Shown here in pieces: positions 1 to 64,000 of a DNA stretch of 64,000 nucleotides (positions are counted from its first letter, which is position 1; every line of letters starts with the position of its first letter). This stretch comes from Fodinibius salipaludis (lineage in GTDB: Bacteria > Bacteroidota > Rhodothermia > Balneolales > Balneolaceae). The stretch is taken from NCBI RefSeq assembly GCF_002287075.1, contig NZ_NSKE01000006.1, forward strand, positions 186,001-250,000, written 5' to 3'. Under the pieces are notes generated by a model that had not been told where the DNA came from, did no database searches, and saw only the letters and a list, made by a program, of their open reading frames with translations. Both the position numbers and the translations under genes were made by a program.

Positions 1-826
1 TATTAGCGCTGTCAGACAGCGTAATATCCTCACTAAATCGCATTCTCATACGGTTTGAAGAAAATAAACCAACTCCTTGTATGGTCGGCTTTGTGGTATC
101 TACAGAGGTAGAAAATAGCGTTCCAAGTGAATCTTTCCCTCCTTTCTCCAGCGTTATAAACTCTTTTTTAAAGGGTTGTGCTCTTTCCTGCTGCCGATCC
201 CAAATTTTATTTCTGTTGCGGTCATCCACCCAAAAAAGTTTAAATTTCCCCTGAGGCAGATATGAGAATTGAAAGTGTCCCGATGTATCAGTAGAAGCAA
301 TATAATCGGCCTTTTTTGTTAAATCATAAGGCTCGCGATAGAGCAAAATACGCTTACCTTCTGACCTTTCTCCCGTCGCTGCATCAATGACATTACCGAC
401 AATCTCTCCTTTGTCGATTTCAGAGCCTGTGGAAACGGCAATCTTTTTAGGAGAAGACATTCCGTTATTGTTTGTATCGGTTAAATCAGTATCAATGGTT
501 AATATAAGTGTCGTTGAATCAGGGATTTGACTATCGAATTCCACTTCAGCTGATTTCCGTCCCCAGTCAATATTATAAGAAATACCGATATCCGGCTCGA
601 TTACGATAGCTTGATTGAGAGAAGAGCGCTCCACAAACTCAGAAAAATGAAGCGTAATACTTTCTCCCCTGAAATTAGTAGTACCGGTTTCAGGTTCGGT
701 CCGTATAATTTCGGGACCCTTTTCATCGGGAGGTCCCCCTGTGGGCGATGTTGGCGTTGCACAACTTGCCATCACAATCCCCACTAAAACCAATAAGGCG
801 ATAATCCAACCGCTGTTATAATTCAC
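1..826 (-). CDS. Lipoprotein with Ig-like domain (3' end outside window)
   Basis: The frame is open from a GTG at 826 down to base 1, about 275 codons, and its C-terminus lies outside the window. The N-terminus has a hydrophobic stretch ending in a lipobox-like VMASC, so it is probably an anchored lipoprotein. The next part (ending 'TEPETGTTNFRGESITLHFSEFV' in sense, about residues 45-70) resembles the SbsA/Big_5 Ig-like domain, and a later region resembles a carboxypeptidase-regulatory-like beta-sandwich ('GEIVGNVIDAATGE'). A TTG at 835 is an alternative start. Proteins of this architecture are common in Bacteroidota-type genomes and are of unknown function. The family call is from motif memory only. 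Confidence 0.75.
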   Translation of the reverse strand, partial: MNYNSGWIIALLVLVGIVMASCATPTSPTGGPPDEKGPEIIRTEPETGTTNFRGESITLHFSEFVERSSLNQAIVIEPDIGISYNIDWGRKSAEVEFDSQIPDSTTLILTIDTDLTDTNNNGMSSPKKIAVSTGSEIDKGEIVGNVIDAATGERSEGKRILLYREPYDLTKKADYIASTDTSGHFQFSYLPQGKFKLFWVDDRNRNKIWDRQQERAQPFKKEFITLEKGGKDSLGTLFSTSVDTTKPTIQGVGLFSSNRMRMRFSEDITLSDSAN

Positions 827-861
827 AAATATCAATGCTTACAGTTAGTAAAATTTCGGTG

Positions 862-891
862 CAAAGATACAAATTTTCACTGCCTTTACAG
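862..891 (-). promoter_or_regulatory. Bacteroidota-type promoter for the edge lipoprotein gene
   Basis: On the minus strand TATCTTTG (862-869) matches the TAnnTTTG -7 element exactly. A weak CTG (889-891) lies 19 bases upstream, where TTG would be expected. The -7 element is 35 bases before the GTG start at 826. Confidence 0.45.
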
Positions 892-1082
892 ATATAAAAT
901 CTTTGATCGTATTCCACCATAAATTAATCTATAAAGAAGCTGAAGAACAATATATACGACAATACAATATCAATGATCAACCAACTACAATATTAAGCAA
1001 TCGGTTAATCAACTAAATTGTTACACCTTCTATATTCTATTAGTTATCTTTAGTTGGTTTTAATTGTAACTGTAAAAATATT

Positions 1083-2519
1083 ATGACTTTAGTCAAAACC
1101 GACCATTCGACACTGCTTGAACGTCCTGCGCTATATACCGATTATTATGAGCTTACAATGGCTCAGGGATATCTTCTGGCAGGCAGACAAGATGAAAGAG
1201 CCAGCTTTGATTACTTTTTTCGTGACATCCCTTTTGAAGGAGGATATGTTATTTTTGCCGGTATTGCCGACCTACTTAAGACCTTGCAAAACTTTCGCTT
1301 TCACGAAGATGAAATAGCATACCTGGCTAACCAGGGGTTTCATAAAGAGTTTCTCAATTACCTCCGTAACTTTGAGCTCACCGCCGATATTTATGCAGCA
1401 AAAGAGGGAGAAATTGTTTTCCCCCGTGAGCCTATAGTCCGCATAGAAGGAAGTATAATTGAAGCTCAAATTTTAGAAACGCTATTATTAAATTTTCTAA
1501 ACTTTGAGTCGCTGATTGCCACAAAGGCTTCTCGAATGAAATATGCCGCAGGGAATCGTAAAGTGCTTGATTTTGGTCTCAGGCGGGCACAGGGATACGG
1601 TGGGATCCAAGCAAGCAAAGCAGCTTATATTGGTGGCGTAGAAGCCACCTCAAACGTCTATAGCTCTTTTAGAGATAATATCCCTGCAAGTGGTACGATG
1701 GCACACTCCTGGATACAATCATTTGATGATGAGCTGACCGCTTTTCGCAAATATGCCGAATATTATCCGGATGATTGCATTCTTTTGGTTGATACCTATG
1801 ATACTCTCAATATTGGAGTCCCCAATGCCATTAAAGTAGGTAAAGAGCTGGAAAAAAGGGGACATAAATTAAAAGGCATCCGATTGGATAGTGGAGACTT
1901 GGCTTACTTTTCTCGTCAGGCACGCAAACAGCTTGATGAAGCCGGATTGGAATACGTTAAAATAGCAGCATCGAACCAACTCGACGAGCGACTTATCAAG
2001 AGTTTGATAAGCCAGGAAGCCCCTATTGATCTTTTTGGCGTTGGCACCCGGCTTGTCACCGGTCAAAACAGTCCCGCTTTGGATGGCGTTTATAAACTAG
2101 CCTCTGTCAATGATGAACCAAAGCTAAAAATCTCTGAAAATATTGAGAAAATTACGCTCCCGGGACGCAAAAAAGTCATCCGATACAGCGGAGACGACGG
2201 CACCTTTTACGGCGATGGCATTGTTCTTGAAGATGAGGAAAATGTTGAAACGATATACCATCCCTACTACCCTGCCAAGCATGCAACAGTAACCACTTTC
2301 AATGCAGAATATCTGTTAAGTAAGGTAATGCAGGATGGGGAACTTACCATTGATATCCCTACTCCAAAAGAAAGTGCCACGTATGCTAAAAAGCGTTTAG
2401 CTAAATTAATTCCAGAGCACAAACGTTTTGATAACCCCCACATTTATAAAGTGGGCATTAGCAAAAAATTGATGGATTTACGTGATAATCTAACTCAAAA
2501 AATGAAAAATAAAAGGTAA
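1083..2519 (+). CDS. pncB: Nicotinate phosphoribosyltransferase
   Basis: Converts nicotinate and PRPP to nicotinate mononucleotide, the entry step of the Preiss-Handler NAD salvage route in the cytoplasm. The 478-residue length fits the long bacterial form. The N-terminal TDYYELTMAQGY (residues 19-30), DFGLRRAQG (163-171), GTMAHSW with the conserved His near 208, and RLDSGD (267-272) are hallmarks of the family. It is the first gene of a tight plus-strand operon: the nicotinamidase gene starts 10 bases after its stop. The ATG at 1083 places the conserved N-terminus correctly. A TATCTTTA sequence at 1045-1052 could be its -7 element but lacks a well-spaced TTG. Confidence 0.96.
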   Translation: MTLVKTDHSTLLERPALYTDYYELTMAQGYLLAGRQDERASFDYFFRDIPFEGGYVIFAGIADLLKTLQNFRFHEDEIAYLANQGFHKEFLNYLRNFELTADIYAAKEGEIVFPREPIVRIEGSIIEAQILETLLLNFLNFESLIATKASRMKYAAGNRKVLDFGLRRAQGYGGIQASKAAYIGGVEATSNVYSSFRDNIPASGTMAHSWIQSFDDELTAFRKYAEYYPDDCILLVDTYDTLNIGVPNAIKVGKELEKRGHKLKGIRLDSGDLAYFSRQARKQLDEAGLEYVKIAASNQLDERLIKSLISQEAPIDLFGVGTRLVTGQNSPALDGVYKLASVNDEPKLKISENIEKITLPGRKKVIRYSGDDGTFYGDGIVLEDEENVETIYHPYYPAKHATVTTFNAEYLLSKVMQDGELTIDIPTPKESATYAKKRLAKLIPEHKRFDNPHIYKVGISKKLMDLRDNLTQKMKNKR

Positions 2520-2529
2520 CAATCGAACT

Positions 2530-3144
2530 ATGGAAGCACTTTTGATAATTGATGTTCAAAATGATTTTTGCCCGGGCGGTGCCCTTGAAGTTCCAAACGG
2601 TGAACAAATTATCCCAACAATTAACAAACTTTCCAGAGAATTTGATATCGTTATCCAAACTCAGGACTGGCATCCCAAAGGCCATTCCTCTTTTGCCTCA
2701 TCCCACCAAGGAAAAGAACCATTTGAAATCATTGAAATGCCTTACGGTGAGCAAGTTCTATGGCCCGATCACTGTGTACAAAGCAGTCCGGGGGCTAATT
2801 TCCATCCCGACCTTGAAACCAAAAGATCTCAGCTGATTATCCGTAAAGGATTTCGAAAAGATATCGATTCCTACTCGGCCTTCTACGAAAATGATGATGA
2901 AACTACAACCGGACTTACCGGTTACCTGAAAGATCGTGATATCGATACACTCTGTGCCGTGGGATTAGCAACTGATTTCTGTGTGAAATGGTCGGTCATC
3001 GATGGCATCAAAGAAGACTTTAATCTTTATGTTGTCGAAGATGCTGTGAAAGGTATCGATATTGATGGATCAGTGGATCAAGCCTGGCAAGAAATGCTTG
3101 ACAAGGGAGCCCAAAAAATTAGCTCCCAAAAATTGCTTAACTAA
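2530..3144 (+). CDS. pncA: Nicotinamidase
   Basis: Hydrolyses nicotinamide to nicotinate, which feeds the phosphoribosyltransferase encoded just upstream. This 204-residue isochorismatase-fold protein shows the expected catalytic triad: Asp8 in LLIIDVQNDF, Lys106 in IIRKGF and Cys151 in ATDFCVK. Probable metal ligands are Asp46 and His48 in TQDWHP and His81 in WPDHCVQ. The spacing of 10 bases to pncB and 2 bases to the next gene indicates one transcript. Together pncA and pncB give the two-step deamidating salvage of nicotinamide. Confidence 0.96.
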   Translation: MEALLIIDVQNDFCPGGALEVPNGEQIIPTINKLSREFDIVIQTQDWHPKGHSSFASSHQGKEPFEIIEMPYGEQVLWPDHCVQSSPGANFHPDLETKRSQLIIRKGFRKDIDSYSAFYENDDETTTGLTGYLKDRDIDTLCAVGLATDFCVKWSVIDGIKEDFNLYVVEDAVKGIDIDGSVDQAWQEMLDKGAQKISSQKLLN

Positions 3145-3146
3145 AT

Positions 3147-4238
3147 ATGCCCCACCAAACAGACTATTGTATCCTCGGAGCTGGTATTGCAGGACTTTCC
3201 CTGGCTGATGCTTTATCAGCACACGACCTAAACTGTGTTGTCGTTGAAAAAAATACCCCCGGCTCGGGCGCTTCGGGTACGACCGGAGGATTGGTTAATC
3301 CCGCAACCGGCCGAAGAGCTAAAAAAACATGGAAGGCTGAGCAATGCTACGATGCTATTGCTGCTAACCTGGAGAAAGTTCAAGCATATTCGGATACTAA
3401 TTTTTATCAGAATAACGGCTTACTGCGCCCCGCCCTGCTGGAAAAAATGGCGCGAAAAATGAAAGAACAACACGAAAACACTACTTGGCCTGAGGGCTGG
3501 TGTCAATGGAAATGCAAGGACGAAATTCAGGAGATCCATCCGGGCATAAAGTGTGTCGACGGAGGGTTATGGCTGCCCATCGGTTTAACAGTAGATATTG
3601 GATCTTATATAAAAGCGTACGGCCGTTACTTAAAGGATAATGGACTAAGTATAATTTGCGGAGAACAACCTTACCCCATATTAGAAGATGATTACTGGCT
3701 TCTTGAACTCGAAGAGATCACGATAAAAGCTGATCATCTTGTTTTTGCTACCGGACATACAATTGCCACCTCTCCGTTTTGGGATTGGATACCTCTCGAA
3801 CTTATAAAGGGTCAAGTTGCCAAGTTTAAAAAAGAAAGTGGCCACCTCTCTTTTTCCCACTCGATTTCGAGCCTGGGATATATTGCCCGTTTAGATGAAG
3901 AAGGTACATTTATTCAGGGCAGCACCTACGAACATGATTTTAATCACCTAAATCCCGATGAAGAAGGGGAATCGTATCTTAGAAAACGAATGCGGCGTAC
4001 GCTTCCTCAACTCGAAGAACAATCCACACTCGTTGATCAATGGGCCGGGGTTCGTACTTCTACGCCCAACTATAAACCTATTTTAGGGGTACACCCTGCC
4101 TATTCTAATCTTCATCTGTTCTCAGGGTTGGGTTCAAAGGGATTGCTTTTCGGGAAGTTTCTTGCAGAACATTATGCGGACCATCTTATCAATGGTACCC
4201 CCTTATATCCTGAGGTAGATATCAATCGGTTCACCTAA
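3147..4238 (+). CDS. FAD-dependent oxidoreductase, DAO family
   Basis: This 363-residue protein starts with a Rossmann dinucleotide-binding motif GAGIAG (residues 11-16) and a distal acidic residue (VVVEK, Glu34), followed by the GASGTTGGLVNPATGRR segment typical of DAO/DadA/ThiO-like flavoproteins. A C-terminal GLGSKGLLFG element fits the FAD-binding fold. It probably oxidises an amine or amino acid, but the substrate cannot be read from sequence. It begins 2 bases after the pncA stop, so it is co-transcribed with NAD salvage, although a mechanistic link is not evident. It converges on the next gene with only 19 bases between the stops. Confidence 0.85.
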   Translation: MPHQTDYCILGAGIAGLSLADALSAHDLNCVVVEKNTPGSGASGTTGGLVNPATGRRAKKTWKAEQCYDAIAANLEKVQAYSDTNFYQNNGLLRPALLEKMARKMKEQHENTTWPEGWCQWKCKDEIQEIHPGIKCVDGGLWLPIGLTVDIGSYIKAYGRYLKDNGLSIICGEQPYPILEDDYWLLELEEITIKADHLVFATGHTIATSPFWDWIPLELIKGQVAKFKKESGHLSFSHSISSLGYIARLDEEGTFIQGSTYEHDFNHLNPDEEGESYLRKRMRRTLPQLEEQSTLVDQWAGVRTSTPNYKPILGVHPAYSNLHLFSGLGSKGLLFGKFLAEHYADHLINGTPLYPEVDINRFT

Positions 4239-4257
4239 AACAAGTACCTTGCGAGTT

Positions 4258-5748
4258 TTAAAATCGAATTACTAAACCACTCCAGGCTCCACCAATACCC
4301 GAGCCCCGGCTTTCGGAGTTAGGCACTGTTAAACCGGCCACCGTAAATTCGAAATTACGCAGCTCAATTCCCGTACCAACAGTAATACTTGATGAAGTTA
4401 ACCCTCCTGTTCGATATCCTGCTCGCAACGGAATAGCATTAAACAGCTTGTATTCAGCTCCAAGCCCTATAGCCAATCGGGAACTATTCATTCCTGTTTC
4501 GTATAATCCCTTCTGTACATCAAAAGCAAATCCCAGCTTGCCGGCTTGTAACTGTGCCCCAAAATTGAGCTTAGTAGGGAGCTTTTCAGTAATTTCCTTG
4601 TTCCCGGACGGTTCATAATTCTGATAAATTTCTTTCCTTACACTATCGGCAAAGTTGTCAGATAGCCCATCCTCAATGTCGATTCCATCCCAGGTAAATG
4701 TTTCATTGGCCGAAAATTGACCGGCATTACTGTCATAAGTAATACTTCCGATATCTGTGATCGAAAGACCAACGCGCAGTTTCTTTGCGCCACCAATCCA
4801 GGAAAAAGCACTTTTTAACGGTCCGGCTAAATCCATTTCTACCGTTCCGCCAACATCCACTCCAAAACCGGAACCCTGCGTTTCGGTAAAGCTTGTTCCA
4901 TCCGGATCTACAAAATCACCAATTTCGCCTTCAAAGTTAGGATCTTGTCGGGCTTGATAGTAATCCTCAAATTGACCGGTCAACTCTCCTACCGTGGTAA
5001 ATGTATAGGAGAAGTCGTGTATTACTTCGCTATTGGTAACTTGTAATGTAGAGTTAAAATCAATGCTTGAAGTATAATGCGGAACAAGATACTTGGGAGC
5101 CACACCCGCAAATACTTTTACATTTTTACCAATCCCCGGAAGCGAAGGAAGTTCTAACAGCTGCAAAGAAAGTCCAGCCGAAAGTTCGCTAAACGCTACC
5201 CCCTTGCTGCTAAAATTAACGGGTTCGGGCTCAGAAAAACGCTCTTGACTTATTCCCCTAAGCAGTATTTCAGAAAATCCCCTGTTTATAGATCCTGAAA
5301 AAAGTGCCCGATTCCGAAAGGCCAGACTGAAAGCCACTTTTTCACCGCGCCATGCTCCGGCAAGTGGTATCACATCAATTTCCAAGCCCATAGCTCTGCT
5401 ATTCCCCATGGCCGAGCCGAACCACTCATCAAGTGCTTCGGATCCTACAACATTGCCTGAAGTAAAGTGTCTGTTATATACCGAAATATTCATCAACGGT
5501 CCCCCTGCTGTTGCAGACAGACCTCCCAACAAGCCAATAGAAGTTGAGGGTTTGGTATCCGCATTGAGCATGAGGTTAGCGGGATTCACAAAATTGGCGT
5601 GATAGGTGTCGAGATATGCGGTACCGGTACCTCCCAAACCCAAGCTTTTCGCGGAATAATGTCCCGACTGTGCTTGCGCTAATGATCCCCAACCGATAAT
5701 TACTCCTGCTACAACAAGAACTGACAATAATTTTTTGAAAAACTTCAT
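4258..5748 (-). CDS. Outer-membrane beta-barrel protein, DUF5723-like
   Basis: This 496-residue protein has a clear signal peptide ending near AQAQSG (about residue 27). It is followed by SLGLGGTGTAYLDTYHANFVNPANL, a start typical of FadL/PorV/DUF5723-type barrels of Bacteroidota-like bacteria. The rest alternates polar and aromatic strands and ends in Phe (LVIRF), a usual outer-membrane insertion signal. It is predicted to sit in the outer membrane; function unknown. It starts 19 bases after the lipoprotein gene encoded upstream on the same strand, so the two are probably one operon and may be partners. Confidence 0.8.
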   Translation of the reverse strand: MKFFKKLLSVLVVAGVIIGWGSLAQAQSGHYSAKSLGLGGTGTAYLDTYHANFVNPANLMLNADTKPSTSIGLLGGLSATAGGPLMNISVYNRHFTSGNVVGSEALDEWFGSAMGNSRAMGLEIDVIPLAGAWRGEKVAFSLAFRNRALFSGSINRGFSEILLRGISQERFSEPEPVNFSSKGVAFSELSAGLSLQLLELPSLPGIGKNVKVFAGVAPKYLVPHYTSSIDFNSTLQVTNSEVIHDFSYTFTTVGELTGQFEDYYQARQDPNFEGEIGDFVDPDGTSFTETQGSGFGVDVGGTVEMDLAGPLKSAFSWIGGAKKLRVGLSITDIGSITYDSNAGQFSANETFTWDGIDIEDGLSDNFADSVRKEIYQNYEPSGNKEITEKLPTKLNFGAQLQAGKLGFAFDVQKGLYETGMNSSRLAIGLGAEYKLFNAIPLRAGYRTGGLTSSSITVGTGIELRNFEFTVAGLTVPNSESRGSGIGGAWSGLVIRF

Positions 5749-5767
5749 AATACAGATCCCTTTTCCT

Positions 5768-7471
5768 TTAATTAATTGTTGAGGTTATGCCAGCTCTCAC
5801 TCTCACTTTAAAGGAAACGGCGTCGTTCTCCCTTATACTCACTGACTCTTGCTGGGGGGTATTAATTGTGATATCCAACACCATAAATCTGGTGCGGTGT
5901 AAATCACTCATTTCACTCTCAGAAAAGCTGATCTCATGTTCGCTTTGGGCTCCATCAGAAGCAAAACCATCCTCATCAGTTGAAGCCCCATTTACGGCAA
6001 TATCATTTTTAGATGTAATTTCATTTCCATTCGCATCCAACATCCTCACATTAAGAGTTAAATCAAGCGGCAGGCCATTTGTATAGTTGATCGTAATCGC
6101 TGCTTCAGAAAGTTTGCGATCTTCATCCTCCTCAGGTAGATCACTTAAGTCAGCATCCACTGTATCCTGATAAGTAGCATTATCAGCCGAGAAGTTAAAT
6201 GGTATTTCTACTCCTAATGAAGGATCAAAAATAACCGGATTTACGATTGTCCCTTCCACTTGCTGTTCATTTATGCGCGCAACTCCAACAAATCGAATAG
6301 AAGTAGGCAGATTACTAAAGAATGCCGGCGTGTTGGCATTGTTGGCATTAAACTCATTGCTTCCTTCTTCTCCCTCACTTGGACTTGGATCTTCTACAGC
6401 ATCGAGAGAAAACTTAATGACCTGATCTGCGGTTGCCGGTTCCCCATTAACCGTAAGGGCATCCGGAATTTCCGAACTTGTTACCTGTTTATCCGAGTTT
6501 TCATTTCCTTTTAAATAAACAGGCTCGCCATTCGATTTGGTGCCGGCAATTACAGCATAAATGGTTGTATTTACTCCCAGGTTTGAATTATACAGGGTGC
6601 CTAAAATGGGGTTGGAAAAAGCAATATTAGAAATATGATCAGAGATCTCACTTATCCCATCGATATTAGTAATTTCTGCTTCATTATCATTAAAAATATC
6701 CAACTCACCATCGCCAGTAGCATCCGCATTAAGCAGTACATTTTTAGGAACAATATATCCCTCTGCCCTGCTGATGCCTAAACTTTCAAATCCTATTTCG
6801 GTTGAAATATCACCACCTTGCGCCGAAGAACTATTGGTAGATACGGTAATTTCAAAATCAATCGCGTTATCTGTCCCGGCATAGATCCGATGATCTGCTA
6901 AACTAACAGCATTCGAAATACTCTCACCCGGTAAAATATTATCAATAGTAATAGCCAAAGAACTTCCATTAGGATCTTGAACTTCAGGAAAAGTAACTTC
7001 CAGGTCAATAGAAACATCAGTATCGTTAGTAATCCCTACTGTTAATTCCCCACCATTCATTCCAACAAAATGGTTGGCATCCCAGAATTCAAAAGCGCTA
7101 TTATCAATAGACGAACTCCCATTGGCAGTCACCGTGTGGGATCCTGCAGTTGGAGGAACAGTTAAATTAACAACTTCTATTGACGGTACATTAACTACCG
7201 GAATGGCATTGTTCAGGTCCCCAAAGTTAAAACTCTGTTCTTTAACCACACTTACCAATCCATCTTCATCAGTGTCGAATATATTTTCAAAGTCTTCTGA
7301 AGTAGTATCAATCAACGCTTCATCAGCTCCCAAAAACGGGTACGTTTTTTCCATTGTTAATGGAACTTCGAACTGATTGTTAACCTGGAAATCAGGAGAT
7401 TTTGGTTGTTCACAGGACCAAATAGAAAATGCCAATAATAAAATAAGTGCAATGGGAAACGAATTTTTCAT
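5768..7471 (-). CDS. Large lipoprotein of unknown function
   Basis: This 567-residue protein starts with a lipoprotein signal (hydrophobic residues 7-18, then WSC with Cys20). The mature part is rich in Asn, Ser, Asp and Thr and looks like a chain of beta-sandwich domains. It includes a TDEDGLVSVV segment near residue 48 and a DATGDGELDIFNDNEAE segment that resembles a calcium-binding dockerin/thrombospondin-3 loop. It is predicted to be attached to the outer membrane. The neighbouring downstream barrel gene, 19 bases away, suggests a lipoprotein-barrel pair. I do not recognise a named family. Confidence 0.75.
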   Translation of the reverse strand: MKNSFPIALILLLAFSIWSCEQPKSPDFQVNNQFEVPLTMEKTYPFLGADEALIDTTSEDFENIFDTDEDGLVSVVKEQSFNFGDLNNAIPVVNVPSIEVVNLTVPPTAGSHTVTANGSSSIDNSAFEFWDANHFVGMNGGELTVGITNDTDVSIDLEVTFPEVQDPNGSSLAITIDNILPGESISNAVSLADHRIYAGTDNAIDFEITVSTNSSSAQGGDISTEIGFESLGISRAEGYIVPKNVLLNADATGDGELDIFNDNEAEITNIDGISEISDHISNIAFSNPILGTLYNSNLGVNTTIYAVIAGTKSNGEPVYLKGNENSDKQVTSSEIPDALTVNGEPATADQVIKFSLDAVEDPSPSEGEEGSNEFNANNANTPAFFSNLPTSIRFVGVARINEQQVEGTIVNPVIFDPSLGVEIPFNFSADNATYQDTVDADLSDLPEEDEDRKLSEAAITINYTNGLPLDLTLNVRMLDANGNEITSKNDIAVNGASTDEDGFASDGAQSEHEISFSESEMSDLHRTRFMVLDITINTPQQESVSIRENDAVSFKVRVRAGITSTIN

Positions 7472-8219
7472 CTGTCCTAACCTTCTGTTAAATGATATAA
7501 ATTATAATATGCCGCCCTGTTAAATCGAGATACCCCAATTCCCCGGTATAACGCTGAATAATCAAACTTTAGCTCGTAGAAAGGCTACCAACAATATCAC
7601 GAATGCTGAACCTAATCCCAACATTATATTTGACTATTTATTATCTGTGATAAACAACATTTATTACAGCGCTTCCTAACTCCATAGGACAATTCCAAAA
7701 CACACTCAGCGCCATTGCTAAAGATAGCAAAGTAAAGATGCTTCACTGATACAGTATTATCGTCCTATTCAGCAATAGTCTTAAATACAATTATCATCCA
7801 AAGACTATTTTTAATTGTTACTTTTCCTGGCTATTCAAAGTATGTTTGGTAAATTTAATAGCAAGCTTTCAGAACTTATCGTAGGAAGATTGTTTTCTTT
7901 TGAACCAACCTAATAGATTATCGTAATGATTTACCTCCACACGAGAAGAAAACTGCTCATTTTTACATAGCGCAAAACTAAATTCTTACGTCAACAACAA
8001 GTGCAGCTAACCATACATTAATTAAAATTATACTCCCTCATGTTAGGCACCCGATTCCAAAATTAGAACAGCGAACTACAAAACTAACGTATCGAATACA
8101 TAGAAATGTGTTTCCCAATTCATTAACTTTTTTGAAATAATTCCTGTATAAGCCGAGATAGGATAAAATGGGGAATTAAAGAAGATTTTGCCCTCCATTG
8201 TTCATGAAAAGCAAAAATG
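7472..8219. other. Gene-free AT-rich gap of about 750 bases
   Basis: No frame here has start, length and composition of a real gene on either strand. It holds a few isolated TAnnTTTG-like boxes: minus strand at 7973-7980 and 8079-8086, and a plus-strand TATGTTTG near 7840. None has a TTG at the 19-21 base spacing seen at better promoters in this window. The region should contain the promoter of the lipoprotein-barrel operon that starts at 7471 and could carry an unrecognised small RNA. I see no repeats or strong hairpins. Confidence 0.5.
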
Positions 8220-8307
8220 CGGAGAGGGAGGGATTCGAACCCTCGGTACGCGCTAGACGCACACACGCTTTCCAAGCGTGCGCCTTCGACCGCTCGGCCA
8301 CCTCTCC
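8220..8307 (-). tRNA. tRNA-Ser (anticodon GGA)
   Basis: On the minus strand the acceptor stem GGAGAGG pairs with CCTCTCC and is followed by discriminator G at 8220. The anticodon arm is CACGC-TTGGAAA-GCGTG, giving GGA. A long variable arm (GCGTCTAGCGCGTACC region) marks a class II tRNA, and the T arm reads GGTTCGAATCC. The length is 88 bases and CCA is not encoded. A near-consensus promoter lies 13 bases upstream. Confidence 0.97.
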
Positions 8308-8319
8308 AATAAAGAGTCG

Positions 8320-8350
8320 CAAATATAGGTTAATTTTTGTCTGATATCAA
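8320..8350 (-). promoter_or_regulatory. Promoter of tRNA-Ser, TTG-N20-TATATTTG
   Basis: Minus-strand TATATTTG (8320-8327) is an exact TAnnTTTG -7 element, with TTG (8348-8350) exactly 20 bases upstream. The predicted transcription start is about 6 bases before the mature tRNA 5' end at 8307. Both elements and the spacing match the Bacteroidota housekeeping promoter. Confidence 0.7.
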
Positions 8351-8352
8351 TG

Positions 8353-9036
8353 TTAAAATCCAAAGGTAAAAATTTGTTTGGAGTATGCCTTTACGGGCTG
8401 TCCGTTATTTTTTGCCGGACGAAATCTCCACTCCAAAGCAGCGGTAAGCGTCGCCTCTGTAAGTCCATAGTTAATGCGATCAACCGTTCTCTTTTCTCCC
8501 GTCTCTTGATCATGCACCACAATTTCAGTAATACTGGCTTCTTCAACTTTTCCCTCCGTATCTACTAAAAAGTTCACCCATATTTCAGCTTTAATATCTG
8601 CTTTTTTTGCGGCTTCGGGAACCGTCGGTTCGACAATATGAATAACCTGTGGTGCTACCTGCGGACTTGATACCGGCTCATCGGCATCACCCTCGCTGCC
8701 AATCATCTCAACAGAAAGAGAATCAGAATATTTGCTGACGTTCAAGTCCCCTAATTCAATGGGATCCTCTTCTATTACTTCATCTGTGGGTTCGGGTATG
8801 GGAGTTTGCGGCTTGGGTGGAGGCGGCGGACTGTTTTGTTGTTCCGTCCGTACAACATCTTCAAGAGCAATGGCCTCATCCGAAAAATCAACTTGCTGGT
8901 TTGATGTACTCGACTCACTGACCGGCCAAAGATTGAAAACCGCAATAGCTAACAGCTCTACAACAACTATTGCCGTCAAAATACGAATCCGATATCCGTT
9001 TTCACTGTCTTCGATATATTTTTTAAAGTCAGACAA
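8353..9036 (-). CDS. Energy transducer TonB-like protein
   Basis: This 227-residue protein has a short cytoplasmic N-terminus, one membrane helix at about residues 19-37, and a Pro-rich periplasmic linker (residues 70-83 with a run of Pro and KPQTPIPEP). A C-terminal TonB domain runs from about 138 to 227 and ends in the usual LEWRFRPAKNNGQPVKAYSKQIFTF pattern. Such proteins transmit proton-motive force from ExbB/ExbD to outer-membrane receptors. No exbB, exbD or receptor gene is adjacent, so its partner is unknown. It is followed by the tRNA gene, which has its own promoter. Confidence 0.88.
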   Translation of the reverse strand: MSDFKKYIEDSENGYRIRILTAIVVVELLAIAVFNLWPVSESSTSNQQVDFSDEAIALEDVVRTEQQNSPPPPPKPQTPIPEPTDEVIEEDPIELGDLNVSKYSDSLSVEMIGSEGDADEPVSSPQVAPQVIHIVEPTVPEAAKKADIKAEIWVNFLVDTEGKVEEASITEIVVHDQETGEKRTVDRINYGLTEATLTAALEWRFRPAKNNGQPVKAYSKQIFTFGF

Positions 9037-9132
9037 ATTTTTTGCGGATATCTATACTATTTATAACGGTAAGAGTTGTTTGTGTTAACGAATAAACATA
9101 GTGTTACCATTCATTCATCATTCCAATATCAG

Positions 9133-10062
9133 TCACATTTTCCCCTCTTCTAATGCCTTTCGGATGAAGCCATTATGATCTTCCAACTTCTTTTCTGCTT
9201 TCTTTTTATTCAATCCTCCCAATGCCATAACCAATGCTGTTTTAACGTGTCCGTCCGCCGAATGCAGTAGTTTTTCCGTTTCTTTATAATCCAGATCGGT
9301 AAACATCATAATAATCCGCTTTGATCGCTCATGTAATTTCTGATTGGAAAGCTGTAAATCGACCATCACATTTTCATACACTTTGCCCCTCCGGATATTT
9401 GCACCTGTAGTAATCATATTCAGCACCATCTTTTGAGCGGTAGCACTTTTCATGCGGGTGCTTCCCATAATTACTTCGGGACCAACGGGCACGTCAATTA
9501 GCACATCCACATCGAGAGAAATCTGAGAACCCGGTACCGTCGTCACAAATATAGTGTGGCAACCTTCTTCGCGAGCAGCTTTTAGCGCACCATGCACATA
9601 CGGCGTACGTCCGCTGGCAGCCAATCCACAAACAATATCAGTTGATTTTACATTTATATCTACCAACGCCTTGCGACCATTTTCCTCGTAATCCTCGGCT
9701 CCTTCCTGGGCCTCAAAAACAGCTTCTTCACCGCCGGCAATCAATCCAATAACCTGCTCCGGATCTGATCCAAAAGTAGGTGGACATTCGGCGGCATCCA
9801 GTATTCCCAATCGTCCGCTGGTGCCGGCTCCTGCGTAGATCAAGCGTCCACCTTTATCAAAAGCTTGTTTTACCAGATCTATAGCCCGAGCAATTTGCGG
9901 TAACTTCTTTTCAACTTCATTCGCTACCTTCTTATCCTCGGCATTAATGAGGCGAGCTATTTCCAGCGAATCCGCAACATCTATTTTACCGGTATTGGGA
10001 TTCCGCTGCTCCGTATCCAACTTTTTTAACTGATCAAAAAGCTCTTGGTCTTCTTCTTTCAC
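9133..10062 (-). CDS. murQ: N-acetylmuramic acid 6-phosphate etherase
   Basis: Cleaves the D-lactyl ether of MurNAc-6-phosphate to GlcNAc-6-phosphate during recycling or scavenging of peptidoglycan sugars, in the cytoplasm. The 309-residue protein has the SIS-domain signature GAGTSGRLG (residues 78-86) followed by DAAECPPTFG with conserved Glu92, and a second family block PEVIMGSTRMKSATAQKM. Length and motifs are normal for MurQ. It lies about 100 bases downstream of the DUF4260 gene on the same strand, so it may be the last gene of that transcript or have its own promoter. Confidence 0.96.
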   Translation of the reverse strand: MKEEDQELFDQLKKLDTEQRNPNTGKIDVADSLEIARLINAEDKKVANEVEKKLPQIARAIDLVKQAFDKGGRLIYAGAGTSGRLGILDAAECPPTFGSDPEQVIGLIAGGEEAVFEAQEGAEDYEENGRKALVDINVKSTDIVCGLAASGRTPYVHGALKAAREEGCHTIFVTTVPGSQISLDVDVLIDVPVGPEVIMGSTRMKSATAQKMVLNMITTGANIRRGKVYENVMVDLQLSNQKLHERSKRIIMMFTDLDYKETEKLLHSADGHVKTALVMALGGLNKKKAEKKLEDHNGFIRKALEEGKM

Positions 10063-10159
10063 GCTGTAATTATTGTTTTAAAATGATTGCTAAACTATAA
10101 CCCGCTTAAGTTAAGTGGATTTGGGGATAACAGAAAAAGACTTTATCACCTGTATAAAT

Positions 10160-10516
10160 TTATGATCTACCTATTTTGCCAAGATGAGTATCTCGAAAAG
10201 AGTTGATATGCTTTAATCCATAACCAAAAAGGCGATCCATCGAGGAGTGAGCAAATAGTATAATCCCCGCTAATTCTGTAGCTGGGGATTCCATAACAAA
10301 ACCAACGATATAAACCAGCAGAGCCAGTCCTTTATGATGGGCAAGATTGTAAAAATATGCACCGATTTTGTTATTGATTGCATATCCAATCATACTTATA
10401 TCAGGTACTAATAACAAAGCAGGAAACCACCACCAAGCAAAATCAGTATTCCAAAATAAAAAACCGGCGAATAGAAACATCACCAGCTCTTCACTCTTAA
10501 CAAGTGATTTCATCAT
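10160..10516 (-). CDS. DUF4260 small membrane protein
   Basis: A 118-residue protein if started at the ATG at 10516. An in-frame upstream ATG at 10543 would add nine residues but lies inside the biotin carboxylase gene. The downstream ATG is preferred because it overlaps the carboxylase stop as ATGA and is preceded by a purine-rich AAGAAGAG. The protein is hydrophobic with three or four membrane helices and carries HHKGLAL and AHSSMDRLFGYGLK segments typical of DUF4260. The function of the family is unknown. Confidence 0.85.
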   Translation of the reverse strand: MMKSLVKSEELVMFLFAGFLFWNTDFAWWWFPALLLVPDISMIGYAINNKIGAYFYNLAHHKGLALLVYIVGFVMESPATELAGIILFAHSSMDRLFGYGLKHINSFRDTHLGKIGRS

Positions 10517-12024
10517 CTCTTCTTGCTGCGGTGTTTCCACCATTTTGAGTAAACCCCATTTGGGGAGTTGCTTTTAAGCTTCTGCTCCTCTTCCTGACCA
10601 CTGTCTTCCATTTTAAGCAGTGCGGCAGCCAGCGCTTTTACTTCGCTCTCATCAGTAATTGCAGCATCGATCTTTTCCCTGCTGAAATAATCCGGCACGA
10701 AGTGCGTATCGTAATCACCGGAAGTAAACGACTCGTGATTAAGCACATATTTACAAAACGGTATTGTTGTTCTACAGCCTGCAATCTCATATTCATCAAG
10801 AGCACGAAGCATTCGCTTGATAGCATGATCCCGATCGTTACCATACGTACACAGCTTAGATATCATGGGATCATAATTAATCGTGATCTTCTGCCCTTCT
10901 TCTACTCCGGAATCTACGCGTACTCCATTTCCTGATGGAATACGATGTTTGCTGAGTGTACCCGTACTCGGCAAAAAGTTATCACGCGGATCTTCAGCAT
11001 AAATTCGGCATTCAACAGCATGCCCATTCATTTGTATCTCATCTTGTGTCATAGGAAGCTCTTTCCCTTCGGCTACTAATATCTGCAGTGCTACCAGATC
11101 CAAGCCCGTAATTAATTCGGTTACCGGATGCTCTACCTGTAGACGCGTATTCATTTCAAGGAAATAGAAATTACGCTCGGCATCTACCAGAAACTCAATT
11201 GTCCCCGCTCCCACATAGTCCACAGCTTCGGCAGCAGCAATGGCGGCTTCGGCCATTTCTGATCGTAATTCGGGCGTTAAAATAGAGCACGGTGCTTCTT
11301 CAATCACTTTCTGATGGCGGCGCTGAATCGAACACTCCCGATCAAAAACATGAAACGTATTTCCATGTTCGTCAGCAATGATCTGAAACTCAACATGCCG
11401 GGGCTCAACCAAATACTTTTCAATATATACGCGATCGTCTCCAAAGGAATTACGTGCCTCCGACTTCGCAGCTTTAATACCAGATCGAAATTCATTCTTA
11501 TTATTCACAATACGCATTCCTTTACCCCCACCGCCGGCCGCAGCTTTCACTAACACGGGATACCCAATGTCATCAGCAATTTTCTCGGCTTCCTCAACAT
11601 CTTCGAGCTCTTTTTTTGTGCCGGGAGGAAAAGGAACATCCGCCTTACTCATAATTTCACGAGCTTCGGTTTTATCCCCCATCAAACGAATAGCCTTTGG
11701 CTTAGGACCAATAAAAATGATCCCTTCTTCTTGACATCGTCTGGAAAAATCAGCGTTCTCACTCAAAAATCCATAGCCGGGATGGATGGCATCGGCCCCG
11801 GTATCTTTCGCCACCTGGATTATTTTATCAATAACCAAGTAACTTTCGGATGAAGCAGCAGGACCAATATGTACCGATTCATCGGCTTGTAATACATGCG
11901 GTGCATCAGCATCAGGCGTCGAATAGACCGCTACCGTCTCTTTGCCTAACTCTTTACAGGTTCGAATTACACGTAAAGCAATTTCGCCGCGATTAGCGAC
12001 CAATATTTTGTTAATCTCTGCCAT
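10513..12024 (-). CDS. accC: Biotin carboxylase (acetyl-/propionyl-CoA carboxylase type)
   Basis: ATP-dependent carboxylation of biotin for fatty-acid or propionyl-CoA metabolism. The real start is the ATG at 12024 (MAEINKILVANRGEIALRVI), 8 bases after the upstream stop. A longer reading to 12096 only runs through the neighbouring gene. From there it has 503 residues: the biotin-carboxylase N-domain, an ATP-grasp domain with the Gly-rich loop AAGGGGKGMRI and catalytic FLEMNTRLQVEHPVTE, and a C-domain. A charged tail of about 50 residues extends past the usual 450. No biotin carrier or carboxyltransferase gene is adjacent. The gene is coupled by ATGA overlap to the DUF4260 gene. Confidence 0.94.
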   Translation of the reverse strand: MAEINKILVANRGEIALRVIRTCKELGKETVAVYSTPDADAPHVLQADESVHIGPAASSESYLVIDKIIQVAKDTGADAIHPGYGFLSENADFSRRCQEEGIIFIGPKPKAIRLMGDKTEAREIMSKADVPFPPGTKKELEDVEEAEKIADDIGYPVLVKAAAGGGGKGMRIVNNKNEFRSGIKAAKSEARNSFGDDRVYIEKYLVEPRHVEFQIIADEHGNTFHVFDRECSIQRRHQKVIEEAPCSILTPELRSEMAEAAIAAAEAVDYVGAGTIEFLVDAERNFYFLEMNTRLQVEHPVTELITGLDLVALQILVAEGKELPMTQDEIQMNGHAVECRIYAEDPRDNFLPSTGTLSKHRIPSGNGVRVDSGVEEGQKITINYDPMISKLCTYGNDRDHAIKRMLRALDEYEIAGCRTTIPFCKYVLNHESFTSGDYDTHFVPDYFSREKIDAAITDESEVKALAAALLKMEDSGQEEEQKLKSNSPNGVYSKWWKHRSKKR

Positions 12025-12032
12025 AATTATCT

Positions 12033-12743
12033 TTAAATGATGTGCGTTTTTAACATTTGTGGCCACAAATTCCATTCGTCTCCTCCATCGGACCAAACAT
12101 CGAGGTCGTGATCTAAAAACTTCATCCGCATCACGTTATCCATACGTACTGCATCGTTGATCCGTTTATCCCCCTCATAACTTACCAACCGAAAATCGAT
12201 ATCCTGAACTTTATCAAGAAGAGACTTTTTATTCAGATTGGGCACAAAGTCCATCGGATTACTGTAGTAAACATCGTCATCATAATAATCATCCATAAAG
12301 GGGCTAATATCATAAATGCCGCTTATCCCAATAGATTTCCCAAATACTTCTGGATATTTAAGTGCGGTAGTAATGGCATGGTATCCGCCAAAATCCACAC
12401 CGGCGATAATTATAAATTCTATGCTGTTTTGGTCCTTGATAAAAGGCACCACTTCCTCAACAATAAATGATTCATACTGCTGTTGGCGAATAATACGCTG
12501 TTCAGGAGATGCATCTTTATTTAACAGAGCTTCATTATCAATTGAGGATAATACGAACAGCTGATTAAATCCGTTTTTCAACTGATATGAGATGGAATCA
12601 GTCATTCCAAATTTTTCCCATTGTCTGCAAGTAGCCCCTCTTGTTGGAATCCCTATTACCGGAGTTCCTGAGTCTCCATAAACAGCCATCTCCATGTCCT
12701 TCCCCAGACTGGGACTCCTCCATTTCTCGATTTTAGCTTCCAT
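12033..12743 (-). CDS. Alpha/beta-hydrolase-fold esterase-like protein, probable loss of catalytic Ser
   Basis: This 236-residue protein resembles the COG4947 esterase group (GIPTRGATCRQWEKFGM near residue 31, GISGIYDISPFMDDYYDDDVYYSNP in the cap region). In that group the nucleophile elbow reads G-x-S-F-G-[AG]-Y-H. Here it is GVDFGGYH with Asp117 in place of Ser, and the C-terminal H-D-W usually bearing the catalytic His reads GDEW. It may therefore be non-hydrolytic or use another chemistry. It lies 8 bases upstream of accC on the same strand, so it is probably co-transcribed with it. The family comparison is from memory. Confidence 0.75.
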   Translation of the reverse strand: MEAKIEKWRSPSLGKDMEMAVYGDSGTPVIGIPTRGATCRQWEKFGMTDSISYQLKNGFNQLFVLSSIDNEALLNKDASPEQRIIRQQQYESFIVEEVVPFIKDQNSIEFIIIAGVDFGGYHAITTALKYPEVFGKSIGISGIYDISPFMDDYYDDDVYYSNPMDFVPNLNKKSLLDKVQDIDFRLVSYEGDKRINDAVRMDNVMRMKFLDHDLDVWSDGGDEWNLWPQMLKTHII

Positions 12744-12842
12744 TCGTCTCTATTTTGATTAGCTCGGCAATAAAATTCGAATGGAATATAACAGTTCCTA
12801 TTGATTAGTGTAAACGCAGATGCCCCTAATTTTTAAAACGAA

Positions 12843-13820
12843 TTAAGATTGAGCTATTTTCATCTGGTAATAAGCTTTGGGTAGAATAGAAAACTTTTCT
12901 GTGGCATTCAGATACGCTCGTTTATTGAATACATCATAGTTATTCTGCTCAATTTTATCGAGAATACGGGCGTAATTTTGACGTGCTAAATAAACGGGAA
13001 GCCGACTGTCACTGCTTAACAGGTCTATCCCCTTTTCTGATCGCTGATAATACCTGCGCGTTCGCTGAATCTGAAAGTCCAGCAAATCGATGACGTTTTC
13101 TGTCTGCTGATAATCAAACAATTCTTCTTCCGACACATTAAAACGATCCAGATCTTCTTGTGGCAAGTAGATCCTGTTTCGGCGAAGATCTTCTCCAACA
13201 TCCCGCAAAATATTCGTCAACTGCATCGCAATACCCAAGTCTACCGCATAGCCTAAAGCTTCTCGCGATTGATATCCAAAAACCTCACTGGTCATCAATC
13301 CCACAATAGATGCAACTTTGAACGAATAATCGTATAGTTCATCAAAGGTCTCATATCTATTCTTGAAAAGGTCCATACATACCCCTTCCATGAGCTCAAA
13401 AGGCATTTCTATCGGGATATGATGTCGACGAAGTACATCAGAAAATGCGACAAGAATATCATGGTCATGAGCTCTCCCTTCGTAAGTATCCTTCAGCTTT
13501 TGTTTCCAGAGCTCTAATTTTTGGCGAATATCTTCTTCACTTAATTCTTTTTTTTCCAACAGATCTTCAGCCTCATCCACTAAATCATCGATATACCGGC
13601 ACAAGCTGTAAATTGCAAAAATTCCCCGTTGCTTATGATTCGGTAAAAAGCGTGTCGCCATATAAAAGGTTTTGGCATGGTGACGCGTAATTGCCCGACA
13701 CTGACTATAAGCCTCCTTTAACCGTTTATCATCAAGCTCATCTATAACGGACTTGTGGAAAGAAGTCCGCTCATAGATTGGCTTAATTAAGGTGTACGGT
13801 ATGCTAAAAATATCTCTCAT
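12843..13820 (-). CDS. crtB: Phytoene/squalene synthase family protein
   Basis: Head-to-head condensation of two isoprenoid diphosphates (geranylgeranyl diphosphate in the phytoene case). The 325-residue all-helical protein carries the first Asp-rich motif DDLVD (78-82) in the YSLCRYIDDLVDEAED context. The second motif is near DVGEDLRRNRIYLPQEDL, with the YLPQEDL block more typical of phytoene than of squalene synthases. It is the likely first gene of the minus-strand group leading to accC and diverges from purC. No desaturase or cyclase is adjacent, so the exact product is inferred. Confidence 0.85.
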   Translation of the reverse strand: MRDIFSIPYTLIKPIYERTSFHKSVIDELDDKRLKEAYSQCRAITRHHAKTFYMATRFLPNHKQRGIFAIYSLCRYIDDLVDEAEDLLEKKELSEEDIRQKLELWKQKLKDTYEGRAHDHDILVAFSDVLRRHHIPIEMPFELMEGVCMDLFKNRYETFDELYDYSFKVASIVGLMTSEVFGYQSREALGYAVDLGIAMQLTNILRDVGEDLRRNRIYLPQEDLDRFNVSEEELFDYQQTENVIDLLDFQIQRTRRYYQRSEKGIDLLSSDSRLPVYLARQNYARILDKIEQNNYDVFNKRAYLNATEKFSILPKAYYQMKIAQS

Positions 13821-13991
13821 CTTTTGTGCAATAACATTTATCGATACACTACCTTAAATGTCAATTTAGGCCTAAATAGTTCCTGATTTTTTTATAGCAT
13901 AAAATTTAAAATGATCTAATAATTACATTTCTATTCTTCTCAAGTTTTTATGATTTTCTACTGATCTCTTTTATTAAAAATTATTATACCC

Positions 13992-14960
13992 GTGGATAAT
14001 ACTTCTCAAATCAATTCGAAAGCACTAAGAAACTGTATCACCAAAACTGATGTCCCCGACTATCCTGAACCCTATCGCGGCAAAGTGCGCGATGTGTACG
14101 AACTTGGGGATAAAAAGCTTGGCATCGTAGCCAGCGACCGTATTTCGGCCTTCGATCACATCATGAAACAAGCCATCCCCTACAAAGGACAAATTCTTAA
14201 CTCACTGGCCGCCTTCGCTTTTGACAAAGTGGATGAGTTAGTTGCCACTCATGTCATTGACGTACCACATCCCAATGTCACGATCGCAAAAAAATGTGAT
14301 CCTATTCCCATTGAAGTTGTGATTCGGGCATGCCTAACTGGACATGCTGCCCGCGTTTATAAATCGGGGAAACGAACGTTGTGCGGTGTTGTACTACCCG
14401 ACGGTATGGCAGAAAACCAAAAATTTGGGGAACCTATATTAACTCCTGCAACCAAAGCCGAAGAAGGTCACGACGAAGATATTTCAGAGAAAGAAATATT
14501 AGAACAAGGGATTGTTGATGAGAATATCTGGCAAGAAGTACGAGAAAAAGCTTTTAAGGTTTTTGAACGCGGTCAACAGATAGCCAATAAGCAGGGACTC
14601 ATTCTTGTGGATACCAAGTATGAATTTGGACTCTATAACGGGGAAGTTACCCTTATTGATGAAGTACATACTGCCGATTCCTCGCGGTACTTTTATCGGG
14701 ATGGATATGAGGAGCGACTTAAAAAAGGGGAGCCGCAAAAACAACTTTCCAAGGAGTTTCTAAGGGAATGGTTGATGGATCATGATTTCCAAGGCAAAAA
14801 GGGCGAAACACTTCCTGATCTTCCTGATGAGTTTCGTATCAAAGTATATAACCGCTATACCGAACTATATGAAAAGCTTACCGGCAAATCATTCAAGCCA
14901 ACTCCTATTGATATGGAAAAGTTTAATGGAGAACTAAAGAAAATCCTTGATCGGTATTGA
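13992..14960 (+). CDS. purC: Phosphoribosylaminoimidazole-succinocarboxamide synthase
   Basis: ATP-dependent ligation of Asp to CAIR in purine synthesis. The start is GTG at 13992. The 322-residue protein has the N-terminal GKVRDVYELGDKKLGIVASDRISAFD block and the central LTPATKAEEGHDEDIS block of the larger yeast-like SAICAR synthases. It diverges from crtB across about 170 AT-rich bases and is followed, after 156 bases, by the left end of an insertion sequence. No other pur genes are close. Confidence 0.96.
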   Translation: MDNTSQINSKALRNCITKTDVPDYPEPYRGKVRDVYELGDKKLGIVASDRISAFDHIMKQAIPYKGQILNSLAAFAFDKVDELVATHVIDVPHPNVTIAKKCDPIPIEVVIRACLTGHAARVYKSGKRTLCGVVLPDGMAENQKFGEPILTPATKAEEGHDEDISEKEILEQGIVDENIWQEVREKAFKVFERGQQIANKQGLILVDTKYEFGLYNGEVTLIDEVHTADSSRYFYRDGYEERLKKGEPQKQLSKEFLREWLMDHDFQGKKGETLPDLPDEFRIKVYNRYTELYEKLTGKSFKPTPIDMEKFNGELKKILDRY

Positions 14961-15112
14961 TAGCAGTTACCCTCTCGAATGGAATTGAAATAGTGCCGAT
15001 GAAACCAAAGAGTTCTTTTTTTTGTAAGTAAAATATAGATCTCTTTCGACGTTTGCTAACTATAGCTTTGGGTATAATCTGGGACAAGATAGAAACCCAA
15101 TACTGTTTTAAG

Positions 15113-15116
15113 CATC
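15113..15116. repeat. Left copy of IS target duplication (CATC)
   Basis: The four bases CATC directly left of the inverted repeat recur directly right of the other end at 16295-16298. This is a 4-base direct repeat of a size normal for IS3-family insertion. Confidence 0.75.
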
Positions 15117-15155
15117 TGTAAGCTTCCCCATTTTTCGGACCATTCTAAAGTAGAG
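15117..15155. repeat. IS terminal inverted repeat (orfB end)
   Basis: This end begins TGTAAGCTTCCC and closes with AAAGTAGAG. It matches the other terminus in inverted orientation with several mismatches and one gap in the middle. Confidence 0.85.
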
Positions 15156-15163
15156 AGTTTCGG

Positions 15164-15949
15164 TTAAGTTAACACTTCTATTGGTGTTTGGTACCCCAGC
15201 GATTTGTGGGGTCGGTTGTGGTTATAGTCGTATTTCCATTGGGCCACTTTCTGGCGTACTTCGCCCAGCGTTTTAAAAATGTAGGCGTTCAGCAGCTCCG
15301 TCCGAATACTGCCATTAAGTCGTTCGACATAGGCATTTTGCGTTGGTTTGCCAGGCTGGATAAAGGCCAGGGTTACGTTGTTATCTTTACACCAGTTATC
15401 TAATTTTTGGGAGATAAACTCCGGCCCGTTGTCTACCCGGATCATCTCGGGCAGCCCACGGGAGTCTTTAAGGTTTTCCAGCACGCGGATGACGCGCAAG
15501 GCTGGCAATGAGGTGTCGGTTTCGATCCAGAGCACCTGTCGGTTATAATCGTCGATTACGTTCAGCATGCGAAAGGTACGCCCGTTCCAGAGACTATCAT
15601 GCATAAAGTCTAGGCTCCATACTTGGTTGGGCTCCTCTGGTTGGAACAGCTGCTGTTTGGCCCGTGCCGGCAATCGCTTCTTAGCTCGGCGCCGAATATT
15701 GAGCCGAAGAGCTGTATAAACCCGATATACCCGCTTGTGGTTCCAGCGGTGGCCCATCGCCCGCAGGCGGTAGTAACACTGCCAGAAGCCAATGGCCGGA
15801 TGCTTCTCGGTTAACCCAAGCAGGGCGTCGATGATCGGCTGATCATTCTTCGGCTTTCGCTTATAGCTATAGGTGCTGCGGGGAATTCCAACGGCTTTGC
15901 AGCTCTGACGTATGCTTACCTTGTGACGCTGACGCATATAGGTAACCAT
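15164..15949 (-). CDS. IS3-family transposase OrfB (DDE integrase domain)
   Basis: A 261-residue frame encoding the catalytic part of the transposase: an HTH_21-like N-terminal segment and an rve integrase core with the acidic triad visible in VWSLDFMHD, MIRVDNGPEF and NAYVERLNGS. It ends with HNRPHKSLGYQTP, a normal C-terminus for the family. The frame is -1 relative to orfA. The first Met is probably not the natural start, because the active protein should be the OrfAB fusion made by frameshifting at 15976-15982. Confidence 0.95.
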   Translation of the reverse strand: MVTYMRQRHKVSIRQSCKAVGIPRSTYSYKRKPKNDQPIIDALLGLTEKHPAIGFWQCYYRLRAMGHRWNHKRVYRVYTALRLNIRRRAKKRLPARAKQQLFQPEEPNQVWSLDFMHDSLWNGRTFRMLNVIDDYNRQVLWIETDTSLPALRVIRVLENLKDSRGLPEMIRVDNGPEFISQKLDNWCKDNNVTLAFIQPGKPTQNAYVERLNGSIRTELLNAYIFKTLGEVRQKVAQWKYDYNHNRPHKSLGYQTPIEVLT

Positions 15950-15969
15950 TTCCCGCCTAACGACAGAGC

Positions 15970-16236
15970 TTACAGCTTTTTTTCTACGGCATCTTTCAGG
16001 GCAGTATGCACCAGACTTAGGTCGGCATACATACGCTTCAGACGAGCGTTTTCGGTCTCCAGTTCTTTAATTCGAGCCAACTCACTTACGCTAAGACCGC
16101 CGTATTTGGCTTTCCAGTTATAAAAGGTGGCGCTACTGATCCCATGCTCCCGGCAAATGGCTCCCACTTTTAGCCCTTGTTCTTGTTTGTTGAGGATCGA
16201 GATGATTTGGGATTCGCTAAAACGTGATTTTTTCAT
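15970..16236 (-). CDS. IS3-family transposase OrfA (helix-turn-helix)
   Basis: This 88-residue DNA-binding protein starts MKKSRFSESQIISIL and has an HTH around residues 20-45 (VGAICREHGISSATFYNWKAKYGG), followed by a leucine-zipper-like helix ending ARLKRMYADLSLVHTALKD. At its end, codons GAA AAA AAG contain the heptamer A AAA AAG (15976-15982). Slipping back one base there opens the orfB frame (next residues AVSSVVRREM), as in other IS3 elements. Confidence 0.95.
   Translation of the reverse strand: MKKSRFSESQIISILNKQEQGLKVGAICREHGISSATFYNWKAKYGGLSVSELARIKELETENARLKRMYADLSLVHTALKDAVEKKL
15976..15982 (-). promoter_or_regulatory. Programmed -1 frameshift site A AAA AAG
   Basis: The minus strand reads A AAA AAG in the orfA phase, three codons before its stop counting the stop. 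Frame arithmetic shows orfB is in the -1 frame and open from this point. This is the standard signal for producing the OrfAB transposase. Confidence 0.85.
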
Positions 16237-16256
16237 GATAGAAAGTAGTGAATTTT

Positions 16257-16294
16257 CTCTACTTTCAAACGGTCAACTTTCAGGGAAGCTTACA
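16257..16294. repeat. IS terminal inverted repeat (orfA end)
   Basis: Reverse complement begins TGTAAGCTTCCC and ends AAAGTAGAG. It is partner to the repeat at 15117-15155. Confidence 0.85.
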
Positions 16295-16298
16295 CATC
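16295..16298. repeat. Right copy of IS target duplication (CATC)
   Basis: This direct repeat of the CATC at 15113-15116 is adjacent to the right inverted repeat. Confidence 0.75.
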
Positions 16299-16331
16299 AC
16301 CTAAGAAACAATATTAATTGTTAGGATAACC

Positions 16332-16358
16332 AAAAATGGTCTGCAGCAAAGCTGCAGA
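16332..16358 (-). terminator. Terminator-like hairpin after the sigma-factor pair
   Basis: TCTGCAGC and GCTGCAGA form an 8-base perfect stem with a 3-base loop (16340-16358). On the minus strand it is followed, after CCA, by five T residues. It lies about 45 bases after the stop of the small gene ending at 16402, so it would end that transcript. Confidence 0.55.
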
Positions 16359-16401
16359 TCGAGATGGTATTCCAAAAATACCGCTAAAATGTTCTTCCGA
16401 G

Positions 16402-16614
16402 TTACGCGGTTATTGAGGGTATAGTAATTTTATCCGCAAAACGAGCCAAGGCTTTTTTTCCTTTCATTGCCTTCTGGACAAATTGTCTCTCATCTTTATT
16501 TTGAACAAGATAGTCCTCAAAAGACTGTTGCTCTGCCTTATTTAAGTTACCATCCAGATAATCGGTTAAAAAATCAGTGAGTACGGCGTCATTATCAAAT
16601 GCTGTGGGTTTCAT
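16402..16614 (-). CDS. Small protein, putative anti-sigma factor
   Basis: A 70-residue acidic helical protein with DFLTDYLDGNLNKAEQQSFEDYLVQNKDERQFVQ, which resembles the short helical segment that starts many ECF anti-sigma factors (a DYLDGxLxxxExxxFExxL pattern). It has no zinc-finger HxxxCxxC and no membrane helix. It begins 61 bases after the stop of the ECF sigma gene and is followed by a terminator-like hairpin, so the two form a small operon. The anti-sigma role is inferred from context and this pattern. It might also be a truncated remnant of a longer anti-sigma factor. Confidence 0.6.
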   Translation of the reverse strand: MKPTAFDNDAVLTDFLTDYLDGNLNKAEQQSFEDYLVQNKDERQFVQKAMKGKKALARFADKITIPSITA

Positions 16615-16675
16615 AGTAAAAGGGTAATAGATTATTGTACAAGTTTAATACCTTATCTATTACCCTCTTACTGTA

Positions 16676-17302
16676 TTATGCAGAAATTGTTTCCGGATAG
16701 ACGTAATTTTCTAATAATTCTTGCAATTGTGCCCTTCCGCGGTTAATACGAGACTTTACCGTACCCATGGGTAGATCTGCAATTTCGGAGATCTCTTCAT
16801 ACGATAACTGCTGAATATCCCGAAGGATAACAACTTCTTTAAAGTCATCACTGAGTTCTTCTAACGCCTTTTCAAGCTGATCCATACACATTTTTTCGTG
16901 CAGCGAATCATCCGGTAAAATATTAGTATCCTCCAATTTCATGGGGCGATCTTCTGAGTCATCCGGATCCTTGTGGATTGTCACCTTGGTCATACGCTTT
17001 TTCTTTTTATACAAGCTTTTAGCCAAGTTTATAGCAATCGTGTACATCCAGGTAGAAAATTTTGCAATCCGCTCATACGAATGACGGCTGCGAAATACGC
17101 GAAAAAAAGTCTCCTGCACTAAATCTTCACAATCCTGATGGTCATGAGTATAGCGATATAAGAAATTATGAAGACGATCCTGGTATCGGTCTACTAAAAT
17201 ATTGAATGCCTGTTCATACCCGGATTGAAACTTTTCCATTAAATCCTCGTCCGACATCTTGCGAAATTCGGCTCTTGAAACAGCTTGCATAATAAACCCC
17301 AA
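16676..17302 (-). CDS. ECF-type RNA polymerase sigma factor
   Basis: This 208-residue sigma-70-family protein has region 2 at about residues 25-95 (ILVDRYQDRLHNFLYRYTHDHQDCEDLVQETFFRVFRS) and region 4 at about 145-200 (LSYEEISEIADLPMGTVKSRINRGRAQL). It is a typical RpoE-like ECF factor. The first ATG at 17302 or the one at 17290 could be the start. It is followed by a 70-residue candidate anti-sigma gene and preceded by holA on the same strand. The regulon is not predictable from this window. Confidence 0.93.
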   Translation of the reverse strand: MGFIMQAVSRAEFRKMSDEDLMEKFQSGYEQAFNILVDRYQDRLHNFLYRYTHDHQDCEDLVQETFFRVFRSRHSYERIAKFSTWMYTIAINLAKSLYKKKKRMTKVTIHKDPDDSEDRPMKLEDTNILPDDSLHEKMCMDQLEKALEELSDDFKEVVILRDIQQLSYEEISEIADLPMGTVKSRINRGRAQLQELLENYVYPETISA

Positions 17303-17368
17303 ATTTTGTTGCAGTTAATAATTGCGGGGATCATCAGTGTTCCGCTAAGCGGAATAATAAATAAAGTA

Positions 17369-18427
17369 CTAACCGATGATCCGTTTGATCATCAGGAGAA
17401 GTATTGTCGAGGGGTCCATCTTGGTAAAGCCTTTCGAAGCCCTATCGGCATCCAGAAGTGCTTCAAATATTCTTGGCATATCGGCCAGTTTAAAAGCTGA
17501 AGCGTCTTTCCAAAGCTTGTTGAAGTACCAACTGTTGTTGATACCTAAGGTATTTTGAACTTGTTTTTTGGAATTACCCTGTCCAGTTAAACGCCGAATT
17601 TGCCAGATGTTTGAAAACACATTGTAAAAGAACCCCACGGAACGAATAATTTCTCCCGTGTTCGCTTTAGAGTGTTGCAACATCTGTTCCGCAATGAACA
17701 GGGACTCTTCTAAATTTCGCTGGAATATGGCGTCTTTAAGCTCAAACACCGAATATTCACGATAAAGGCCGATTATTTTTTTAATATCACTCTCTGTGAT
17801 GGTATCGGAAGTGTCCACAAAAGTGCACACTTTATCTATTTCTGTGGACAGTAACTGCAAACTGTTACCCACATACTGCGCCAGCATCTGGGCTGCCGGC
17901 GGCTCTATCTTTTTGTTATGGTGTTTTTTAGCCCAACTTATAATCCAGTCAGGTAGGCGGTAGTCGGGTACTTCTTCAAATTCATGGAATCCGGCGTGCT
18001 TCTTAAAAGCTTTGCCAATTTTTGAATGGCCGTGTGGCTTTTTCGTATCTATGCAAACGAAAAGAGTTGTAGGATTGGGTTGTTCCAAATATGGGATCAA
18101 ATCATTGATCTCCCCTTGGTACCCTTCGGCTTGTGCCCCATAACCACCCAGTTCTTTAAAATTTCGCAGTATAACTACGCGCTGCTCGGCCATCATGGGA
18201 TAGCTTCGAATGATGGACAACACCTTTTCAGGCGTAACATCGCGTCCATAGAGCAGGTCAAAGTTAAAGTCTTTTTGATCATCCGGAATTAATCCTTCGA
18301 CCACTTCCTGCAGCTTATCCAGAAAGAACTCTTCTTCCCCATAGAAAAAATACACGGGCTTCCTGTCCTCGGATTTCAACTCCTGGAGGATCTCGGAATA
18401 GAGTTCTATACTGGTCTTTTTAGCCAA
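17369..18427 (-). CDS. holA: DNA polymerase III subunit delta
   Basis: The clamp-loader delta subunit that opens the beta clamp at the replication fork. The 352-residue protein has the N-terminal PVYFFYGEEEFFLDKL and a divergent AAA+ fold (RVVILRNFKEL, TTLFVCIDTKK). The helical C-terminal collar region (IFELKDAIFQRNLEESLFIAEQML, normally 'VFEL.DAI') matches the HolA family. Length is normal. It stands alone between asnS and the sigma gene, all on the minus strand. Confidence 0.93.
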   Translation of the reverse strand: MAKKTSIELYSEILQELKSEDRKPVYFFYGEEEFFLDKLQEVVEGLIPDDQKDFNFDLLYGRDVTPEKVLSIIRSYPMMAEQRVVILRNFKELGGYGAQAEGYQGEINDLIPYLEQPNPTTLFVCIDTKKPHGHSKIGKAFKKHAGFHEFEEVPDYRLPDWIISWAKKHHNKKIEPPAAQMLAQYVGNSLQLLSTEIDKVCTFVDTSDTITESDIKKIIGLYREYSVFELKDAIFQRNLEESLFIAEQMLQHSKANTGEIIRSVGFFYNVFSNIWQIRRLTGQGNSKKQVQNTLGINNSWYFNKLWKDASAFKLADMPRIFEALLDADRASKGFTKMDPSTILLLMIKRIIG

Positions 18428-18493
18428 TTTGTTTTTAGTTATTTGTTATTAGTTAAAAGGAAACCCTAATCCCCAATAACGATTAACAATGCA

Positions 18494-19990
18494 CTACGGA
18501 GTAAGTCGTCCCATCATTCGTGGGAAAGGAATGGTTTCTCGCACGTGATCCAAACCACAGAGCCATGCAACGGTTCGTTCTAATCCCAAGCCAAAACCGG
18601 AGTGCGGCACCGATCCGTATTGGCGCAGATCCAAGTACCACTGGAAAACATCTTCCGAAAGTCCGTGCTCGGCAATACGTTTTTTGAGTGTTTCCAGATC
18701 TTCTTCTCGTTTACTTCCGCCTATAATTTCACCGTATCCTTCAGGGGCCAGCATATCACAAGCCATCGCCAATTTCTCATCCTCGGGATCGCGTTTCATA
18801 TAAAATGCCTTAATTTCCGCAGGATAGCGATGTACTAAAATAGGCGTATCATATTTCATCGTCAGCAAGGTTTCGTCACTGCCGCCAAAATCTTCTCCCC
18901 ATTCAAAATTAAGTGCTGATTCTCTCCAATCGGGAATATTTCGCAAGTCTTCTTCAATCTCATCGAGTCGTTTTCCGATCTCAATAACCCGTTGATCGAT
19001 CTGGGCTTTACGCCATTTTTTAGCTTGTCCGCGCTCTTTTTCAATCTCATCACGCTCTTCTTTCAGATCTTCTGCCTCCTGCTTGCGATCTTCAACCATT
19101 TGATCAAGCATAGCGGCCATATCGTCGCTCTTAAGCTCCTCAACAGCTTCAGTATAGGATATTCTCGGGAAGCCGTTTTCTGCCGTTTTGCGAAGCTTAG
19201 AGGTATCACGCTCCAAGATTTCAAGTTCTTTCGGACGACGATCCAATACACGCTTAACGATGAATTGAACAAAATCTTCAGCCAGATCCATATTCATATT
19301 CAGATCATAAAACGCCATCTCCGGCTCAATCATCCAAAACTCGGTCAGGTGACGACGCGTTTTACTTTTTTCGGCTCTAAATGTCGGACCAAAGGTATAA
19401 ATCAATCCGTGTGCCATTGCCATCGCTTCACCATAAAGCTGACCGGATTGTGTCAGATATGCCTCATCGTCAAAATATTCAGTTTCAAAAAGGTTGGTTG
19501 TGCCCTCTGCCGCATTCCCGGTAAAAATCGGGGCATCCATCTGCACAAAACCACGCTCCTGGAAAAAAGTATGAATGGCATAAATAATTTCATTGCGCAC
19601 ACGCATAGCTGCCCACTGCTTTTGACTGCGCAACCAGAGGTGACGATTTTCCATCAAAAATTCAACACCGTGCTCTTTGGGTGTGATAGGATAATCTTCT
19701 GCAACTTGGTAAATATTGAGATCAGTAACCTGCAGCTCATGTCCCCCAATACTGCGCTCATCCTCGACCACTTTTCCCGTTATTTCAAGAGACGTCTCTT
19801 GACGGAGTGCTTCAGTTTGTTCCCATGCTTCTTCACTAACGGCATCTTGCGCCACTACGCATTGACATATGCCGGAACCGTCTCGCATTTCAACAAAATA
19901 GAGACTTCCACTGCTTCGGTAGTTATACACCCATCCTTTGAGCGTTACTTCTTCATCAACGTGTTCAGACAAATTGTTGATATAAACCAT
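18494..19990 (-). CDS. asnS: Asparagine--tRNA ligase with charged coiled-coil insertion
   Basis: Class II aminoacyl-tRNA synthetase that charges tRNA-Asn. The OB-fold anticodon-binding domain occupies about residues 1-110 ([26 protein letters not shown]). The catalytic core has motif 2 ([25 protein letters not shown]) and motif 3 ([16 protein letters not shown]). At 498 residues it is longer than the roughly 460 of E. coli because of a Lys/Glu-rich helical insertion at about residues 300-350. A long open frame on the opposite strand is an antisense shadow and is not a gene. Confidence 0.95.
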
Positions 19991-20077
19991 GTTTCAACGA
20001 ATAATTTTGTTAATACTTTCGGATAAAATAGTGCCCTCGAAACTAATCATTTCTAATCAGACTCGAAACGAAAATTC

Positions 20078-21337
20078 CTATACCTCAGGCAACAGAAGTG
20101 CCTCAGAAAATAAATTATTATCAAAGAAATCTTGGGCAAAATCCTGAACCTGATCGGCCTCAACGGCATCAATCTTTTCCTGAAGCTCATCAAGGGTAAC
20201 AAAACGATCAAAATAGATTTCGCTTTTTGCCAGCCGGGACATACGGTTACTCATACTTTCAACCGAGAGCATAAGCTTGCCTTTAAGCTGTGCCTTTGCT
20301 TCAGACAATTCTTTTTGGGGGATGGGATCCTGTTTTAATTTATCTAATTCTGCTTCAATCAGTTCTCGAACATGATCCACATAATCTTTATCCGTCCCCA
20401 CATAAATGCCATATAATCCGGTATCGCTATACGATTGATTAAACGAAGTAATCGTATAACAGTAACCGTATTTCTCTCGCACATTTTGATGCAATCGAGA
20501 GCTCATTCCACCGCCTAACACCGTGTTAGCAAGCAACAGCCTAAATTTATCATCATGATCATAATGCAAACCTCGACGTCCGGTAATTAAATGCGTTTGC
20601 TCAATCGGCTTGGTTAACTCCAAATAACCAGCTTCATAATCAGGGAGCGGTGGATTTTCATCAACGGTGTTTTTCGGCTCTACTTCGCTGAAATAATCCT
20701 GAACAAGTTCGACCACCCTATCGTGATCCACATTCCCAGCCACAGAAACCAGCAGATTGTCGGGCTGATAACGCTCATCCATATAGTCGTAAAGATCCTG
20801 TCGCTCAAAAGCAGAAACCGTATCCTCAAACCCAAGCGTAGAATTTCCCAACGGATGTCCCTTAAAAACCTGTCCGCTAAACTGCTCAAACAAATAATCA
20901 TTGGGGCTGTCACGATACATTTTCATCTCTTCTATAACAACCTTCTTCTCCTTTTCTATCTCATCTTCCGGAAATGAAGGATGTAGAACCATATCCGAAA
21001 GCACATCCAGTGCACGCTCGAGCTGTGTATTGAGGCACCGGGAATAATAGCAGGTATATTCTGATGAGGTGAAAGCGTTCAAATATCCGCCAACTGACTC
21101 CATGCTCATAGCAATATCCAGCGATGAACGATTATCAGTTCCCTTAAAAAGCATGTGCTCTAAAAAATGAGTCACACCAGCCATATTATGGGTTTCATTT
21201 CTACTGCCGGTCTTTGCCCAAATGCCAACCGCAACACTTTTCACACTGTCGACATGTTCAGTGACAATTTTAAGTCCATTCTCTAACGTTGTCTTATTTA
21301 CAAAATCAATTTCTTTCATATTCTGTGTTGAACTCAT
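20078..21337 (-). CDS. M16-family zinc metallopeptidase
   Basis: This 419-residue insulinase-type protease has the inverted zinc motif HFLEH (residues 57-61) within AGVTHFLEHMLFKGT. A third ligand candidate is Glu136/Glu137 in VVIEEM. The C-terminal inactive-like half contains LGGGMSSRLHQNVREKYGYCY, a conserved substrate-binding block. It lacks a signal peptide, so it is probably cytoplasmic, like the mitochondrial-processing-peptidase-like enzymes found next to pnp in many bacteria. It lies downstream of pnp but is separated from it by a strong terminator. Confidence 0.93.
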   Translation of the reverse strand: MSSTQNMKEIDFVNKTTLENGLKIVTEHVDSVKSVAVGIWAKTGSRNETHNMAGVTHFLEHMLFKGTDNRSSLDIAMSMESVGGYLNAFTSSEYTCYYSRCLNTQLERALDVLSDMVLHPSFPEDEIEKEKKVVIEEMKMYRDSPNDYLFEQFSGQVFKGHPLGNSTLGFEDTVSAFERQDLYDYMDERYQPDNLLVSVAGNVDHDRVVELVQDYFSEVEPKNTVDENPPLPDYEAGYLELTKPIEQTHLITGRRGLHYDHDDKFRLLLANTVLGGGMSSRLHQNVREKYGYCYTITSFNQSYSDTGLYGIYVGTDKDYVDHVRELIEAELDKLKQDPIPQKELSEAKAQLKGKLMLSVESMSNRMSRLAKSEIYFDRFVTLDELQEKIDAVEADQVQDFAQDFFDNNLFSEALLLPEV

Positions 21338-21373
21338 ATAAACAAATCCATTAATAAATTATCTTGATCCTTA

Positions 21374-21427
21374 GCCCTGATGCAGATCGTAATTTTGTTG
21401 ATTGGACCCAAAGCAGAGCATCAGGGC
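21374..21427 (-). repeat. Perfect 10-base inverted repeat upstream of the M16 gene
   Basis: GCCCTGATGC (21374-21383) and GCATCAGGGC (21418-21427) are perfect reverse complements separated by 34 bases. They lie between the pnp terminator and the M16 protease start, so the RNA could fold in the protease leader. No known riboswitch family is recognised. Confidence 0.5.
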
Positions 21428-21450
21428 CGGATAGTATGCTTGAAACTGCT

Positions 21451-21487
21451 AATAAAACAAAACGCCATCCCGAAAATCGAGATGGCG
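21451..21487 (-). terminator. Rho-independent terminator of pnp
   Basis: Minus strand: CGCCATCTCG pairs with CGGGATGGCG through ten positions including one G-T pair (21463-21487), with loop ATTTT. It is followed by TTTTGTTTTATT. It lies 36 bases after the pnp stop and ends the large rimP-to-pnp operon. Confidence 0.9.
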
Positions 21488-21522
21488 CAAATGTACAATT
21501 TATTTATAAAGAACTGAGGTGA

Positions 21523-23643
21523 TTAATTCTCATTTCCGTCCTTAGGAATCAACGCCTTTCGTGAGAGACGAAGCTTTCCACCGTGCTCAACTTTGAGCAG
21601 CTTAACTTCGAGCTCATCACCTACAGAAAGTACATCACTTACATTGTCAACATGTGAGTGATTGATTTCTGAGACATGGAGTAATCCATCTTTTCCGGGC
21701 ACGATTTCAACGAAAGCACCATAATCTTTAATGGCTTTCACCGTACCCTGGTAAGTGGCTCCTTCATCGAGGTGACCGACAATACCTTGAATACGTTTTT
21801 TCGCTTCCTCGGCATTCGACAACTTATCAGCGCTGATAGTAATTTTTCCTTTACCGCGCTCTTCATCCTCTTCAACCCAGATTTCAGTATTGGTTTCTTT
21901 TTGAAGAGTTTGGATAACTTTTCCTCCTGGTCCAATAACAGAACCGATATCATCTGCTTCGATCTCCATCTTAACAAATTGGGGAGCGAATTCAGAAATC
22001 TGTTCTCTGGGCTCAGAAATAGTTTCTTCCATTTTATCAAGAATGTGAAGACGCCCTTTTCGAGCCTGCTCAAGTGCCTCTTCAAGCTTTTCAAAAGAAA
22101 TTCCACTTACCTTCATATCCATCTGGCAAGCCGTGATACCATCTCGGCTCCCGGCTGTTTTGAAGTCCATGTCGCCCATGAAATCTTCTTCACCACGGAT
22201 GTCAGAAAGGACAACTTCGTTGTCTTCACCCACGATCATTCCCATTGCAATTCCGGCAACGGGCTTTTTAAGGGGGACACCTGCATCCATAAGCGCCATT
22301 GATCCACCGCAAACAGACGCCATGGAAGAAGATCCGTTCGATTCTGTGATATCTGAAATTACTCGGATCACATAACCAAACTCATCAAAAGAAGGCATCA
22401 ATTTACTGATTGCACTTTCAGCCAAGTGGCCGTGTCCTTTTTCTCGTCGACCGGGTCCTCGCATAAATCCAGCCTCACCAACACTAAAGTTGGGGAAGTT
22501 GTAATGAAGGAAGAATTTCTTATCCTCTTCAGTCAGAAGAGTATCAACAGCCTGCGCATCTTTTTGTGTACCGAGTGTTACAGAAACAAGTGCCTGTGTT
22601 TCACCACGGGTAAAGATGGCCGATCCGTGCGTACGAGCCAAGTAATCTACCTGTGTCCAAATATCACGAATATCTTCCGGAGAACGTCCGTCAATACGTT
22701 TCTTTTTCTCAAGAATCATATTGCGAAGCTCTTCCTTCTCAATCTTGCTTAGGATATCTTTAATCGTACCGCCTTCGTCAGCGTATTCTTCTGTTTCCGT
22801 AAGCTCTTCAACTACACTATCTTTAATTTCTTGAAGGCCTTCGCTGTACTTCTCTTTACCGAGTCCAACATTAACATGCTCTCGAATACGTTCTTCGGCC
22901 AGTTCATGAACCTTGTTTTTAAGATCTTCATCAACAGGTTCGGGCTCAAATTCACGCTTTTCTTTACCGAATTCTTCGCGAAGTTCTTCCTGAAACTCAC
23001 AGAGCTTCTGGATAGATTTGTGAGCTTCTTTTATTGCCGCGAGCATATCTTCTTCTGAGATCTCTTCCATCTCACCTTCCATCATGATGACGCTCTCTGC
23101 AGTACCACCGATAATCATATCGATGTCGCTGTCTTTCATCTCACTGATGGTAGGATTAATAATAAATTCACCATCAACGCGACCTACGCGAACTTCAGCA
23201 ATAGGTCCGGCAAAAGGAACATCAGAAATATGCAGTGCAGCAGACGCCCCAACTCCACCGAGCACATCTCCGTCGTGCTCTCCGTCAGAAGAAAGTACTT
23301 TACAAACAATCTGAGTATCGAAATTATATCCATCAGGGAAAAGCGGTCGAAGACTGCGATCAATCAAGCGACTTGAAAGCACTTCCTTATCATTTGGTCG
23401 CCCCTCCCGTTTGATAAATCCTCCTGGGAATTTACCGCCTGCAGAAAAACTTTCTCGCAGATCAACGGTCAATGGAAAAAACGGTTTATCAGTAGGTTCC
23501 TTTGAACTTACTGCTGTACATAAAACCATGGTATCGCCCATGCGAACTACAACTGCACCATCGGCCTGCTTTGCAATACGACCGGTTTCAATAGATAACG
23601 TTTTGCCCGGTGCAAATTCTACACTTTTAAAATCTTCTTTCAT
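21523..23643 (-). CDS. pnp: Polyribonucleotide nucleotidyltransferase (PNPase)
   Basis: 3'-5' phosphorolytic RNA degradation. The 706-residue protein contains two RNase PH domains (about 1-215 and 310-550), a KH domain (IGSVIGPGGKVIQTLQ, near 565) and a C-terminal S1 domain (GATYQGTVKAIKDYGAFVEI, near 625). This is the complete PNPase layout. It follows rpsO with 149 bases between them that hold a terminator and a second hairpin, the same order as in E. coli where PNPase controls its own leader. Confidence 0.98.
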   Translation of the reverse strand: MKEDFKSVEFAPGKTLSIETGRIAKQADGAVVVRMGDTMVLCTAVSSKEPTDKPFFPLTVDLRESFSAGGKFPGGFIKREGRPNDKEVLSSRLIDRSLRPLFPDGYNFDTQIVCKVLSSDGEHDGDVLGGVGASAALHISDVPFAGPIAEVRVGRVDGEFIINPTISEMKDSDIDMIIGGTAESVIMMEGEMEEISEEDMLAAIKEAHKSIQKLCEFQEELREEFGKEKREFEPEPVDEDLKNKVHELAEERIREHVNVGLGKEKYSEGLQEIKDSVVEELTETEEYADEGGTIKDILSKIEKEELRNMILEKKKRIDGRSPEDIRDIWTQVDYLARTHGSAIFTRGETQALVSVTLGTQKDAQAVDTLLTEEDKKFFLHYNFPNFSVGEAGFMRGPGRREKGHGHLAESAISKLMPSFDEFGYVIRVISDITESNGSSSMASVCGGSMALMDAGVPLKKPVAGIAMGMIVGEDNEVVLSDIRGEEDFMGDMDFKTAGSRDGITACQMDMKVSGISFEKLEEALEQARKGRLHILDKMEETISEPREQISEFAPQFVKMEIEADDIGSVIGPGGKVIQTLQKETNTEIWVEEDEERGKGKITISADKLSNAEEAKKRIQGIVGHLDEGATYQGTVKAIKDYGAFVEIVPGKDGLLHVSEINHSHVDNVSDVLSVGDELEVKLLKVEHGGKLRLSRKALIPKDGNEN

Positions 23644-23730
23644 CGTAATACGGTATTCAATTCAAATTTAAAGTAATAAACAAAGCTTTGCGTAATGGTT
23701 TCAAAAACTTTGTATTTGCTTAGGAGGGAG

Positions 23731-23756
23731 AATACCTGCACAATTATGCAGGTATT
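23731..23756 (-). promoter_or_regulatory. Perfect hairpin in the rpsO-pnp leader
   Basis: AATACCTGCA (23731-23740) and TGCAGGTATT (23747-23756) form a perfect 10-base stem with a 6-base loop, placed just after the rpsO terminator and upstream of pnp. It has no T tract on the minus strand, so it is not a second terminator. A processing or stability element for pnp mRNA is the likely role. Confidence 0.6.
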
Positions 23757-23758
23757 GT

Positions 23759-23783
23759 AAAAAAGCACGTTTTAACAACGTGC
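23759..23783 (-). terminator. Terminator after rpsO
   Basis: Minus strand GCACGTT-GTTAA-AACGTGC (23765-23783) followed by six T residues (23759-23764), starting 9 bases after the rpsO stop. It probably lets only part of the transcription reach pnp. Confidence 0.85.
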
Positions 23784-23792
23784 CTTGCAGCA

Positions 23793-24062
23793 TTACTTAC
23801 GAATTCCTAAATCACTAATAAGCTCTCGATAAGTTTCAATTTCGTTATCTTTAAGATAGTCGAGTAGCTTTCGTCGTTTCCCTACCAATTTTAACAACCC
23901 TCTTCGAGAGTGGTGGTCTTGCGTATTTTCCTGAATGTGATCAGTAAGATCATTAATACGCTCAGTTAATATTGCAATCTGAGCTTCGGTAGATCCGGTA
24001 TTCTCCTTTGATCCACCATATTTCTTAACAAGTTCCTCTTTTCGCTCTTTTGTTATCGCCAT
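23793..24062 (-). CDS. rpsO: 30S ribosomal protein S15
   Basis: This 89-residue primary 16S rRNA-binding protein has the family blocks [24 protein letters not shown] and [21 protein letters not shown]. Length and order (ribF-rpsO-pnp) are canonical. It is followed 9 bases later by an intrinsic terminator. Confidence 0.98.
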
Positions 24063-24158
24063 GTGTTAATTAAATTCTTTTTGTCTTTTCTACAACTGTG
24101 TATAACGTTCTTATATTAGCAAGCAAAGATAAGCGTTCAAACCGTATTTTGCAATATT

Positions 24159-25094
24159 TTAATGCTTGCCAAGCAGTTCCTGTGCCCGATTTTTATCAGA
24201 TTTTAGCTGCCCAATTAATTCTTCCTTACCACTAAACTTTTTCTCATCCCTGATACGGTTAAAAAATCGTACCTGTACTTCTTTACCATAGATATCCTCA
24301 TCAAAATCAAACAGATGAACTTCCAGCGTCTGCTGTTCTCCATCAAATGTAGGGCGGGTACCAATATTCATCATTCCATCAAACCAGTCACCGTTAATAC
24401 GAACTTTTACAGCATATACCCCATCTTTGGGGATAATCTTATTAGCATGTTCCGGCTTTATGTTCGCGGTAGGAAAACCAATTTTCTTACCTCTCTTATC
24501 ACCATGCACCACAGTACCATTAAGACGATACGGGCGCTGTAGAAATTCTATGGCCTGCTCTACATTTCCATCTTCACTTATCGAATTCCGGATAGCGGTG
24601 CTGCTTACTGTTTTTTCTCCTACTTCGTGTTTGGACACTACATAAGAATCGAAATCAAGTTTAGCACCGAGCCTTTCAATGGTTCCGATTGTTCCCTCTC
24701 TATTCCGTCCGAAATGATGATCATACCCGATCACAAATTCACTTACTCCAATTTTTTTGTAGATAATATCACGAATAAACTCTTCAGAGCTCAGTAAAGA
24801 AAAGTCGCGATCAAAGGGAATAACAACCATCCGATCAATACCCAACTCCTCAAGAATTTCGCAACGCTCTTCCAAGGTTGTCAAAATCTTGATACCATCA
24901 TCCCCAGGATTAATTATATTTCTCGGATGGGGATCAAATGTAACCAAAATGCTACGGGCATCCTTTTCTTTAGCCTTAGCTACAACAGTATCAATAATAG
25001 CCCGGTGGCCAGCATGAACTCCGTCGAATGTTCCTACCGTTAGAACTGTATTTTCTTCGCGTTCAACGTTATCTAAAAAAACAAGTTCGGACAT
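24159..25094 (-). CDS. ribF: Bifunctional riboflavin kinase/FMN adenylyltransferase
   Basis: Makes FMN and FAD from riboflavin. The 311-residue protein has an N-terminal nucleotidyltransferase domain (VGTFDGVHAGHRAII, near residues 21-35, containing the GxHxGH motif). The C-terminal kinase domain has GDKRGKKIGFPTANI and GMMNIGTRPTF. It lies between truB and rpsO in the standard translation operon, 27 bases after truB. Confidence 0.97.
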   Translation of the reverse strand: MSELVFLDNVEREENTVLTVGTFDGVHAGHRAIIDTVVAKAKEKDARSILVTFDPHPRNIINPGDDGIKILTTLEERCEILEELGIDRMVVIPFDRDFSLLSSEEFIRDIIYKKIGVSEFVIGYDHHFGRNREGTIGTIERLGAKLDFDSYVVSKHEVGEKTVSSTAIRNSISEDGNVEQAIEFLQRPYRLNGTVVHGDKRGKKIGFPTANIKPEHANKIIPKDGVYAVKVRINGDWFDGMMNIGTRPTFDGEQQTLEVHLFDFDEDIYGKEVQVRFFNRIRDEKKFSGKEELIGQLKSDKNRAQELLGKH

Positions 25095-25121
25095 TGTTGT
25101 TATAAATTTGATAACTTTATG

Positions 25122-25883
25122 TTAATGGAGATCAATATTTGATGCATAATTGTTAACCGAAAAAATTCCTTCCATTTTTTCAACCGTTAGTGCGTCTTCA
25201 TTCTTATACTTACCGATAGCTATTCGTCGCAATCCGGTCAAATGTCCAGCTGTATCCAATGAGTTTGCCAAATCATCGGCAAGTGTTCGAATATACGTTC
25301 CTTTACTACACTTTACATGTAACTGTAACCGGGGTAAATTACATTCCAATATTTTCATCTCTTCAATAATTACTTGCCTCGGTTTCCGCTTAACCTCTTT
25401 CCCTTTTCGAGCCAGTTTATAAAGCGGGTCTCCCTCATGCTTCAGTGCAGAGTACATGGGTGGTATCTGGACAATCAATCCCGAAAAATTCTTATCTAAC
25501 GATTCCTTAATGCTCTTTCTCGATAGATGATTAAAAGATGCACGGACGTCAGGTGTTGTTTCTGCATCAAGACTTGGTGTTGATGAGCCGAATGTTATTT
25601 CAGCTATATACTCTTTATCAGCTTCCTGGAAAGATGAAACCGTTCGCGTACCATCACCGCAGCATAAAATAAGTAAGCCTGTTGCCATTGGATCAAGCGT
25701 ACCGGCATGACCTATTTTGCGGATATCCGTGCACTTACGCAAAAATTTAACAACCTGAAAGCTACTCCATCTTTTAGGTTTTTTGATGAGAAAGGCAGCC
25801 CCTTGGTTATAATCAAAATTGGGATCAGGTAAATTGTGATTGGAAAATATTGGCAACTCTTCGACGGGAATCGCTTTTGGCAT
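25122..25883 (-). CDS. truB: tRNA pseudouridine(55) synthase
   Basis: Forms pseudouridine 55 in the T loop of tRNAs. The 253-residue protein shows GHAGTLDPMATGLL with catalytic Asp64, and the later KGTYIRTLADDL block. It lacks the extra C-terminal PUA-like domain of longer homologues, which is normal for the Bacteroidota-type enzyme. The start is 8 bases after the rbfA stop. Confidence 0.97.
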   Translation of the reverse strand: MPKAIPVEELPIFSNHNLPDPNFDYNQGAAFLIKKPKRWSSFQVVKFLRKCTDIRKIGHAGTLDPMATGLLILCCGDGTRTVSSFQEADKEYIAEITFGSSTPSLDAETTPDVRASFNHLSRKSIKESLDKNFSGLIVQIPPMYSALKHEGDPLYKLARKGKEVKRKPRQVIIEEMKILECNLPRLQLHVKCSKGTYIRTLADDLANSLDTAGHLTGLRRIAIGKYKNEDALTVEKMEGIFSVNNYASNIDLH

Positions 25884-25891
25884 GAACGGGC

Positions 25892-26272
25892 CTACTCCTC
25901 ATCGTCTTCATTAGTCTCCCGCTGCTTTCGCTCTTTACGGATTTTTTGAAACAGCTTTTCCATCTTCTCAACATGTTCGGCTGTTTTATCATTGATGAAG
26001 TGTAATTCAGGAATCCGACGTACCTGATGACGAATTTTAGAAGCTAACTCTTTGCGTATGGCCGCATTTTGTTCTTCCAGATAGGCAAAAATAGCATCCT
26101 CATCTTTACCGGGCGCATACACACTCAGCAGTACCTTGGCAATAAGGAGATCAGGAGTAACATCCACTTTTGTGACTGTTATAAACGATCCACTCTGTTG
26201 ATAATTCTTCTGTATAATCTTGCCAAGATCGCGCTTTATTACAGCGCTCAGCCGTTCTGTACGAATACTCAT
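25892..26272 (-). CDS. rbfA: Ribosome-binding factor A
   Basis: 30S maturation factor that binds the helix 1 region of 16S rRNA. The 126-residue protein has the small KH-like fold with TKVDVTPDLLIAKVLLSVY and IRKELASKIRHQVRRIPELHFI, conserved in RbfA. It ends in an acidic tail. It is placed between infB and truB as in most bacteria. Confidence 0.96.
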   Translation of the reverse strand: MSIRTERLSAVIKRDLGKIIQKNYQQSGSFITVTKVDVTPDLLIAKVLLSVYAPGKDEDAIFAYLEEQNAAIRKELASKIRHQVRRIPELHFINDKTAEHVEKMEKLFQKIRKERKQRETNEDDEE

Positions 26273-26294
26273 AATCCAAAATTAAGTTAATGCG

Positions 26295-29243
26295 TTAACT
26301 GTCATCACTTTTTACATCTTCGAGACTTCGGCGTTCCTCAACAACCTCATAGTTCTCGATAACGTCACCAACTTTAATATCATTATAATTTACAATACTG
26401 ATACCACATTCGTACCCACTCTTCACTTCTTTGACATCGTCTTTAAAGCGTTTCAGGGCATCAATTTCACCGTCGTAGATCACAACGCCGTCGCGTACCA
26501 CACGAACCGGATTATTGCGATTAATCTTACCGTCAGTAACATAACATCCGGCAATGGTTCCTACGCTGGAAACTTTGAATATTTCTCTTACTTCGGCATT
26601 ACCGTAAAGTCGCTCACTAATTTCGGGTGAAAGCATACCCTCCATCGCATCTTTAACTTCATCAACGGCATCATAAATAACGCTGAAGAGTCGAATGTCA
26701 ATTTCTTCCTCTTCGGCCACTTTACGTGCATTGGAAGTCGGGCGCACCTGGAAGCCAATGATAATTGCTTCGGATGCCGAGGCAAGCAATACATCGGATT
26801 CGGTAATGGCTCCGGCCCCGGTATGAATTACATTAACAGAAACCTCCTCGTTGCTTAGCTTCTGCAGCGCACCAGAAAGTGCTTCAATCGAGCCATCAAC
26901 ATCAGCTTTAATGATGAGGTTAAGATCTTCAATCTCACCAAGAGCGAGACGACGTGAAAGGTCATCAAGACTCATATGCTTAGATTGACGCAGTTCCTGC
27001 TCGCGTTTAATCTGTTGTCGCTGATTGGCAATCTCCTTAGCCTTCTTCTCATCATCAAGGGCAACAACCTTGTCACCGGCTTGTGGGATATCATCAAATC
27101 CGGTTAACTGTAGTGGAGTAGAAGGTCCTGCTGATTCAATTCGTTCTCCATGCTCATTTTCCATTGCACGAACCCGACCAAAACATGGTCCGGCTACAAA
27201 TGGATCGCCAACTTCAAGCGTACCATTTTGTACAAGAATATTTGAAACAATTCCTTTTCCTTTATCAACACGAGCTTCAAGAACAACTCCATCAGCATTT
27301 CTATTGGGGTTAGCTTTCAGCTCCATCAATTCAGCCTCAATAAGAACCTTATCCAATAGATCAGGTATTCCGTCTCCAGTCATAGCTGATACCTCTGCAA
27401 CCTGGTTCGTGCCGCCGTATTCTTCAACAAGCACATCGTGTTCAGCCAGCTGCTGCTTAATTTTATCCGGATCAGCTCCGGGCTTATCCATCTTGTTAAT
27501 TGCCACAATGATAGATACTCCAGCTGCTTTCGCGTGATTAATCGCCTCAATCGTCTGGGGCATCACCGCATCATCAGCAGCGACCACAAGAATTACGATA
27601 TCCGTGGCCTGTGCACCTCGAGAACGCATAGCAGTAAAGGCTTCGTGACCCGGTGTATCAAGGAACGTAATGGGGCGTCCATCGTCGGTTGTTACTTCAT
27701 AAGCACCAACGTGCTGTGTAATACCACCGGCCTCACCTTCGGCAACCTGCGACTTGCGAATATAATCAAGCAAAGAGGTTTTACCGTGATCAACGTGACC
27801 CATTACCGTAATAATAGGAGCACGAGGTTCAAGATCTTCGGGATCATCTTCTTCTAATTCAATTTCTTCAATTGCATCATCGGCGTCGACAAATTCAACC
27901 TCATAACCGTATTCCTCAGCAACAAGCTCAATCGTGCTGGCATCCAATCGCTGATTGATCGACACCATCATGCCAAGATCCATGCAGGTCGTAATCACAT
28001 CATTGGATTTTACGTCCATCAGCTCAGCTAAATCACTGACCGTGATAAACTCAGTAGCTTCAATAACCTGATCTTCAAGCTCCTCGAGCTCCTGCTGTAA
28101 CTGTTCTTCTTCCTCGCGTTCCTCTTTACGCTGGCGACGGCGCTTCTGACGTTTACTACCAACCGTTTCGGACGACTGCATTTTTCGCAGCGTCTCTTTC
28201 ATTTTCTGTTCTACATCTTCCTCATCAACACGGCTTCCACGCTTACGACGCTTCTTCTTACCTTTCTTTTTACTTTTCTTCTTATTGCGTTTGCCAGACT
28301 TTTTATTTGAATCGTCATCATCTTCCTGACGATCTTTTTTGCGCTTACGCTTTTTACGACGCTTGGGCTTACTGTCATCAATCTTAACTTTACCGACGAC
28401 CTTCGTTCCTTTTAATCGTCCGGCATGCCCCCGAATTACACCACGCTCCTCTTCATCGTCATCTTCTTCGTCGTCCTCATCCTCTTCCTCATCTTCAGTA
28501 TCTTCATCCTCGTCCTGATCTTCTATCTCTTCATCTTCTTCAGTCTCTTCTTCTTTGTCCCCCTCTTCATCATCAAAATCTTCATCTTCGGGCTCCTCTT
28601 CTGAAGTATCTTCTTCGTCTTCAATATCTTCATCAGACTCAGCTACTTCTTCAACCTGCTCTTCTTCTGTATCTGATTCTTCAACTTCTTCTGTTTTAGT
28701 CTTCGAAGCCTCTGGCGCAGGAGATCCTTCATCGACCTGATCTTCCTCCTCGGAATCATCTTCTTCAACCTCAGCATCAACTTTTACATCTTCTTCCTCA
28801 TCAGCCTCTTCTTCAGCCTGGTCTTCTTCTTCAGATTCTGATGCTTCAACTTTTTCAGGTTCTTCCTCAGTTTCCTCTTCTTGAGGAGGCTCTTCGTCCT
28901 TAGGTTTGATTCCTTCTATTTCTTCCTCTTCCTGAGGCTCAATTGGCAAGTCGTCATCTTCAAGGGGTTCCAGATAGTCCTCAACAGAAATACTTTGATT
29001 GCGACTGGCACGAATTTGATTTCGACGATTCTCATACTCCTCTTTCGCCTTCTCGTGCTCCTTACTTTTCGCTTTGTCAACACCATAAACCTCTTCCAGC
29101 GCCTCGTACATTTCGGGCGTTATCTTGGAATTTGGTTTATTGTCAACATCAAAGCCCTCATCTGATAACGAGTCTACTATAGAGGTGGTAGAGACATTAA
29201 ATTCAGATGCTACTTTGAATAATCTTCTTGTCTTCTTGGACAT
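26295..29243 (-). CDS. infB: Translation initiation factor IF-2 with long acidic N-region
   Basis: GTPase that brings initiator tRNA to the 30S subunit. The 982-residue protein starts with an IF2_N-like motif ([22 protein letters not shown]). A very acidic low-complexity stretch follows at about residues 85-270, then a Lys/Arg-rich block at about 290-345. A second IF2_N domain, the G domain ([15 protein letters not shown], then DTPGHEAF and NKMDKP) and domains II-IV complete it. The core is normal. The acidic-basic N-terminal extension is the variable part of the family but is unusually polar here. Confidence 0.97.
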
Positions 29244-29344
29244 ATATATTTGTTTCTGAAAAAGTACGTTCGTTATTATCTGTTACACTAATCGGGAACC
29301 CTGTAGTATAAGGTAAAACAGGATTCTTGGAAATGTAAGTTCAA

Positions 29345-30598
29345 TTATTCTTCATCTTCGAATTCATACGCAATAATATCGATGATGCGCTCGGCTTCAT
29401 CTTCGGTAATCTTACCTTCCGTCCGCCGAACAATTTCTTCCTCATCCAACTCTAATACTTGTCTTGCCGTATCACAACCAATCTCGTGGAGCGTTTCAAT
29501 AACTTCGGGACCAAAATCGATTTCAAACTCTCCGAGATCGATATCGTCCTCTTCTTCCACTTCGCGATACACATCAATCTCACAATTGGTAAGTTTTGAA
29601 GCCAGTCGAATATTCACACCGCCTTTACCGATAGCTTTTGAAACTTCATCCGCCGGTACCAAAACTTTTGCATGTTCACCGTCATCACTCAATTCAACGC
29701 TTAACACTTTCGCCGGCTGCAGTGCTCGCTTAATAAACTCATGCTTGTCATCGGTGTAATTGATGACATCAATATTTTCGTTCTGGAGCTCACGCACAAT
29801 AGCATGAATTCGAACTCCTTTCATACCCACACATGCACCAACAGGATCAACACGCTCATCGTGCGAAACCACAGCTACTTTTGATCGGTCACCGGGTTCA
29901 CGAGCAATGCGTTCCAAATCAATAATTCCATCAAAAACCTCGGGAATTTCATTTTCGAACAACCGCTCTAAAAATAGTGGCGAAGTTCGGGAAATAATGA
30001 CCGAGGGATTTCCATGATAACGTTTAACCTCTTTTACAACAGCACGGATGGTATCCCCTTTGTGATAACGATCTTTATAGATCTGTTCATCTTTGGGAAG
30101 AGTAAGTTCTACGCCATTGTGATTCACCAACATTTCATGGTTTCGAATCTGGTAGACATCTCCCAGAACTATTTCTCCTACACGATCAGAATACTCTTCA
30201 AACACATTATCCTTTTCGATCTCACGGATGCGTTGAGCCAGTTGCTGTCGGGCCATCATTACTGCGCGCCGTCCGAAATCGCGAATGTCAAGCTCCTGAG
30301 CGTATTCATCATACAACTCAAGATCGGGATCTTGTTTCTGGGCTTCCTCCAGCGTAATCTCCTGTACTTCATCTGTAAGTTCTTCTTCAGGTACCACTTC
30401 ACGGATATGGAGAATCTGAACTTCGCCGCGATCGGCATTCAAAATAACTTCAAAAGCTTCATCAGAACCATACTTCTTGCGAATCATGGTTCGAAAAACA
30501 TCTTCAAGGATTGAAAGAAGAAGATCCTTATCAATATCTTTGTCTTTGGCAATCTCAGCAAAAGATTGAATAATCTGTTTTGAAATATCGTTTGACAT
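29345..30598 (-). CDS. nusA: Transcription termination/antitermination factor NusA
   Basis: RNA-polymerase-binding elongation factor. The 417-residue protein has the N-terminal polymerase-binding domain, an S1 domain (GEIVLGDVYQIRNHEMLV, near 140), and KH1/KH2 (VGACVGMKGVRIHAIVREL and VLVPADEVSKAIGKGGVNIRLASKL). A short helix-hairpin C-terminus carries EEEIVRRTEGKITEDEAERI. It lies between rimP and infB. NusA acting on the hairpin in the rimP leader would be self-regulating, which is inference. Confidence 0.97.
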   Translation of the reverse strand: MSNDISKQIIQSFAEIAKDKDIDKDLLLSILEDVFRTMIRKKYGSDEAFEVILNADRGEVQILHIREVVPEEELTDEVQEITLEEAQKQDPDLELYDEYAQELDIRDFGRRAVMMARQQLAQRIREIEKDNVFEEYSDRVGEIVLGDVYQIRNHEMLVNHNGVELTLPKDEQIYKDRYHKGDTIRAVVKEVKRYHGNPSVIISRTSPLFLERLFENEIPEVFDGIIDLERIAREPGDRSKVAVVSHDERVDPVGACVGMKGVRIHAIVRELQNENIDVINYTDDKHEFIKRALQPAKVLSVELSDDGEHAKVLVPADEVSKAIGKGGVNIRLASKLTNCEIDVYREVEEEDDIDLGEFEIDFGPEVIETLHEIGCDTARQVLELDEEEIVRRTEGKITEDEAERIIDIIAYEFEDEE

Positions 30599-30622
30599 CA
30601 GTTAGCTCCTGTCTGCTTAAAA

Positions 30623-31087
30623 TTATTTAAATGAAGGAATTATTTTTGTTTCTACCAGGTCGTCAAATAAAATTTTCTTCGTTGACTCATCATCATCTAT
30701 ACCAACTATAACATGGTCATCGTCAACCTCTTTCAAAATACCTTCAACCTTGTTGTATTCACCGTCTTTTTTAAACTTAAACTTTGCTTTACGTCCTACA
30801 TTTTTAGGATATTGACGACGATCAACCAGCGGCCGACTTAATCCCGGTGATGAAACATTAATGCGATATCTGCCAGAAAATACATCGTGTGCGTCCATCA
30901 AAAAACTGAGCTCATTACTCACTTCCGCACATTCGTCCATGTTCACACCGCGATCTTCGGCATCTATCGACACCCAAACTTCGGGTGTATCTCCGCCTTT
31001 GATCTCAACATCAACAAGAAAGAAATCAGTTGTTGATAAAACTGATTCTGCAAGTTCTGAAATCCTATTTGTAACTTCGTTTTGCAC
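30623..31087 (-). CDS. rimP: Ribosome maturation factor RimP
   Basis: 30S assembly factor, first gene of the translation operon. The GTG at 31087 is chosen as start and gives about 154 residues, normal for RimP (blocks FFLVDVEIKGGDTPEVWVSID and YRINVSSPGLSRPLVDRRQYPKNVGRK). A longer frame back to 31180 would run through a transcription terminator hairpin and the promoter, so its extra 31 residues are almost certainly not translated. Confidence 0.93.
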   Translation of the reverse strand: MQNEVTNRISELAESVLSTTDFFLVDVEIKGGDTPEVWVSIDAEDRGVNMDECAEVSNELSFLMDAHDVFSGRYRINVSSPGLSRPLVDRRQYPKNVGRKAKFKFKKDGEYNKVEGILKEVDDDHVIVGIDDDESTKKILFDDLVETKIIPSFK

Positions 31088-31108
31088 GATTTTCTTAATT
31101 TTAGGTAC

Positions 31109-31142
31109 AAAAAAAAGTGAGGACCTCTCGGCGCTCACTTTT
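31109..31142 (-). terminator. Intrinsic terminator/attenuator in the rimP operon leader
   Basis: Minus strand AAAAGTGAG (31134-31142) pairs with CTCACTTTT (31113-31121), nine bases, around a 12-base loop that can add CC/GG pairs. A run of eight T residues follows (31109-31116). The hairpin starts just after the predicted transcription start and lies 22 bases before the rimP GTG. No minus-strand gene lies upstream, so it can only act on the rimP-nusA-infB transcript itself. Confidence 0.85.
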
Positions 31143-31149
31143 AACCAAA

Positions 31150-31180
31150 CAAAGATACCGTTAATACGTCTAAAAAACAA
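31150..31180 (-). promoter_or_regulatory. Promoter of the rimP-nusA-infB operon, TTG-N20-TATCTTTG
   Basis: Minus strand TATCTTTG (31150-31157) is a perfect TAnnTTTG -7 box with TTG (31178-31180) exactly 20 bases upstream. Transcription should start near 31143-31145, immediately before the terminator hairpin. Confidence 0.75.
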
Positions 31181-31305
31181 CTAGCCTGGGAACTCTTTTC
31201 CCATCATTTCATCTATTGCAAAGTAACCGTTAACTTTTTTCTAACGCATTGATCAAACTTTACTATACTTATAACCACAAATAATTACAGCAAATTTTTA
31301 CTGAA

Positions 31306-31788
31306 ATGAGAATCATATTTACACTGATAACCGTTCTGTCTTTATCCCTTATATTTTCCAGCTGTTCGGAACAAGAAAAAACAGAGGACAACAGCCAAAA
31401 TAAGGGGCGCACACTTACTTATGGAAAATCGGTTTCCTTTTTAGATACCAAGGCAGATACCCTGACAACCATTGAGGTTGCAATAGCAGATAGCGATAAA
31501 GAACGCAATCAAGGCTTAATGGATGTTCGAGACCTCCCCTCGGATAAAGGGATGCTATTTATTTTTGATGAAAACCAACCCCGTAGTTTCTGGATGGCTA
31601 ACACTCCCCTTTCGTTAGATATTATGTTTGTAAATGCAGACTTTGAAATTGTACGCATCCATCAAAATGCCGAACCGTTTTCAGAAAAAAGTTTTGAGTC
31701 CGAAGAGCCTGCAAAATATGTTATAGAAACAAACGGCGGGTTTTCTGTTTCACATGACATTCAAGAAGGGACAAAAGTAAGCTTTTAA
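31306..31788 (+). CDS. DUF192 lipoprotein
   Basis: This 160-residue protein has a lipoprotein signal (hydrophobic residues 3-17, then FSSC). The DUF192 domain shows NQGLMDVRDLPSDKGMLFIFDENQPRSFWMANTPLSLDIMFVNAD and the C-terminal KYVIETNGGF. Family function is unknown. It is predicted to be anchored in the periplasm or outer membrane. It diverges from the rimP operon and converges on fbp, with a shared hairpin between the stops. Confidence 0.92.
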   Translation: MRIIFTLITVLSLSLIFSSCSEQEKTEDNSQNKGRTLTYGKSVSFLDTKADTLTTIEVAIADSDKERNQGLMDVRDLPSDKGMLFIFDENQPRSFWMANTPLSLDIMFVNADFEIVRIHQNAEPFSEKSFESEEPAKYVIETNGGFSVSHDIQEGTKVSF

Positions 31789-31824
31789 TATATAATCCCA
31801 GCAGTTGTTCCGGGATCATATATT
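31787..31824. terminator. Bidirectional hairpin between DUF192 and fbp genes
   Basis: AATATATAATCCC (31787-31799) pairs with GGGATCATATATT (31812-31824), thirteen positions with one mismatch, loop of 12. It is AT-flanked on both sides, placed between two convergent genes, and overlaps the DUF192 stop. Confidence 0.65.
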
Positions 31825-31844
31825 ATTTAAATCATTATATCAGC

Positions 31845-32876
31845 TTACGCTTTAATCGTTTCTTGCTTGTACTCATCAAGAAACTCTTTCACTTTCAAAA
31901 CATTCTCTTTTGATCCGATAAAAATGGGGGTCCTTTGATGGAGACTCTCAGGCTCAATTTCTAAAATTCGCCCGTTACAATCGATAGCCATTCCTCCCGC
32001 CTGCTCTATCACAAAACTTAACGGATTGCATTCATACATCAGCCGTAGTTTCCCATTCGGATATTGACTGCTGTTGGGATAGATAAAAATACCGCCCGTT
32101 ATCAAGGTTCGGTGTACATCGGCCACCATCGATCCAATATATCGCGCTTTGTAAGGCCTACTCGTCTCTGAATCCTCAACCTGACAATACTTTATATACT
32201 GTTTGAGTCCCTCTTCCCAAGAATGATAACTACCCTCATTCACACTATATATAGTACCATAATCAGGAATTTTTACGTCATCATCTGACAAAATAAACTC
32301 ACCGATACTGGGATCGAGTGTAAACACCGAAACTCCTAATCCAGTTGTATATGCCATCAATGTGCTTGATCCATACAATACATAACCCGCCGCCACCTGC
32401 TGTACTCCGGATTGCAAAGCATCTTCCTCACTCAGTTTATTGGTATCAGGATTCTTCCGCATATAAATGGAAAAAATACTTCCTATCGAAACATTCACAT
32501 CGATATTTGAAGATCCATCCAGAGGATCCAGATAAACAATATATTTCCCCCCGTCATTATCGAGCTCAACAATCCCGTCATTTTCTTCGGAGATAACCAT
32601 ACAGGTAATTTCCGATCGGTTTAACGCCGAAATAAGTTGCTTGTCAGCAAACATGTCCAGCTTTTTTACCGTTTCACCATGAATATTAGTCGATCCTTCC
32701 TCTCCCAATATATTTGTAATTCCTGCCTTATTAACCTCTCTTGATATTATTTTCGCTGCAAGGCCAATGTCGCGCAGGAGTTGAGATAGTTCTCCCGTAG
32801 CTCCCGGAAATTTATTCTGTGCTTGAATAATATATTCTTCCAGGGTAATGACACGATTTGTTTTTCGGTCTACCAT
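31845..32876 (-). CDS. fbp: Fructose-1,6-bisphosphatase class I
   Basis: Gluconeogenic hydrolysis of fructose-1,6-bisphosphate. The 343-residue protein carries metal-binding Glu97/98 in VISEEND and Asp117/Asp120 in YLDPLDGSSNID. The C-terminal RLMYECNPLSFVIEQAGG block is also a class I signature. It lies 35 bases after coaE on the same strand, possibly as the last gene of prfB-coaE-fbp. Confidence 0.97.
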   Translation of the reverse strand: MVDRKTNRVITLEEYIIQAQNKFPGATGELSQLLRDIGLAAKIISREVNKAGITNILGEEGSTNIHGETVKKLDMFADKQLISALNRSEITCMVISEENDGIVELDNDGGKYIVYLDPLDGSSNIDVNVSIGSIFSIYMRKNPDTNKLSEEDALQSGVQQVAAGYVLYGSSTLMAYTTGLGVSVFTLDPSIGEFILSDDDVKIPDYGTIYSVNEGSYHSWEEGLKQYIKYCQVEDSETSRPYKARYIGSMVADVHRTLITGGIFIYPNSSQYPNGKLRLMYECNPLSFVIEQAGGMAIDCNGRILEIEPESLHQRTPIFIGSKENVLKVKEFLDEYKQETIKA

Positions 32877-32911
32877 TCCTTCCCTCTTTTGCTGATCATT
32901 ATTTATGATTT

Positions 32912-33514
32912 TTATGCTTCACGCTCAGTTAAAAAACTCTGGTATACAATTTCGGCTTTCTTTTCCAGTTCCTCAAGTGTTCCATTGTTACGGATAACAT
33001 AGTCCACCCGCTCAGTCGATTTCTCGAAGTTTCGCTGTTTTTTTATTCGCTGTTTTATTTCTACCTCAGAGCTGTTATCCCGCTGTTTTACACGCTCAAT
33101 TCGATGATCTTCATCAGCTAATACCAGCACAGTATAGTCCAGCGAACCAGGCTCTAAATTTTCCAGCAACAAAGCGGCTTCATAGACAAAAACTTCGTAT
33201 CCCTGTGCTTCAGCTTCCTCCATCTTTTGGGAAGCAGCTGCCGGTAATTTCGGATGAACAATAGCATTCAATTCTTGAACACGTCCTTTTTCAAACGCTT
33301 CATTCGCCAAATGTTCGGTATTCAATTCTCCATCGTCCAAAAAAGATTCTGATCCAAAACGATCGACTAACTGCTGCTTTACTTCGGCATTGGTTACCAT
33401 CACCTGTTTGGCAAGGTCATCGGCATTGAGAACATAAGCACCCAGCTGTGCCCATATATCACATACAGTTGACTTCCCACTGCCAATACCTCCGGTAACG
33501 CCTACAGTAATCAT
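32912..33514 (-). CDS. coaE: Dephospho-CoA kinase
   Basis: Last step of coenzyme A synthesis. The 200-residue P-loop kinase has GGIGSGKST (residues 8-16) and the family blocks GAYVLNADDLAKQVM and YEVFVYEAALLLE. Its start codon touches the end of prfB at 33514, so the two are translationally adjacent. Confidence 0.96.
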   Translation of the reverse strand: MITVGVTGGIGSGKSTVCDIWAQLGAYVLNADDLAKQVMVTNAEVKQQLVDRFGSESFLDDGELNTEHLANEAFEKGRVQELNAIVHPKLPAAASQKMEEAEAQGYEVFVYEAALLLENLEPGSLDYTVLVLADEDHRIERVKQRDNSSEVEIKQRIKKQRNFEKSTERVDYVIRNNGTLEELEKKAEIVYQSFLTEREA

Positions 33515-34648
33515 TATTCCGTTTTATCCGATGCCGAAATAGAGAGCAGATACTCGTTAATAAACTCATCGAGCTCGCCATCCATTACTGCATCAGTATT
33601 AGAAGTTTCGTGATCGGTACGATGATCCTTTACCATATTGTAGGGATGAAATACATACGAACGTATCTGCGATCCCCACTCAATATCCTTTTTTGAATTT
33701 TCGAGTTTCTCCTTTTTACGCTCTTTAATCTGCTTTTCAAGTTCGTAAATTTTCGATTTCAGCAACGTCATTGCTTTTTCGCGATTCTGTTTCTGGGATC
33801 GCTCCTGCTGACATTCTGCAACTACACGCTGCTCAGTTCCATCAGAAAGTTCTCCTTCCCAAATAAGTCGAACAGCGGTTTCTGTTTTATTCACATGCTG
33901 ACCACCCGCGCCGCTGGCACGAAAGCGCTGCAATTCAACTTTACTTTCATCAATATCAACCTCAATAGTATCATCCACTAAAGGAGACACAAACATTGAA
34001 CAAAATGAGGTGTGTCGACGAGAATTACTATCAAAGGGAGAGATACGAACCAGCCGATGGACCCCACTTTCAGCTTTTAAAAACCCATAAGCGAACTCTC
34101 CTTCAACTTGTATCGTGGCACTTTTTAATCCCGCGACATCACCCTGCTGATATTCCAATACAGAAATATCATAATCGTGTTTCTTTGCCCACCGGGTATA
34201 CATGCGATACAACATTTCGGCCCAATCCTGGCTCTCCGTACCGCCGGCTCCCGGATTAAAGGTGAGTACGGCGTCACGATGATCATCATCACCACGCAAC
34301 ATGTTTCGCAGTTCGAGTTCTTCAATACCTTTTTCCAGCTTTTTGACCTCTTGCTGCAGCTCATCGCCTATATCTTCACCCTCATCCAAAAATTCCTGAT
34401 AGACCTTGATACTCTCGCGCAGCTCATCCAGACGATCCCAACTTTTAACCATACTCTTCTCATGGTCCAGCTTCTTCATAATCCGACGGGCTTCATCGGG
34501 ATCATTCCAAAAATTAGGATTCTGTGTCTGCTCTTGCAGTTCTATGATATTTACTTTTCGCTGATCATAGTCAAAGATACCCCCTGAGCGCATCTACGCG
34601 CTCAAATAATTCAGCCAGATGATCCGAATTAATCGTTGTTGTATTCAC
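33514..34648 (-). CDS. prfB: Peptide chain release factor 2, +1 programmed frameshift
   Basis: Reads UAA/UGA stop codons and releases the peptide. The gene begins at GTG 34648 with 25 codons ending ALRGYL, then an in-frame TGA at 34571-34573. Skipping the T at 34573 continues in the second frame (DYDQRK...) to 33514, giving about 377 residues: join of 34648-34574 and 34572-33514. The site is AGGGGGTATCTTTGAC, with internal Shine-Dalgarno and CTT TGA C. Tripeptide SPF (about 203-205) and GGQ (about 248-250) confirm RF2. RF2 itself controls the shift. Confidence 0.95.
34570..34586 (-). promoter_or_regulatory. RF2 +1 frameshift signal
   Basis: AGGGGG (Shine-Dalgarno-like) is followed by TAT CTT TGA C. 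The spacing between the purine block and the CTT slip codon and the C after the stop codon are those of the known prfB recoding site. Confidence 0.93.
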
Positions 34649-34689
34649 AATAATCCTTTTTTACGTCCAAATTTAAAGTTTTACTATAA

Positions 34690-34920
34690 TTACTTTCGTC
34701 CCAATTTACTCAGGATATATCCTAAAGCAATACCGCCTACAAAACCAATAAGCACCCCTTCTTCGGGATGGGATCGAACATAACGCCGGGCCTCACGATA
34801 ATCTCTGTTTATCTCGTCTTCAAGCTCTGCTCGCTCTTTCTTCAATCGATCAATCAATTTTTCGTAGCCTTTAATTTTTTCGCGTTTATTCTCTTCCGAT
34901 TTCTCTTTGTTATCAGCCAT
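34690..34920 (-). CDS. Small membrane-anchored coiled-coil protein, DUF883/YtxH-like
   Basis: Starting at the ATG at 34920 (MADNKEK), the protein has 76 residues: a Lys/Glu-rich coiled coil (about 5-45), then YVRSHPEEGVLIGFVGGIALGYILSKLGRK, a single Gly-rich C-terminal membrane helix. The 'VRxxPxxxxxIGxxxGxxxG' pattern is that of ElaB/YqjD/DUF883 proteins, some of which tether ribosomes to the membrane. YtxH is an alternative family. An earlier in-frame Met at 34950 adds ten residues and is less likely. Confidence 0.7.
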   Translation of the reverse strand: MADNKEKSEENKREKIKGYEKLIDRLKKERAELEDEINRDYREARRYVRSHPEEGVLIGFVGGIALGYILSKLGRK

Positions 34921-35066
34921 AATTGTGATCTTTATTATAAGTTTACTCAAAGATACAAATTCTGCATCGAATCACATTTTTAAATTGTATTTTCTAAATC
35001 TACCTAAAACTCATTACATAGTGATTCATACAATTTACATATGGAACTTATAGTTTTAGTAATTCC

Positions 35067-36233
35067 ATGAAATCCATAACTAACATTGTACAAGAGCTAC
35101 AGCGCCGTTTTTTCGATACCGTAACCTCCGATAACCTGGTGTATAATACCTGCTGGGAAGATCCCCGGATCGATCGAGCACTGTTAGATCTCAATTCCAA
35201 GAGCAGAGTACTTATGTTGACCAGTGCCGGTGATAACGCGTTGGATTATCTGCTTGATGATGTTCAACATATACAATGTGTTGATATTAATCCTACTCAA
35301 AATGCGTTATTGGAACTTAAAAAAGCTCTTTTCAAGAATGGCAACTATACTCTTTTGTGGAACTTTTTTGGGGAAGGACAAAAAGCCGGAGCTAAACTCA
35401 TCTATCATCAACAATTAAGGTCATTATTATCAAAACAGGCACAGCAATTCTGGGATAACCATATCCAAAACTTTAGCCCCAAGTCAAATAGTGACAGCTT
35501 TTATTTTAGCGGTACCTCAGGAAAAATTGCTCGTACTGTCTATAACCAAATTCAGCGGAAAAGGTTAACATTAGCTGTTGAAAACCTTTTGTCGTCCAAC
35601 AGTTTAGAAGAACAAGCATATTATTTTCGCGAAATTGAGCCACAGCTCTGGAATCCCTTTTCAGAATGGCTTATTGGTCGCCACGCTACCATGACTATGC
35701 TTGGCGTCCCGGCCAGTCAACGCAAGATGATTGAACAGCAATACGAAGATGGTCTGCCGGAATTTATTCGCCAATCTCTGCGACAAGTATTCACAGAACT
35801 TCCCATCGGGGAGAACTATTTTTGGCGGGTTTATCTTACGGGACACTATGCCCCGGACTGCTGTCCCAACTATTTGCTTGAAAAACACTTCAGGGCTTTA
35901 CAAAAACGTATCCACCGGATTGAAACACATACCTCTTCCCTGCTGCATGCCCTGCAAAAAAGCAACGAAACCTACTCTCATTTTGTGTTGTTGGATCATC
36001 AGGACTGGATGGCATTTACACAACCTGATCAACTTGCCAACCAATGGAGACTAATATTAGACCACGCCCAAAATGGCGCCCGTATCTTATTTCGATCGGC
36101 CAGACCTGAGCCTGACTTCCTGCCAGATTTCGTCTTTGGTAAGGTTAGCTTCCATCCAGACCTAACAGAACCTCTGCACAAAAAAGATCGTGTGGGAACC
36201 TACGAATCAACACATCTTGCTACCGTATTATGA
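35067..36233 (+). CDS. btaA: BtaA-like 3-amino-3-carboxypropyl transferase (DUF3419)
   Basis: Predicted to transfer the 3-amino-3-carboxypropyl group of S-adenosylmethionine to diacylglycerol, first step of betaine lipid (DGTS) synthesis at the membrane. The 388-residue protein matches DUF3419: NLVYNTCWEDPRIDRALLDL (23-42), SAGDNALDYLLDDVQHIQCVDINPTQNALLELK with the SAM-binding pattern, and a conserved C-terminal RSARPEP segment. The downstream methyltransferase overlaps its stop by four bases (ATGA), the order expected for btaA-btaB. Activity is inferred from family and context. Confidence 0.87.
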   Translation: MKSITNIVQELQRRFFDTVTSDNLVYNTCWEDPRIDRALLDLNSKSRVLMLTSAGDNALDYLLDDVQHIQCVDINPTQNALLELKKALFKNGNYTLLWNFFGEGQKAGAKLIYHQQLRSLLSKQAQQFWDNHIQNFSPKSNSDSFYFSGTSGKIARTVYNQIQRKRLTLAVENLLSSNSLEEQAYYFREIEPQLWNPFSEWLIGRHATMTMLGVPASQRKMIEQQYEDGLPEFIRQSLRQVFTELPIGENYFWRVYLTGHYAPDCCPNYLLEKHFRALQKRIHRIETHTSSLLHALQKSNETYSHFVLLDHQDWMAFTQPDQLANQWRLILDHAQNGARILFRSARPEPDFLPDFVFGKVSFHPDLTEPLHKKDRVGTYESTHLATVL

Positions 36234-36865
36234 GCAATACATCAGAAAACCCCATCACAGAGGTACATACAAAAAATATTGCTCAATATTATCGGTTTCA
36301 TTCCCATATTTATGATGCTACCCGTTGGAGTTTTTTATTCGGACGAAAGACATTGGTTGAGGAGATTCCTTCTTTGCCGACCAATGCACGCATTTTAGAA
36401 GTTGGATGCGGAACGGGCGACAATCTTATCCAACTAAAACAGCGATTTCCTAACACACAAATTACCGGTATCGACATCTCCACTGATATGCTCGGAAAAG
36501 CTCGGACAAAGATTACAGATCCTGCTATCAGCTTAAAAAGAAGGCGTTATGGAGCTATAAATCTAAATGAAGAACCGTATGATCTTATTTTACTCTCTTA
36601 CTCACTGACCATGATGGGAGCAGGATATCCACAGATAATAACAGAACTAAAAAATGATCTCAGCAAAAATGGATATCTTGCCATCGTCGATTTTCATACT
36701 TCTCCCCTTCCCTGGTTTAGAAAATGGATGAAAATAAATCATGCGGACTTTTCCGGTGAGCTGTATCCCCTTTTAAAAGAAAGCTTTTCGTCAGTACAAA
36801 CAAGTTTTCATAACGCCTACCTTGGGCTTTGGAACTATTTCCTGTTTATAGGAACACAAAATTAA
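36230..36865 (+). CDS. btaB: BtaB-like SAM-dependent N-methyltransferase
   Basis: This 211-residue class I methyltransferase has YYRFHSHIYDATRWSFLFGRKTL near residue 20, as in BtaB, then motif I ILEVGCGTGDNLIQL and the motif II region GIDISTDML. It would methylate diacylglycerylhomoserine three times to the betaine lipid DGTS. Coupled to btaA by ATGA overlap. A phosphatidylserine/ethanolamine pathway is also encoded in this window. Confidence 0.87.
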   Translation: MSNTSENPITEVHTKNIAQYYRFHSHIYDATRWSFLFGRKTLVEEIPSLPTNARILEVGCGTGDNLIQLKQRFPNTQITGIDISTDMLGKARTKITDPAISLKRRRYGAINLNEEPYDLILLSYSLTMMGAGYPQIITELKNDLSKNGYLAIVDFHTSPLPWFRKWMKINHADFSGELYPLLKESFSSVQTSFHNAYLGLWNYFLFIGTQN

Positions 36866-36885
36866 GTACTATTTAAGAATGAGTT

Positions 36886-36909
36886 CATCTAAAGCTTTTC
36901 TTATCTTTG
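36886..36909 (+). promoter_or_regulatory. Candidate promoter with nearly leaderless transcript for the TPR gene
   Basis: TATCTTTG (36902-36909) is an exact -7 box only 6 bases before the ATG at 36916. About 20 bases upstream there is ATG rather than TTG at the -33 position. If used, the mRNA would have almost no 5' untranslated region. Confidence 0.4.
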
Positions 36910-36915
36910 TCGGCT

Positions 36916-37542
36916 ATGAATAAAATTGAACAACAGATCGCACAAATAAAAGAAGAGCTGGCAGAATCGCCCAATGACGGCGAACTGCTTAACGAATTGG
37001 GCATTGGATATCACATGCTTGGGGATTATGATGAGGCCATAGACTATTATCAACAGGCTCTTAATCAAAGACCGAAAGCTGTCAAGATTCATTTTAACCT
37101 TGCCAATACCTTTTATGAGAAAAAGGATATTGAAAAAGCGATCAACCACTATCTAAATGCGCTGGATATTAAGCCCGATTACGTACCGGCGCTGAATAAT
37201 CTTGCTGATATTTACGAGTTGGCAAATGAGGATGAAAAAGCCCAAGAATTATTTGAGCATATTACTGAAATAAATCCCGACGATCCCATGGGATATTTCA
37301 ATTTGGGTAATCATCATTTGCGAAATAATGATAGCTTGGAAGCGGGACGCTGCTATAAAAAGGCAATAGAACTGGATCCCGAATTTCACGAGGCCTATAA
37401 CAATATTGGCTTTTTGCTGAAACATCTTGAGCAGTACGAAGAGGCTATTTCCTATTTTGAGCAATGTCTGGAAATTGAACCCAATTATGAACCGGCAAAA
37501 AAAGATTTAGAAGCCTGCAAAAAAGTGCTGAAAAATTCCTGA
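36916..37542 (+). CDS. Tetratricopeptide repeat protein
   Basis: A 208-residue protein, taking the ATG at 36916. An in-frame ATG at 36907 overlaps the candidate -7 box and would add three residues. It is made almost wholly of TPRs, about five copies of the 34-residue pattern with the DYDEAIDYYQQALNQRPKAV, DIEKAINHYLNALDIKPDYV and QYEEAISYFEQCLEIEPNYE units. No signal peptide or membrane helix, so it is a cytoplasmic protein-interaction scaffold of unknown partner. It is followed without a gap by the barrel-protein frame. Confidence 0.88.
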   Translation: MNKIEQQIAQIKEELAESPNDGELLNELGIGYHMLGDYDEAIDYYQQALNQRPKAVKIHFNLANTFYEKKDIEKAINHYLNALDIKPDYVPALNNLADIYELANEDEKAQELFEHITEINPDDPMGYFNLGNHHLRNNDSLEAGRCYKKAIELDPEFHEAYNNIGFLLKHLEQYEEAISYFEQCLEIEPNYEPAKKDLEACKKVLKNS

Positions 37543-37553
37543 GTTGGAACAAT

Positions 37554-38057
37554 ATAGCTCATCCCTTCTATAAGAATAACGTTACTAAATTATTCTCTTT
37601 ATGTTTTATAACATTATTAATTACTACCACTGCTTTTGCACAAAACCGACCTACTGACAGCAGTTTTGGGCTTCAAGCATCGTTACAGGGAAATCAAACC
37701 AATCTACAGGTTCCCATCTGGTTAAACGACAATGTTACCATTGCCCCTATTTTTGGGATCAATCATCAGCAAGATAATTTCACTTCTCTCAACCTGGGTG
37801 TAGCACCGCGCTTTTATCAAGATATGGGATCTGACTTCGCCACTTATCTTGGTTCACGTGGTATTCTGCAGCGCACATCACCCGAAGTGGGTCCCGAAGA
37901 CACTGATTTTTTACTTGGCGCAACCGGCGGTGGGGAATATTTCCTCGGCAATCATTTCAGCCTTGGAGTCGAAGCACAACTCAATTTTTTGGTCAATGAT
38001 AACGGCGGTGACCGCCTCTCAACCGGTGCTGCCTTTATGGGGACCTACTACTTCTAA
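37554..38057 (+). pseudogene. Outer-membrane beta-barrel-like protein without a standard start codon
   Basis: An open frame encodes a signal peptide (NNVTKLFSLCFITLLITTTAFAQN) and about 135 residues of glycine- and aromatic-rich barrel-like sequence, ending GAAFMGTYYF. No ATG, GTG or TTG lies in frame before the signal peptide: the codon that should be Met (37572) is AAG, and the first ATG is at 37824 inside the mature part. The nearest non-standard starts are ATA (37554) and CTG (37539). The body is intact and followed by a strong terminator, so either the start has been lost recently by a point change, or a rare start codon is used. The type call is tentative. Confidence 0.65.
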
Positions 38058-38080
38058 CCAGATCTGACTTCGACATCGAA

Positions 38081-38109
38081 AAGCCGCCTATTTTGGGGCG
38101 GCTTTTTTT
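38081..38109 (+). terminator. Rho-independent terminator after the barrel gene
   Basis: AAGCCGCC (38081-38088) and GGCGGCTT (38097-38104) form an 8-base stem with an 8-base loop, followed by seven T residues. It lies 24 bases after the barrel stop. Confidence 0.92.
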
Positions 38110-38179
38110 ATTTTGGATACATTAGATGTTAGCATAGAATAAATTTGAACCTTCCTACATTATTTAACTCTTTATCATC

Positions 38180-38461
38180 ATGAAAAAAGTTATTGGCATC
38201 GGTGGTATATTTTTCAAATCAGAAAACCCTACTAAACTTGCGGCATGGTATAAAAAACACCTTGGTCTGCCGATTGATGAAAGTTACGGCGGTTATACCT
38301 TTGACTGGAAAGATGATGATTTACGAGCGTTGATAAAGGTTTTGAAATCAGAAGGCATTCAAATATCAGGAAAAATTGAAGATACGGAGTTTGGTCTTTT
38401 TGGCTGGATTATCGATCCTGAAGGAAATAAGGTTGAGCTTTGGGAGCCAGTGAAAGAATAA
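38180..38461 (+). CDS. VOC (glyoxalase-like) family protein with internal deletion
   Basis: A 93-residue protein whose start (MKKVIGIGGIFFKSENPTKLAAWYKKHLGLP) and end (FGLFGWIIDPEGNKVELWEP) match VOC proteins of about 120-130 residues. The middle goes from YTFDWK straight to DDDLRALIKVLK, so about 30-35 residues of the central beta strands are missing, in frame, near 38320. A complete metal site in the first half is therefore unlikely. Such proteins are fold relatives of glyoxalase I and dioxygenases, and the substrate is unknown. The family comparison is from memory. Confidence 0.75.
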   Translation: MKKVIGIGGIFFKSENPTKLAAWYKKHLGLPIDESYGGYTFDWKDDDLRALIKVLKSEGIQISGKIEDTEFGLFGWIIDPEGNKVELWEPVKE

Positions 38462-38577
38462 TACATCTTGGTATTTCTAAATCTATTCTCACCTTCTCAT
38501 AAGTACATAGACTTTGCAGCTTTGGTTGTTTGTTACTTAGTTACTGCAAATCGCTTACAACTTAATTTTAGCATTCC

Positions 38578-40224
38578 ATGAAGAAACTTTCCGTTCCCTT
38601 TCTTTGGATAACCATTACTTTTTTAACCCTCACCCCAGTTGCGGATGCTTTTGGCCAAGATGACGACACTCGTCTTTTAAGAGAGCCAACCATCAGCGAA
38701 GATCGCATTGTTGCGGCGGATATCCCTGAAGCGGATTACGCAGGTCTCCTTTCCGGTCCGGAAAATCATGTATTCTATCAGCAGGAAGGTACACTGCAAC
38801 GATATAACGTGCAGGAAGAAAAATCTGAGGAATTTATCTCTTCTATCCAGGAGGCCAAAATTTCGCACGATCGGAAAAATCTGCTATATCGCAGTGGTGA
38901 AACCTGGGGCATTGTATCTACCGTGGGCAGTCCACAAAAACCGGGCGACGGACAAATTGATGTCAGTGATGTTCAGGTACGTGTTAATCCACAAGACGAA
39001 TGGCAGCAAATTTTTCGTGAAGGATGGCGATTCCAACGCGACTTTTTATACGTGGATAACGAACACGGTGCGCCCTGGCAAAAAATCTATGAGTGGTACA
39101 AACCTTGGGTTGATCACATTCGACATCGTTCGAATATGAGTTACCTTATCGATATTCTCGGCGGCGAAATATCGGTTGGCCACTCGTATACTTACGGCGG
39201 TGATTATCCCGATCTTGATCAAGTTTCCATAGGATTACTTGGAGCTGATTTGGAAAGGCATGAAGGGCGTTACCGCATCAAAAAGATATATAGCGATGAG
39301 AACTGGAATCCCAACTTACACGCTCCTCTTGCCCAACCCGGAATTGATGTGCAAGAAGGCGACTATATTCTCGCTGTAAATGGCCGTGATCTTCAGGCGC
39401 CTTCCAACCCCTTTCGACTGTTTGAAGAAACAGCAGAGCGGAATACGATTTTGACTGTAAGCAGTTCTCCAAATATGGAGGATACACGAAACGTATCAGT
39501 TAAACCAGTCTCTGACGAGAGTGACCTTCGTCTCCGTAACTGGATAGAAAGCAACCGTAGAAAAGTTGATGAAATGTCTGACGGCAAACTTGCCTATGTG
39601 TGGCTTCCAAACACCGGCCAAGGTGGTTTTGAAGCATTTAACCGCTATTATTTTGCACAACAAGATAAAGACGGTGTGGTCATTGACGAGCGTAATAACG
39701 GCGGCGGTTCTGCAGCAGATTATATGATCGATGTTATGAATCGAGAGTTATTAGGATATTTCAACAGTAAGGTTGGTGATAAATATCCTCCCTTCACAAC
39801 TCCTATGGCCGGCCTGTGGGGACCAAAAGTTATGTTGATCAATGAACGTGCTGGTTCAGGTGGTGATTTGTTGCCATATATGTTTCGAGAAAAAGAAATC
39901 GGTCCTCTTATTGGCACGCGTACCTGGGGCGGTTTAGTTGGCACATGGGATACGCCGCAATTTATTGACGGAGGTGGCATGATTGCACCACGCGGGGGGT
40001 TTTTCAATACAGACGGTGAGTGGGATGTAGAGGATGAAGGCATTAGTCCCGATATTCAGGTTATGCAAAAGCCAGCCGCTGTAATAAACGGAGGAGATCC
40101 CCAACTACGACGCTCGGTTAATGAAGCCTTGAATTTGCTAAAAGATCACAATGTCGAACTAAAAGAGGAGCCTGCACCACCTAACAAATGGAGACGAGCA
40201 GACAAAACTGAGGGATGGAATTGA
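38578..40224 (+). CDS. Tricorn-like S41 peptidase lacking beta-propellers
   Basis: This 548-residue secreted protein has a signal peptide ending near VADAFGQ. It continues with DTRLLREPTISEDRIV, the start of a tricorn-type N-terminal propeller. It then jumps to AADIPEADYAGLLSGP, a segment that in full-length homologues follows both propellers. The C-terminal part is complete: the core domain, a PDZ domain near 215-310, GHSYTYGGD with a His candidate, and the nucleophile Ser427 in RAGSGGD. Homologues are about 1050-1100 residues, so roughly 500 residues appear to be deleted in frame near codon 42. The catalytic core may still fold. Confidence 0.8.
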   Translation: MKKLSVPFLWITITFLTLTPVADAFGQDDDTRLLREPTISEDRIVAADIPEADYAGLLSGPENHVFYQQEGTLQRYNVQEEKSEEFISSIQEAKISHDRKNLLYRSGETWGIVSTVGSPQKPGDGQIDVSDVQVRVNPQDEWQQIFREGWRFQRDFLYVDNEHGAPWQKIYEWYKPWVDHIRHRSNMSYLIDILGGEISVGHSYTYGGDYPDLDQVSIGLLGADLERHEGRYRIKKIYSDENWNPNLHAPLAQPGIDVQEGDYILAVNGRDLQAPSNPFRLFEETAERNTILTVSSSPNMEDTRNVSVKPVSDESDLRLRNWIESNRRKVDEMSDGKLAYVWLPNTGQGGFEAFNRYYFAQQDKDGVVIDERNNGGGSAADYMIDVMNRELLGYFNSKVGDKYPPFTTPMAGLWGPKVMLINERAGSGGDLLPYMFREKEIGPLIGTRTWGGLVGTWDTPQFIDGGGMIAPRGGFFNTDGEWDVEDEGISPDIQVMQKPAAVINGGDPQLRRSVNEALNLLKDHNVELKEEPAPPNKWRRADKTEGWN

Positions 40225-40245
40225 TGCTTGTCACTAAATAAATTA

Positions 40246-40270
40246 AAAGCCCGGCTGATTGCCGGGCTTT
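40246..40270 (+). terminator. Rho-independent terminator after the S41 peptidase
   Basis: AAAGCCCGGC (40246-40255) and GCCGGGCTTT (40261-40270) make a perfect 10-base stem with loop TGATT, followed by CTTATT. It lies 21 bases after the peptidase stop. Confidence 0.92.
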
Positions 40271-40374
40271 CTTATTGAAATTTATTACTCCGCAAATCAG
40301 CAAGCTCTATAAGCATTAGTAACTGTAATTTCCTACCTTTACCTTTCATTATTATTGAAGTAAATAACTTAACT

Positions 40375-40743
40375 ATGCAATTTTTTAGTCGAAAACTAAT
40401 TAAACCCGAAGACTTAAACGCCCATGGAACGCTTTTCGGCGGGTCGGTACTAAGCTGGGTTGATGAGGAATCAGCGATATTTGTTACCTGTCAGCTCGAT
40501 AAGGGTAACATTGTCACCAAATATATGTCCGAAATTGATTTTGTGAGTTCGGCCGGACTCGGTGATATCATCGAAATTGGTATGGAAACAGTAAAGTTCG
40601 GAACGAGCTCAATAACAGTCCGTTGCGAAGTGCGTCACAAATTTACAAAAGAAACCATTATCAAAATTGATAAAATCGTATTTGTGCATCTTGTGGATGG
40701 AAAACCAACACCACATGGAGTCAATGAAGCTCAAAATGAATAG
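40375..40743 (+). CDS. Acyl-CoA thioesterase, hotdog fold (YciA-like)
   Basis: Hydrolyses acyl-CoA to free acid and CoA. The 122-residue single hotdog domain has LNAHGTLFGGSVLSWVDEESAI, matching the NxxGTLFGGxxxxxxDE motif of YciA/BACH-type thioesterases, and IDFVSSAGLGDIIEIG. Acyl-chain preference is not predictable. Probably monocistronic: a terminator lies before it and a 140-base gap after it. Confidence 0.88.
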   Translation: MQFFSRKLIKPEDLNAHGTLFGGSVLSWVDEESAIFVTCQLDKGNIVTKYMSEIDFVSSAGLGDIIEIGMETVKFGTSSITVRCEVRHKFTKETIIKIDKIVFVHLVDGKPTPHGVNEAQNE

Positions 40744-40883
40744 CTTGGTTATATTTCTCTAAATGAAAATGTGATAATATTTCAGCTTATCTGATTTCAT
40801 TTTGTTAATTTTCGGATCACTATTATACAAACAGTATAAAATACGTTAGTAAAAGCATTATCATCTAAGACAGGAAATTGTAC

Positions 40884-41237
40884 ATGAATTATAAGTTTAT
40901 CGATCCCGATAAAATTAGCAATATGCTTTTTAATGACTCAGAATATGTCGCCGAGTTTTGCGAAGCCGGGGTTACTTCTTTTAATGAGTTTATTGAAAAC
41001 TATTGCACCCATTTGTTAGATCGAAACATGGCCGATCTCCGAAAGGCTGGTCACAAGATTAAACCCGGTGCTCAGATGATGGGAGCCGATGAGGTCGTAG
41101 ACGAATATGAGCGTGCCAAAATCCTGCTCAACGATAATGCTGGCGATGAAGAGCTCGAGGAATCAGTTAACAAAATGAGTGATATTTGTTCAACTATTAA
41201 AAAGGAATTAACCCACCTTGCTGATGCACAGACATGA
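40884..41237 (+). CDS. HPt-like phosphotransfer protein
   Basis: A 117-residue acidic helical protein starting at the ATG at 40884, which follows AGGA at a spacing of 8. An in-frame TTG at 40878 would add two residues. DLRKAGHKIKPGAQMMGADEVVDEYE has the pattern of a histidine phosphotransfer site (A-H-x-L-K-x-x-x-x-x-x-G), with His57 as the probable phosphoacceptor. No kinase or response regulator is adjacent, so it would be an orphan phosphorelay component. The call is from motif pattern only. Confidence 0.65.
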   Translation: MNYKFIDPDKISNMLFNDSEYVAEFCEAGVTSFNEFIENYCTHLLDRNMADLRKAGHKIKPGAQMMGADEVVDEYERAKILLNDNAGDEELEESVNKMSDICSTIKKELTHLADAQT

Positions 41238-41309
41238 TATTTTTTGCTTAAGAGTATCGATATTTCAGGCAGAGCATTCTAATTTTTAAAACTCAAACCT
41301 AACTACATA

Positions 41310-42317
41310 GTGAGTATTTTAGTTACCGGCGGTGCTGGATTTATAGGCAGCCATACCGTTGTCGAATTGTTGAATAATAACGAAGACGTCATCGTTGTTG
41401 ATAACCTTAGCAATAGTAAGAAGGAAGCTCTTAATCGGGTCGAGGAAATTACTGGTAAATCACTCACTTTTTATAAGACCGATCTTCTTGATAAAGAGGG
41501 CTTAGAGAGTATTTTTAGTGACCATGAAATTGATTCGGTCATCCATTTCGCCGGTTTTAAAGCCGTAGGAGAATCGGTAGAAAAACCACTGATGTATTAT
41601 GACAACAATATCACGGGCACTATTTATCTCTGCGAGGTAATGAGAGAGCATAACGTAAACAATATTGTCTTTAGCTCTTCATCAACTGTTTACGGTGATC
41701 CCGAAGAAGTGCCCGTAAAGGAGCATTTTCCCGTTTCAGCCACCAATCCATACGGACGCACCAAGCTTTTTATTGAGGAAATTTTGCGTGATCTACATAC
41801 TGCTAATAACAGCTGGAATGTAGCCCTACTACGGTATTTTAATCCTGTAGGAGCTCATCCCAGCGGAAAAATTGGTGAAGATCCTAACGATATTCCCAAT
41901 AATCTAATGCCATATATAACACAAGTTGCTGTAGGAAAACTCGAGAAACTTTCTGTTTTCGGCGATGATTATTCCACACCCGATGGTACCGGCGTCCGCG
42001 ATTATATTCATGTCGTAGATCTGGCAAAAGGACACCTAAGTGCGCTTAAAAAGCTGAAAGAAAATCCCGGAGTGGTCACCTACAATCTGGGGACCGGAAC
42101 CGGTTACAGCGTGTTAGATGTCGTAAAAGCTTTTGAAAAAGCTTCAGGAAAAGATATTCCCTACGAAATAACCGACCGGCGGGCCGGCGATATTGCCATA
42201 AATTTTGCCGATCCATCCAAAGCCGAAAAAGAGTTGGGGTGGAAAGCTGAATACGACTTAGTAGATATGTGTCGCGACTCGTGGCGCTGGCAATCGCAAA
42301 ATCCTGATGGATATTAA
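41310..42317 (+). CDS. galE: UDP-glucose 4-epimerase
   Basis: Interconverts UDP-glucose and UDP-galactose with NAD. The start is GTG at 41310. The 335-residue extended SDR protein has [10 protein letters not shown] (7-16), [10 protein letters not shown], and the catalytic Tyr148/Lys152 in NPYGRTK, plus [16 protein letters not shown], typical of GalE. It ends only 4 bases from the stop of the convergent methyltransferase gene. Confidence 0.96.
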
Positions 42318-42321
42318 TTCA

Positions 42322-43137
42322 TTAGGAATCGAAATCTCTTTTAACCGCCAGAAAGATGACGTGATAATCCACCGAAATCTTTCCTTCTGTTGAAGAATCC
42401 CAATGCTCAACAAGGAGTGACATCTCTTTTGATGTCAACTGTCGCCCCTGTTTCAGGGTATCCATTCCCAACTTTTTAAATTCACCAAAAAAGTCTTTAG
42501 CACTTTCATACTCACGGGTAATGGTATCCTCATAATAATCAACCTGCGCGGGGCCAACAGACATTTTGATGACCATCTCTTCCACATCAGGTAACTCGTT
42601 AGCTGTGAACGGCAACCCCAGCTTCTGACAAAATTTTCTCCATTTGGGGAAGCTCTCATTACCGGGAAAAGAAGCTAATAACAATCCGCCCGGTTTCGTA
42701 ATTTCCAACCATTTTGCCAATGTTTGAGCCGGATGATCAAACCAGTGAGCCGTAAATCCACTTATTGTTAACCCATAGTGCGGCTCATCAAATTCAGGAA
42801 CCTGCTCCGCATCCGCTACTTTAAACGTTAGATTCTCATAGTCAGCAAATTTGTTGCTGCAAAACTCGATCATCCCCTCCGACAGATCTGTAACTTCAAT
42901 TACTCTATCAGGATATAAATCAATTACTCCCTTCGTTACAAATCCTGTTCCGGCACCCAATTCGATAATCGGTCCTGCGGGAATAATATCTCTCCACGGC
43001 TCTAATGAGGCAATAAGGCGCTCTGCCACCTCCTTTTGCACGTATGCATGTTCATCATAATACGAAGCGGCGTTACTGAATGAATCAGCTATTTCTCGTT
43101 TAACGTCGTTATCAGTTACTGCACGTTGGTCATCCAT
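42322..43137 (-). CDS. BioC-like SAM-dependent methyltransferase
   Basis: This 271-residue class I methyltransferase has IIELGAGTGFVTKGVI (motif I) and the BioC-like start SFSNAASYYDEHAYVQKEVAERL. BioC methylates malonyl-ACP to prime biotin synthesis. No bio genes are nearby, so the exact substrate is uncertain. It is followed upstream on the same strand by the DUF4837 gene with 25 bases between. Confidence 0.72.
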   Translation of the reverse strand: MDDQRAVTDNDVKREIADSFSNAASYYDEHAYVQKEVAERLIASLEPWRDIIPAGPIIELGAGTGFVTKGVIDLYPDRVIEVTDLSEGMIEFCSNKFADYENLTFKVADAEQVPEFDEPHYGLTISGFTAHWFDHPAQTLAKWLEITKPGGLLLASFPGNESFPKWRKFCQKLGLPFTANELPDVEEMVIKMSVGPAQVDYYEDTITREYESAKDFFGEFKKLGMDTLKQGRQLTSKEMSLLVEHWDSSTEGKISVDYHVIFLAVKRDFDS

Positions 43138-43162
43138 ATACTAACTTCTACTACTAAAAATC

Positions 43163-44278
43163 TTATTCCTCTGATGCTATATTTTCCTGATCTTGGTGCC
43201 AGGTCGAGTCGCTTTGGAAGGTGCGAATCATAGCCCTGAACTGCCGTACAAAGTTACGTTTATCATATTTGGGAGCAAATTGGGCAAACTCAAGCATAAA
43301 CAAACGGTCCGACTCTTCATCATATACCGTCAAATTAACAAACGGTCCGGCCATGGCATCATTAGTCATCGTCCACACTCCCAACGTTTCAAATGCTAAA
43401 TCATCATTATACATAAACTGCTCCGTTTCATGAGGACGGTTATATGCAGTCGTAACATACGATTCTTCGCGTGACCCGCGAACCCATTGTTCATTCAGGG
43501 AATCTCTTTTGGCATTAATCCAATCTTCATCAATATGGCTTGCATCATCAATCTCTCGCCACCAACTCCAAAACCAGCGATCATTTTCAGGCAACGGACG
43601 CCGCATCGTCATAAAGTGCTGTTGAACACCATTCTCCGTATAAGTGGTATCAATATTTTTAATCCAATCGTGCTGAATACGAATCTGCCATCCCTCATGC
43701 TCCCACAAGCTATCAGCAAGAGCAACCTGTTCACCACGATCATAAATCTCCTCGGTGTACCGCTGTATCTCCTTATCAATTAAATTATCCGTTAATGTTT
43801 CTTCGGAATTTCGTATCTGCTCTGCAAGAGTTGAATCTGACTGACCGGATAAAAGCATAAGCCACTGATCGCGATACCAGTGATTCTTCAATGGAAAGGC
43901 AAATGACTCACCCTCCCGCACTTGACGTTCAATTTCATCACTTAGTAACGCACGAATTAATTCTCCGGTATTCGTAGTGTCATCAATAGGAGCAGCTACA
44001 ATCAAATTACGATATCGTTTAAGCTGTTCTAACTGTTGATTCGAATTAAAATCCTGAAAACGAAGGTCAAAGCGAGGAGGTTTTCCGGGAATCGTCTGAA
44101 TCCATCCACCAAACGTTTCACGCAAAGCTTCCGCCGTCTCACTTTCATACTGCGTCGAATCCATTATTACGACGACTTCACCAAAACTGCCGCGAGCTTT
44201 TTGCCTATAATCGCCCTCACAGCCGACCCAAACGGCCACAAGAAGAATAAGTACTGATAGTTTTAATATTGATTTCAT
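43163..44278 (-). CDS. DUF4837 family lipoprotein
   Basis: This 371-residue protein has a lipoprotein signal (hydrophobic residues 7-17, then VGCEGDYR). The DUF4837 pattern follows: RKARGSFGEVVVIMDS-like start, APIDDTTNTGELIRALLSDE, and WSWWREIDDAS. Family function is unknown and it is largely restricted to Bacteroidota-like bacteria. It follows trpA by 24 bases on the same strand, so it may be read through from the trp operon. Confidence 0.85.
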   Translation of the reverse strand: MKSILKLSVLILLVAVWVGCEGDYRQKARGSFGEVVVIMDSTQYESETAEALRETFGGWIQTIPGKPPRFDLRFQDFNSNQQLEQLKRYRNLIVAAPIDDTTNTGELIRALLSDEIERQVREGESFAFPLKNHWYRDQWLMLLSGQSDSTLAEQIRNSEETLTDNLIDKEIQRYTEEIYDRGEQVALADSLWEHEGWQIRIQHDWIKNIDTTYTENGVQQHFMTMRRPLPENDRWFWSWWREIDDASHIDEDWINAKRDSLNEQWVRGSREESYVTTAYNRPHETEQFMYNDDLAFETLGVWTMTNDAMAGPFVNLTVYDEESDRLFMLEFAQFAPKYDKRNFVRQFRAMIRTFQSDSTWHQDQENIASEE

Positions 44279-44302
44279 AGCCTCAATAATGACATTAAAA
44301 TT

Positions 44303-45115
44303 TTACTCTTTACCATACTTTAACCTTCTAACAAATGCAAACACCTCATCCTTCCATCCTTCTTCCGGATAATGTTCCCGGATAGTATCAATTAATGCGC
44401 TCCCAACAATAAAACCGTCCATATCGGCCGCTATACGCTGGGCATCTTCATGCGATTTAATCCCAAAACCAACCATTTTGGGATTTTTGGTTACATTCTT
44501 CTTCACGCGATCAATAAACTTCTGGACAGACTTCGCTACCTCATCGCCCTCACGTGCTCCTGTAACGCCTGTTACCGACACACAGTATACAAATCCCTGC
44601 GATTGTTGATCAATCTTTCGCATACGCTCATCAGAAGTATTCGGAGCAACCAAATAGATTATCGGCAATCCCTTTTTCTCGGCTTCCTCTTTCAAAATAC
44701 CCGACTCTTCTATCGGAATATCCGGGATGATCAACCCATCTACTCCAACATTAGCGGCATCCCTACAAAAAGCTTCTACGCCATATCGCAAAACCGGATT
44801 GATATACCCCATCAAAATAATGGGAATCTGTGATTTCTCCCGCACTTGCTCTACAATATGCAGGATTTTCTTCATCGTGATCCCCTGCTCAATCGCAACA
44901 TTGCTTGAATATTGAATAGTGGGTCCGTCGGCCAAAGGATCACTGAACGGCATACCCAGCTCAACTAAGTCCACTCCGTTTTCTTCAAATCCCAAAATAA
45001 GATCAACAGTGGCTTGTGGATCGGGATAGCCTGCCGTTAGAAAAAGGCTCATGATCTTTTCAGAGCCATCGTGACGTTCAAAAAGTTGTGCTATTCTGTT
45101 TTCTGTCTGAATCAT
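44303..45115 (-). CDS. trpA: Tryptophan synthase alpha subunit
   Basis: Cleaves indole-3-glycerol phosphate to indole and glyceraldehyde-3-phosphate, passing indole to the beta subunit. The 270-residue TIM barrel has catalytic Glu52 and Asp63 in VELGMPFSDPLADGPTIQ, and GFGIKSHEDA at the phosphate site. It is the last trp gene of the operon, 41 bases after trpB. Confidence 0.97.
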   Translation of the reverse strand: MIQTENRIAQLFERHDGSEKIMSLFLTAGYPDPQATVDLILGFEENGVDLVELGMPFSDPLADGPTIQYSSNVAIEQGITMKKILHIVEQVREKSQIPIILMGYINPVLRYGVEAFCRDAANVGVDGLIIPDIPIEESGILKEEAEKKGLPIIYLVAPNTSDERMRKIDQQSQGFVYCVSVTGVTGAREGDEVAKSVQKFIDRVKKNVTKNPKMVGFGIKSHEDAQRIAADMDGFIVGSALIDTIREHYPEEGWKDEVFAFVRRLKYGKE

Positions 45116-45156
45116 TAAGAACCTATGTTTATAGCTAATTCCGGGTTATCTGTGTT

Positions 45157-46344
45157 CTAAATATTTCTTGAGATAGTGCCCATATCTTTATCACCGCGAC
45201 CGGAGCAGTTCAATACTACAATTTCATCTTTGGATGTCTTAGGCATCAGCTCTTCTAAATACGCTATCGCGTGAGCCGTTTCGAGTGCCGGAATAATGCC
45301 TTCGGTTTCAGAAAGGAGTTTAACTCCCTCCATCGCCTGATCATCTGTGATGGCTTTATACTTCACGCGCTTGGTTTTATGCAAATACGAGTGCTCGGGA
45401 CCAATGCCCGGATAATCGAGTCCGGCTGATATCGAGTGAGCCAGCTGAATTTGTCCTTCAGAATTATGCAACAGATAGCTCATAGATCCATGCAGAACAC
45501 CGGGTTGGCCAATGGTAAGCGTTGCAGCCGTTTTATCCGTATCGGCACCTAATCCAGCGGCTTCAAGTCCATACATTTGCACCGATTCATCTTCGATATA
45601 GGGATAAAAAATGCCTATCGCATTCGATCCTCCTCCCACGCAGGCCAGCAGATAATCCGGGGCTTCCCGTCCTTCGGCCTCGGCCAACTGCTTGCGGGTT
45701 TCATCCCCTATCACGCGGTGAAAGTTGCGCACCATCTTAGGATACGGATGAGGTCCCACGACCGATCCAATAATATAAAATGTATCTTCAACATTGGTCA
45801 CCCAGTCACGAATGGCTTCGTTGGTGGCATCCTTCAGGGTCTGTGAACCACTGGTAACAGGACGTACTTCAGTGCCAAGCAATCGCATTCGCTCAACATT
45901 CAATTTTTGACGCTCCATATCCTCGGCTCCCATATACACGATACAATCCACACCAAACTTAGCACAGGCTGTGGCGGTAGCCACCCCATGCTGCCCGGCC
46001 CCTGTCTCGGCAATAATGCGATCCTTACCCATACGCTGTGCCAGCAGAATCTGCCCGATAGCATTATTGATCTTATGCGCCCCGGTATGACACAGATCTT
46101 CTCGCTTGAGATAAATCTTTGCTTTCCCATAATGATCAGTCAATCTATTGGCATAAGTCAGCTTTGTGGGACGCCCCACGTATTCATTTAGTAGCTGATG
46201 GTATTCTTTCTGGAAGATGTCATCATTCCAGGCGTCCTCGTAGGCTGCTTCCAATTCCTCTAACACAGGAATCAAAATTTCCGGGACAAACTTGCCTCCA
46301 AAATCACCGTAATACCCTTCCTTCGTCGGTAAATCGTACTTCAT
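45157..46344 (-). CDS. trpB: Tryptophan synthase beta subunit
   Basis: PLP enzyme joining indole and Ser to give Trp. The 395-residue protein has the PLP lysine (about Lys91) in [12 protein letters not shown] and the phosphate-binding [10 protein letters not shown]. The start also holds the conserved [13 protein letters not shown]. The gap upstream (46345-46450) contains a palindromic REP-like unit and a low-complexity stretch. Confidence 0.98.
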
Positions 46345-46362
46345 TGCTTCCTTATGTTTTTT

Positions 46363-46390
46363 AGATCCTGAAACAAGTTCAGGATGACAC
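46363..46390. repeat. REP-like palindrome, trpF-trpB gap (copy A)
   Basis: ATCCTGAA and TTCAGGAT form a perfect 8-base inverted repeat with a 5-base spacer ACAAG. A GATGACA-type flank on one side is shared with related units at 50741-50833 and 52330-52378. Confidence 0.8.
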
Positions 46391-46405
46391 TTTCTGTTAA
46401 ATTTC

Positions 46406-46455
46406 TGTTCTCACTCAATACTCATCACTCACTACTCACACTACTCAATACTACA
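46406..46455. repeat. Degenerate low-complexity ACTCA-rich tract
   Basis: An imperfect run of CACTACTCA/ACTCAATA-like words fills the end of the trpF-trpB gap. There is no perfect tandem unit and no coding potential. Confidence 0.4.
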
Positions 46456-47125
46456 ATTCTCCAACCTCCTGCTTTTCCCAGATATCTCGCATCTCTTCCA
46501 TAAACGCATCCACCTTGTCAAAATCTTTAACTCCGGCTTTAGCTTCCAATCCGCTCGAAACATCCACTGCATACGGATGAACCTGCTTGCAAGCCGATCG
46601 AATATTTTCAGGATTCAACCCCCCGGCCAAAAAATACGGCACGCCCCGGGAAACCTCATCCAAAATAGACCAGTCAAACGCCTGTCCCGTTCCACCCCAC
46701 TTTCCATCCACTTTCGTATCAAAAAGCAAATATTCAACATGATCCAAAAAAGGCTCAATACGCTTATTCAAATCCGAGCTTGTATCTCCCTCCTCCACGT
46801 GAATAGCTTTAATCACCGACTTATCTACCAATGAGCAATAATCAGGATTTTCGTCACCATGCAACTGTACAAAATCGATGCCCGTCTGACGTGCAATCAT
46901 ATTGACATCGTCCAGCGGCTGATTAACAAAAACACCTACGCACTCAAGCCCGTGCAACCAGTTAATCATCGCACCCGCCTTTGCAGGCGAAACATAGCGG
47001 GGGCTATCTCCATAGAACACAAACCCCATATAATGTGCCAGTGCCCCCGAAACAAATCGGGCATCTTCCAGCGTGGTAATTCCACAAATTTTTACTTTCG
47101 TTCGTTCTTCCGGATCTGCAAACAT
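46451..47125 (-). CDS. trpF: Phosphoribosylanthranilate isomerase
   Basis: Amadori rearrangement of phosphoribosylanthranilate in Trp synthesis. The 224-residue barrel starts KVKICGITTLEDARF and has VQLHGDE and LLFDTKVDGKWGGTG, all TrpF signatures. It is followed by trpB after 106 bases and preceded by trpC with 18 bases between. Confidence 0.96.
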   Translation of the reverse strand: MFADPEERTKVKICGITTLEDARFVSGALAHYMGFVFYGDSPRYVSPAKAGAMINWLHGLECVGVFVNQPLDDVNMIARQTGIDFVQLHGDENPDYCSLVDKSVIKAIHVEEGDTSSDLNKRIEPFLDHVEYLLFDTKVDGKWGGTGQAFDWSILDEVSRGVPYFLAGGLNPENIRSACKQVHPYAVDVSSGLEAKAGVKDFDKVDAFMEEMRDIWEKQEVGEL

Positions 47126-47143
47126 TTACTCAACGTTTTTATC

Positions 47144-47941
47144 TTAAATTAATTTCTGTAATTCCGATTTCATATTCTTGACCGCTTTGCCGGGATCAGG
47201 TTGACGCATAAAGTACTCCCCAATCAGTGCTGCATGGATACCCTCAGCAAAAAGTAGATTTAAATTTTCCGGGCTGCTTAACCCACTCTCAGAGACAAGT
47301 ACCATATCCTCGGGAGCCTTATGCAGAAGTTCAATACCGCGATGCAAATCTACTTCAAAAGATCTCAAATCACGATTATTGACGCCTAAAATATCAACAT
47401 GCTCAAAGTTAACATATTCGATATCTTCTTCAGAATAACATTCGACCAAGGCCTGTAAGCCAAACTCTTTTGTGGCGTGTAAAAGTTCGTCAAGCTGACT
47501 TCCCTCCGTAATCGTTGCAATCAATAACACCGCATCCGCGCCATAAGCCTTTGCTTCTTTTACCTGATAGGGATCAACAATAAAATCCTTTCTTAGTAGT
47601 GGAATGGACACTTCTTCAGAAGCAATTTTCAAGTATTTAAGACTCCCTTTGAACGCAGGCTCGTCAGTCAACACAGAGATAGCCGAAGCCCCTCCCTCCT
47701 GGTATTGCCCCGCTATTTTTTGCGGATCAAAATCGGGACGAATCAATCCTTTCGAGGGAGATGCTTTTTTAATTTCTGCTATAATAGCCACATCATTTTC
47801 GATCTGCAGCGCCTCCCCGAAATTTCGGGGAGGCTGCTCAAAAAGCTCCATATCTCCAAGATCATTAAAACTTACCTTATCCTTTCGTTTTTTAAGATCA
47901 ATTTTCGTCTGTTCAACGATTTCTTCTAAAATATTGGGCAT
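47144..47941 (-). CDS. trpC: Indole-3-glycerol phosphate synthase
   Basis: Ring closure in Trp synthesis. The 265-residue barrel has catalytic Glu56 and Lys58 in AEIKKASPSKG, with KDFIVDPYQV and LGVNNRDL. It is a separate gene, not the TrpCF fusion of enterics. It begins 9 bases after the trpD stop. Confidence 0.97.
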   Translation of the reverse strand: MPNILEEIVEQTKIDLKKRKDKVSFNDLGDMELFEQPPRNFGEALQIENDVAIIAEIKKASPSKGLIRPDFDPQKIAGQYQEGGASAISVLTDEPAFKGSLKYLKIASEEVSIPLLRKDFIVDPYQVKEAKAYGADAVLLIATITEGSQLDELLHATKEFGLQALVECYSEEDIEYVNFEHVDILGVNNRDLRSFEVDLHRGIELLHKAPEDMVLVSESGLSSPENLNLLFAEGIHAALIGEYFMRQPDPGKAVKNMKSELQKLI

Positions 47942-47950
47942 AATATATAC

Positions 47951-48991
47951 TTATTTCGCAGCGTCATTAGAAGCTTCAACATATCTGTCCAGTGCTTTTT
48001 TTGCTTTGCCGGATCGCAGACTTTCTTCCGCCAGTTTACGTGCTTCGGTCAGGTGATTCACTTTACCGGAGGCGTGAATTCCAAACGTAGCATTCAACAG
48101 AATAACATCCCGCTGGGGATCGGTGGATTTATTATCTAAAATATTACGAATAATATTCGCATTGTATTTAGCATCACCGCCCTGCAAGGATTCTAAATCC
48201 GTCCACTCAAAATCAAGCGATTTAGGATCGAAGGTCGTCGACTCTTTCACCATATTGTGATTGAGCTCGTAAATCTCCGACTGAGAGGCCAAACTCACTT
48301 CATCCAAGCCATCATGGGCATTTACCGTATAGGCAAAGTCAGTATCCAGATTTGCAAGGATGTGGGCGATTTCCCGGGCCACCTCCCTGCTGTAAGCACC
48401 GATCATCTGACGCTTTACTCCGGCCGGATTTAGCAACGGTCCCAGAATATTGAAAAAGGTTCGAATGCCCATCGTGCGACGGGCCGGCATCACGTGCTTC
48501 ATGGCAGGATGGAAATTGGGAGCAAACATAAATACGAGTCCCGCCTCTCCAAACACTTGTTCAACCTGCTTTTTATCTAAATCGATTACCGCGCCGAGTT
48601 CTTCCAAAACATCAGCACTACCACTTTTGCTCGAAACACTTCGATTGCCATGTTTGAGAACCGGAACGTCGGCACCGGCCACCACAAACATCGAGGCCGT
48701 AGAAATATTGAACGTTCCGGAACTGTCTCCGCCGGTTCCACAAAGATCGACCGCACCATCTACATTTACCTCCGGCTTTATAGCTGCTTCACGCATCACA
48801 CGCACAAAAGCAGTAAGCTCTTGAGTGGTTTCACCCTTGCTCCGCATAGCGGTTAAAAAAGCGGCCACTTGCTCATTGGGAACCCCTCCCCTTACAATTC
48901 TTTGAAGTGCACTTTTGGCCTCATTTGAATCGAGATTTTCCCGACGAATTAACTTATTTAATATTGAGCTGAATTCTATAACCTTCTGCAT
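47951..48991 (-). CDS. trpD: Anthranilate phosphoribosyltransferase
   Basis: Adds phosphoribosyl to anthranilate. The 346-residue protein has the PRPP-binding GTGGDSSGTFN (85-95), KHGNRSVSSKSGSADVLEELG, and HPAMKHVMPARRTMGIRTFFN. It is not fused to TrpG, unlike in E. coli. Confidence 0.97.
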   Translation of the reverse strand: MQKVIEFSSILNKLIRRENLDSNEAKSALQRIVRGGVPNEQVAAFLTAMRSKGETTQELTAFVRVMREAAIKPEVNVDGAVDLCGTGGDSSGTFNISTASMFVVAGADVPVLKHGNRSVSSKSGSADVLEELGAVIDLDKKQVEQVFGEAGLVFMFAPNFHPAMKHVMPARRTMGIRTFFNILGPLLNPAGVKRQMIGAYSREVAREIAHILANLDTDFAYTVNAHDGLDEVSLASQSEIYELNHNMVKESTTFDPKSLDFEWTDLESLQGGDAKYNANIIRNILDNKSTDPQRDVILLNATFGIHASGKVNHLTEARKLAEESLRSGKAKKALDRYVEASNDAAK

Positions 48992-49055
48992 TTCAAATAT
49001 TTAATGAATTTATCTTAACACAGTTAACTTTTAATTAGCAATATCCTTTAAGAGA

Positions 49056-49637
49056 TTATTTTGCTATTTCATATTTCAATGCAAGCCAGTTTTTGATGAT
49101 ATTGGGTCCTTCTGTTGTAAGGATGCTTTCGGGATGAAACTGGATTCCTTCAAGTGGATATTCACGGTGTCGCAGTCCCATAATCACTTGATCATCACTA
49201 TGAGCTGAAATTTCCAACTCACACGGTATACTATCGGGATCGAGCACCAATGAATGGTAGCGAGTAGCAGTGAAATTATCCGGGATATTCCCAAATACTG
49301 ATTTACCATCGTGCTTAATGGCGGATGTCTTTCCATGCATCAATTTTGGAGCGTGAATAACCTTGCCGCCAAACACTTCTCCAATCGCCTGGTGACCAAG
49401 ACAAACGCCTAAAATCGGCGTCTCATGCCCCAACTCTTTAATGATCGGCTCCGTAATCCCTGCATCAGCAGGACGTCCAGGACCAGGCGAAATGAGTATC
49501 CTGTCGGGATTTAACTCTTTTACTTGCTCCACGGTGAGATCATCATTACGGATCACTCGGTAGTCATCCGTGTACTCCGCCACGATATGCACCAGGTTAT
49601 AAGTAAAGGAATCGTAATTGTCGATGATTAAAATCAT
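49056..49637 (-). CDS. trpG: Anthranilate synthase glutaminase subunit
   Basis: Supplies ammonia to TrpE. The 193-residue class I amidotransferase has the nucleophile Cys79 in GVCLGHQAIGE, the SPGPGRP block, and His/Glu in IQFHPESIL. It overlaps the trpS stop by four bases (ATGA), so translation of the two is coupled. Confidence 0.97.
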   Translation of the reverse strand: MILIIDNYDSFTYNLVHIVAEYTDDYRVIRNDDLTVEQVKELNPDRILISPGPGRPADAGITEPIIKELGHETPILGVCLGHQAIGEVFGGKVIHAPKLMHGKTSAIKHDGKSVFGNIPDNFTATRYHSLVLDPDSIPCELEISAHSDDQVIMGLRHREYPLEGIQFHPESILTTEGPNIIKNWLALKYEIAK

Positions 49638-50695
49638 TGTAAAGCTTCTTTAAGCTTAATTTTATCAATCCTACTAGATAATTTATCTATCCTCGCTTTA
49701 TGACTATTTGTTGTGAAATAATGTCCCCTAAATAAACCAACAGCTTCACGTACTGGTCCCATAACCTTTTCAGCTCTTTTTCTTGCTTTTCTTCCACCTT
49801 CAACTAGAATTTCAACTACCGTATCCAAATCCTGTTCCAGTTCTTTACGCCGTTCTCTGGCTTCCGCGAAATATTCTTCAATCATACCCAACAACTCTTT
49901 CTTAGCATGACCGTACCCATACCCCCCGGCCCGATACTTCTCAGCGATCTCATTCTGTTTCTCTTCATCGGCAAACAGTTTGATCAACGCAAACACATTA
50001 CAACTTTCCGGATCTTTGGGTTCATCCAACGGCGTGGAATCAGTCTCTATCGACATCACTTTTTTCTTTAGCTCTTTGCCCTCATCAAAAATACCAATGG
50101 TATTGCCGTAGGACTTGCTCATCTTCTGTCCGTCTATACCGGGCACCACCGCCACAGATTCCAAAATGTATGGTTCCGGCAGCTTCAAATATTCATCGCC
50201 ATAATTGTGATTGAACTTACCGGCCAAATCGCGACAAATTTCAATATTCTGCTTCTGATCCTGTCCCACAGGCACCAAGTCAGCATTGTACATTAAAATA
50301 TCTGCTGCCTGCAGGATCGGATAGGTAAACAAACCTATATTCGGTTTCAGTCCCTGTGCTACCTTATCTTTATATGCTACACCTTTCTCCATCAGACTAA
50401 CGGGACAAAAAGTGCCTAAAATCCAGGCCAATTCCGCATGCTGAGGTACATCACTCTGGGCAAAAAATGTCGCTTTATCAGGATCCAATCCCAATGCCAG
50501 GTAATCGAGTGCTACATCGATCGTATTCTGATAAATTTCTTCACCGTCATTGATGGATGTCAATGAGTGATAGTTCGCAATAAAATAAAAGGCATCGCCC
50601 TCTTCCTGCATCTGTATATGCTGACGCAGGGCTCCAAAGTAGTTGCCTAAATGAAGTTTTCCTGACGATTGTATACCTGATAATATTGTTTTCAT
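49634..50695 (-). CDS. trpS: Tryptophan--tRNA ligase inside the trp operon
   Basis: Charges tRNA-Trp. The 353-residue class I synthetase has the HIGH-type HLGN (15-18) and KMSKS (191-195) in GQKMSKSYGNTI. Its place between trpE and trpG, with ATGA overlap to trpG, puts it under the trp attenuator, so Trp starvation should raise both Trp synthesis and its synthetase. A C-terminal extension (about residues 270-353) is rich in Arg/Lys but within family range. A palindromic repeat pair lies in the gap before it. Confidence 0.96.
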   Translation of the reverse strand: MKTILSGIQSSGKLHLGNYFGALRQHIQMQEEGDAFYFIANYHSLTSINDGEEIYQNTIDVALDYLALGLDPDKATFFAQSDVPQHAELAWILGTFCPVSLMEKGVAYKDKVAQGLKPNIGLFTYPILQAADILMYNADLVPVGQDQKQNIEICRDLAGKFNHNYGDEYLKLPEPYILESVAVVPGIDGQKMSKSYGNTIGIFDEGKELKKKVMSIETDSTPLDEPKDPESCNVFALIKLFADEEKQNEIAEKYRAGGYGYGHAKKELLGMIEEYFAEARERRKELEQDLDTVVEILVEGGRKARKRAEKVMGPVREAVGLFRGHYFTTNSHKARIDKLSSRIDKIKLKEALQ

Positions 50696-50740
50696 TGGTG
50701 TTTCGTTTTCTAACTTTATTATTAATTCTTTTAAAGTTTC

Positions 50741-50833
50741 GTGTCATCCTGAATTCATTTCAGGATCTATCAATATTATTCTTTCAAATGCTGAAACCCC
50801 GATTAGTCGGGACGCGGCAAGTTCAGCATGACA
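50741..50833. repeat. Paired REP-like palindromes, trpE-trpS gap (copies B and B2)
   Basis: First unit: ATCCTGAA-TTCAT-TTCAGGAT (50746-50766). Second unit: ATGCTGAA (50788-50795) pairing with TTCAGCAT (50822-50829) around an inner CCCCGATTAGTCGGG hairpin. The whole block is flanked by TGTCAT and ATGACA in inverted orientation. The second unit shares its inner sequence with the copy before trpE. Confidence 0.85.
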
Positions 50834-50841
50834 TTTTTAAA

Positions 50842-52314
50842 TTAATCCGTTATCGACAAGGCCACGCTTAATGCCTCTACCAGCGCATCGGCCTTATTTT
50901 GGGTTTCCACATATTCTTTTTCGGGATCACTGTCGGCCACAATACCAGCCCCCGCCTGAATATACACTTTTGAATCGGTAACAAGCATGGTACGAATCAC
51001 AATACAGGTATCCATATTGCCCGAAAAATCAAAATAACCCACGGCTCCCGCATAAGGACCGCGTTTTGTTGGTTCCAGTTCATCAATGATTTCCATAGCA
51101 CGAATTTTCGGTGCCCCACTGACCGTGCCCGCCGGGAAGCAGTGTTTAAGTGCATCCACTGCTGTTTTTTTATCAGCCAATTCGCCCTTCACATCCGATA
51201 CAATATGCATCACATGCGAATATCGCTCGATCACCTGCTCGCGGACCGGCTTGACGGTAGCAGGTTTACACACGCGCGATAAGTCATTACGTCCCAAATC
51301 AACCAGCATTACGTGCTCGGCAATTTCCTTGGGATCGTTCTTAAGATCTTGCTCAAGTTCCAAATCCTCTTCAGGAGTTTTCCCACGCGGACGTGTACCG
51401 GCAATAGGTAGGAGTTGAGCCGTCTCATCCTGCACGCGGACCAAAACCTCAGGCGACGATCCGATCAATCCAAAATCATCAAAATCCAAAAAGAACAAAT
51501 ACGGCGAAGGGTTCACCATTCGCAGGGCGCGATACAACATAAAGCGATCTCCACTGAAATCCGTTTCAAATCGCTGCGATAACACCACCTGGAATATATC
51601 TCCTTCATAAATATATTCTTTGGCCTTCTCAACCATGGCCTCAAATTCATGCTGTTCGATATTGCTGGTCAGTTTATCCAGATTAATTGAAAAGGAAAAG
51701 GAATCCTCCGATCGTCCCGGCTTATAGACTAACTCCTCCATCCGATCAAGTGACTGCTGCGCTTCATCATATAATTCACCAACTGATTTATCTGGCTCAT
51801 CCGTGAACACCGTTTTGATGATGATCACCTGCTGCTTAACGTGATCGAAGGCGTAGACTTCATCATAAAACGCCCAGATGGCTTCAGGAATATTTAAATC
51901 GTCGGGGGGCGTTTCTCCGAGCTCCTCTACTTCACGAACTGTATCATAGGAAGAAAATCCGACGGCTCCACCGGTTAAACGAGGCAAGTCAGGCAACTTG
52001 GGTTCGCTATGCTGCGTCGTTAGTTCTTTAAGTGCTTCAAAATACGGTTGGTCGAGGACTTTTTTGTGAGCATCTCTCTGCAAGGTTACCTGTTCCCCGT
52101 CGTACTCCAAAACTTGGTAGGGATTGCGACCCAAAAAGGAATACCGTGCAACTTGCTCCCCTCCTTCTACTGACTCCAACAAAAAAGGATACTCAGCACC
52201 TTTTCGCAGTGATAAAAAGAGGGAAACTGGCGTCAGAACATCAGCCATCAGTCGCCGATAAACAGGCACAGCTGTGTAATCTTTTGTTAATTTTTTAAAC
52301 TTTTCTAAATCCAT
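50842..52314 (-). CDS. trpE: Anthranilate synthase component I
   Basis: Converts chorismate and ammonia to anthranilate, the committed step. The 490-residue protein has the Trp-feedback site region (LESVEGGEQVARYSFLG), the catalytic VVLSQRFETDF and AGTRPRGKTPEEDLELE, and C-terminal FPAGTVSGAPKIRAMEII. It is the first structural gene of the operon. The leader upstream holds a terminator, a leader peptide with three Trp codons and a REP-like unit. Confidence 0.97.
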   Translation of the reverse strand: MDLEKFKKLTKDYTAVPVYRRLMADVLTPVSLFLSLRKGAEYPFLLESVEGGEQVARYSFLGRNPYQVLEYDGEQVTLQRDAHKKVLDQPYFEALKELTTQHSEPKLPDLPRLTGGAVGFSSYDTVREVEELGETPPDDLNIPEAIWAFYDEVYAFDHVKQQVIIIKTVFTDEPDKSVGELYDEAQQSLDRMEELVYKPGRSEDSFSFSINLDKLTSNIEQHEFEAMVEKAKEYIYEGDIFQVVLSQRFETDFSGDRFMLYRALRMVNPSPYLFFLDFDDFGLIGSSPEVLVRVQDETAQLLPIAGTRPRGKTPEEDLELEQDLKNDPKEIAEHVMLVDLGRNDLSRVCKPATVKPVREQVIERYSHVMHIVSDVKGELADKKTAVDALKHCFPAGTVSGAPKIRAMEIIDELEPTKRGPYAGAVGYFDFSGNMDTCIVIRTMLVTDSKVYIQAGAGIVADSDPEKEYVETQNKADALVEALSVALSITD

Positions 52315-52329
52315 TTTAGATTATTTTAT

Positions 52330-52378
52330 ATCCTGAAACCCCGATTAGTCGGAACACGGCAAGTTCAGGATGACATGA
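52330..52378. repeat. REP-like palindrome before trpE (copy C)
   Basis: ATCCTGAA (52330-52337) pairs with TTCAGGAT (52364-52371) around an inner CCCCGATTAGTCGG hairpin, followed by GACATG. It lies 16 bases before the trpE start, downstream of the attenuator terminator. It matches copy B2 except that the third stem pair is C-G here and G-C there. Confidence 0.8.
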
Positions 52379-52402
52379 AATTCATAACACTATCTAAAAA
52401 AC

Positions 52403-52435
52403 AAAAAAGCCCACTCCAGTTTCCTGCAGTGGGCT
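52403..52435 (-). terminator. Trp attenuator terminator hairpin (3:4)
   Basis: Minus strand AGCCCACT (52428-52435) pairs with AGTGGGCT (52408-52415). An inner CAG-GAAA-CTG adds three pairs and a GNRA-type loop, and U-rich sequence follows (six T, G, six T). It lies between the trpL leader and trpE. The 3-strand is also complementary to sequence in the leader (see attenuator entry). Confidence 0.92.
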
Positions 52436-52462
52436 CTATAAAATTCTTTTCCTCAATCTAAC

Positions 52463-52540
52463 TCATAAAAATGCCACTGCCTGCGTATGTTGCTTAACAG
52501 GCCACCACCAACTGATATTTTTATGAGCAGATTTTTTCAT
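52463..52540 (-). CDS. trpL: Trp operon leader peptide, three Trp codons
   Basis: A 25-codon frame from ATG 52540 to TGA 52463 that begins MKKSAHKNISWWWPVKQ and ends AVAFL. TGG TGG TGG (52510-52502) are codons 11-13. It is followed, about 30 bases after its stop, by a terminator, then trpE. The ATG lies only 7 bases from the predicted -7 element, so translation is likely leaderless. The function is regulatory: Trp-tRNA shortage stalls ribosomes here and relieves termination. Confidence 0.93.
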   Translation of the reverse strand: MKKSAHKNISWWWPVKQHTQAVAFL

Positions 52541-52547
52541 AACGATC

Positions 52548-52578
52548 TGAAGATAGTATCCGACGAGGCGAAAATCAA
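52548..52578 (-). promoter_or_regulatory. Candidate trp promoter, TTG-N20-TATCTTCA
   Basis: Minus strand TATCTTCA (52548-52555) is a partial match to TAnnTTTG, with TTG (52576-52578) exactly 20 bases upstream. The ATG of the leader peptide is 7 bases after the -7 box, implying a leaderless or nearly leaderless start. Confidence 0.55.
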
Positions 52579-52621
52579 CAAGTTTATTTGGGAAGCGTAA
52601 CATCTATAAAACATAACTGAA

Positions 52622-53452
52622 TTAGTTTATGTTCTCCTCTAAAAACTCATCATCCCCAAAGGCCTCTTTCCAAAACAGGTAGGCCCCTACTAAAATGCCT
52701 TTCAGAACAAAGATAGAAAACACAATCATTAATCCGACTTCCTGAAAGAGCAGAATTAGTATCCCATAAACAATAAAAAGAGAAAACTTTATTTTATGTT
52801 TCCGAACTGACTGTTTGTCAAAACTTGGCATTTTATCAAAGGGAATGGTGCTAACCATCAAAAAGGAAAGCAGTACAATCAGTGGGATTAAAATAGCGTT
52901 AATTCCGTATTCAAATCCTTCAAATAACTCAAGTTGATTATAGAAGGTGAGGTAAAAGGCAGCGATCATTATCGCCTGTCCCGGTATGGGAAGCCCTTTA
53001 AAAAAGTCTTCCTGACTTTCCTGTACATCCACGTTGTATCGGGCCAGTCGTACCGCACCACACAGGGGCGGCAAAGCACTAAGAATAATGCCCACAAATG
53101 GAAGCTCAGCCAATCCAAATGAGTACAACAGAAATCCCGGCGCTACGCCGAATGAGACTACATCACTGATAGAGTCGAGCTCAATACCAAATTGGCTTGT
53201 AGCATTAGAAAGGCGTGCCATAAATCCGTCGAGAGCATCAAAAAGTCCCGCAAAAACAATAAGCCAGGCTCCAAAAAACAGGCGCCCTTCGGCAATACTG
53301 ATGATCGCCAAAAAACCACAGAACAGATTCATCAAGGTAAAGAAACTGGGGATCACTGTGCGGGGAATCTGTTTCCTCGACCGACCATTTTTTCTTTTTT
53401 TACGCTTTCGGCGACGGCGAAATCGCTTCCATTTCTGTATAGGGTATTTCAT
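52622..53452 (-). CDS. pssA: CDP-diacylglycerol--serine O-phosphatidyltransferase
   Basis: Makes phosphatidylserine from CDP-diacylglycerol and Ser in the inner membrane. The 276-residue polytopic protein has the CDP-alcohol phosphotransferase motif D-G-x2-A-R-x8-G-x3-D-x3-D in ALDGFMARLSNATSQFGIELDSISD. A Lys/Arg-rich N-terminus precedes the first helix. It follows psd by 1 base, so the two steps to phosphatidylethanolamine are one operon. Confidence 0.95.
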   Translation of the reverse strand: MKYPIQKWKRFRRRRKRKKRKNGRSRKQIPRTVIPSFFTLMNLFCGFLAIISIAEGRLFFGAWLIVFAGLFDALDGFMARLSNATSQFGIELDSISDVVSFGVAPGFLLYSFGLAELPFVGIILSALPPLCGAVRLARYNVDVQESQEDFFKGLPIPGQAIMIAAFYLTFYNQLELFEGFEYGINAILIPLIVLLSFLMVSTIPFDKMPSFDKQSVRKHKIKFSLFIVYGILILLFQEVGLMIVFSIFVLKGILVGAYLFWKEAFGDDEFLEENIN

Positions 53453-53453
53453 C

Positions 53454-54107
53454 TTATGGATTAATAGTAGCTAAAATTGTTTTTCCCGCCACGGCTTTTT
53501 CTCCTTCCGAGACATTTACCTCTACCTCCGGCGGAACAAGTATATCCATTCTGGAACCAAACTTCATCATCCCAAATCGCTTTCCAATCTCGAGCTTATC
53601 CCCTTTTTCAATATGATAAACAATTCTTCGTGCCAGAAGCCCGGTAATTTGCCGAAAAAATATTTTTGTCCCGGAGGGATGTTTAACTCCAAAGTCAGCA
53701 CGCTCGTTCAATTCTGAAGCACGATGATCATAAGCGGCAAGAAACATTCCCGGCTCGTATTCAAGATATTCCAACATTCCGGCTACCGGTATTCGGTTTA
53801 CATGGACATTAAGGGGCGACAGAAAAATACTTATCTGGGTAGCGGAGCCTTTTATATATCGATCTTCATCAACTTTTTTAATTTGTACAATATTCCCGTC
53901 GGCGGGAGAAAGTACCACATTTTCATCTGCAGTAATTTCGCGATCAGGATCACGAAAGAAGTATAAGATAAAAGCTACCAGCAGTGCCATTGCTGTATAC
54001 AGCAGGTAGGCCGTCCAGTGGGGCTCGATATATCGAGCGATACCACTTACGATAAGAGCAAAAATAAGGGTTACGAATATACTTGTATATCCCTCGCGTG
54101 CAAACAT
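53454..54107 (-). CDS. psd: Phosphatidylserine decarboxylase family protein
   Basis: Pyruvoyl enzyme that decarboxylates phosphatidylserine to phosphatidylethanolamine. The 217-residue short type has two N-terminal membrane helices (about 7-48), PADGNIVQIKKV, and FFLSPLNVHVNR-like IFLSPLNVHVNRIPV. The self-cleavage site is FGSRMD (cleavage expected between Gly and Ser). It lies between rseP and pssA, 15 bases after the rseP stop. Confidence 0.93.
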   Translation of the reverse strand: MFAREGYTSIFVTLIFALIVSGIARYIEPHWTAYLLYTAMALLVAFILYFFRDPDREITADENVVLSPADGNIVQIKKVDEDRYIKGSATQISIFLSPLNVHVNRIPVAGMLEYLEYEPGMFLAAYDHRASELNERADFGVKHPSGTKIFFRQITGLLARRIVYHIEKGDKLEIGKRFGMMKFGSRMDILVPPEVEVNVSEGEKAVAGKTILATINP

Positions 54108-54122
54108 ATATAAATAATTTAA

Positions 54123-55457
54123 TTAGCCGAACTGTCGCAGAATATCGTTAAAGGTAACAAAAATAAAGAGGGCTATAATCAGCAGAAAACCGATTTGTTG
54201 AAGTGCCATTCGTACTTTGGGTGATGGTTCGCGCCGGGTAATTCCCTCATAGATTAAAAACACCAAATGACCGCCATCAAGTACGGGTATTGGTAAAATA
54301 TTCATAATCGCCAGTGTTATACTCAAGAAGGCCGTAATATTCCAAAACCCAACAAAACCACCGGCGTCCGTCGCCTGTTTTGTGACGCTGGCAATAGCAA
54401 CCGGACCACCCAAATTGTCACGCACCGAAATATCACCTGAAAACATCTTGGAGAATCCCCCGAAAATTCCAGAAACTGTTTCATTCGTTCGATCAACACC
54501 TACATCAAGAGATGCCAATAAACCGTAATTAAATCGATCAACCTCAAAGACATCCATTGAAGGTGCATATATTCCCAACTTATTATCAGTACCAGGTTGG
54601 ATGGCAAATTCTAATTTCTGGCCTGAGCGGTCAACAAGAAGTGATACCGTATCTTTTGAGGAGGATATTTCCTGAACCAAGTGAGACCAATGCGAAACCT
54701 TTTCTCCATTAATCTGTATGATGCGATCCCCAGCCTGTAATCCTGCCTTATCAGCAGGTGTCCCTTCTGCAACTTGACTAATCTGGCTGGGATAAACATT
54801 AGCAAATGTAATTAAACCCTGTTGTCCAATCTCATCAAGTAAGCTATCGACCACAGCAATATTAACCTGTTCTCCATCTCTCATAACCGTGTAGCTAAGC
54901 GAAGATGACATCATTCTATCTGGAGAAAACAGATCCTGAAAATAAGGTACTTCTTCCCCATTCACGCCTACCAGCTTGTCACCAGATTGAAACCCCACTT
55001 GAGCTGCCAAAGAGTTTTCCGCAACGTAAATACTGTCTACGCTATCAAGCTTAACCTTCGTTTCCCCATTCGAAAAAGCCAACCCTGCATAAATTAGCAC
55101 ACCCAAAATCATATTAAAAATGACTCCCGCCGTAATTACAATCATCCGTTGCCACACCGGCTTACTCCGGTATTCCCAGGGCTTGGGTTCCTCATCCAGG
55201 TAGTCATCGTCCATGCTTTCATCGATCATGCCCGAAATTTTTACATATCCGCCCAACGGAGTAGCACCTATGCAGTAATCGGTCTCCCCTTTTTGGAAAC
55301 CCCAAATACGAGGCGGAAATCCGAGCGAGAATCGCTCTACACGCATCCCAAATAATTTCGCCGCCAAAAAGTGTCCCAATTCATGAAAGAACACCAAAAT
55401 TAAAAGAGCTGCGGCAAAAATTCCCAGCGTTGACAATAAACTTATAATCCATTCCAT
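54123..55457 (-). CDS. rseP: RseP-type site-2 zinc metalloprotease
   Basis: Intramembrane protease of the RIP family, often cleaving anti-sigma factors. The 444-residue protein has the metal motif HELGH (residues 25-29) and two PDZ domains in the periplasmic loop (near 130-200 and 215-290: IYAENSLAAQVGF, AEGTPADKAGLQAGDRIIQING). C-terminal NILPIPVLDGGHLVF contains the LDG metal site. It lies 15 bases after dxr. A transmembrane anti-sigma substrate is not evident in the window. Confidence 0.95.
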   Translation of the reverse strand: MEWIISLLSTLGIFAAALLILVFFHELGHFLAAKLFGMRVERFSLGFPPRIWGFQKGETDYCIGATPLGGYVKISGMIDESMDDDYLDEEPKPWEYRSKPVWQRMIVITAGVIFNMILGVLIYAGLAFSNGETKVKLDSVDSIYVAENSLAAQVGFQSGDKLVGVNGEEVPYFQDLFSPDRMMSSSLSYTVMRDGEQVNIAVVDSLLDEIGQQGLITFANVYPSQISQVAEGTPADKAGLQAGDRIIQINGEKVSHWSHLVQEISSSKDTVSLLVDRSGQKLEFAIQPGTDNKLGIYAPSMDVFEVDRFNYGLLASLDVGVDRTNETVSGIFGGFSKMFSGDISVRDNLGGPVAIASVTKQATDAGGFVGFWNITAFLSITLAIMNILPIPVLDGGHLVFLIYEGITRREPSPKVRMALQQIGFLLIIALFIFVTFNDILRQFG

Positions 55458-55472
55458 GAAACAAAGTAGTTC

Positions 55473-56624
55473 TTAAACAGTTAATGCCAGTTTTCTGGCT
55501 TGTTGATCTATATTTTTCAGTGATTCTAACGTAACAGATCCCGAATTATTTAATTGATCCAAACACGATTCAATGACTCTCGGGATATCAATATACGTAA
55601 TTTCTTTATTCAGAAAGCGCTCTACTGCTATCTCGTTGGCCGCATTCAATATGGCCGGGGCCAATCCGCCCTCTTCGATAGCTTCGATAGCTAAACGTAA
55701 GCAGGGAAACCGATCATAGTCAACCGGTTCAAATGTCAAATCAAAGGCTGACTGCCAGTCCAATCGCGGAGCATCAAGAGCTACACGTTCCGGATACGTA
55801 AGCGCATACAAAATAGGAACCTTCATTGTTGGTGGCCCCATCTGTGCTTTGCTTGATCCATCCGTAAATGTTACAACCGAATGGATTACACTCTGTGGAT
55901 GCACAACCGCTTCAATTTTATCCAGCGGCATGTCAAACATCCAGTGTGCTTCAATTATTTCGAGTCCCTTATTCATCATTGTGGCCGAATCGATGGTTAT
56001 TTTTGCCCCCATCGACCAGTTGGGATGATCGAGCGCATCATCCACCGTAATATCCCGCATCTGTTTTTTTGACCATGTGCGGAATGGTCCGCCACTGGCC
56101 GTAATAACCAGCTTTTCTATTTTGTCAAGCGGTTCGCCCACCAAGCACTGCAACATCGCACTATGTTCAGAATCTACCGGGATGAGCTGGCTCCTGTCAT
56201 CTTTAATAAGCTCATTGATGATTTCTCCGCCAACCACGAGTGATTCTTTATTGGCCAGGGCCACTTTCTTTCCTGCCTTTAAGGCCTCAATAGTAGGCTC
56301 AAAACCTGAATATCCTACCAAGCTATTTAGAATCACATCGGCATCATCAAGTGTAGCAAGGTCAAGCAGCTGCTCATACCCAACAAGCAATTCTGTTTCT
56401 GAGGGCATTCTTTTATCTAATTCATCAGCATATTGCTCGTTGGCAACCAGCGCATATCGGGGGTGAAATTCCCGAACCTGTTCTAACAGCTTTTGCCAGC
56501 TGCTGTTACAGCTAATCCCCAGCACATTGAAGCGATCCGGATGCTCCCGAACTATTTGCAATGCCTGTTCACCGATCGATCCGGTGGAGCCCAATATGAC
56601 AATATTCTTCTGTTTCAAAAGCAC
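55473..56624 (-). CDS. dxr: 1-deoxy-D-xylulose-5-phosphate reductoisomerase
   Basis: Second step of the MEP isoprenoid pathway. The start is GTG at 56624. The 383-residue protein has the NADPH motif VILGSTGSIGEQAL, the metal/substrate block PVDSEHSAMLQCL, and ASGGPFRTWS and MNKGLEIIEAHWMF. It begins an apparent dxr-rseP-psd-pssA operon with 15-16 base gaps. Isoprenoids made here could feed the phytoene/squalene synthase at 12.8-13.8 kb. Confidence 0.97.
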   Translation of the reverse strand: MLLKQKNIVILGSTGSIGEQALQIVREHPDRFNVLGISCNSSWQKLLEQVREFHPRYALVANEQYADELDKRMPSETELLVGYEQLLDLATLDDADVILNSLVGYSGFEPTIEALKAGKKVALANKESLVVGGEIINELIKDDRSQLIPVDSEHSAMLQCLVGEPLDKIEKLVITASGGPFRTWSKKQMRDITVDDALDHPNWSMGAKITIDSATMMNKGLEIIEAHWMFDMPLDKIEAVVHPQSVIHSVVTFTDGSSKAQMGPPTMKVPILYALTYPERVALDAPRLDWQSAFDLTFEPVDYDRFPCLRLAIEAIEEGGLAPAILNAANEIAVERFLNKEITYIDIPRVIESCLDQLNNSGSVTLESLKNIDQQARKLALTV

Positions 56625-56702
56625 TAATTCAGTTTCAAAATAGCTCTGAAGATAGATAAAATGAGATAGAACTCAGAATCATTTATCCCGTAAAAAATTC
56701 AG

Positions 56703-57602
56703 TCAATACTCCATTTCTTTGGCCGTTCTATACATCAACGCATGGGCCAAAACAGTCTCTTCAAGAGTAGGGGCATAACCTCCCGAAAGTAGCAAAACAA
56801 GAGGCAGGTCCTGGGCCACCACTTTTTGAATCACTATTCGGTCGCGACGTTGCAGTCCTTTCTTTGATAAAGACAGCCGGCCAAAATGATCGGTTTCCAG
56901 CGGATCAATTCCACCCAAATAAAATACCAAATCGGGATTAAAATCGTCAAAAATGGTATCTAAAGCATCCCCCAACGTTTTTAGGTATTGGTCGTCCTTG
57001 GTGTTATCGGGTAACCCAATATCAAGCGTTGAGGGTGGCTTCTTGAACGGGTAGTTCTTTTCGCCATGCAGTGAAAATGTAAACACATGAGGATTATCGT
57101 TAAAAATAGCGGCCGTTCCGTTCCCCTGATGCACATCACAATCGATAACTAAAATATTTTTGGCCCACATTGATTGCTGCAACACCTCGATCGCTACGGC
57201 AACATCGTTAAAAACACAGAATCCTTCTCCGAAATCAGTCATTGCATGATGAGTACCACCAGCCAGATTTCCAGCTATTCCATCCTGTAAAGCCATTATC
57301 GCTGCATTGATCGTGCCCTGTACTGCCAATCGCGATCGAATCGCTAATCGTTTTGACCACGGTAATCCTAATTGACGTAATTTCTTTTTTCCAAGATCTC
57401 CATTCATAATTCCATTCGCATAATCCCGGGTGTGCACCATCTGTAAATTAGCCATATCCACCATCGACGGGGAAACGACCTCGGAGGAATCAATAATATT
57501 TTCTTCCAACAGATAGCGATGCAAACCCTTAAATTTTTTCATTGGAAAAATATGTTCCTCAGGAAGAGGTGCATAATATCCCGGTGCGTAAGAAACTCTC
57601 AA
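56703..57602 (-). CDS. Histone-deacetylase-like deacetylase
   Basis: This 299-residue zinc deacetylase (acetoin utilisation/HDAC family) has AGGTHHAMTDFGEGFCVFNDVAVA and ILVIDCDVHQGNGTA with metal-binding residues, and YLGGIDPLETDHFGRLSLS. Bacterial members act on acetylpolyamines or small acetylated molecules, and the substrate is unknown. The predicted start is a TTG at 57602, 12 bases after the pgeF stop. Confidence 0.9.
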   Translation of the reverse strand: MRVSYAPGYYAPLPEEHIFPMKKFKGLHRYLLEENIIDSSEVVSPSMVDMANLQMVHTRDYANGIMNGDLGKKKLRQLGLPWSKRLAIRSRLAVQGTINAAIMALQDGIAGNLAGGTHHAMTDFGEGFCVFNDVAVAIEVLQQSMWAKNILVIDCDVHQGNGTAAIFNDNPHVFTFSLHGEKNYPFKKPPSTLDIGLPDNTKDDQYLKTLGDALDTIFDDFNPDLVFYLGGIDPLETDHFGRLSLSKKGLQRRDRIVIQKVVAQDLPLVLLLSGGYAPTLEETVLAHALMYRTAKEMEY

Positions 57603-57614
57603 TATTCTACGGTA

Positions 57615-58379
57615 TTACTCTGAAATTTGTATTAAAGCTAACATTCGTCCGCTTTTATTTCCTTCTCGACGATAGGAATAAAATTTTTCGGCTTCACCGA
57701 TAGTGCATTCCTCACATATTTCTATCTGATTACCGGGTATGCCCTTATCCAAAAGCTGATGCCTTATAAAGCTTTTCAAATCCACATGGGGTTTTTCAAA
57801 ATCGGTATTGTTCACAAACTGATCAGGAAACTGATCGGCAACTTCGATCCCAACCTCAAAATTTTTTAACGATAAACAGGGACTTACAAATGATTTTATT
57901 TTTGATGCTTCCGCTCCCTGTTCTTTCATTTTTTTAATTCCTCGAGGAATAATATCTCCCACAGCACCGCGCCAACCGGCATGAAGTGCTGCTATCACCT
58001 TATTTTCGGCATCCCACAATAATACCGCAGCACAATCCGCCACCTGTATGGCCAGTGTTAAGCCCGGTACCTTAGTTACCAACCCATCCGTCGAAGGATA
58101 TGTTCCTCCCTCGGTAACAAATTGTACCCTATTACTATGCACCTGGTCAGCATAGGCCACCCAATCGGAATCAATATCTAAGCTACTGAGTAAAGCTAAC
58201 CTGTTCCGGGCAACTTGCTCTTTATTCTCCGGAGTATTAAAACCCAGATTCAATCCTGCAATGGCTTGACCCGGGCGTTCGAACTCTTGGTTTTTAAGCG
58301 TAAACCAAGCTCGTATATCTTTTTCATCTCGAAGAATCCGGGGAACAATAACAGAGAAATCAGTTTTCAAGTTTTTCAT
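57615..58379 (-). CDS. pgeF: Laccase-domain purine nucleoside phosphorylase/PgeF
   Basis: This 254-residue protein of the YfiH/DUF152 family corrects misincorporated muramyl peptide or acts on purine nucleosides. It shows YADQVHSNRVQFVTEGG, CAAVLLWD and the metal-binding AALHAGWRGAVGDII, with a C-terminal FYSYRREGNKSGRM. The start overlaps the aroE stop by 20 bases, so both are translated from one mRNA. Confidence 0.88.
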   Translation of the reverse strand: MKNLKTDFSVIVPRILRDEKDIRAWFTLKNQEFERPGQAIAGLNLGFNTPENKEQVARNRLALLSSLDIDSDWVAYADQVHSNRVQFVTEGGTYPSTDGLVTKVPGLTLAIQVADCAAVLLWDAENKVIAALHAGWRGAVGDIIPRGIKKMKEQGAEASKIKSFVSPCLSLKNFEVGIEVADQFPDQFVNNTDFEKPHVDLKSFIRHQLLDKGIPGNQIEICEECTIGEAEKFYSYRREGNKSGRMLALIQISE

Positions 58380-59220
58380 AAAGCGTATCTCTCACAATAT
58401 TAATGGGAAACGGATAACCGGTCCACAGTTTAAAAGACTCGCTGCCCTGTTGGATTAACATCTCCAGTCCATCAATCATTTGGGCACCGGCCTCAGAAGC
58501 TTGTTTTAAGAATTTAGTCTCAACAGGATTATACACAATATCGTAACATATTTTAGCTTCAAGATATTGCTTCTCCTCATCGCGAACCGGAGATGAATCA
58601 ATTTTGGGATCCATCCCAAGGGGCGTGGTATTTACAATTAACAATGCCTCCTCTGCAAATGAAGTCCAATTTTCGTAGGATACAATTTGTACCCGGCGAT
58701 TATCACGGTACGAAGTAATGCGGTTAGGTGACCGCGATACCAAAAACATTTCTTCCAGCCCCATTTCTGTTAATCCATATACAATAGCCCGAGCTGCGCC
58801 TCCTGTTCCAAAAACTACAGCTGATGCCCCCTCCAGTTCAAATTCATAAGGTTGCAGCGGTTCTGTGAAACCGGCATAATCTGTATTGTATCCCTCAAGC
58901 TGATAATCATTTTTAACAATCGTATTTACAGCACCAATTTTTTGAGCCGAAACATCAATAGAATCCAAATAATTGGCAATCGATTGTTTATAGGGTATAG
59001 TAACATTGGCTCCCAAAAAAGAATCCCTATTAAAAAAAGAAGCTAAATCAATAAGCTCTTTGCTTTGTACATCTATTGCATGATACTCTGCCTCTATATC
59101 ATAGTGCTGTAAAGCAATATTATGCATTAATGGCGACCAGCTGTGCTCCACCGGATGGCCAAGGAGTACATAATTCGGATGATTACTTTTTGGACTCTGG
59201 ATAAATTGAGAAAGGGTCAT
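58360..59220 (-). CDS. aroE: Shikimate dehydrogenase
   Basis: Reduces 3-dehydroshikimate in the route to chorismate, precursor of Trp. The start is taken as ATG 59220 (MTLSQFIQSP). An upstream in-frame Met at 59262 lies within a terminator hairpin and is unlikely. The 286-residue protein has LGHPVEHSWSPLMHN, GANVTIPYKQSI with catalytic Lys, NTDYAGF and the NADP motif FGTGGAARAIVY. Not clustered with the trp operon but in the same window. Confidence 0.94.
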   Translation of the reverse strand: MTLSQFIQSPKSNHPNYVLLGHPVEHSWSPLMHNIALQHYDIEAEYHAIDVQSKELIDLASFFNRDSFLGANVTIPYKQSIANYLDSIDVSAQKIGAVNTIVKNDYQLEGYNTDYAGFTEPLQPYEFELEGASAVVFGTGGAARAIVYGLTEMGLEEMFLVSRSPNRITSYRDNRRVQIVSYENWTSFAEEALLIVNTTPLGMDPKIDSSPVRDEEKQYLEAKICYDIVYNPVETKFLKQASEAGAQMIDGLEMLIQQGSESFKLWTGYPFPINIVRDTLYEKLEN

Positions 59221-59233
59221 ATATTTTATAGAC

Positions 59234-59262
59234 AAAAAAAATGCGCACTTTTCAGTGCGCAT
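59234..59262 (-). terminator. Rho-independent terminator after the SRPBCC gene
   Basis: Minus strand ATGCGCACT-GAAA-AGTGCGCAT (59241-59262), a perfect 9-base stem with a GAAA tetraloop, followed by eight T residues (59234-59241 region). It ends the SRPBCC transcript 28 bases after its stop, and lies just upstream of the true aroE start. Confidence 0.93.
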
Positions 59263-59289
59263 CTAACAAGTTATTAAATATGTAACTAA

Positions 59290-59808
59290 TTATGCTGCCG
59301 CTTCTTCTTCAGCTTCTTCTGCTTTAGCCTCAGCTTCTGCTTCCTCCTCTTCAATTTTTGCAAGAGTATCATCAGCTTTTTGCTTAAAAGTACCATCCTC
59401 AGCCTCATCCTTAAATCGCTGGAGATCTTTTTTCATCTGAGCGGGAAGCCCCTTAATAAAGTTGGCTAATTCTTCATCAGGCTCTCCATAAAACGTTCGG
59501 TAATCGAGACTAAAATCAACTCGTGTACGTTCTCCATTATCAAGCGGTGTAAAACGAATTGTTCCGGTTTGGTTCAGATTACCATTAATTGTAATCCAAG
59601 CGAAACGGGTATTTCGTAAATCATCAATGATGTTGGTTGTCCATTCGAAATTTTCACCACCGAGAGTTGTAGAAAGTTCGAATGTTTGAGAATTTATCTT
59701 GTTGACGTTTTCAATTCGTTCAAAGAAGTGAGGAAAGTAAGCTGGATCACTTAAGTATTCATAGACTTTGGCTAGAGGCAGGTCAACTTCAATTCTTTCG
59801 TGCGCCAT
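59290..59808 (-). CDS. SRPBCC (polyketide cyclase-like) family protein
   Basis: A 172-residue protein with a START/Bet v1-like helix-grip domain in the first 130 residues (VDLPLAKVYEYLSDPAYFPHFFERIE, FEWTTNIIDDLRNTRFAWITI). An unusual tail of Ala and Glu (EEEEAEAEAKAEEAEEEAAA) follows. The family binds hydrophobic ligands or lipids, and the function here is unknown. Probably monocistronic: a terminator follows, and an inverted repeat lies in the leader. Confidence 0.85.
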   Translation of the reverse strand: MAHERIEVDLPLAKVYEYLSDPAYFPHFFERIENVNKINSQTFELSTTLGGENFEWTTNIIDDLRNTRFAWITINGNLNQTGTIRFTPLDNGERTRVDFSLDYRTFYGEPDEELANFIKGLPAQMKKDLQRFKDEAEDGTFKQKADDTLAKIEEEEAEAEAKAEEAEEEAAA

Positions 59809-59837
59809 AATTTATACTTCGGAGTTGGTTAAAATTA

Positions 59838-59874
59838 AAAATTGAAAGATTTTTCTAAGGAGATTTTCAATTTT
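59838..59874. repeat. Inverted repeat upstream of the SRPBCC gene
   Basis: AAAATTGAAA (59838-59847) and TTTCAATTTT (59865-59874) are perfect inverted copies 17 bases apart in the AT-rich leader. They could be an operator or mRNA hairpin. AT-rich composition makes chance likely. Confidence 0.35.
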
Positions 59875-60088
59875 GTAGTAAGGTTAATCCACAATGCGAT
59901 AAAGATAAGCATTTTATCCGTTTTCAGCAATAATTTTCGTCTTTAAGTTTGATTATTAATTTCTAACATGGATAATATTTTCTGCATTGAGAGTCTCTGC
60001 ACCCCAAAAATTATTCAAGGGAGAGGACTTCGTAGCAAAAAATAGATTCTTTCCCCTTGAAATTAAAAACCCCGCGAAGAGTCTATTG

Positions 60089-60694
60089 CTAAGAATAATA
60101 CCTTCCATTCAAACATTGCCAAATTTGCTCATGTACCTCAGATACGGTTTCAGTTGCATCAACCGTAAAAAAACGATCTTCATGTTCTGCCAGCTTATCA
60201 TATCCCCTAATCACTTTTTCGAAGAAATCATCTCCCGCCAGCTCCATTCTATCTTTTGTTTCAGCCATTCTTTTCTTGGCATCAGTCAGCGACAATTTCA
60301 TATATATAGTTAGGTCGGGCTTACGTTTATGGCTGGCAATATCATTAAGCTTATATATCTCTTGAAGAGGTATTGACTCTCTTCCATGCCCTTGGTAAGC
60401 CGTTGTTGAATCAAAAAAACGATCTAAGATTATAACTTTACCCTCTTTGAGTCCCGGCATTACATTTTCTGCCATCAATTGGGAGCGAGCTGCAGAAAAT
60501 AACAACAGCTCTGTTACAGAATCGATTTGGAAATCGGGATTAAGCAAAATCTCCCTGATCCGTTCCGACACAATGGGGCCACCAGGATCTCGGTACACCT
60601 CGACGCGGGCACCTTTTTTTTCAAGTCGATGCCTTAATTTCTCTATCTGAGTAGATTTACCGCTTCCATCAATCCCCTCGAAGGTTATAAACAC
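60089..60694 (-). CDS. tmk: Thymidylate kinase
   Basis: Phosphorylates dTMP to dTDP. The 201-residue protein has P-loop EGIDGSGKST (6-15), the DR(F/Y) motif in ILDRFFDSTTAYQGHGR and the LID-containing PDLTIYMKLSLTDAKKRM. Length is normal. It lies 104 bases downstream of the PspC gene. Confidence 0.96.
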   Translation of the reverse strand: MFITFEGIDGSGKSTQIEKLRHRLEKKGARVEVYRDPGGPIVSERIREILLNPDFQIDSVTELLLFSAARSQLMAENVMPGLKEGKVIILDRFFDSTTAYQGHGRESIPLQEIYKLNDIASHKRKPDLTIYMKLSLTDAKKRMAETKDRMELAGDDFFEKVIRGYDKLAEHEDRFFTVDATETVSEVHEQIWQCLNGRYYS

Positions 60695-60797
60695 GTCATC
60701 TCATTTTATATTCGAAAAATGTTTCCTAAATATAAGAATCATCTAAGTTTCAACGAATTTGTTTTGATAATATCAGGATATATACTCCGAAGAAATA

Positions 60798-61508
60798 CTA
60801 AAACTCAAAGTCATCCATCATTTCAGGAGGCTCTTTGTCCAACGCTATAGCAAGTGCAATATAGATAAGCAGCGAGGTTCCTCCCCCTGCAAACAACGTG
60901 ATGATAAACAACGCTCGTATTACTCCGGCACTAATACCAAAGTATTTACCCAATCCACCGCAAACACCTGCTATCTTTTTGTTCGTTCGGGATTTGTACA
61001 GCTTTTTAGTTTGTTTGAAAGCATAACTATCAAATTGAGACTTGCTTCCTGAAGAGGTGCCTTTCTTTTTCCCTTTACGCCTGCTCTCCGATCCCAAATC
61101 ATTATTTAAAGTAAAATCTTCTTCTGAATCCTGATCATCTGATGCCCCAAAGTCATAATCAAAATCATAGTTTTCAGAAGACTGCTGCTTCTTTTTTGAC
61201 TTCTTTTTATCTCCAACAAAATAACCGAATCCCACCATTGTGACAATAACCCCTCCTATAAGAGGCAATATTTCAATAAGTCCGGATAAGTCAGGACCAA
61301 TAGACAGCCCTATTGTTTGGATAATAAAGATCATCCCTACAAAGAACATGGCAATACCTACAATTGTTGAAAAATTCCAGATATTTGTATTTGACTTCTT
61401 CTCATCTTCGAGAAATTCATGCATTGTGGCCTGAAGTTCATGAGACTCAAAGTCCATCAAAGAATCAGAATACTGTTGCTTCGTCCGCTGTTTCATATGA
61501 TCTGCCAT
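60798..61508 (-). CDS. PspC-domain membrane protein
   Basis: This 236-residue protein has two N-terminal membrane helices at about residues 47-70 and 80-100, a charged linker with poly-Lys/Ser, and a C-terminal PspC domain (KLYKSRTNKKIAGVCGGLGKYFGISAGVIRALFIITLFAGGG) with one more helix. PspC proteins sense cell-envelope stress. No pspA or toxin-like partner is nearby. Confidence 0.88.
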   Translation of the reverse strand: MADHMKQRTKQQYSDSLMDFESHELQATMHEFLEDEKKSNTNIWNFSTIVGIAMFFVGMIFIIQTIGLSIGPDLSGLIEILPLIGGVIVTMVGFGYFVGDKKKSKKKQQSSENYDFDYDFGASDDQDSEEDFTLNNDLGSESRRKGKKKGTSSGSKSQFDSYAFKQTKKLYKSRTNKKIAGVCGGLGKYFGISAGVIRALFIITLFAGGGTSLLIYIALAIALDKEPPEMMDDFEF

Positions 61509-61589
61509 AAGTTAATGCCCATTATTATGTTGTTAACAGCAAGCATTACGTAAGAATATGGGTATGTGTTACATCTATTAGCAAGCTAT

Positions 61590-62165
61590 TTAATTCGGAG
61601 TCAATATACGTTTTTCTGTAATAATTTTATCCAACGGAATATCAAAATTCTCAGTCGGAAGCTGTTCCACGATATTGATATCAAACAAGAGTCCTATTTT
61701 GAGGCAATCAACATCTTTTAGAAAGCGGTCATAAAAACCTTCTCCATATCCAATGCGATTACACTGCTCATCTCCTCCTACCATGGGAACGATCACAAGA
61801 TCAATAGCTTCCGGAGTAACCTCCTCCCCCTGGGTTGGCTCCATAACACCCCATTTGTTTTCTTTGAGATCAGAATATGAGTCTAACCGAATATGCGTAA
61901 GAGTACCACTTTCAAAATTTGTTACCGGTACTACCACATCCCGGCCTCGTGCAATCATCTCTTTAATGAGGACCCGGGTTTCGACTTCTCGGCGCTTATT
62001 CATCGACACATAACAATGAATAGTTTCAGCATCTTGGTACTCTTTCCGCTCTTTTAATTCCTCGATGATATCAGCAGAAGCACCATAAAATTCAGGCTCA
62101 GGAATAGATTCCCTTTGTTGTAATAGATGCTGTCGTAATTCTTCTTTCTTTTTATTCTTAGCCAA
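61590..62165 (-). CDS. 5-formyltetrahydrofolate cyclo-ligase
   Basis: ATP-dependent conversion of 5-formyl- to 5,10-methenyl-THF. The 191-residue protein matches the family: LRQHLLQQRESIPEPE, CYVSMNKRREVETRVL, and C-terminal VVPMVGGDEQCNRIGYGEGFYDRFLKDV with the GYGxGxYDR ATP site. It starts 2 bases after the bshC stop. Confidence 0.94.
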   Translation of the reverse strand: MAKNKKKEELRQHLLQQRESIPEPEFYGASADIIEELKERKEYQDAETIHCYVSMNKRREVETRVLIKEMIARGRDVVVPVTNFESGTLTHIRLDSYSDLKENKWGVMEPTQGEEVTPEAIDLVIVPMVGGDEQCNRIGYGEGFYDRFLKDVDCLKIGLLFDINIVEQLPTENFDIPLDKIITEKRILTPN

Positions 62166-62167
62166 AA

Positions 62168-63784
62168 TTATAGATACACTAATTTGTGATGATCAAAATC
62201 CTCATCCGGATCAAGGGTATTCAAAAGTTTATCCCAGATATCAATACCGTATTTATTCATAAAGAAAATTCCGGCAATTGTTCGCTCTTGCAATCCATCC
62301 CCCGGAAACAGATTGGCCTTAATTCTTCGGATTCGATTCAGCTGTGTTTGATCTTGCTTCTTAACCGAGCGATAAACCTTCCCTTTTAGCTTATTAAGCT
62401 CATTTATATACACAGACGTTGCTTTTTCGGCTGCTGCCTCCAATGTGGGATCAATATCTGCGATATCTTTCTTTTTATTATCCGATATCTCCTCAACCTG
62501 TGCTTGCCAGTCTTCAAAAATAGCTTCAATATCGTGCTTATCAGTTCTATCTACATAATCGGATTCAAGATCCTCAATACGGTTGCCATATTCATGAAAT
62601 TCAAACGGAAGTTCTCCGATAATACGATCGATAGCCGGTTCAACCAGTGTCGCACTCAATCGCGGAAAGATAATCGGCATATCCATATCAAAACATTGGT
62701 ACATGCTTTTCATTTGGCCGTAATAGGCGGTTTCTCCGGGCCCTGCCACATACCCAACCGTTGGCAACAGAGCATCCTGCAAGATAGGTCTTAAAAAAAC
62801 ATTGGGGGAAAAACGATCCGGATGGGCATCAATTTCATCGATAAGCTGAGCCGTACTCCACTCAATATTTCCATCGGTTTTCCAGCCATTACCATTGCGG
62901 GTTATCTTGGCCCGTCCTGTTTCGTCATCTAAATAAAAAAGGTTGGAGTCGTACAAGGTAACTTGCTGGTGATACTCTTCGGCAAGATCCGCACTTTTTT
63001 CTTCAAGCTGATCTCGAATTGTATCGGACTTCTCTATGGAGGCTTTTAGATATCCACCTGTGGCTTCTTTTACATCGGGATGATTACTGCCGGCCAATAC
63101 CAACCCATGCTTTGAAAACAGACGACTGATAAATAATCCGAATGCTTCAAAAAAAGAACGGTCTTTTTGAAAGGATTCATCCAGCAACGTCCAAAGATCA
63201 TCTGAAAAATCGGTATTATATAATGACTCTTTTAGCTGATCTCGCATGTCCGATATTTCATCAGGTAATGGTAAATTAGCAACGGTAGGAAGATGGTTGT
63301 TTTTGGGTGAAAGAGAAAAGGTTTTAGGTTCGTCCTCTTCGATAATAGTGAGCTTACGAACCTCATCATAATCATGATCTTCATCCGCCAACCAGAACAC
63401 AGGCACAATCGGTCGGTCAAACTCCTTTTCAAGTTTTTGAGTGATATGGATAGTACTTATCGTTTTCAACACCGTATATAATGGTCCGCCGTATACTCCC
63501 AACTGCTGACCGGTAACTATGGCCAAAGCATTTTCTTTTTCAAGACGTTTAATATTGCGGAGTGCCGCCTCATGAACATCAAACTGTTTATTTAAAGCAG
63601 ATAAAATTGATGCTGTCTGCTTGCGGTTCCCTTTAAATGCAAATTCATCAATTTTTTTTGAAACGGCATTGGGGTCAAACGGATCAGTCTCAAAAAAATC
63701 ACTTACCTCATCAAAATTATGGACATAGGTTTTAAAAAGCTCCGAAAATGGAAGATGCACAAAAGAGTAATTAGTAACCTGCAA
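62168..63784 (-). CDS. bshC: Bacillithiol biosynthesis cysteine-adding enzyme
   Basis: Adds Cys to glucosaminyl-malate in bacillithiol synthesis. The 538-residue protein has NALAIVTGQQLGVYGGPLYTVLKTIS, PVFWLADEDHDYDEV and GPGETAYYGQMK, typical of BshC. The predicted start is TTG 63784, 5 bases after the upstream stop, and it encodes the family's usual MQVT-type N-terminus. It implies that this organism makes bacillithiol, although bshA and bshB are not in the window. Confidence 0.93.
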   Translation of the reverse strand: MQVTNYSFVHLPFSELFKTYVHNFDEVSDFFETDPFDPNAVSKKIDEFAFKGNRKQTASILSALNKQFDVHEAALRNIKRLEKENALAIVTGQQLGVYGGPLYTVLKTISTIHITQKLEKEFDRPIVPVFWLADEDHDYDEVRKLTIIEEDEPKTFSLSPKNNHLPTVANLPLPDEISDMRDQLKESLYNTDFSDDLWTLLDESFQKDRSFFEAFGLFISRLFSKHGLVLAGSNHPDVKEATGGYLKASIEKSDTIRDQLEEKSADLAEEYHQQVTLYDSNLFYLDDETGRAKITRNGNGWKTDGNIEWSTAQLIDEIDAHPDRFSPNVFLRPILQDALLPTVGYVAGPGETAYYGQMKSMYQCFDMDMPIIFPRLSATLVEPAIDRIIGELPFEFHEYGNRIEDLESDYVDRTDKHDIEAIFEDWQAQVEEISDNKKKDIADIDPTLEAAAEKATSVYINELNKLKGKVYRSVKKQDQTQLNRIRRIKANLFPGDGLQERTIAGIFFMNKYGIDIWDKLLNTLDPDEDFDHHKLVYL

Positions 63785-63789
63785 TGCTC

Positions 63790-64000
63790 CTATCCCTTAA
63801 GTTTTTGGATTTCGTCCCGAAGCCTGGCGGCCTTTTCATAATTTTCAGTATCAATAGCGGTTTGCAGTTCATTCTCAAGACGTTCTAACTTGCTCATTTC
63901 TTTAGTCTGATCCTGAGATTGAGAACTGGTCGTTAAATCGCCACTCGACTCTCCCTCCGAGACAATACCGGCTTCTTCCAATATTTCACTGGCCACATAT
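63790..64000 (-). CDS. C-terminus of a bifunctional-nuclease (DUF151) protein with UvrB/UvrC motif (5' end outside window)
   Basis: The frame is open through the right edge of the window, so only the last 70 residues are seen. The first visible part YVASEILEEAGIV matches the end of the DUF151 bifunctional nuclease domain (APIYVSEEVLEEAGI type). It is followed by a linker and a UvrB/UvrC motif (LENELQTAIDTENYEKAARLRDEI). McsA-type proteins with the same motif are an alternative. It starts an apparent operon with bshC. Confidence 0.65.
   Translation of the reverse strand, partial: YVASEILEEAGIVSEGESSGDLTTSSQSQDQTKEMSKLERLENELQTAIDTENYEKAARLRDEIQKLKG

Follow-up and report, generated by a model that had tools for sequence, protein, structure and literature searches.

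Introduction

Leader-peptide attenuation is textbook knowledge. In Escherichia coli, the trpL leader has a Shine-Dalgarno-led start and encodes a 14-residue peptide with two Trp codons, the TrpR repressor also acts on the trp operon, and trpS is not included in that operon. In Sinorhizobium meliloti, the trpL transcript begins at the ATG, with trpL/rnTrpL acting on trpE(G) and also in trans. Trp attenuators with a double or triple UGG leader, a terminator and an antiterminator have been described in actinobacteria (Corynebacterium, Streptomyces), and in Streptomyces avermitilis a trpS gene (trpS2) lies under a predicted attenuator.

For Flavobacterium psychrophilum, "strong clues" were reported for leader-peptide attenuation before amino-acid operons, in a paper whose main text leaves tryptophan unmentioned and which counts 5.5% of mRNAs as leaderless (PMC9723704); the mechanism is thus not new to the phylum. 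In Bacteroides, 5′ UTRs shorter than 10 nt make up about 3.7%. Leaderless trpL, trpS attenuation and Flavobacterium attenuation are therefore already known or inferred. In the open-licence literature, a limited collection, no description of such attenuation was found for Balneolota or Rhodothermota, and the class-wide combination of attenuator, near-leaderless start and trpS within the operon was not found there either.

The trpE leader of Fodinibius salipaludis

The window is the whole 64,000-nt stretch of Fodinibius salipaludis DNA that was analysed, and all positions are counted within it. Its nearest trpE records are from Balneolaceae, in agreement with the guess of a Bacteroidota-like genome in the original prediction. 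Before trpE, on the minus strand, it carries what is very probably a ribosome-mediated transcription attenuator controlling trpE-trpS-trpG-trpD-trpC-trpF-trpB-trpA, with the following parts:

52571–52578, minus strand: −33 element, TTGATTTT
52548–52555, minus strand: −7 box, TATCTTCA, of the Bacteroidota TAnnTTTG type
52463–52540, minus strand: leader peptide reading frame, MKKSAHKNISWWWPVKQHTQAVAFL and stop, 25 codons
52502–52510, minus strand: three Trp regulatory codons, TGG TGG TGG (Trp11–13), by direct reading
52497–52502, minus strand: strand 1, from the fold; register varies between genera
52474–52484, minus strand: strand 2, covarying with strand 3
52426–52435, minus strand: strand 3, covarying with strands 2 and 4
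52408–52415, minus strand: strand 4, covarying with strand 3
52403–52436, minus strand: intrinsic terminator, hairpin of about −22 kcal/mol plus U-run, from the fold

The prediction had named a 25-codon leader with three consecutive Trp codons, three overlapping complementarities (1:2, 2:3 and 3:4) and a perfect terminator behind the leader, and direct reading of the minus strand bore out all of them, position by position. Counting both strands, the 3.58-Mb genome contains TGGTGGTGG 29 times, which corresponds to a chance expectation of about 0.0006 per 150-nt stretch on the right strand. A Trp-rich leader reading frame was found upstream of trpE in 98 of 110 loci of the window's class, and the observation was accepted as real because of this conservation in relatives. 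Eight of the 98 leader starts were set by hand from the sequence, five having been missed by the automatic filter (L084, L090, L093, L122, L188) and three being loci where the filter took an earlier in-frame start (L081, L161, L162).

The leader was absent from 12 of the 110 class loci (five in genus g11, four in family f10, plus L154, L185 and L187); in the f10 loci (L168, L170, L171, L175), trpE lies close behind another reading frame. By the reading-frame criterion alone, a Trp-rich leader also precedes trpE in Melioribacter/Ignavibacteria loci and in many other members of the phylum, and none was found before trpE in groups f21, f24 and f27, the last of which we would guess to be Chlorobium-like.

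Promoter elements and predicted transcript start

Of the 98 leader-bearing loci, 95 have TTG at 30–40 nt ahead of the leader ATG (35% of control windows), and 91 have a TAnnTT that starts 11–16 nt ahead of it (7% of control windows). In Flavobacterium the −7 type box spans −12 to −5, and with that position the predicted start is no more than about 4 nt from the leader ATG. For the window, the probable start is at about 52543, which is 3 nt (about 0–4 nt) ahead of the ATG, so that the leader mRNA would be all but leaderless. There may be another promoter, either farther upstream or in front of trpS.

The attenuated transcript or its peptide might, in addition to attenuation, act in trans like rnTrpL/peTrpL of S. 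meliloti: the nearly leaderless layout is that of S. meliloti trpL, and the terminated transcript would be a free, short RNA some 140 nt long. Against such a role stands the low conservation of the peptide sequence, though alphaproteobacterial peptides diverge too, and we consider trans action improbable.

Leader peptides across the class

Across the class the leader peptides have diverged and the Trp run alone is kept; by our own count, 87 of the 98 leaders have at least three Trp in a row. Balneolaceae leaders often have Pro directly after the run (WWWP). This is a context in which Pro can slow peptide bond formation, and it would suit a TnaC-like arrest peptide that senses free tryptophan and itself stalls the ribosome, rather than a ribosome stalled for want of charged tRNA-Trp. 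The residues flanking the Trp run vary across the class, however, with Leu, His, Ser, Thr, Phe or Arg in place of Pro; TnaC, moreover, requires free Trp and works on a catabolic operon, whereas here low Trp should induce, and an arrest peptide is accordingly very unlikely.

Hairpins and covariation

For attenuation by translation of the leader, the three helices were read as follows. Helix 1:2 joins GCCUGU (52502–52497) to GCAGGC (52484–52479), with 6 bp including one G-U; helix 2:3 joins GCAGUGG (52480–52474) to CCACUGC (52432–52426), with 7 bp and no mismatch; and helix 3:4, the terminator stem, joins AGCCCACU (52435–52428) to AGUGGGCU (52415–52408), with 8 perfect bp followed by the U-run (52408–52403). 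Antiterminator 2:3 and terminator 3:4 are mutually exclusive, strand 3 being common to both. The folded leader RNA was 4.4 sd below dinucleotide shuffles, with no shuffle as stable, and its terminator-bearing 3′ part folded alone gave z = −4.4 against shuffles. Helix 1:2 alone (48-nt segment) folded no better than shuffles; the protector hairpin 1:2 is predicted in the window fold, where an 11-bp outer helix (CUCAUAAAAAU/AUUUUUAUGAG) reinforces it, and its register shifts between genera. A pattern-based terminator scanner, the rule of which permits no interior loop, did not list the terminator at 52403–52436.

A hairpin with a T-run lay between leader and gene in 98 of 98 leader-bearing loci, a count obtained with a loosened T-run threshold (L179 failed under the earlier one), and the hairpin followed the last Trp codon at a median distance of 63 nt (5–95% range 54–70, 98 loci). 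Covariation was assessed on an alignment of 59 Balneolaceae sequences (A1), and compensatory changes were found in both 2:3 and 3:4. In helix 2:3, 87.9% of cells were paired, with double changes in 3 pairs; in helix 3:4, 96.0% were paired, with double changes in 2 pairs; sliding either helix by 1–3 columns lowered pairing to 28–69%. Alignment column 94, in strand 3, varies between A and G and is still paired with columns 41 and 112. The observed covariation score was reached by 0 of 500 shuffles, in a test of a kind that related sequences inflate, and the number of double-change pairs was unexceptional against shuffles (76/500 and 207/500). In a duplex test, several relatives at order and class level had linkers that performed no better than shuffled ones. 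That the hairpin, a strong terminator by itself, is constitutive or merely the 3′ end of the upstream pssA unit, with the leader reading frame incidental, has next to no likelihood, the Trp run, strand 2 and spacing being kept jointly in many genera and strand 2 being tied to strand 3 by compensatory changes.

State-dependent folding and proposed mechanism

For the ribosome-mediated switch, pairing of strand 3 with upstream RNA was modelled with transcription halted at the hairpin apex and the ribosome blocking everything before it, so that only RNA downstream of the ribosome could pair. With footprint sizes assumed, and the numbers to be read comparatively only, modelled pairing in the window was 0.76 with the ribosome stalled at Trp, 0.04 with it at the stop codon and 0.06 without a ribosome; the family medians were 0.69 (stalled) and 0.11 (stop codon), and the medians of the 98 loci 0.66 and 0.18.

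The classical Yanofsky mechanism of the original prediction is backed by conservation, compensatory changes and this state-dependent folding, and as judged from sequence would run as follows. The ribosome would load on the nearly leaderless message, in which the leader AUG probably lies 0–4 nt from the start. With charged tRNA-Trp scarce, it would stall on the three UGG codons and cover strand 1. Strand 2 could then pair with strand 3, which would block the terminator and let the operon be transcribed. With Trp plentiful, the ribosome would reach the stop codon and cover strand 2, 3:4 would form and transcription would terminate. Without a ribosome, 1:2 would form, aided in the window by the outer helix, and termination would be expected too.

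Other known regulators were searched for. A T-box was rejected (no RF00230 match genome-wide, whereas B. subtilis gave one in an identical search), as was any other Rfam family, all 4227 of which gave no leader match at the gathering threshold, nor at E up to 1 (locus L081). A TrpR repressor was likewise rejected, with no PF01371 match in the window genome (G000).

Operon genes and trpS

All eight trp genes, which lie in the order given above on one strand, were assigned by NCBIfam cut-offs, each with a match above its cut-off:

50842–52314, minus strand: trpE, first operon gene (TIGR00564)
49634–50695, minus strand: trpS, tryptophanyl-tRNA synthetase, second gene (TIGR00233, single match in the genome)
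49056–49637, minus strand: trpG (TIGR00566)
47951–48991, minus strand: trpD (TIGR01245)
47144–47941, minus strand: trpC (NF001377)
46451–47125, minus strand: trpF (NF002298)
45157–46344, minus strand: trpB (TIGR00263)
44303–45115, minus strand: trpA (TIGR00262)

The upstream neighbours of the leader are pssA and a phosphatidylserine decarboxylase. Within the fetched stretch, trpS stands behind trpE on the same strand in 109 of 110 loci, L185 being the exception. Of 39 relatives covered by a trpS protein search, 37 gave one match each and two gave none; a further TrpRS, too divergent for the threshold of this search, may exist. Since the operon includes trpS, Trp synthesis and the charging of tRNA-Trp should both be set by the attenuator, and trpS would be autoregulated.

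Two copies of a GTCATSCTGAACTTGCCG...CGACTAATCGG repeat, none being expected by chance, were seen on the minus strand at 52341–52374, in the gap between terminator and trpE, and at 50799–50832, in the gap between trpE and trpS. Insertions of this type may lie behind the variable distance from terminator to trpE.

The g11 element and a possible His leader

For genus g11 (L257–L265; e.g. L258:3066–3145, minus strand), no Trp leader precedes trpE. From the predicted transcript start there is instead a 7-bp stem, GATAGYY...RRCTGTC, around a conserved CTCYAAAG, followed by ACTAGTGTTTACCC and a terminator. In an alignment of nine related sequences, with one manual adjustment to the input (the start of three rows moved on by one base), the stem showed double changes in 3–4 pairs. 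The element gave no Rfam match and has one confident copy per genome; a search of 92 family genomes with its covariance model at E 0.01 gave copies in g11 alone, and one weak extra match was seen in G088 (E 0.66). The genus appears to have lost the leader and to carry a covarying, riboswitch-like RNA before trpE instead, which may be more novel than the attenuator.

At L191 (G088, g11), a YerC-like protein of the Trp_repressor family (PF01371 match) lies directly before a hisG-like frame. A PF01371 protein was rejected as the explanation for g11, since the one in G088 is YerC-like and the four further g11 genomes tested have none.

In the window genome (L279), a His-rich short reading frame, MQKQSLHISFHSHPHHGGWPRQ, precedes hisG just after a TATCTTTG box, and a His-rich short reading frame precedes hisG also in L276, L277, L278, L280 and L281. 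This suggests a His leader of a similar near-leaderless kind.

Significance and comparison with known systems

The analysis documents the trp attenuator of the classical type across a deep class of bacteria related to Bacteroidota. In their phylum, genes do not as a rule have Shine-Dalgarno starts, and few mRNAs are leaderless. The attenuator would tie the single TrpRS gene that was found to a sensor of its own product, a case for autoregulation of a charging enzyme, and genus g11 offers a natural experiment in exchanging one sensor for another. A wider proposal can be made tentatively, and is on balance doubtful: that throughout the class the sole TrpRS gene shares one nearly leaderless Trp attenuator with Trp biosynthesis, in a tRNA-charging feedback loop, and that in one genus a structured RNA has taken over the site of the ribosome sensor and may respond directly to tryptophan or a related signal.

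Like E. coli trpL, the locus has a leader reading frame with tandem Trp codons, a four-strand switch and a terminator before trpE; unlike it, the leader is by prediction nearly leaderless, contains three Trp codons among its 25, and stands in a genome without a Pfam TrpR match. With S. meliloti trpL/rnTrpL it shares tandem Trp codons, attenuation and, by prediction, a leaderless start; the S. meliloti locus differs in its alphaproteobacterial host, its target trpE(G) and its additional action in trans. In S. avermitilis, trpS2 has its own attenuator, whereas here trpS is inside the trp operon. The attenuators inferred for F. psychrophilum come from the same phylum in the GTDB sense, from a species that differs in the 5.5% share of leaderless mRNAs.
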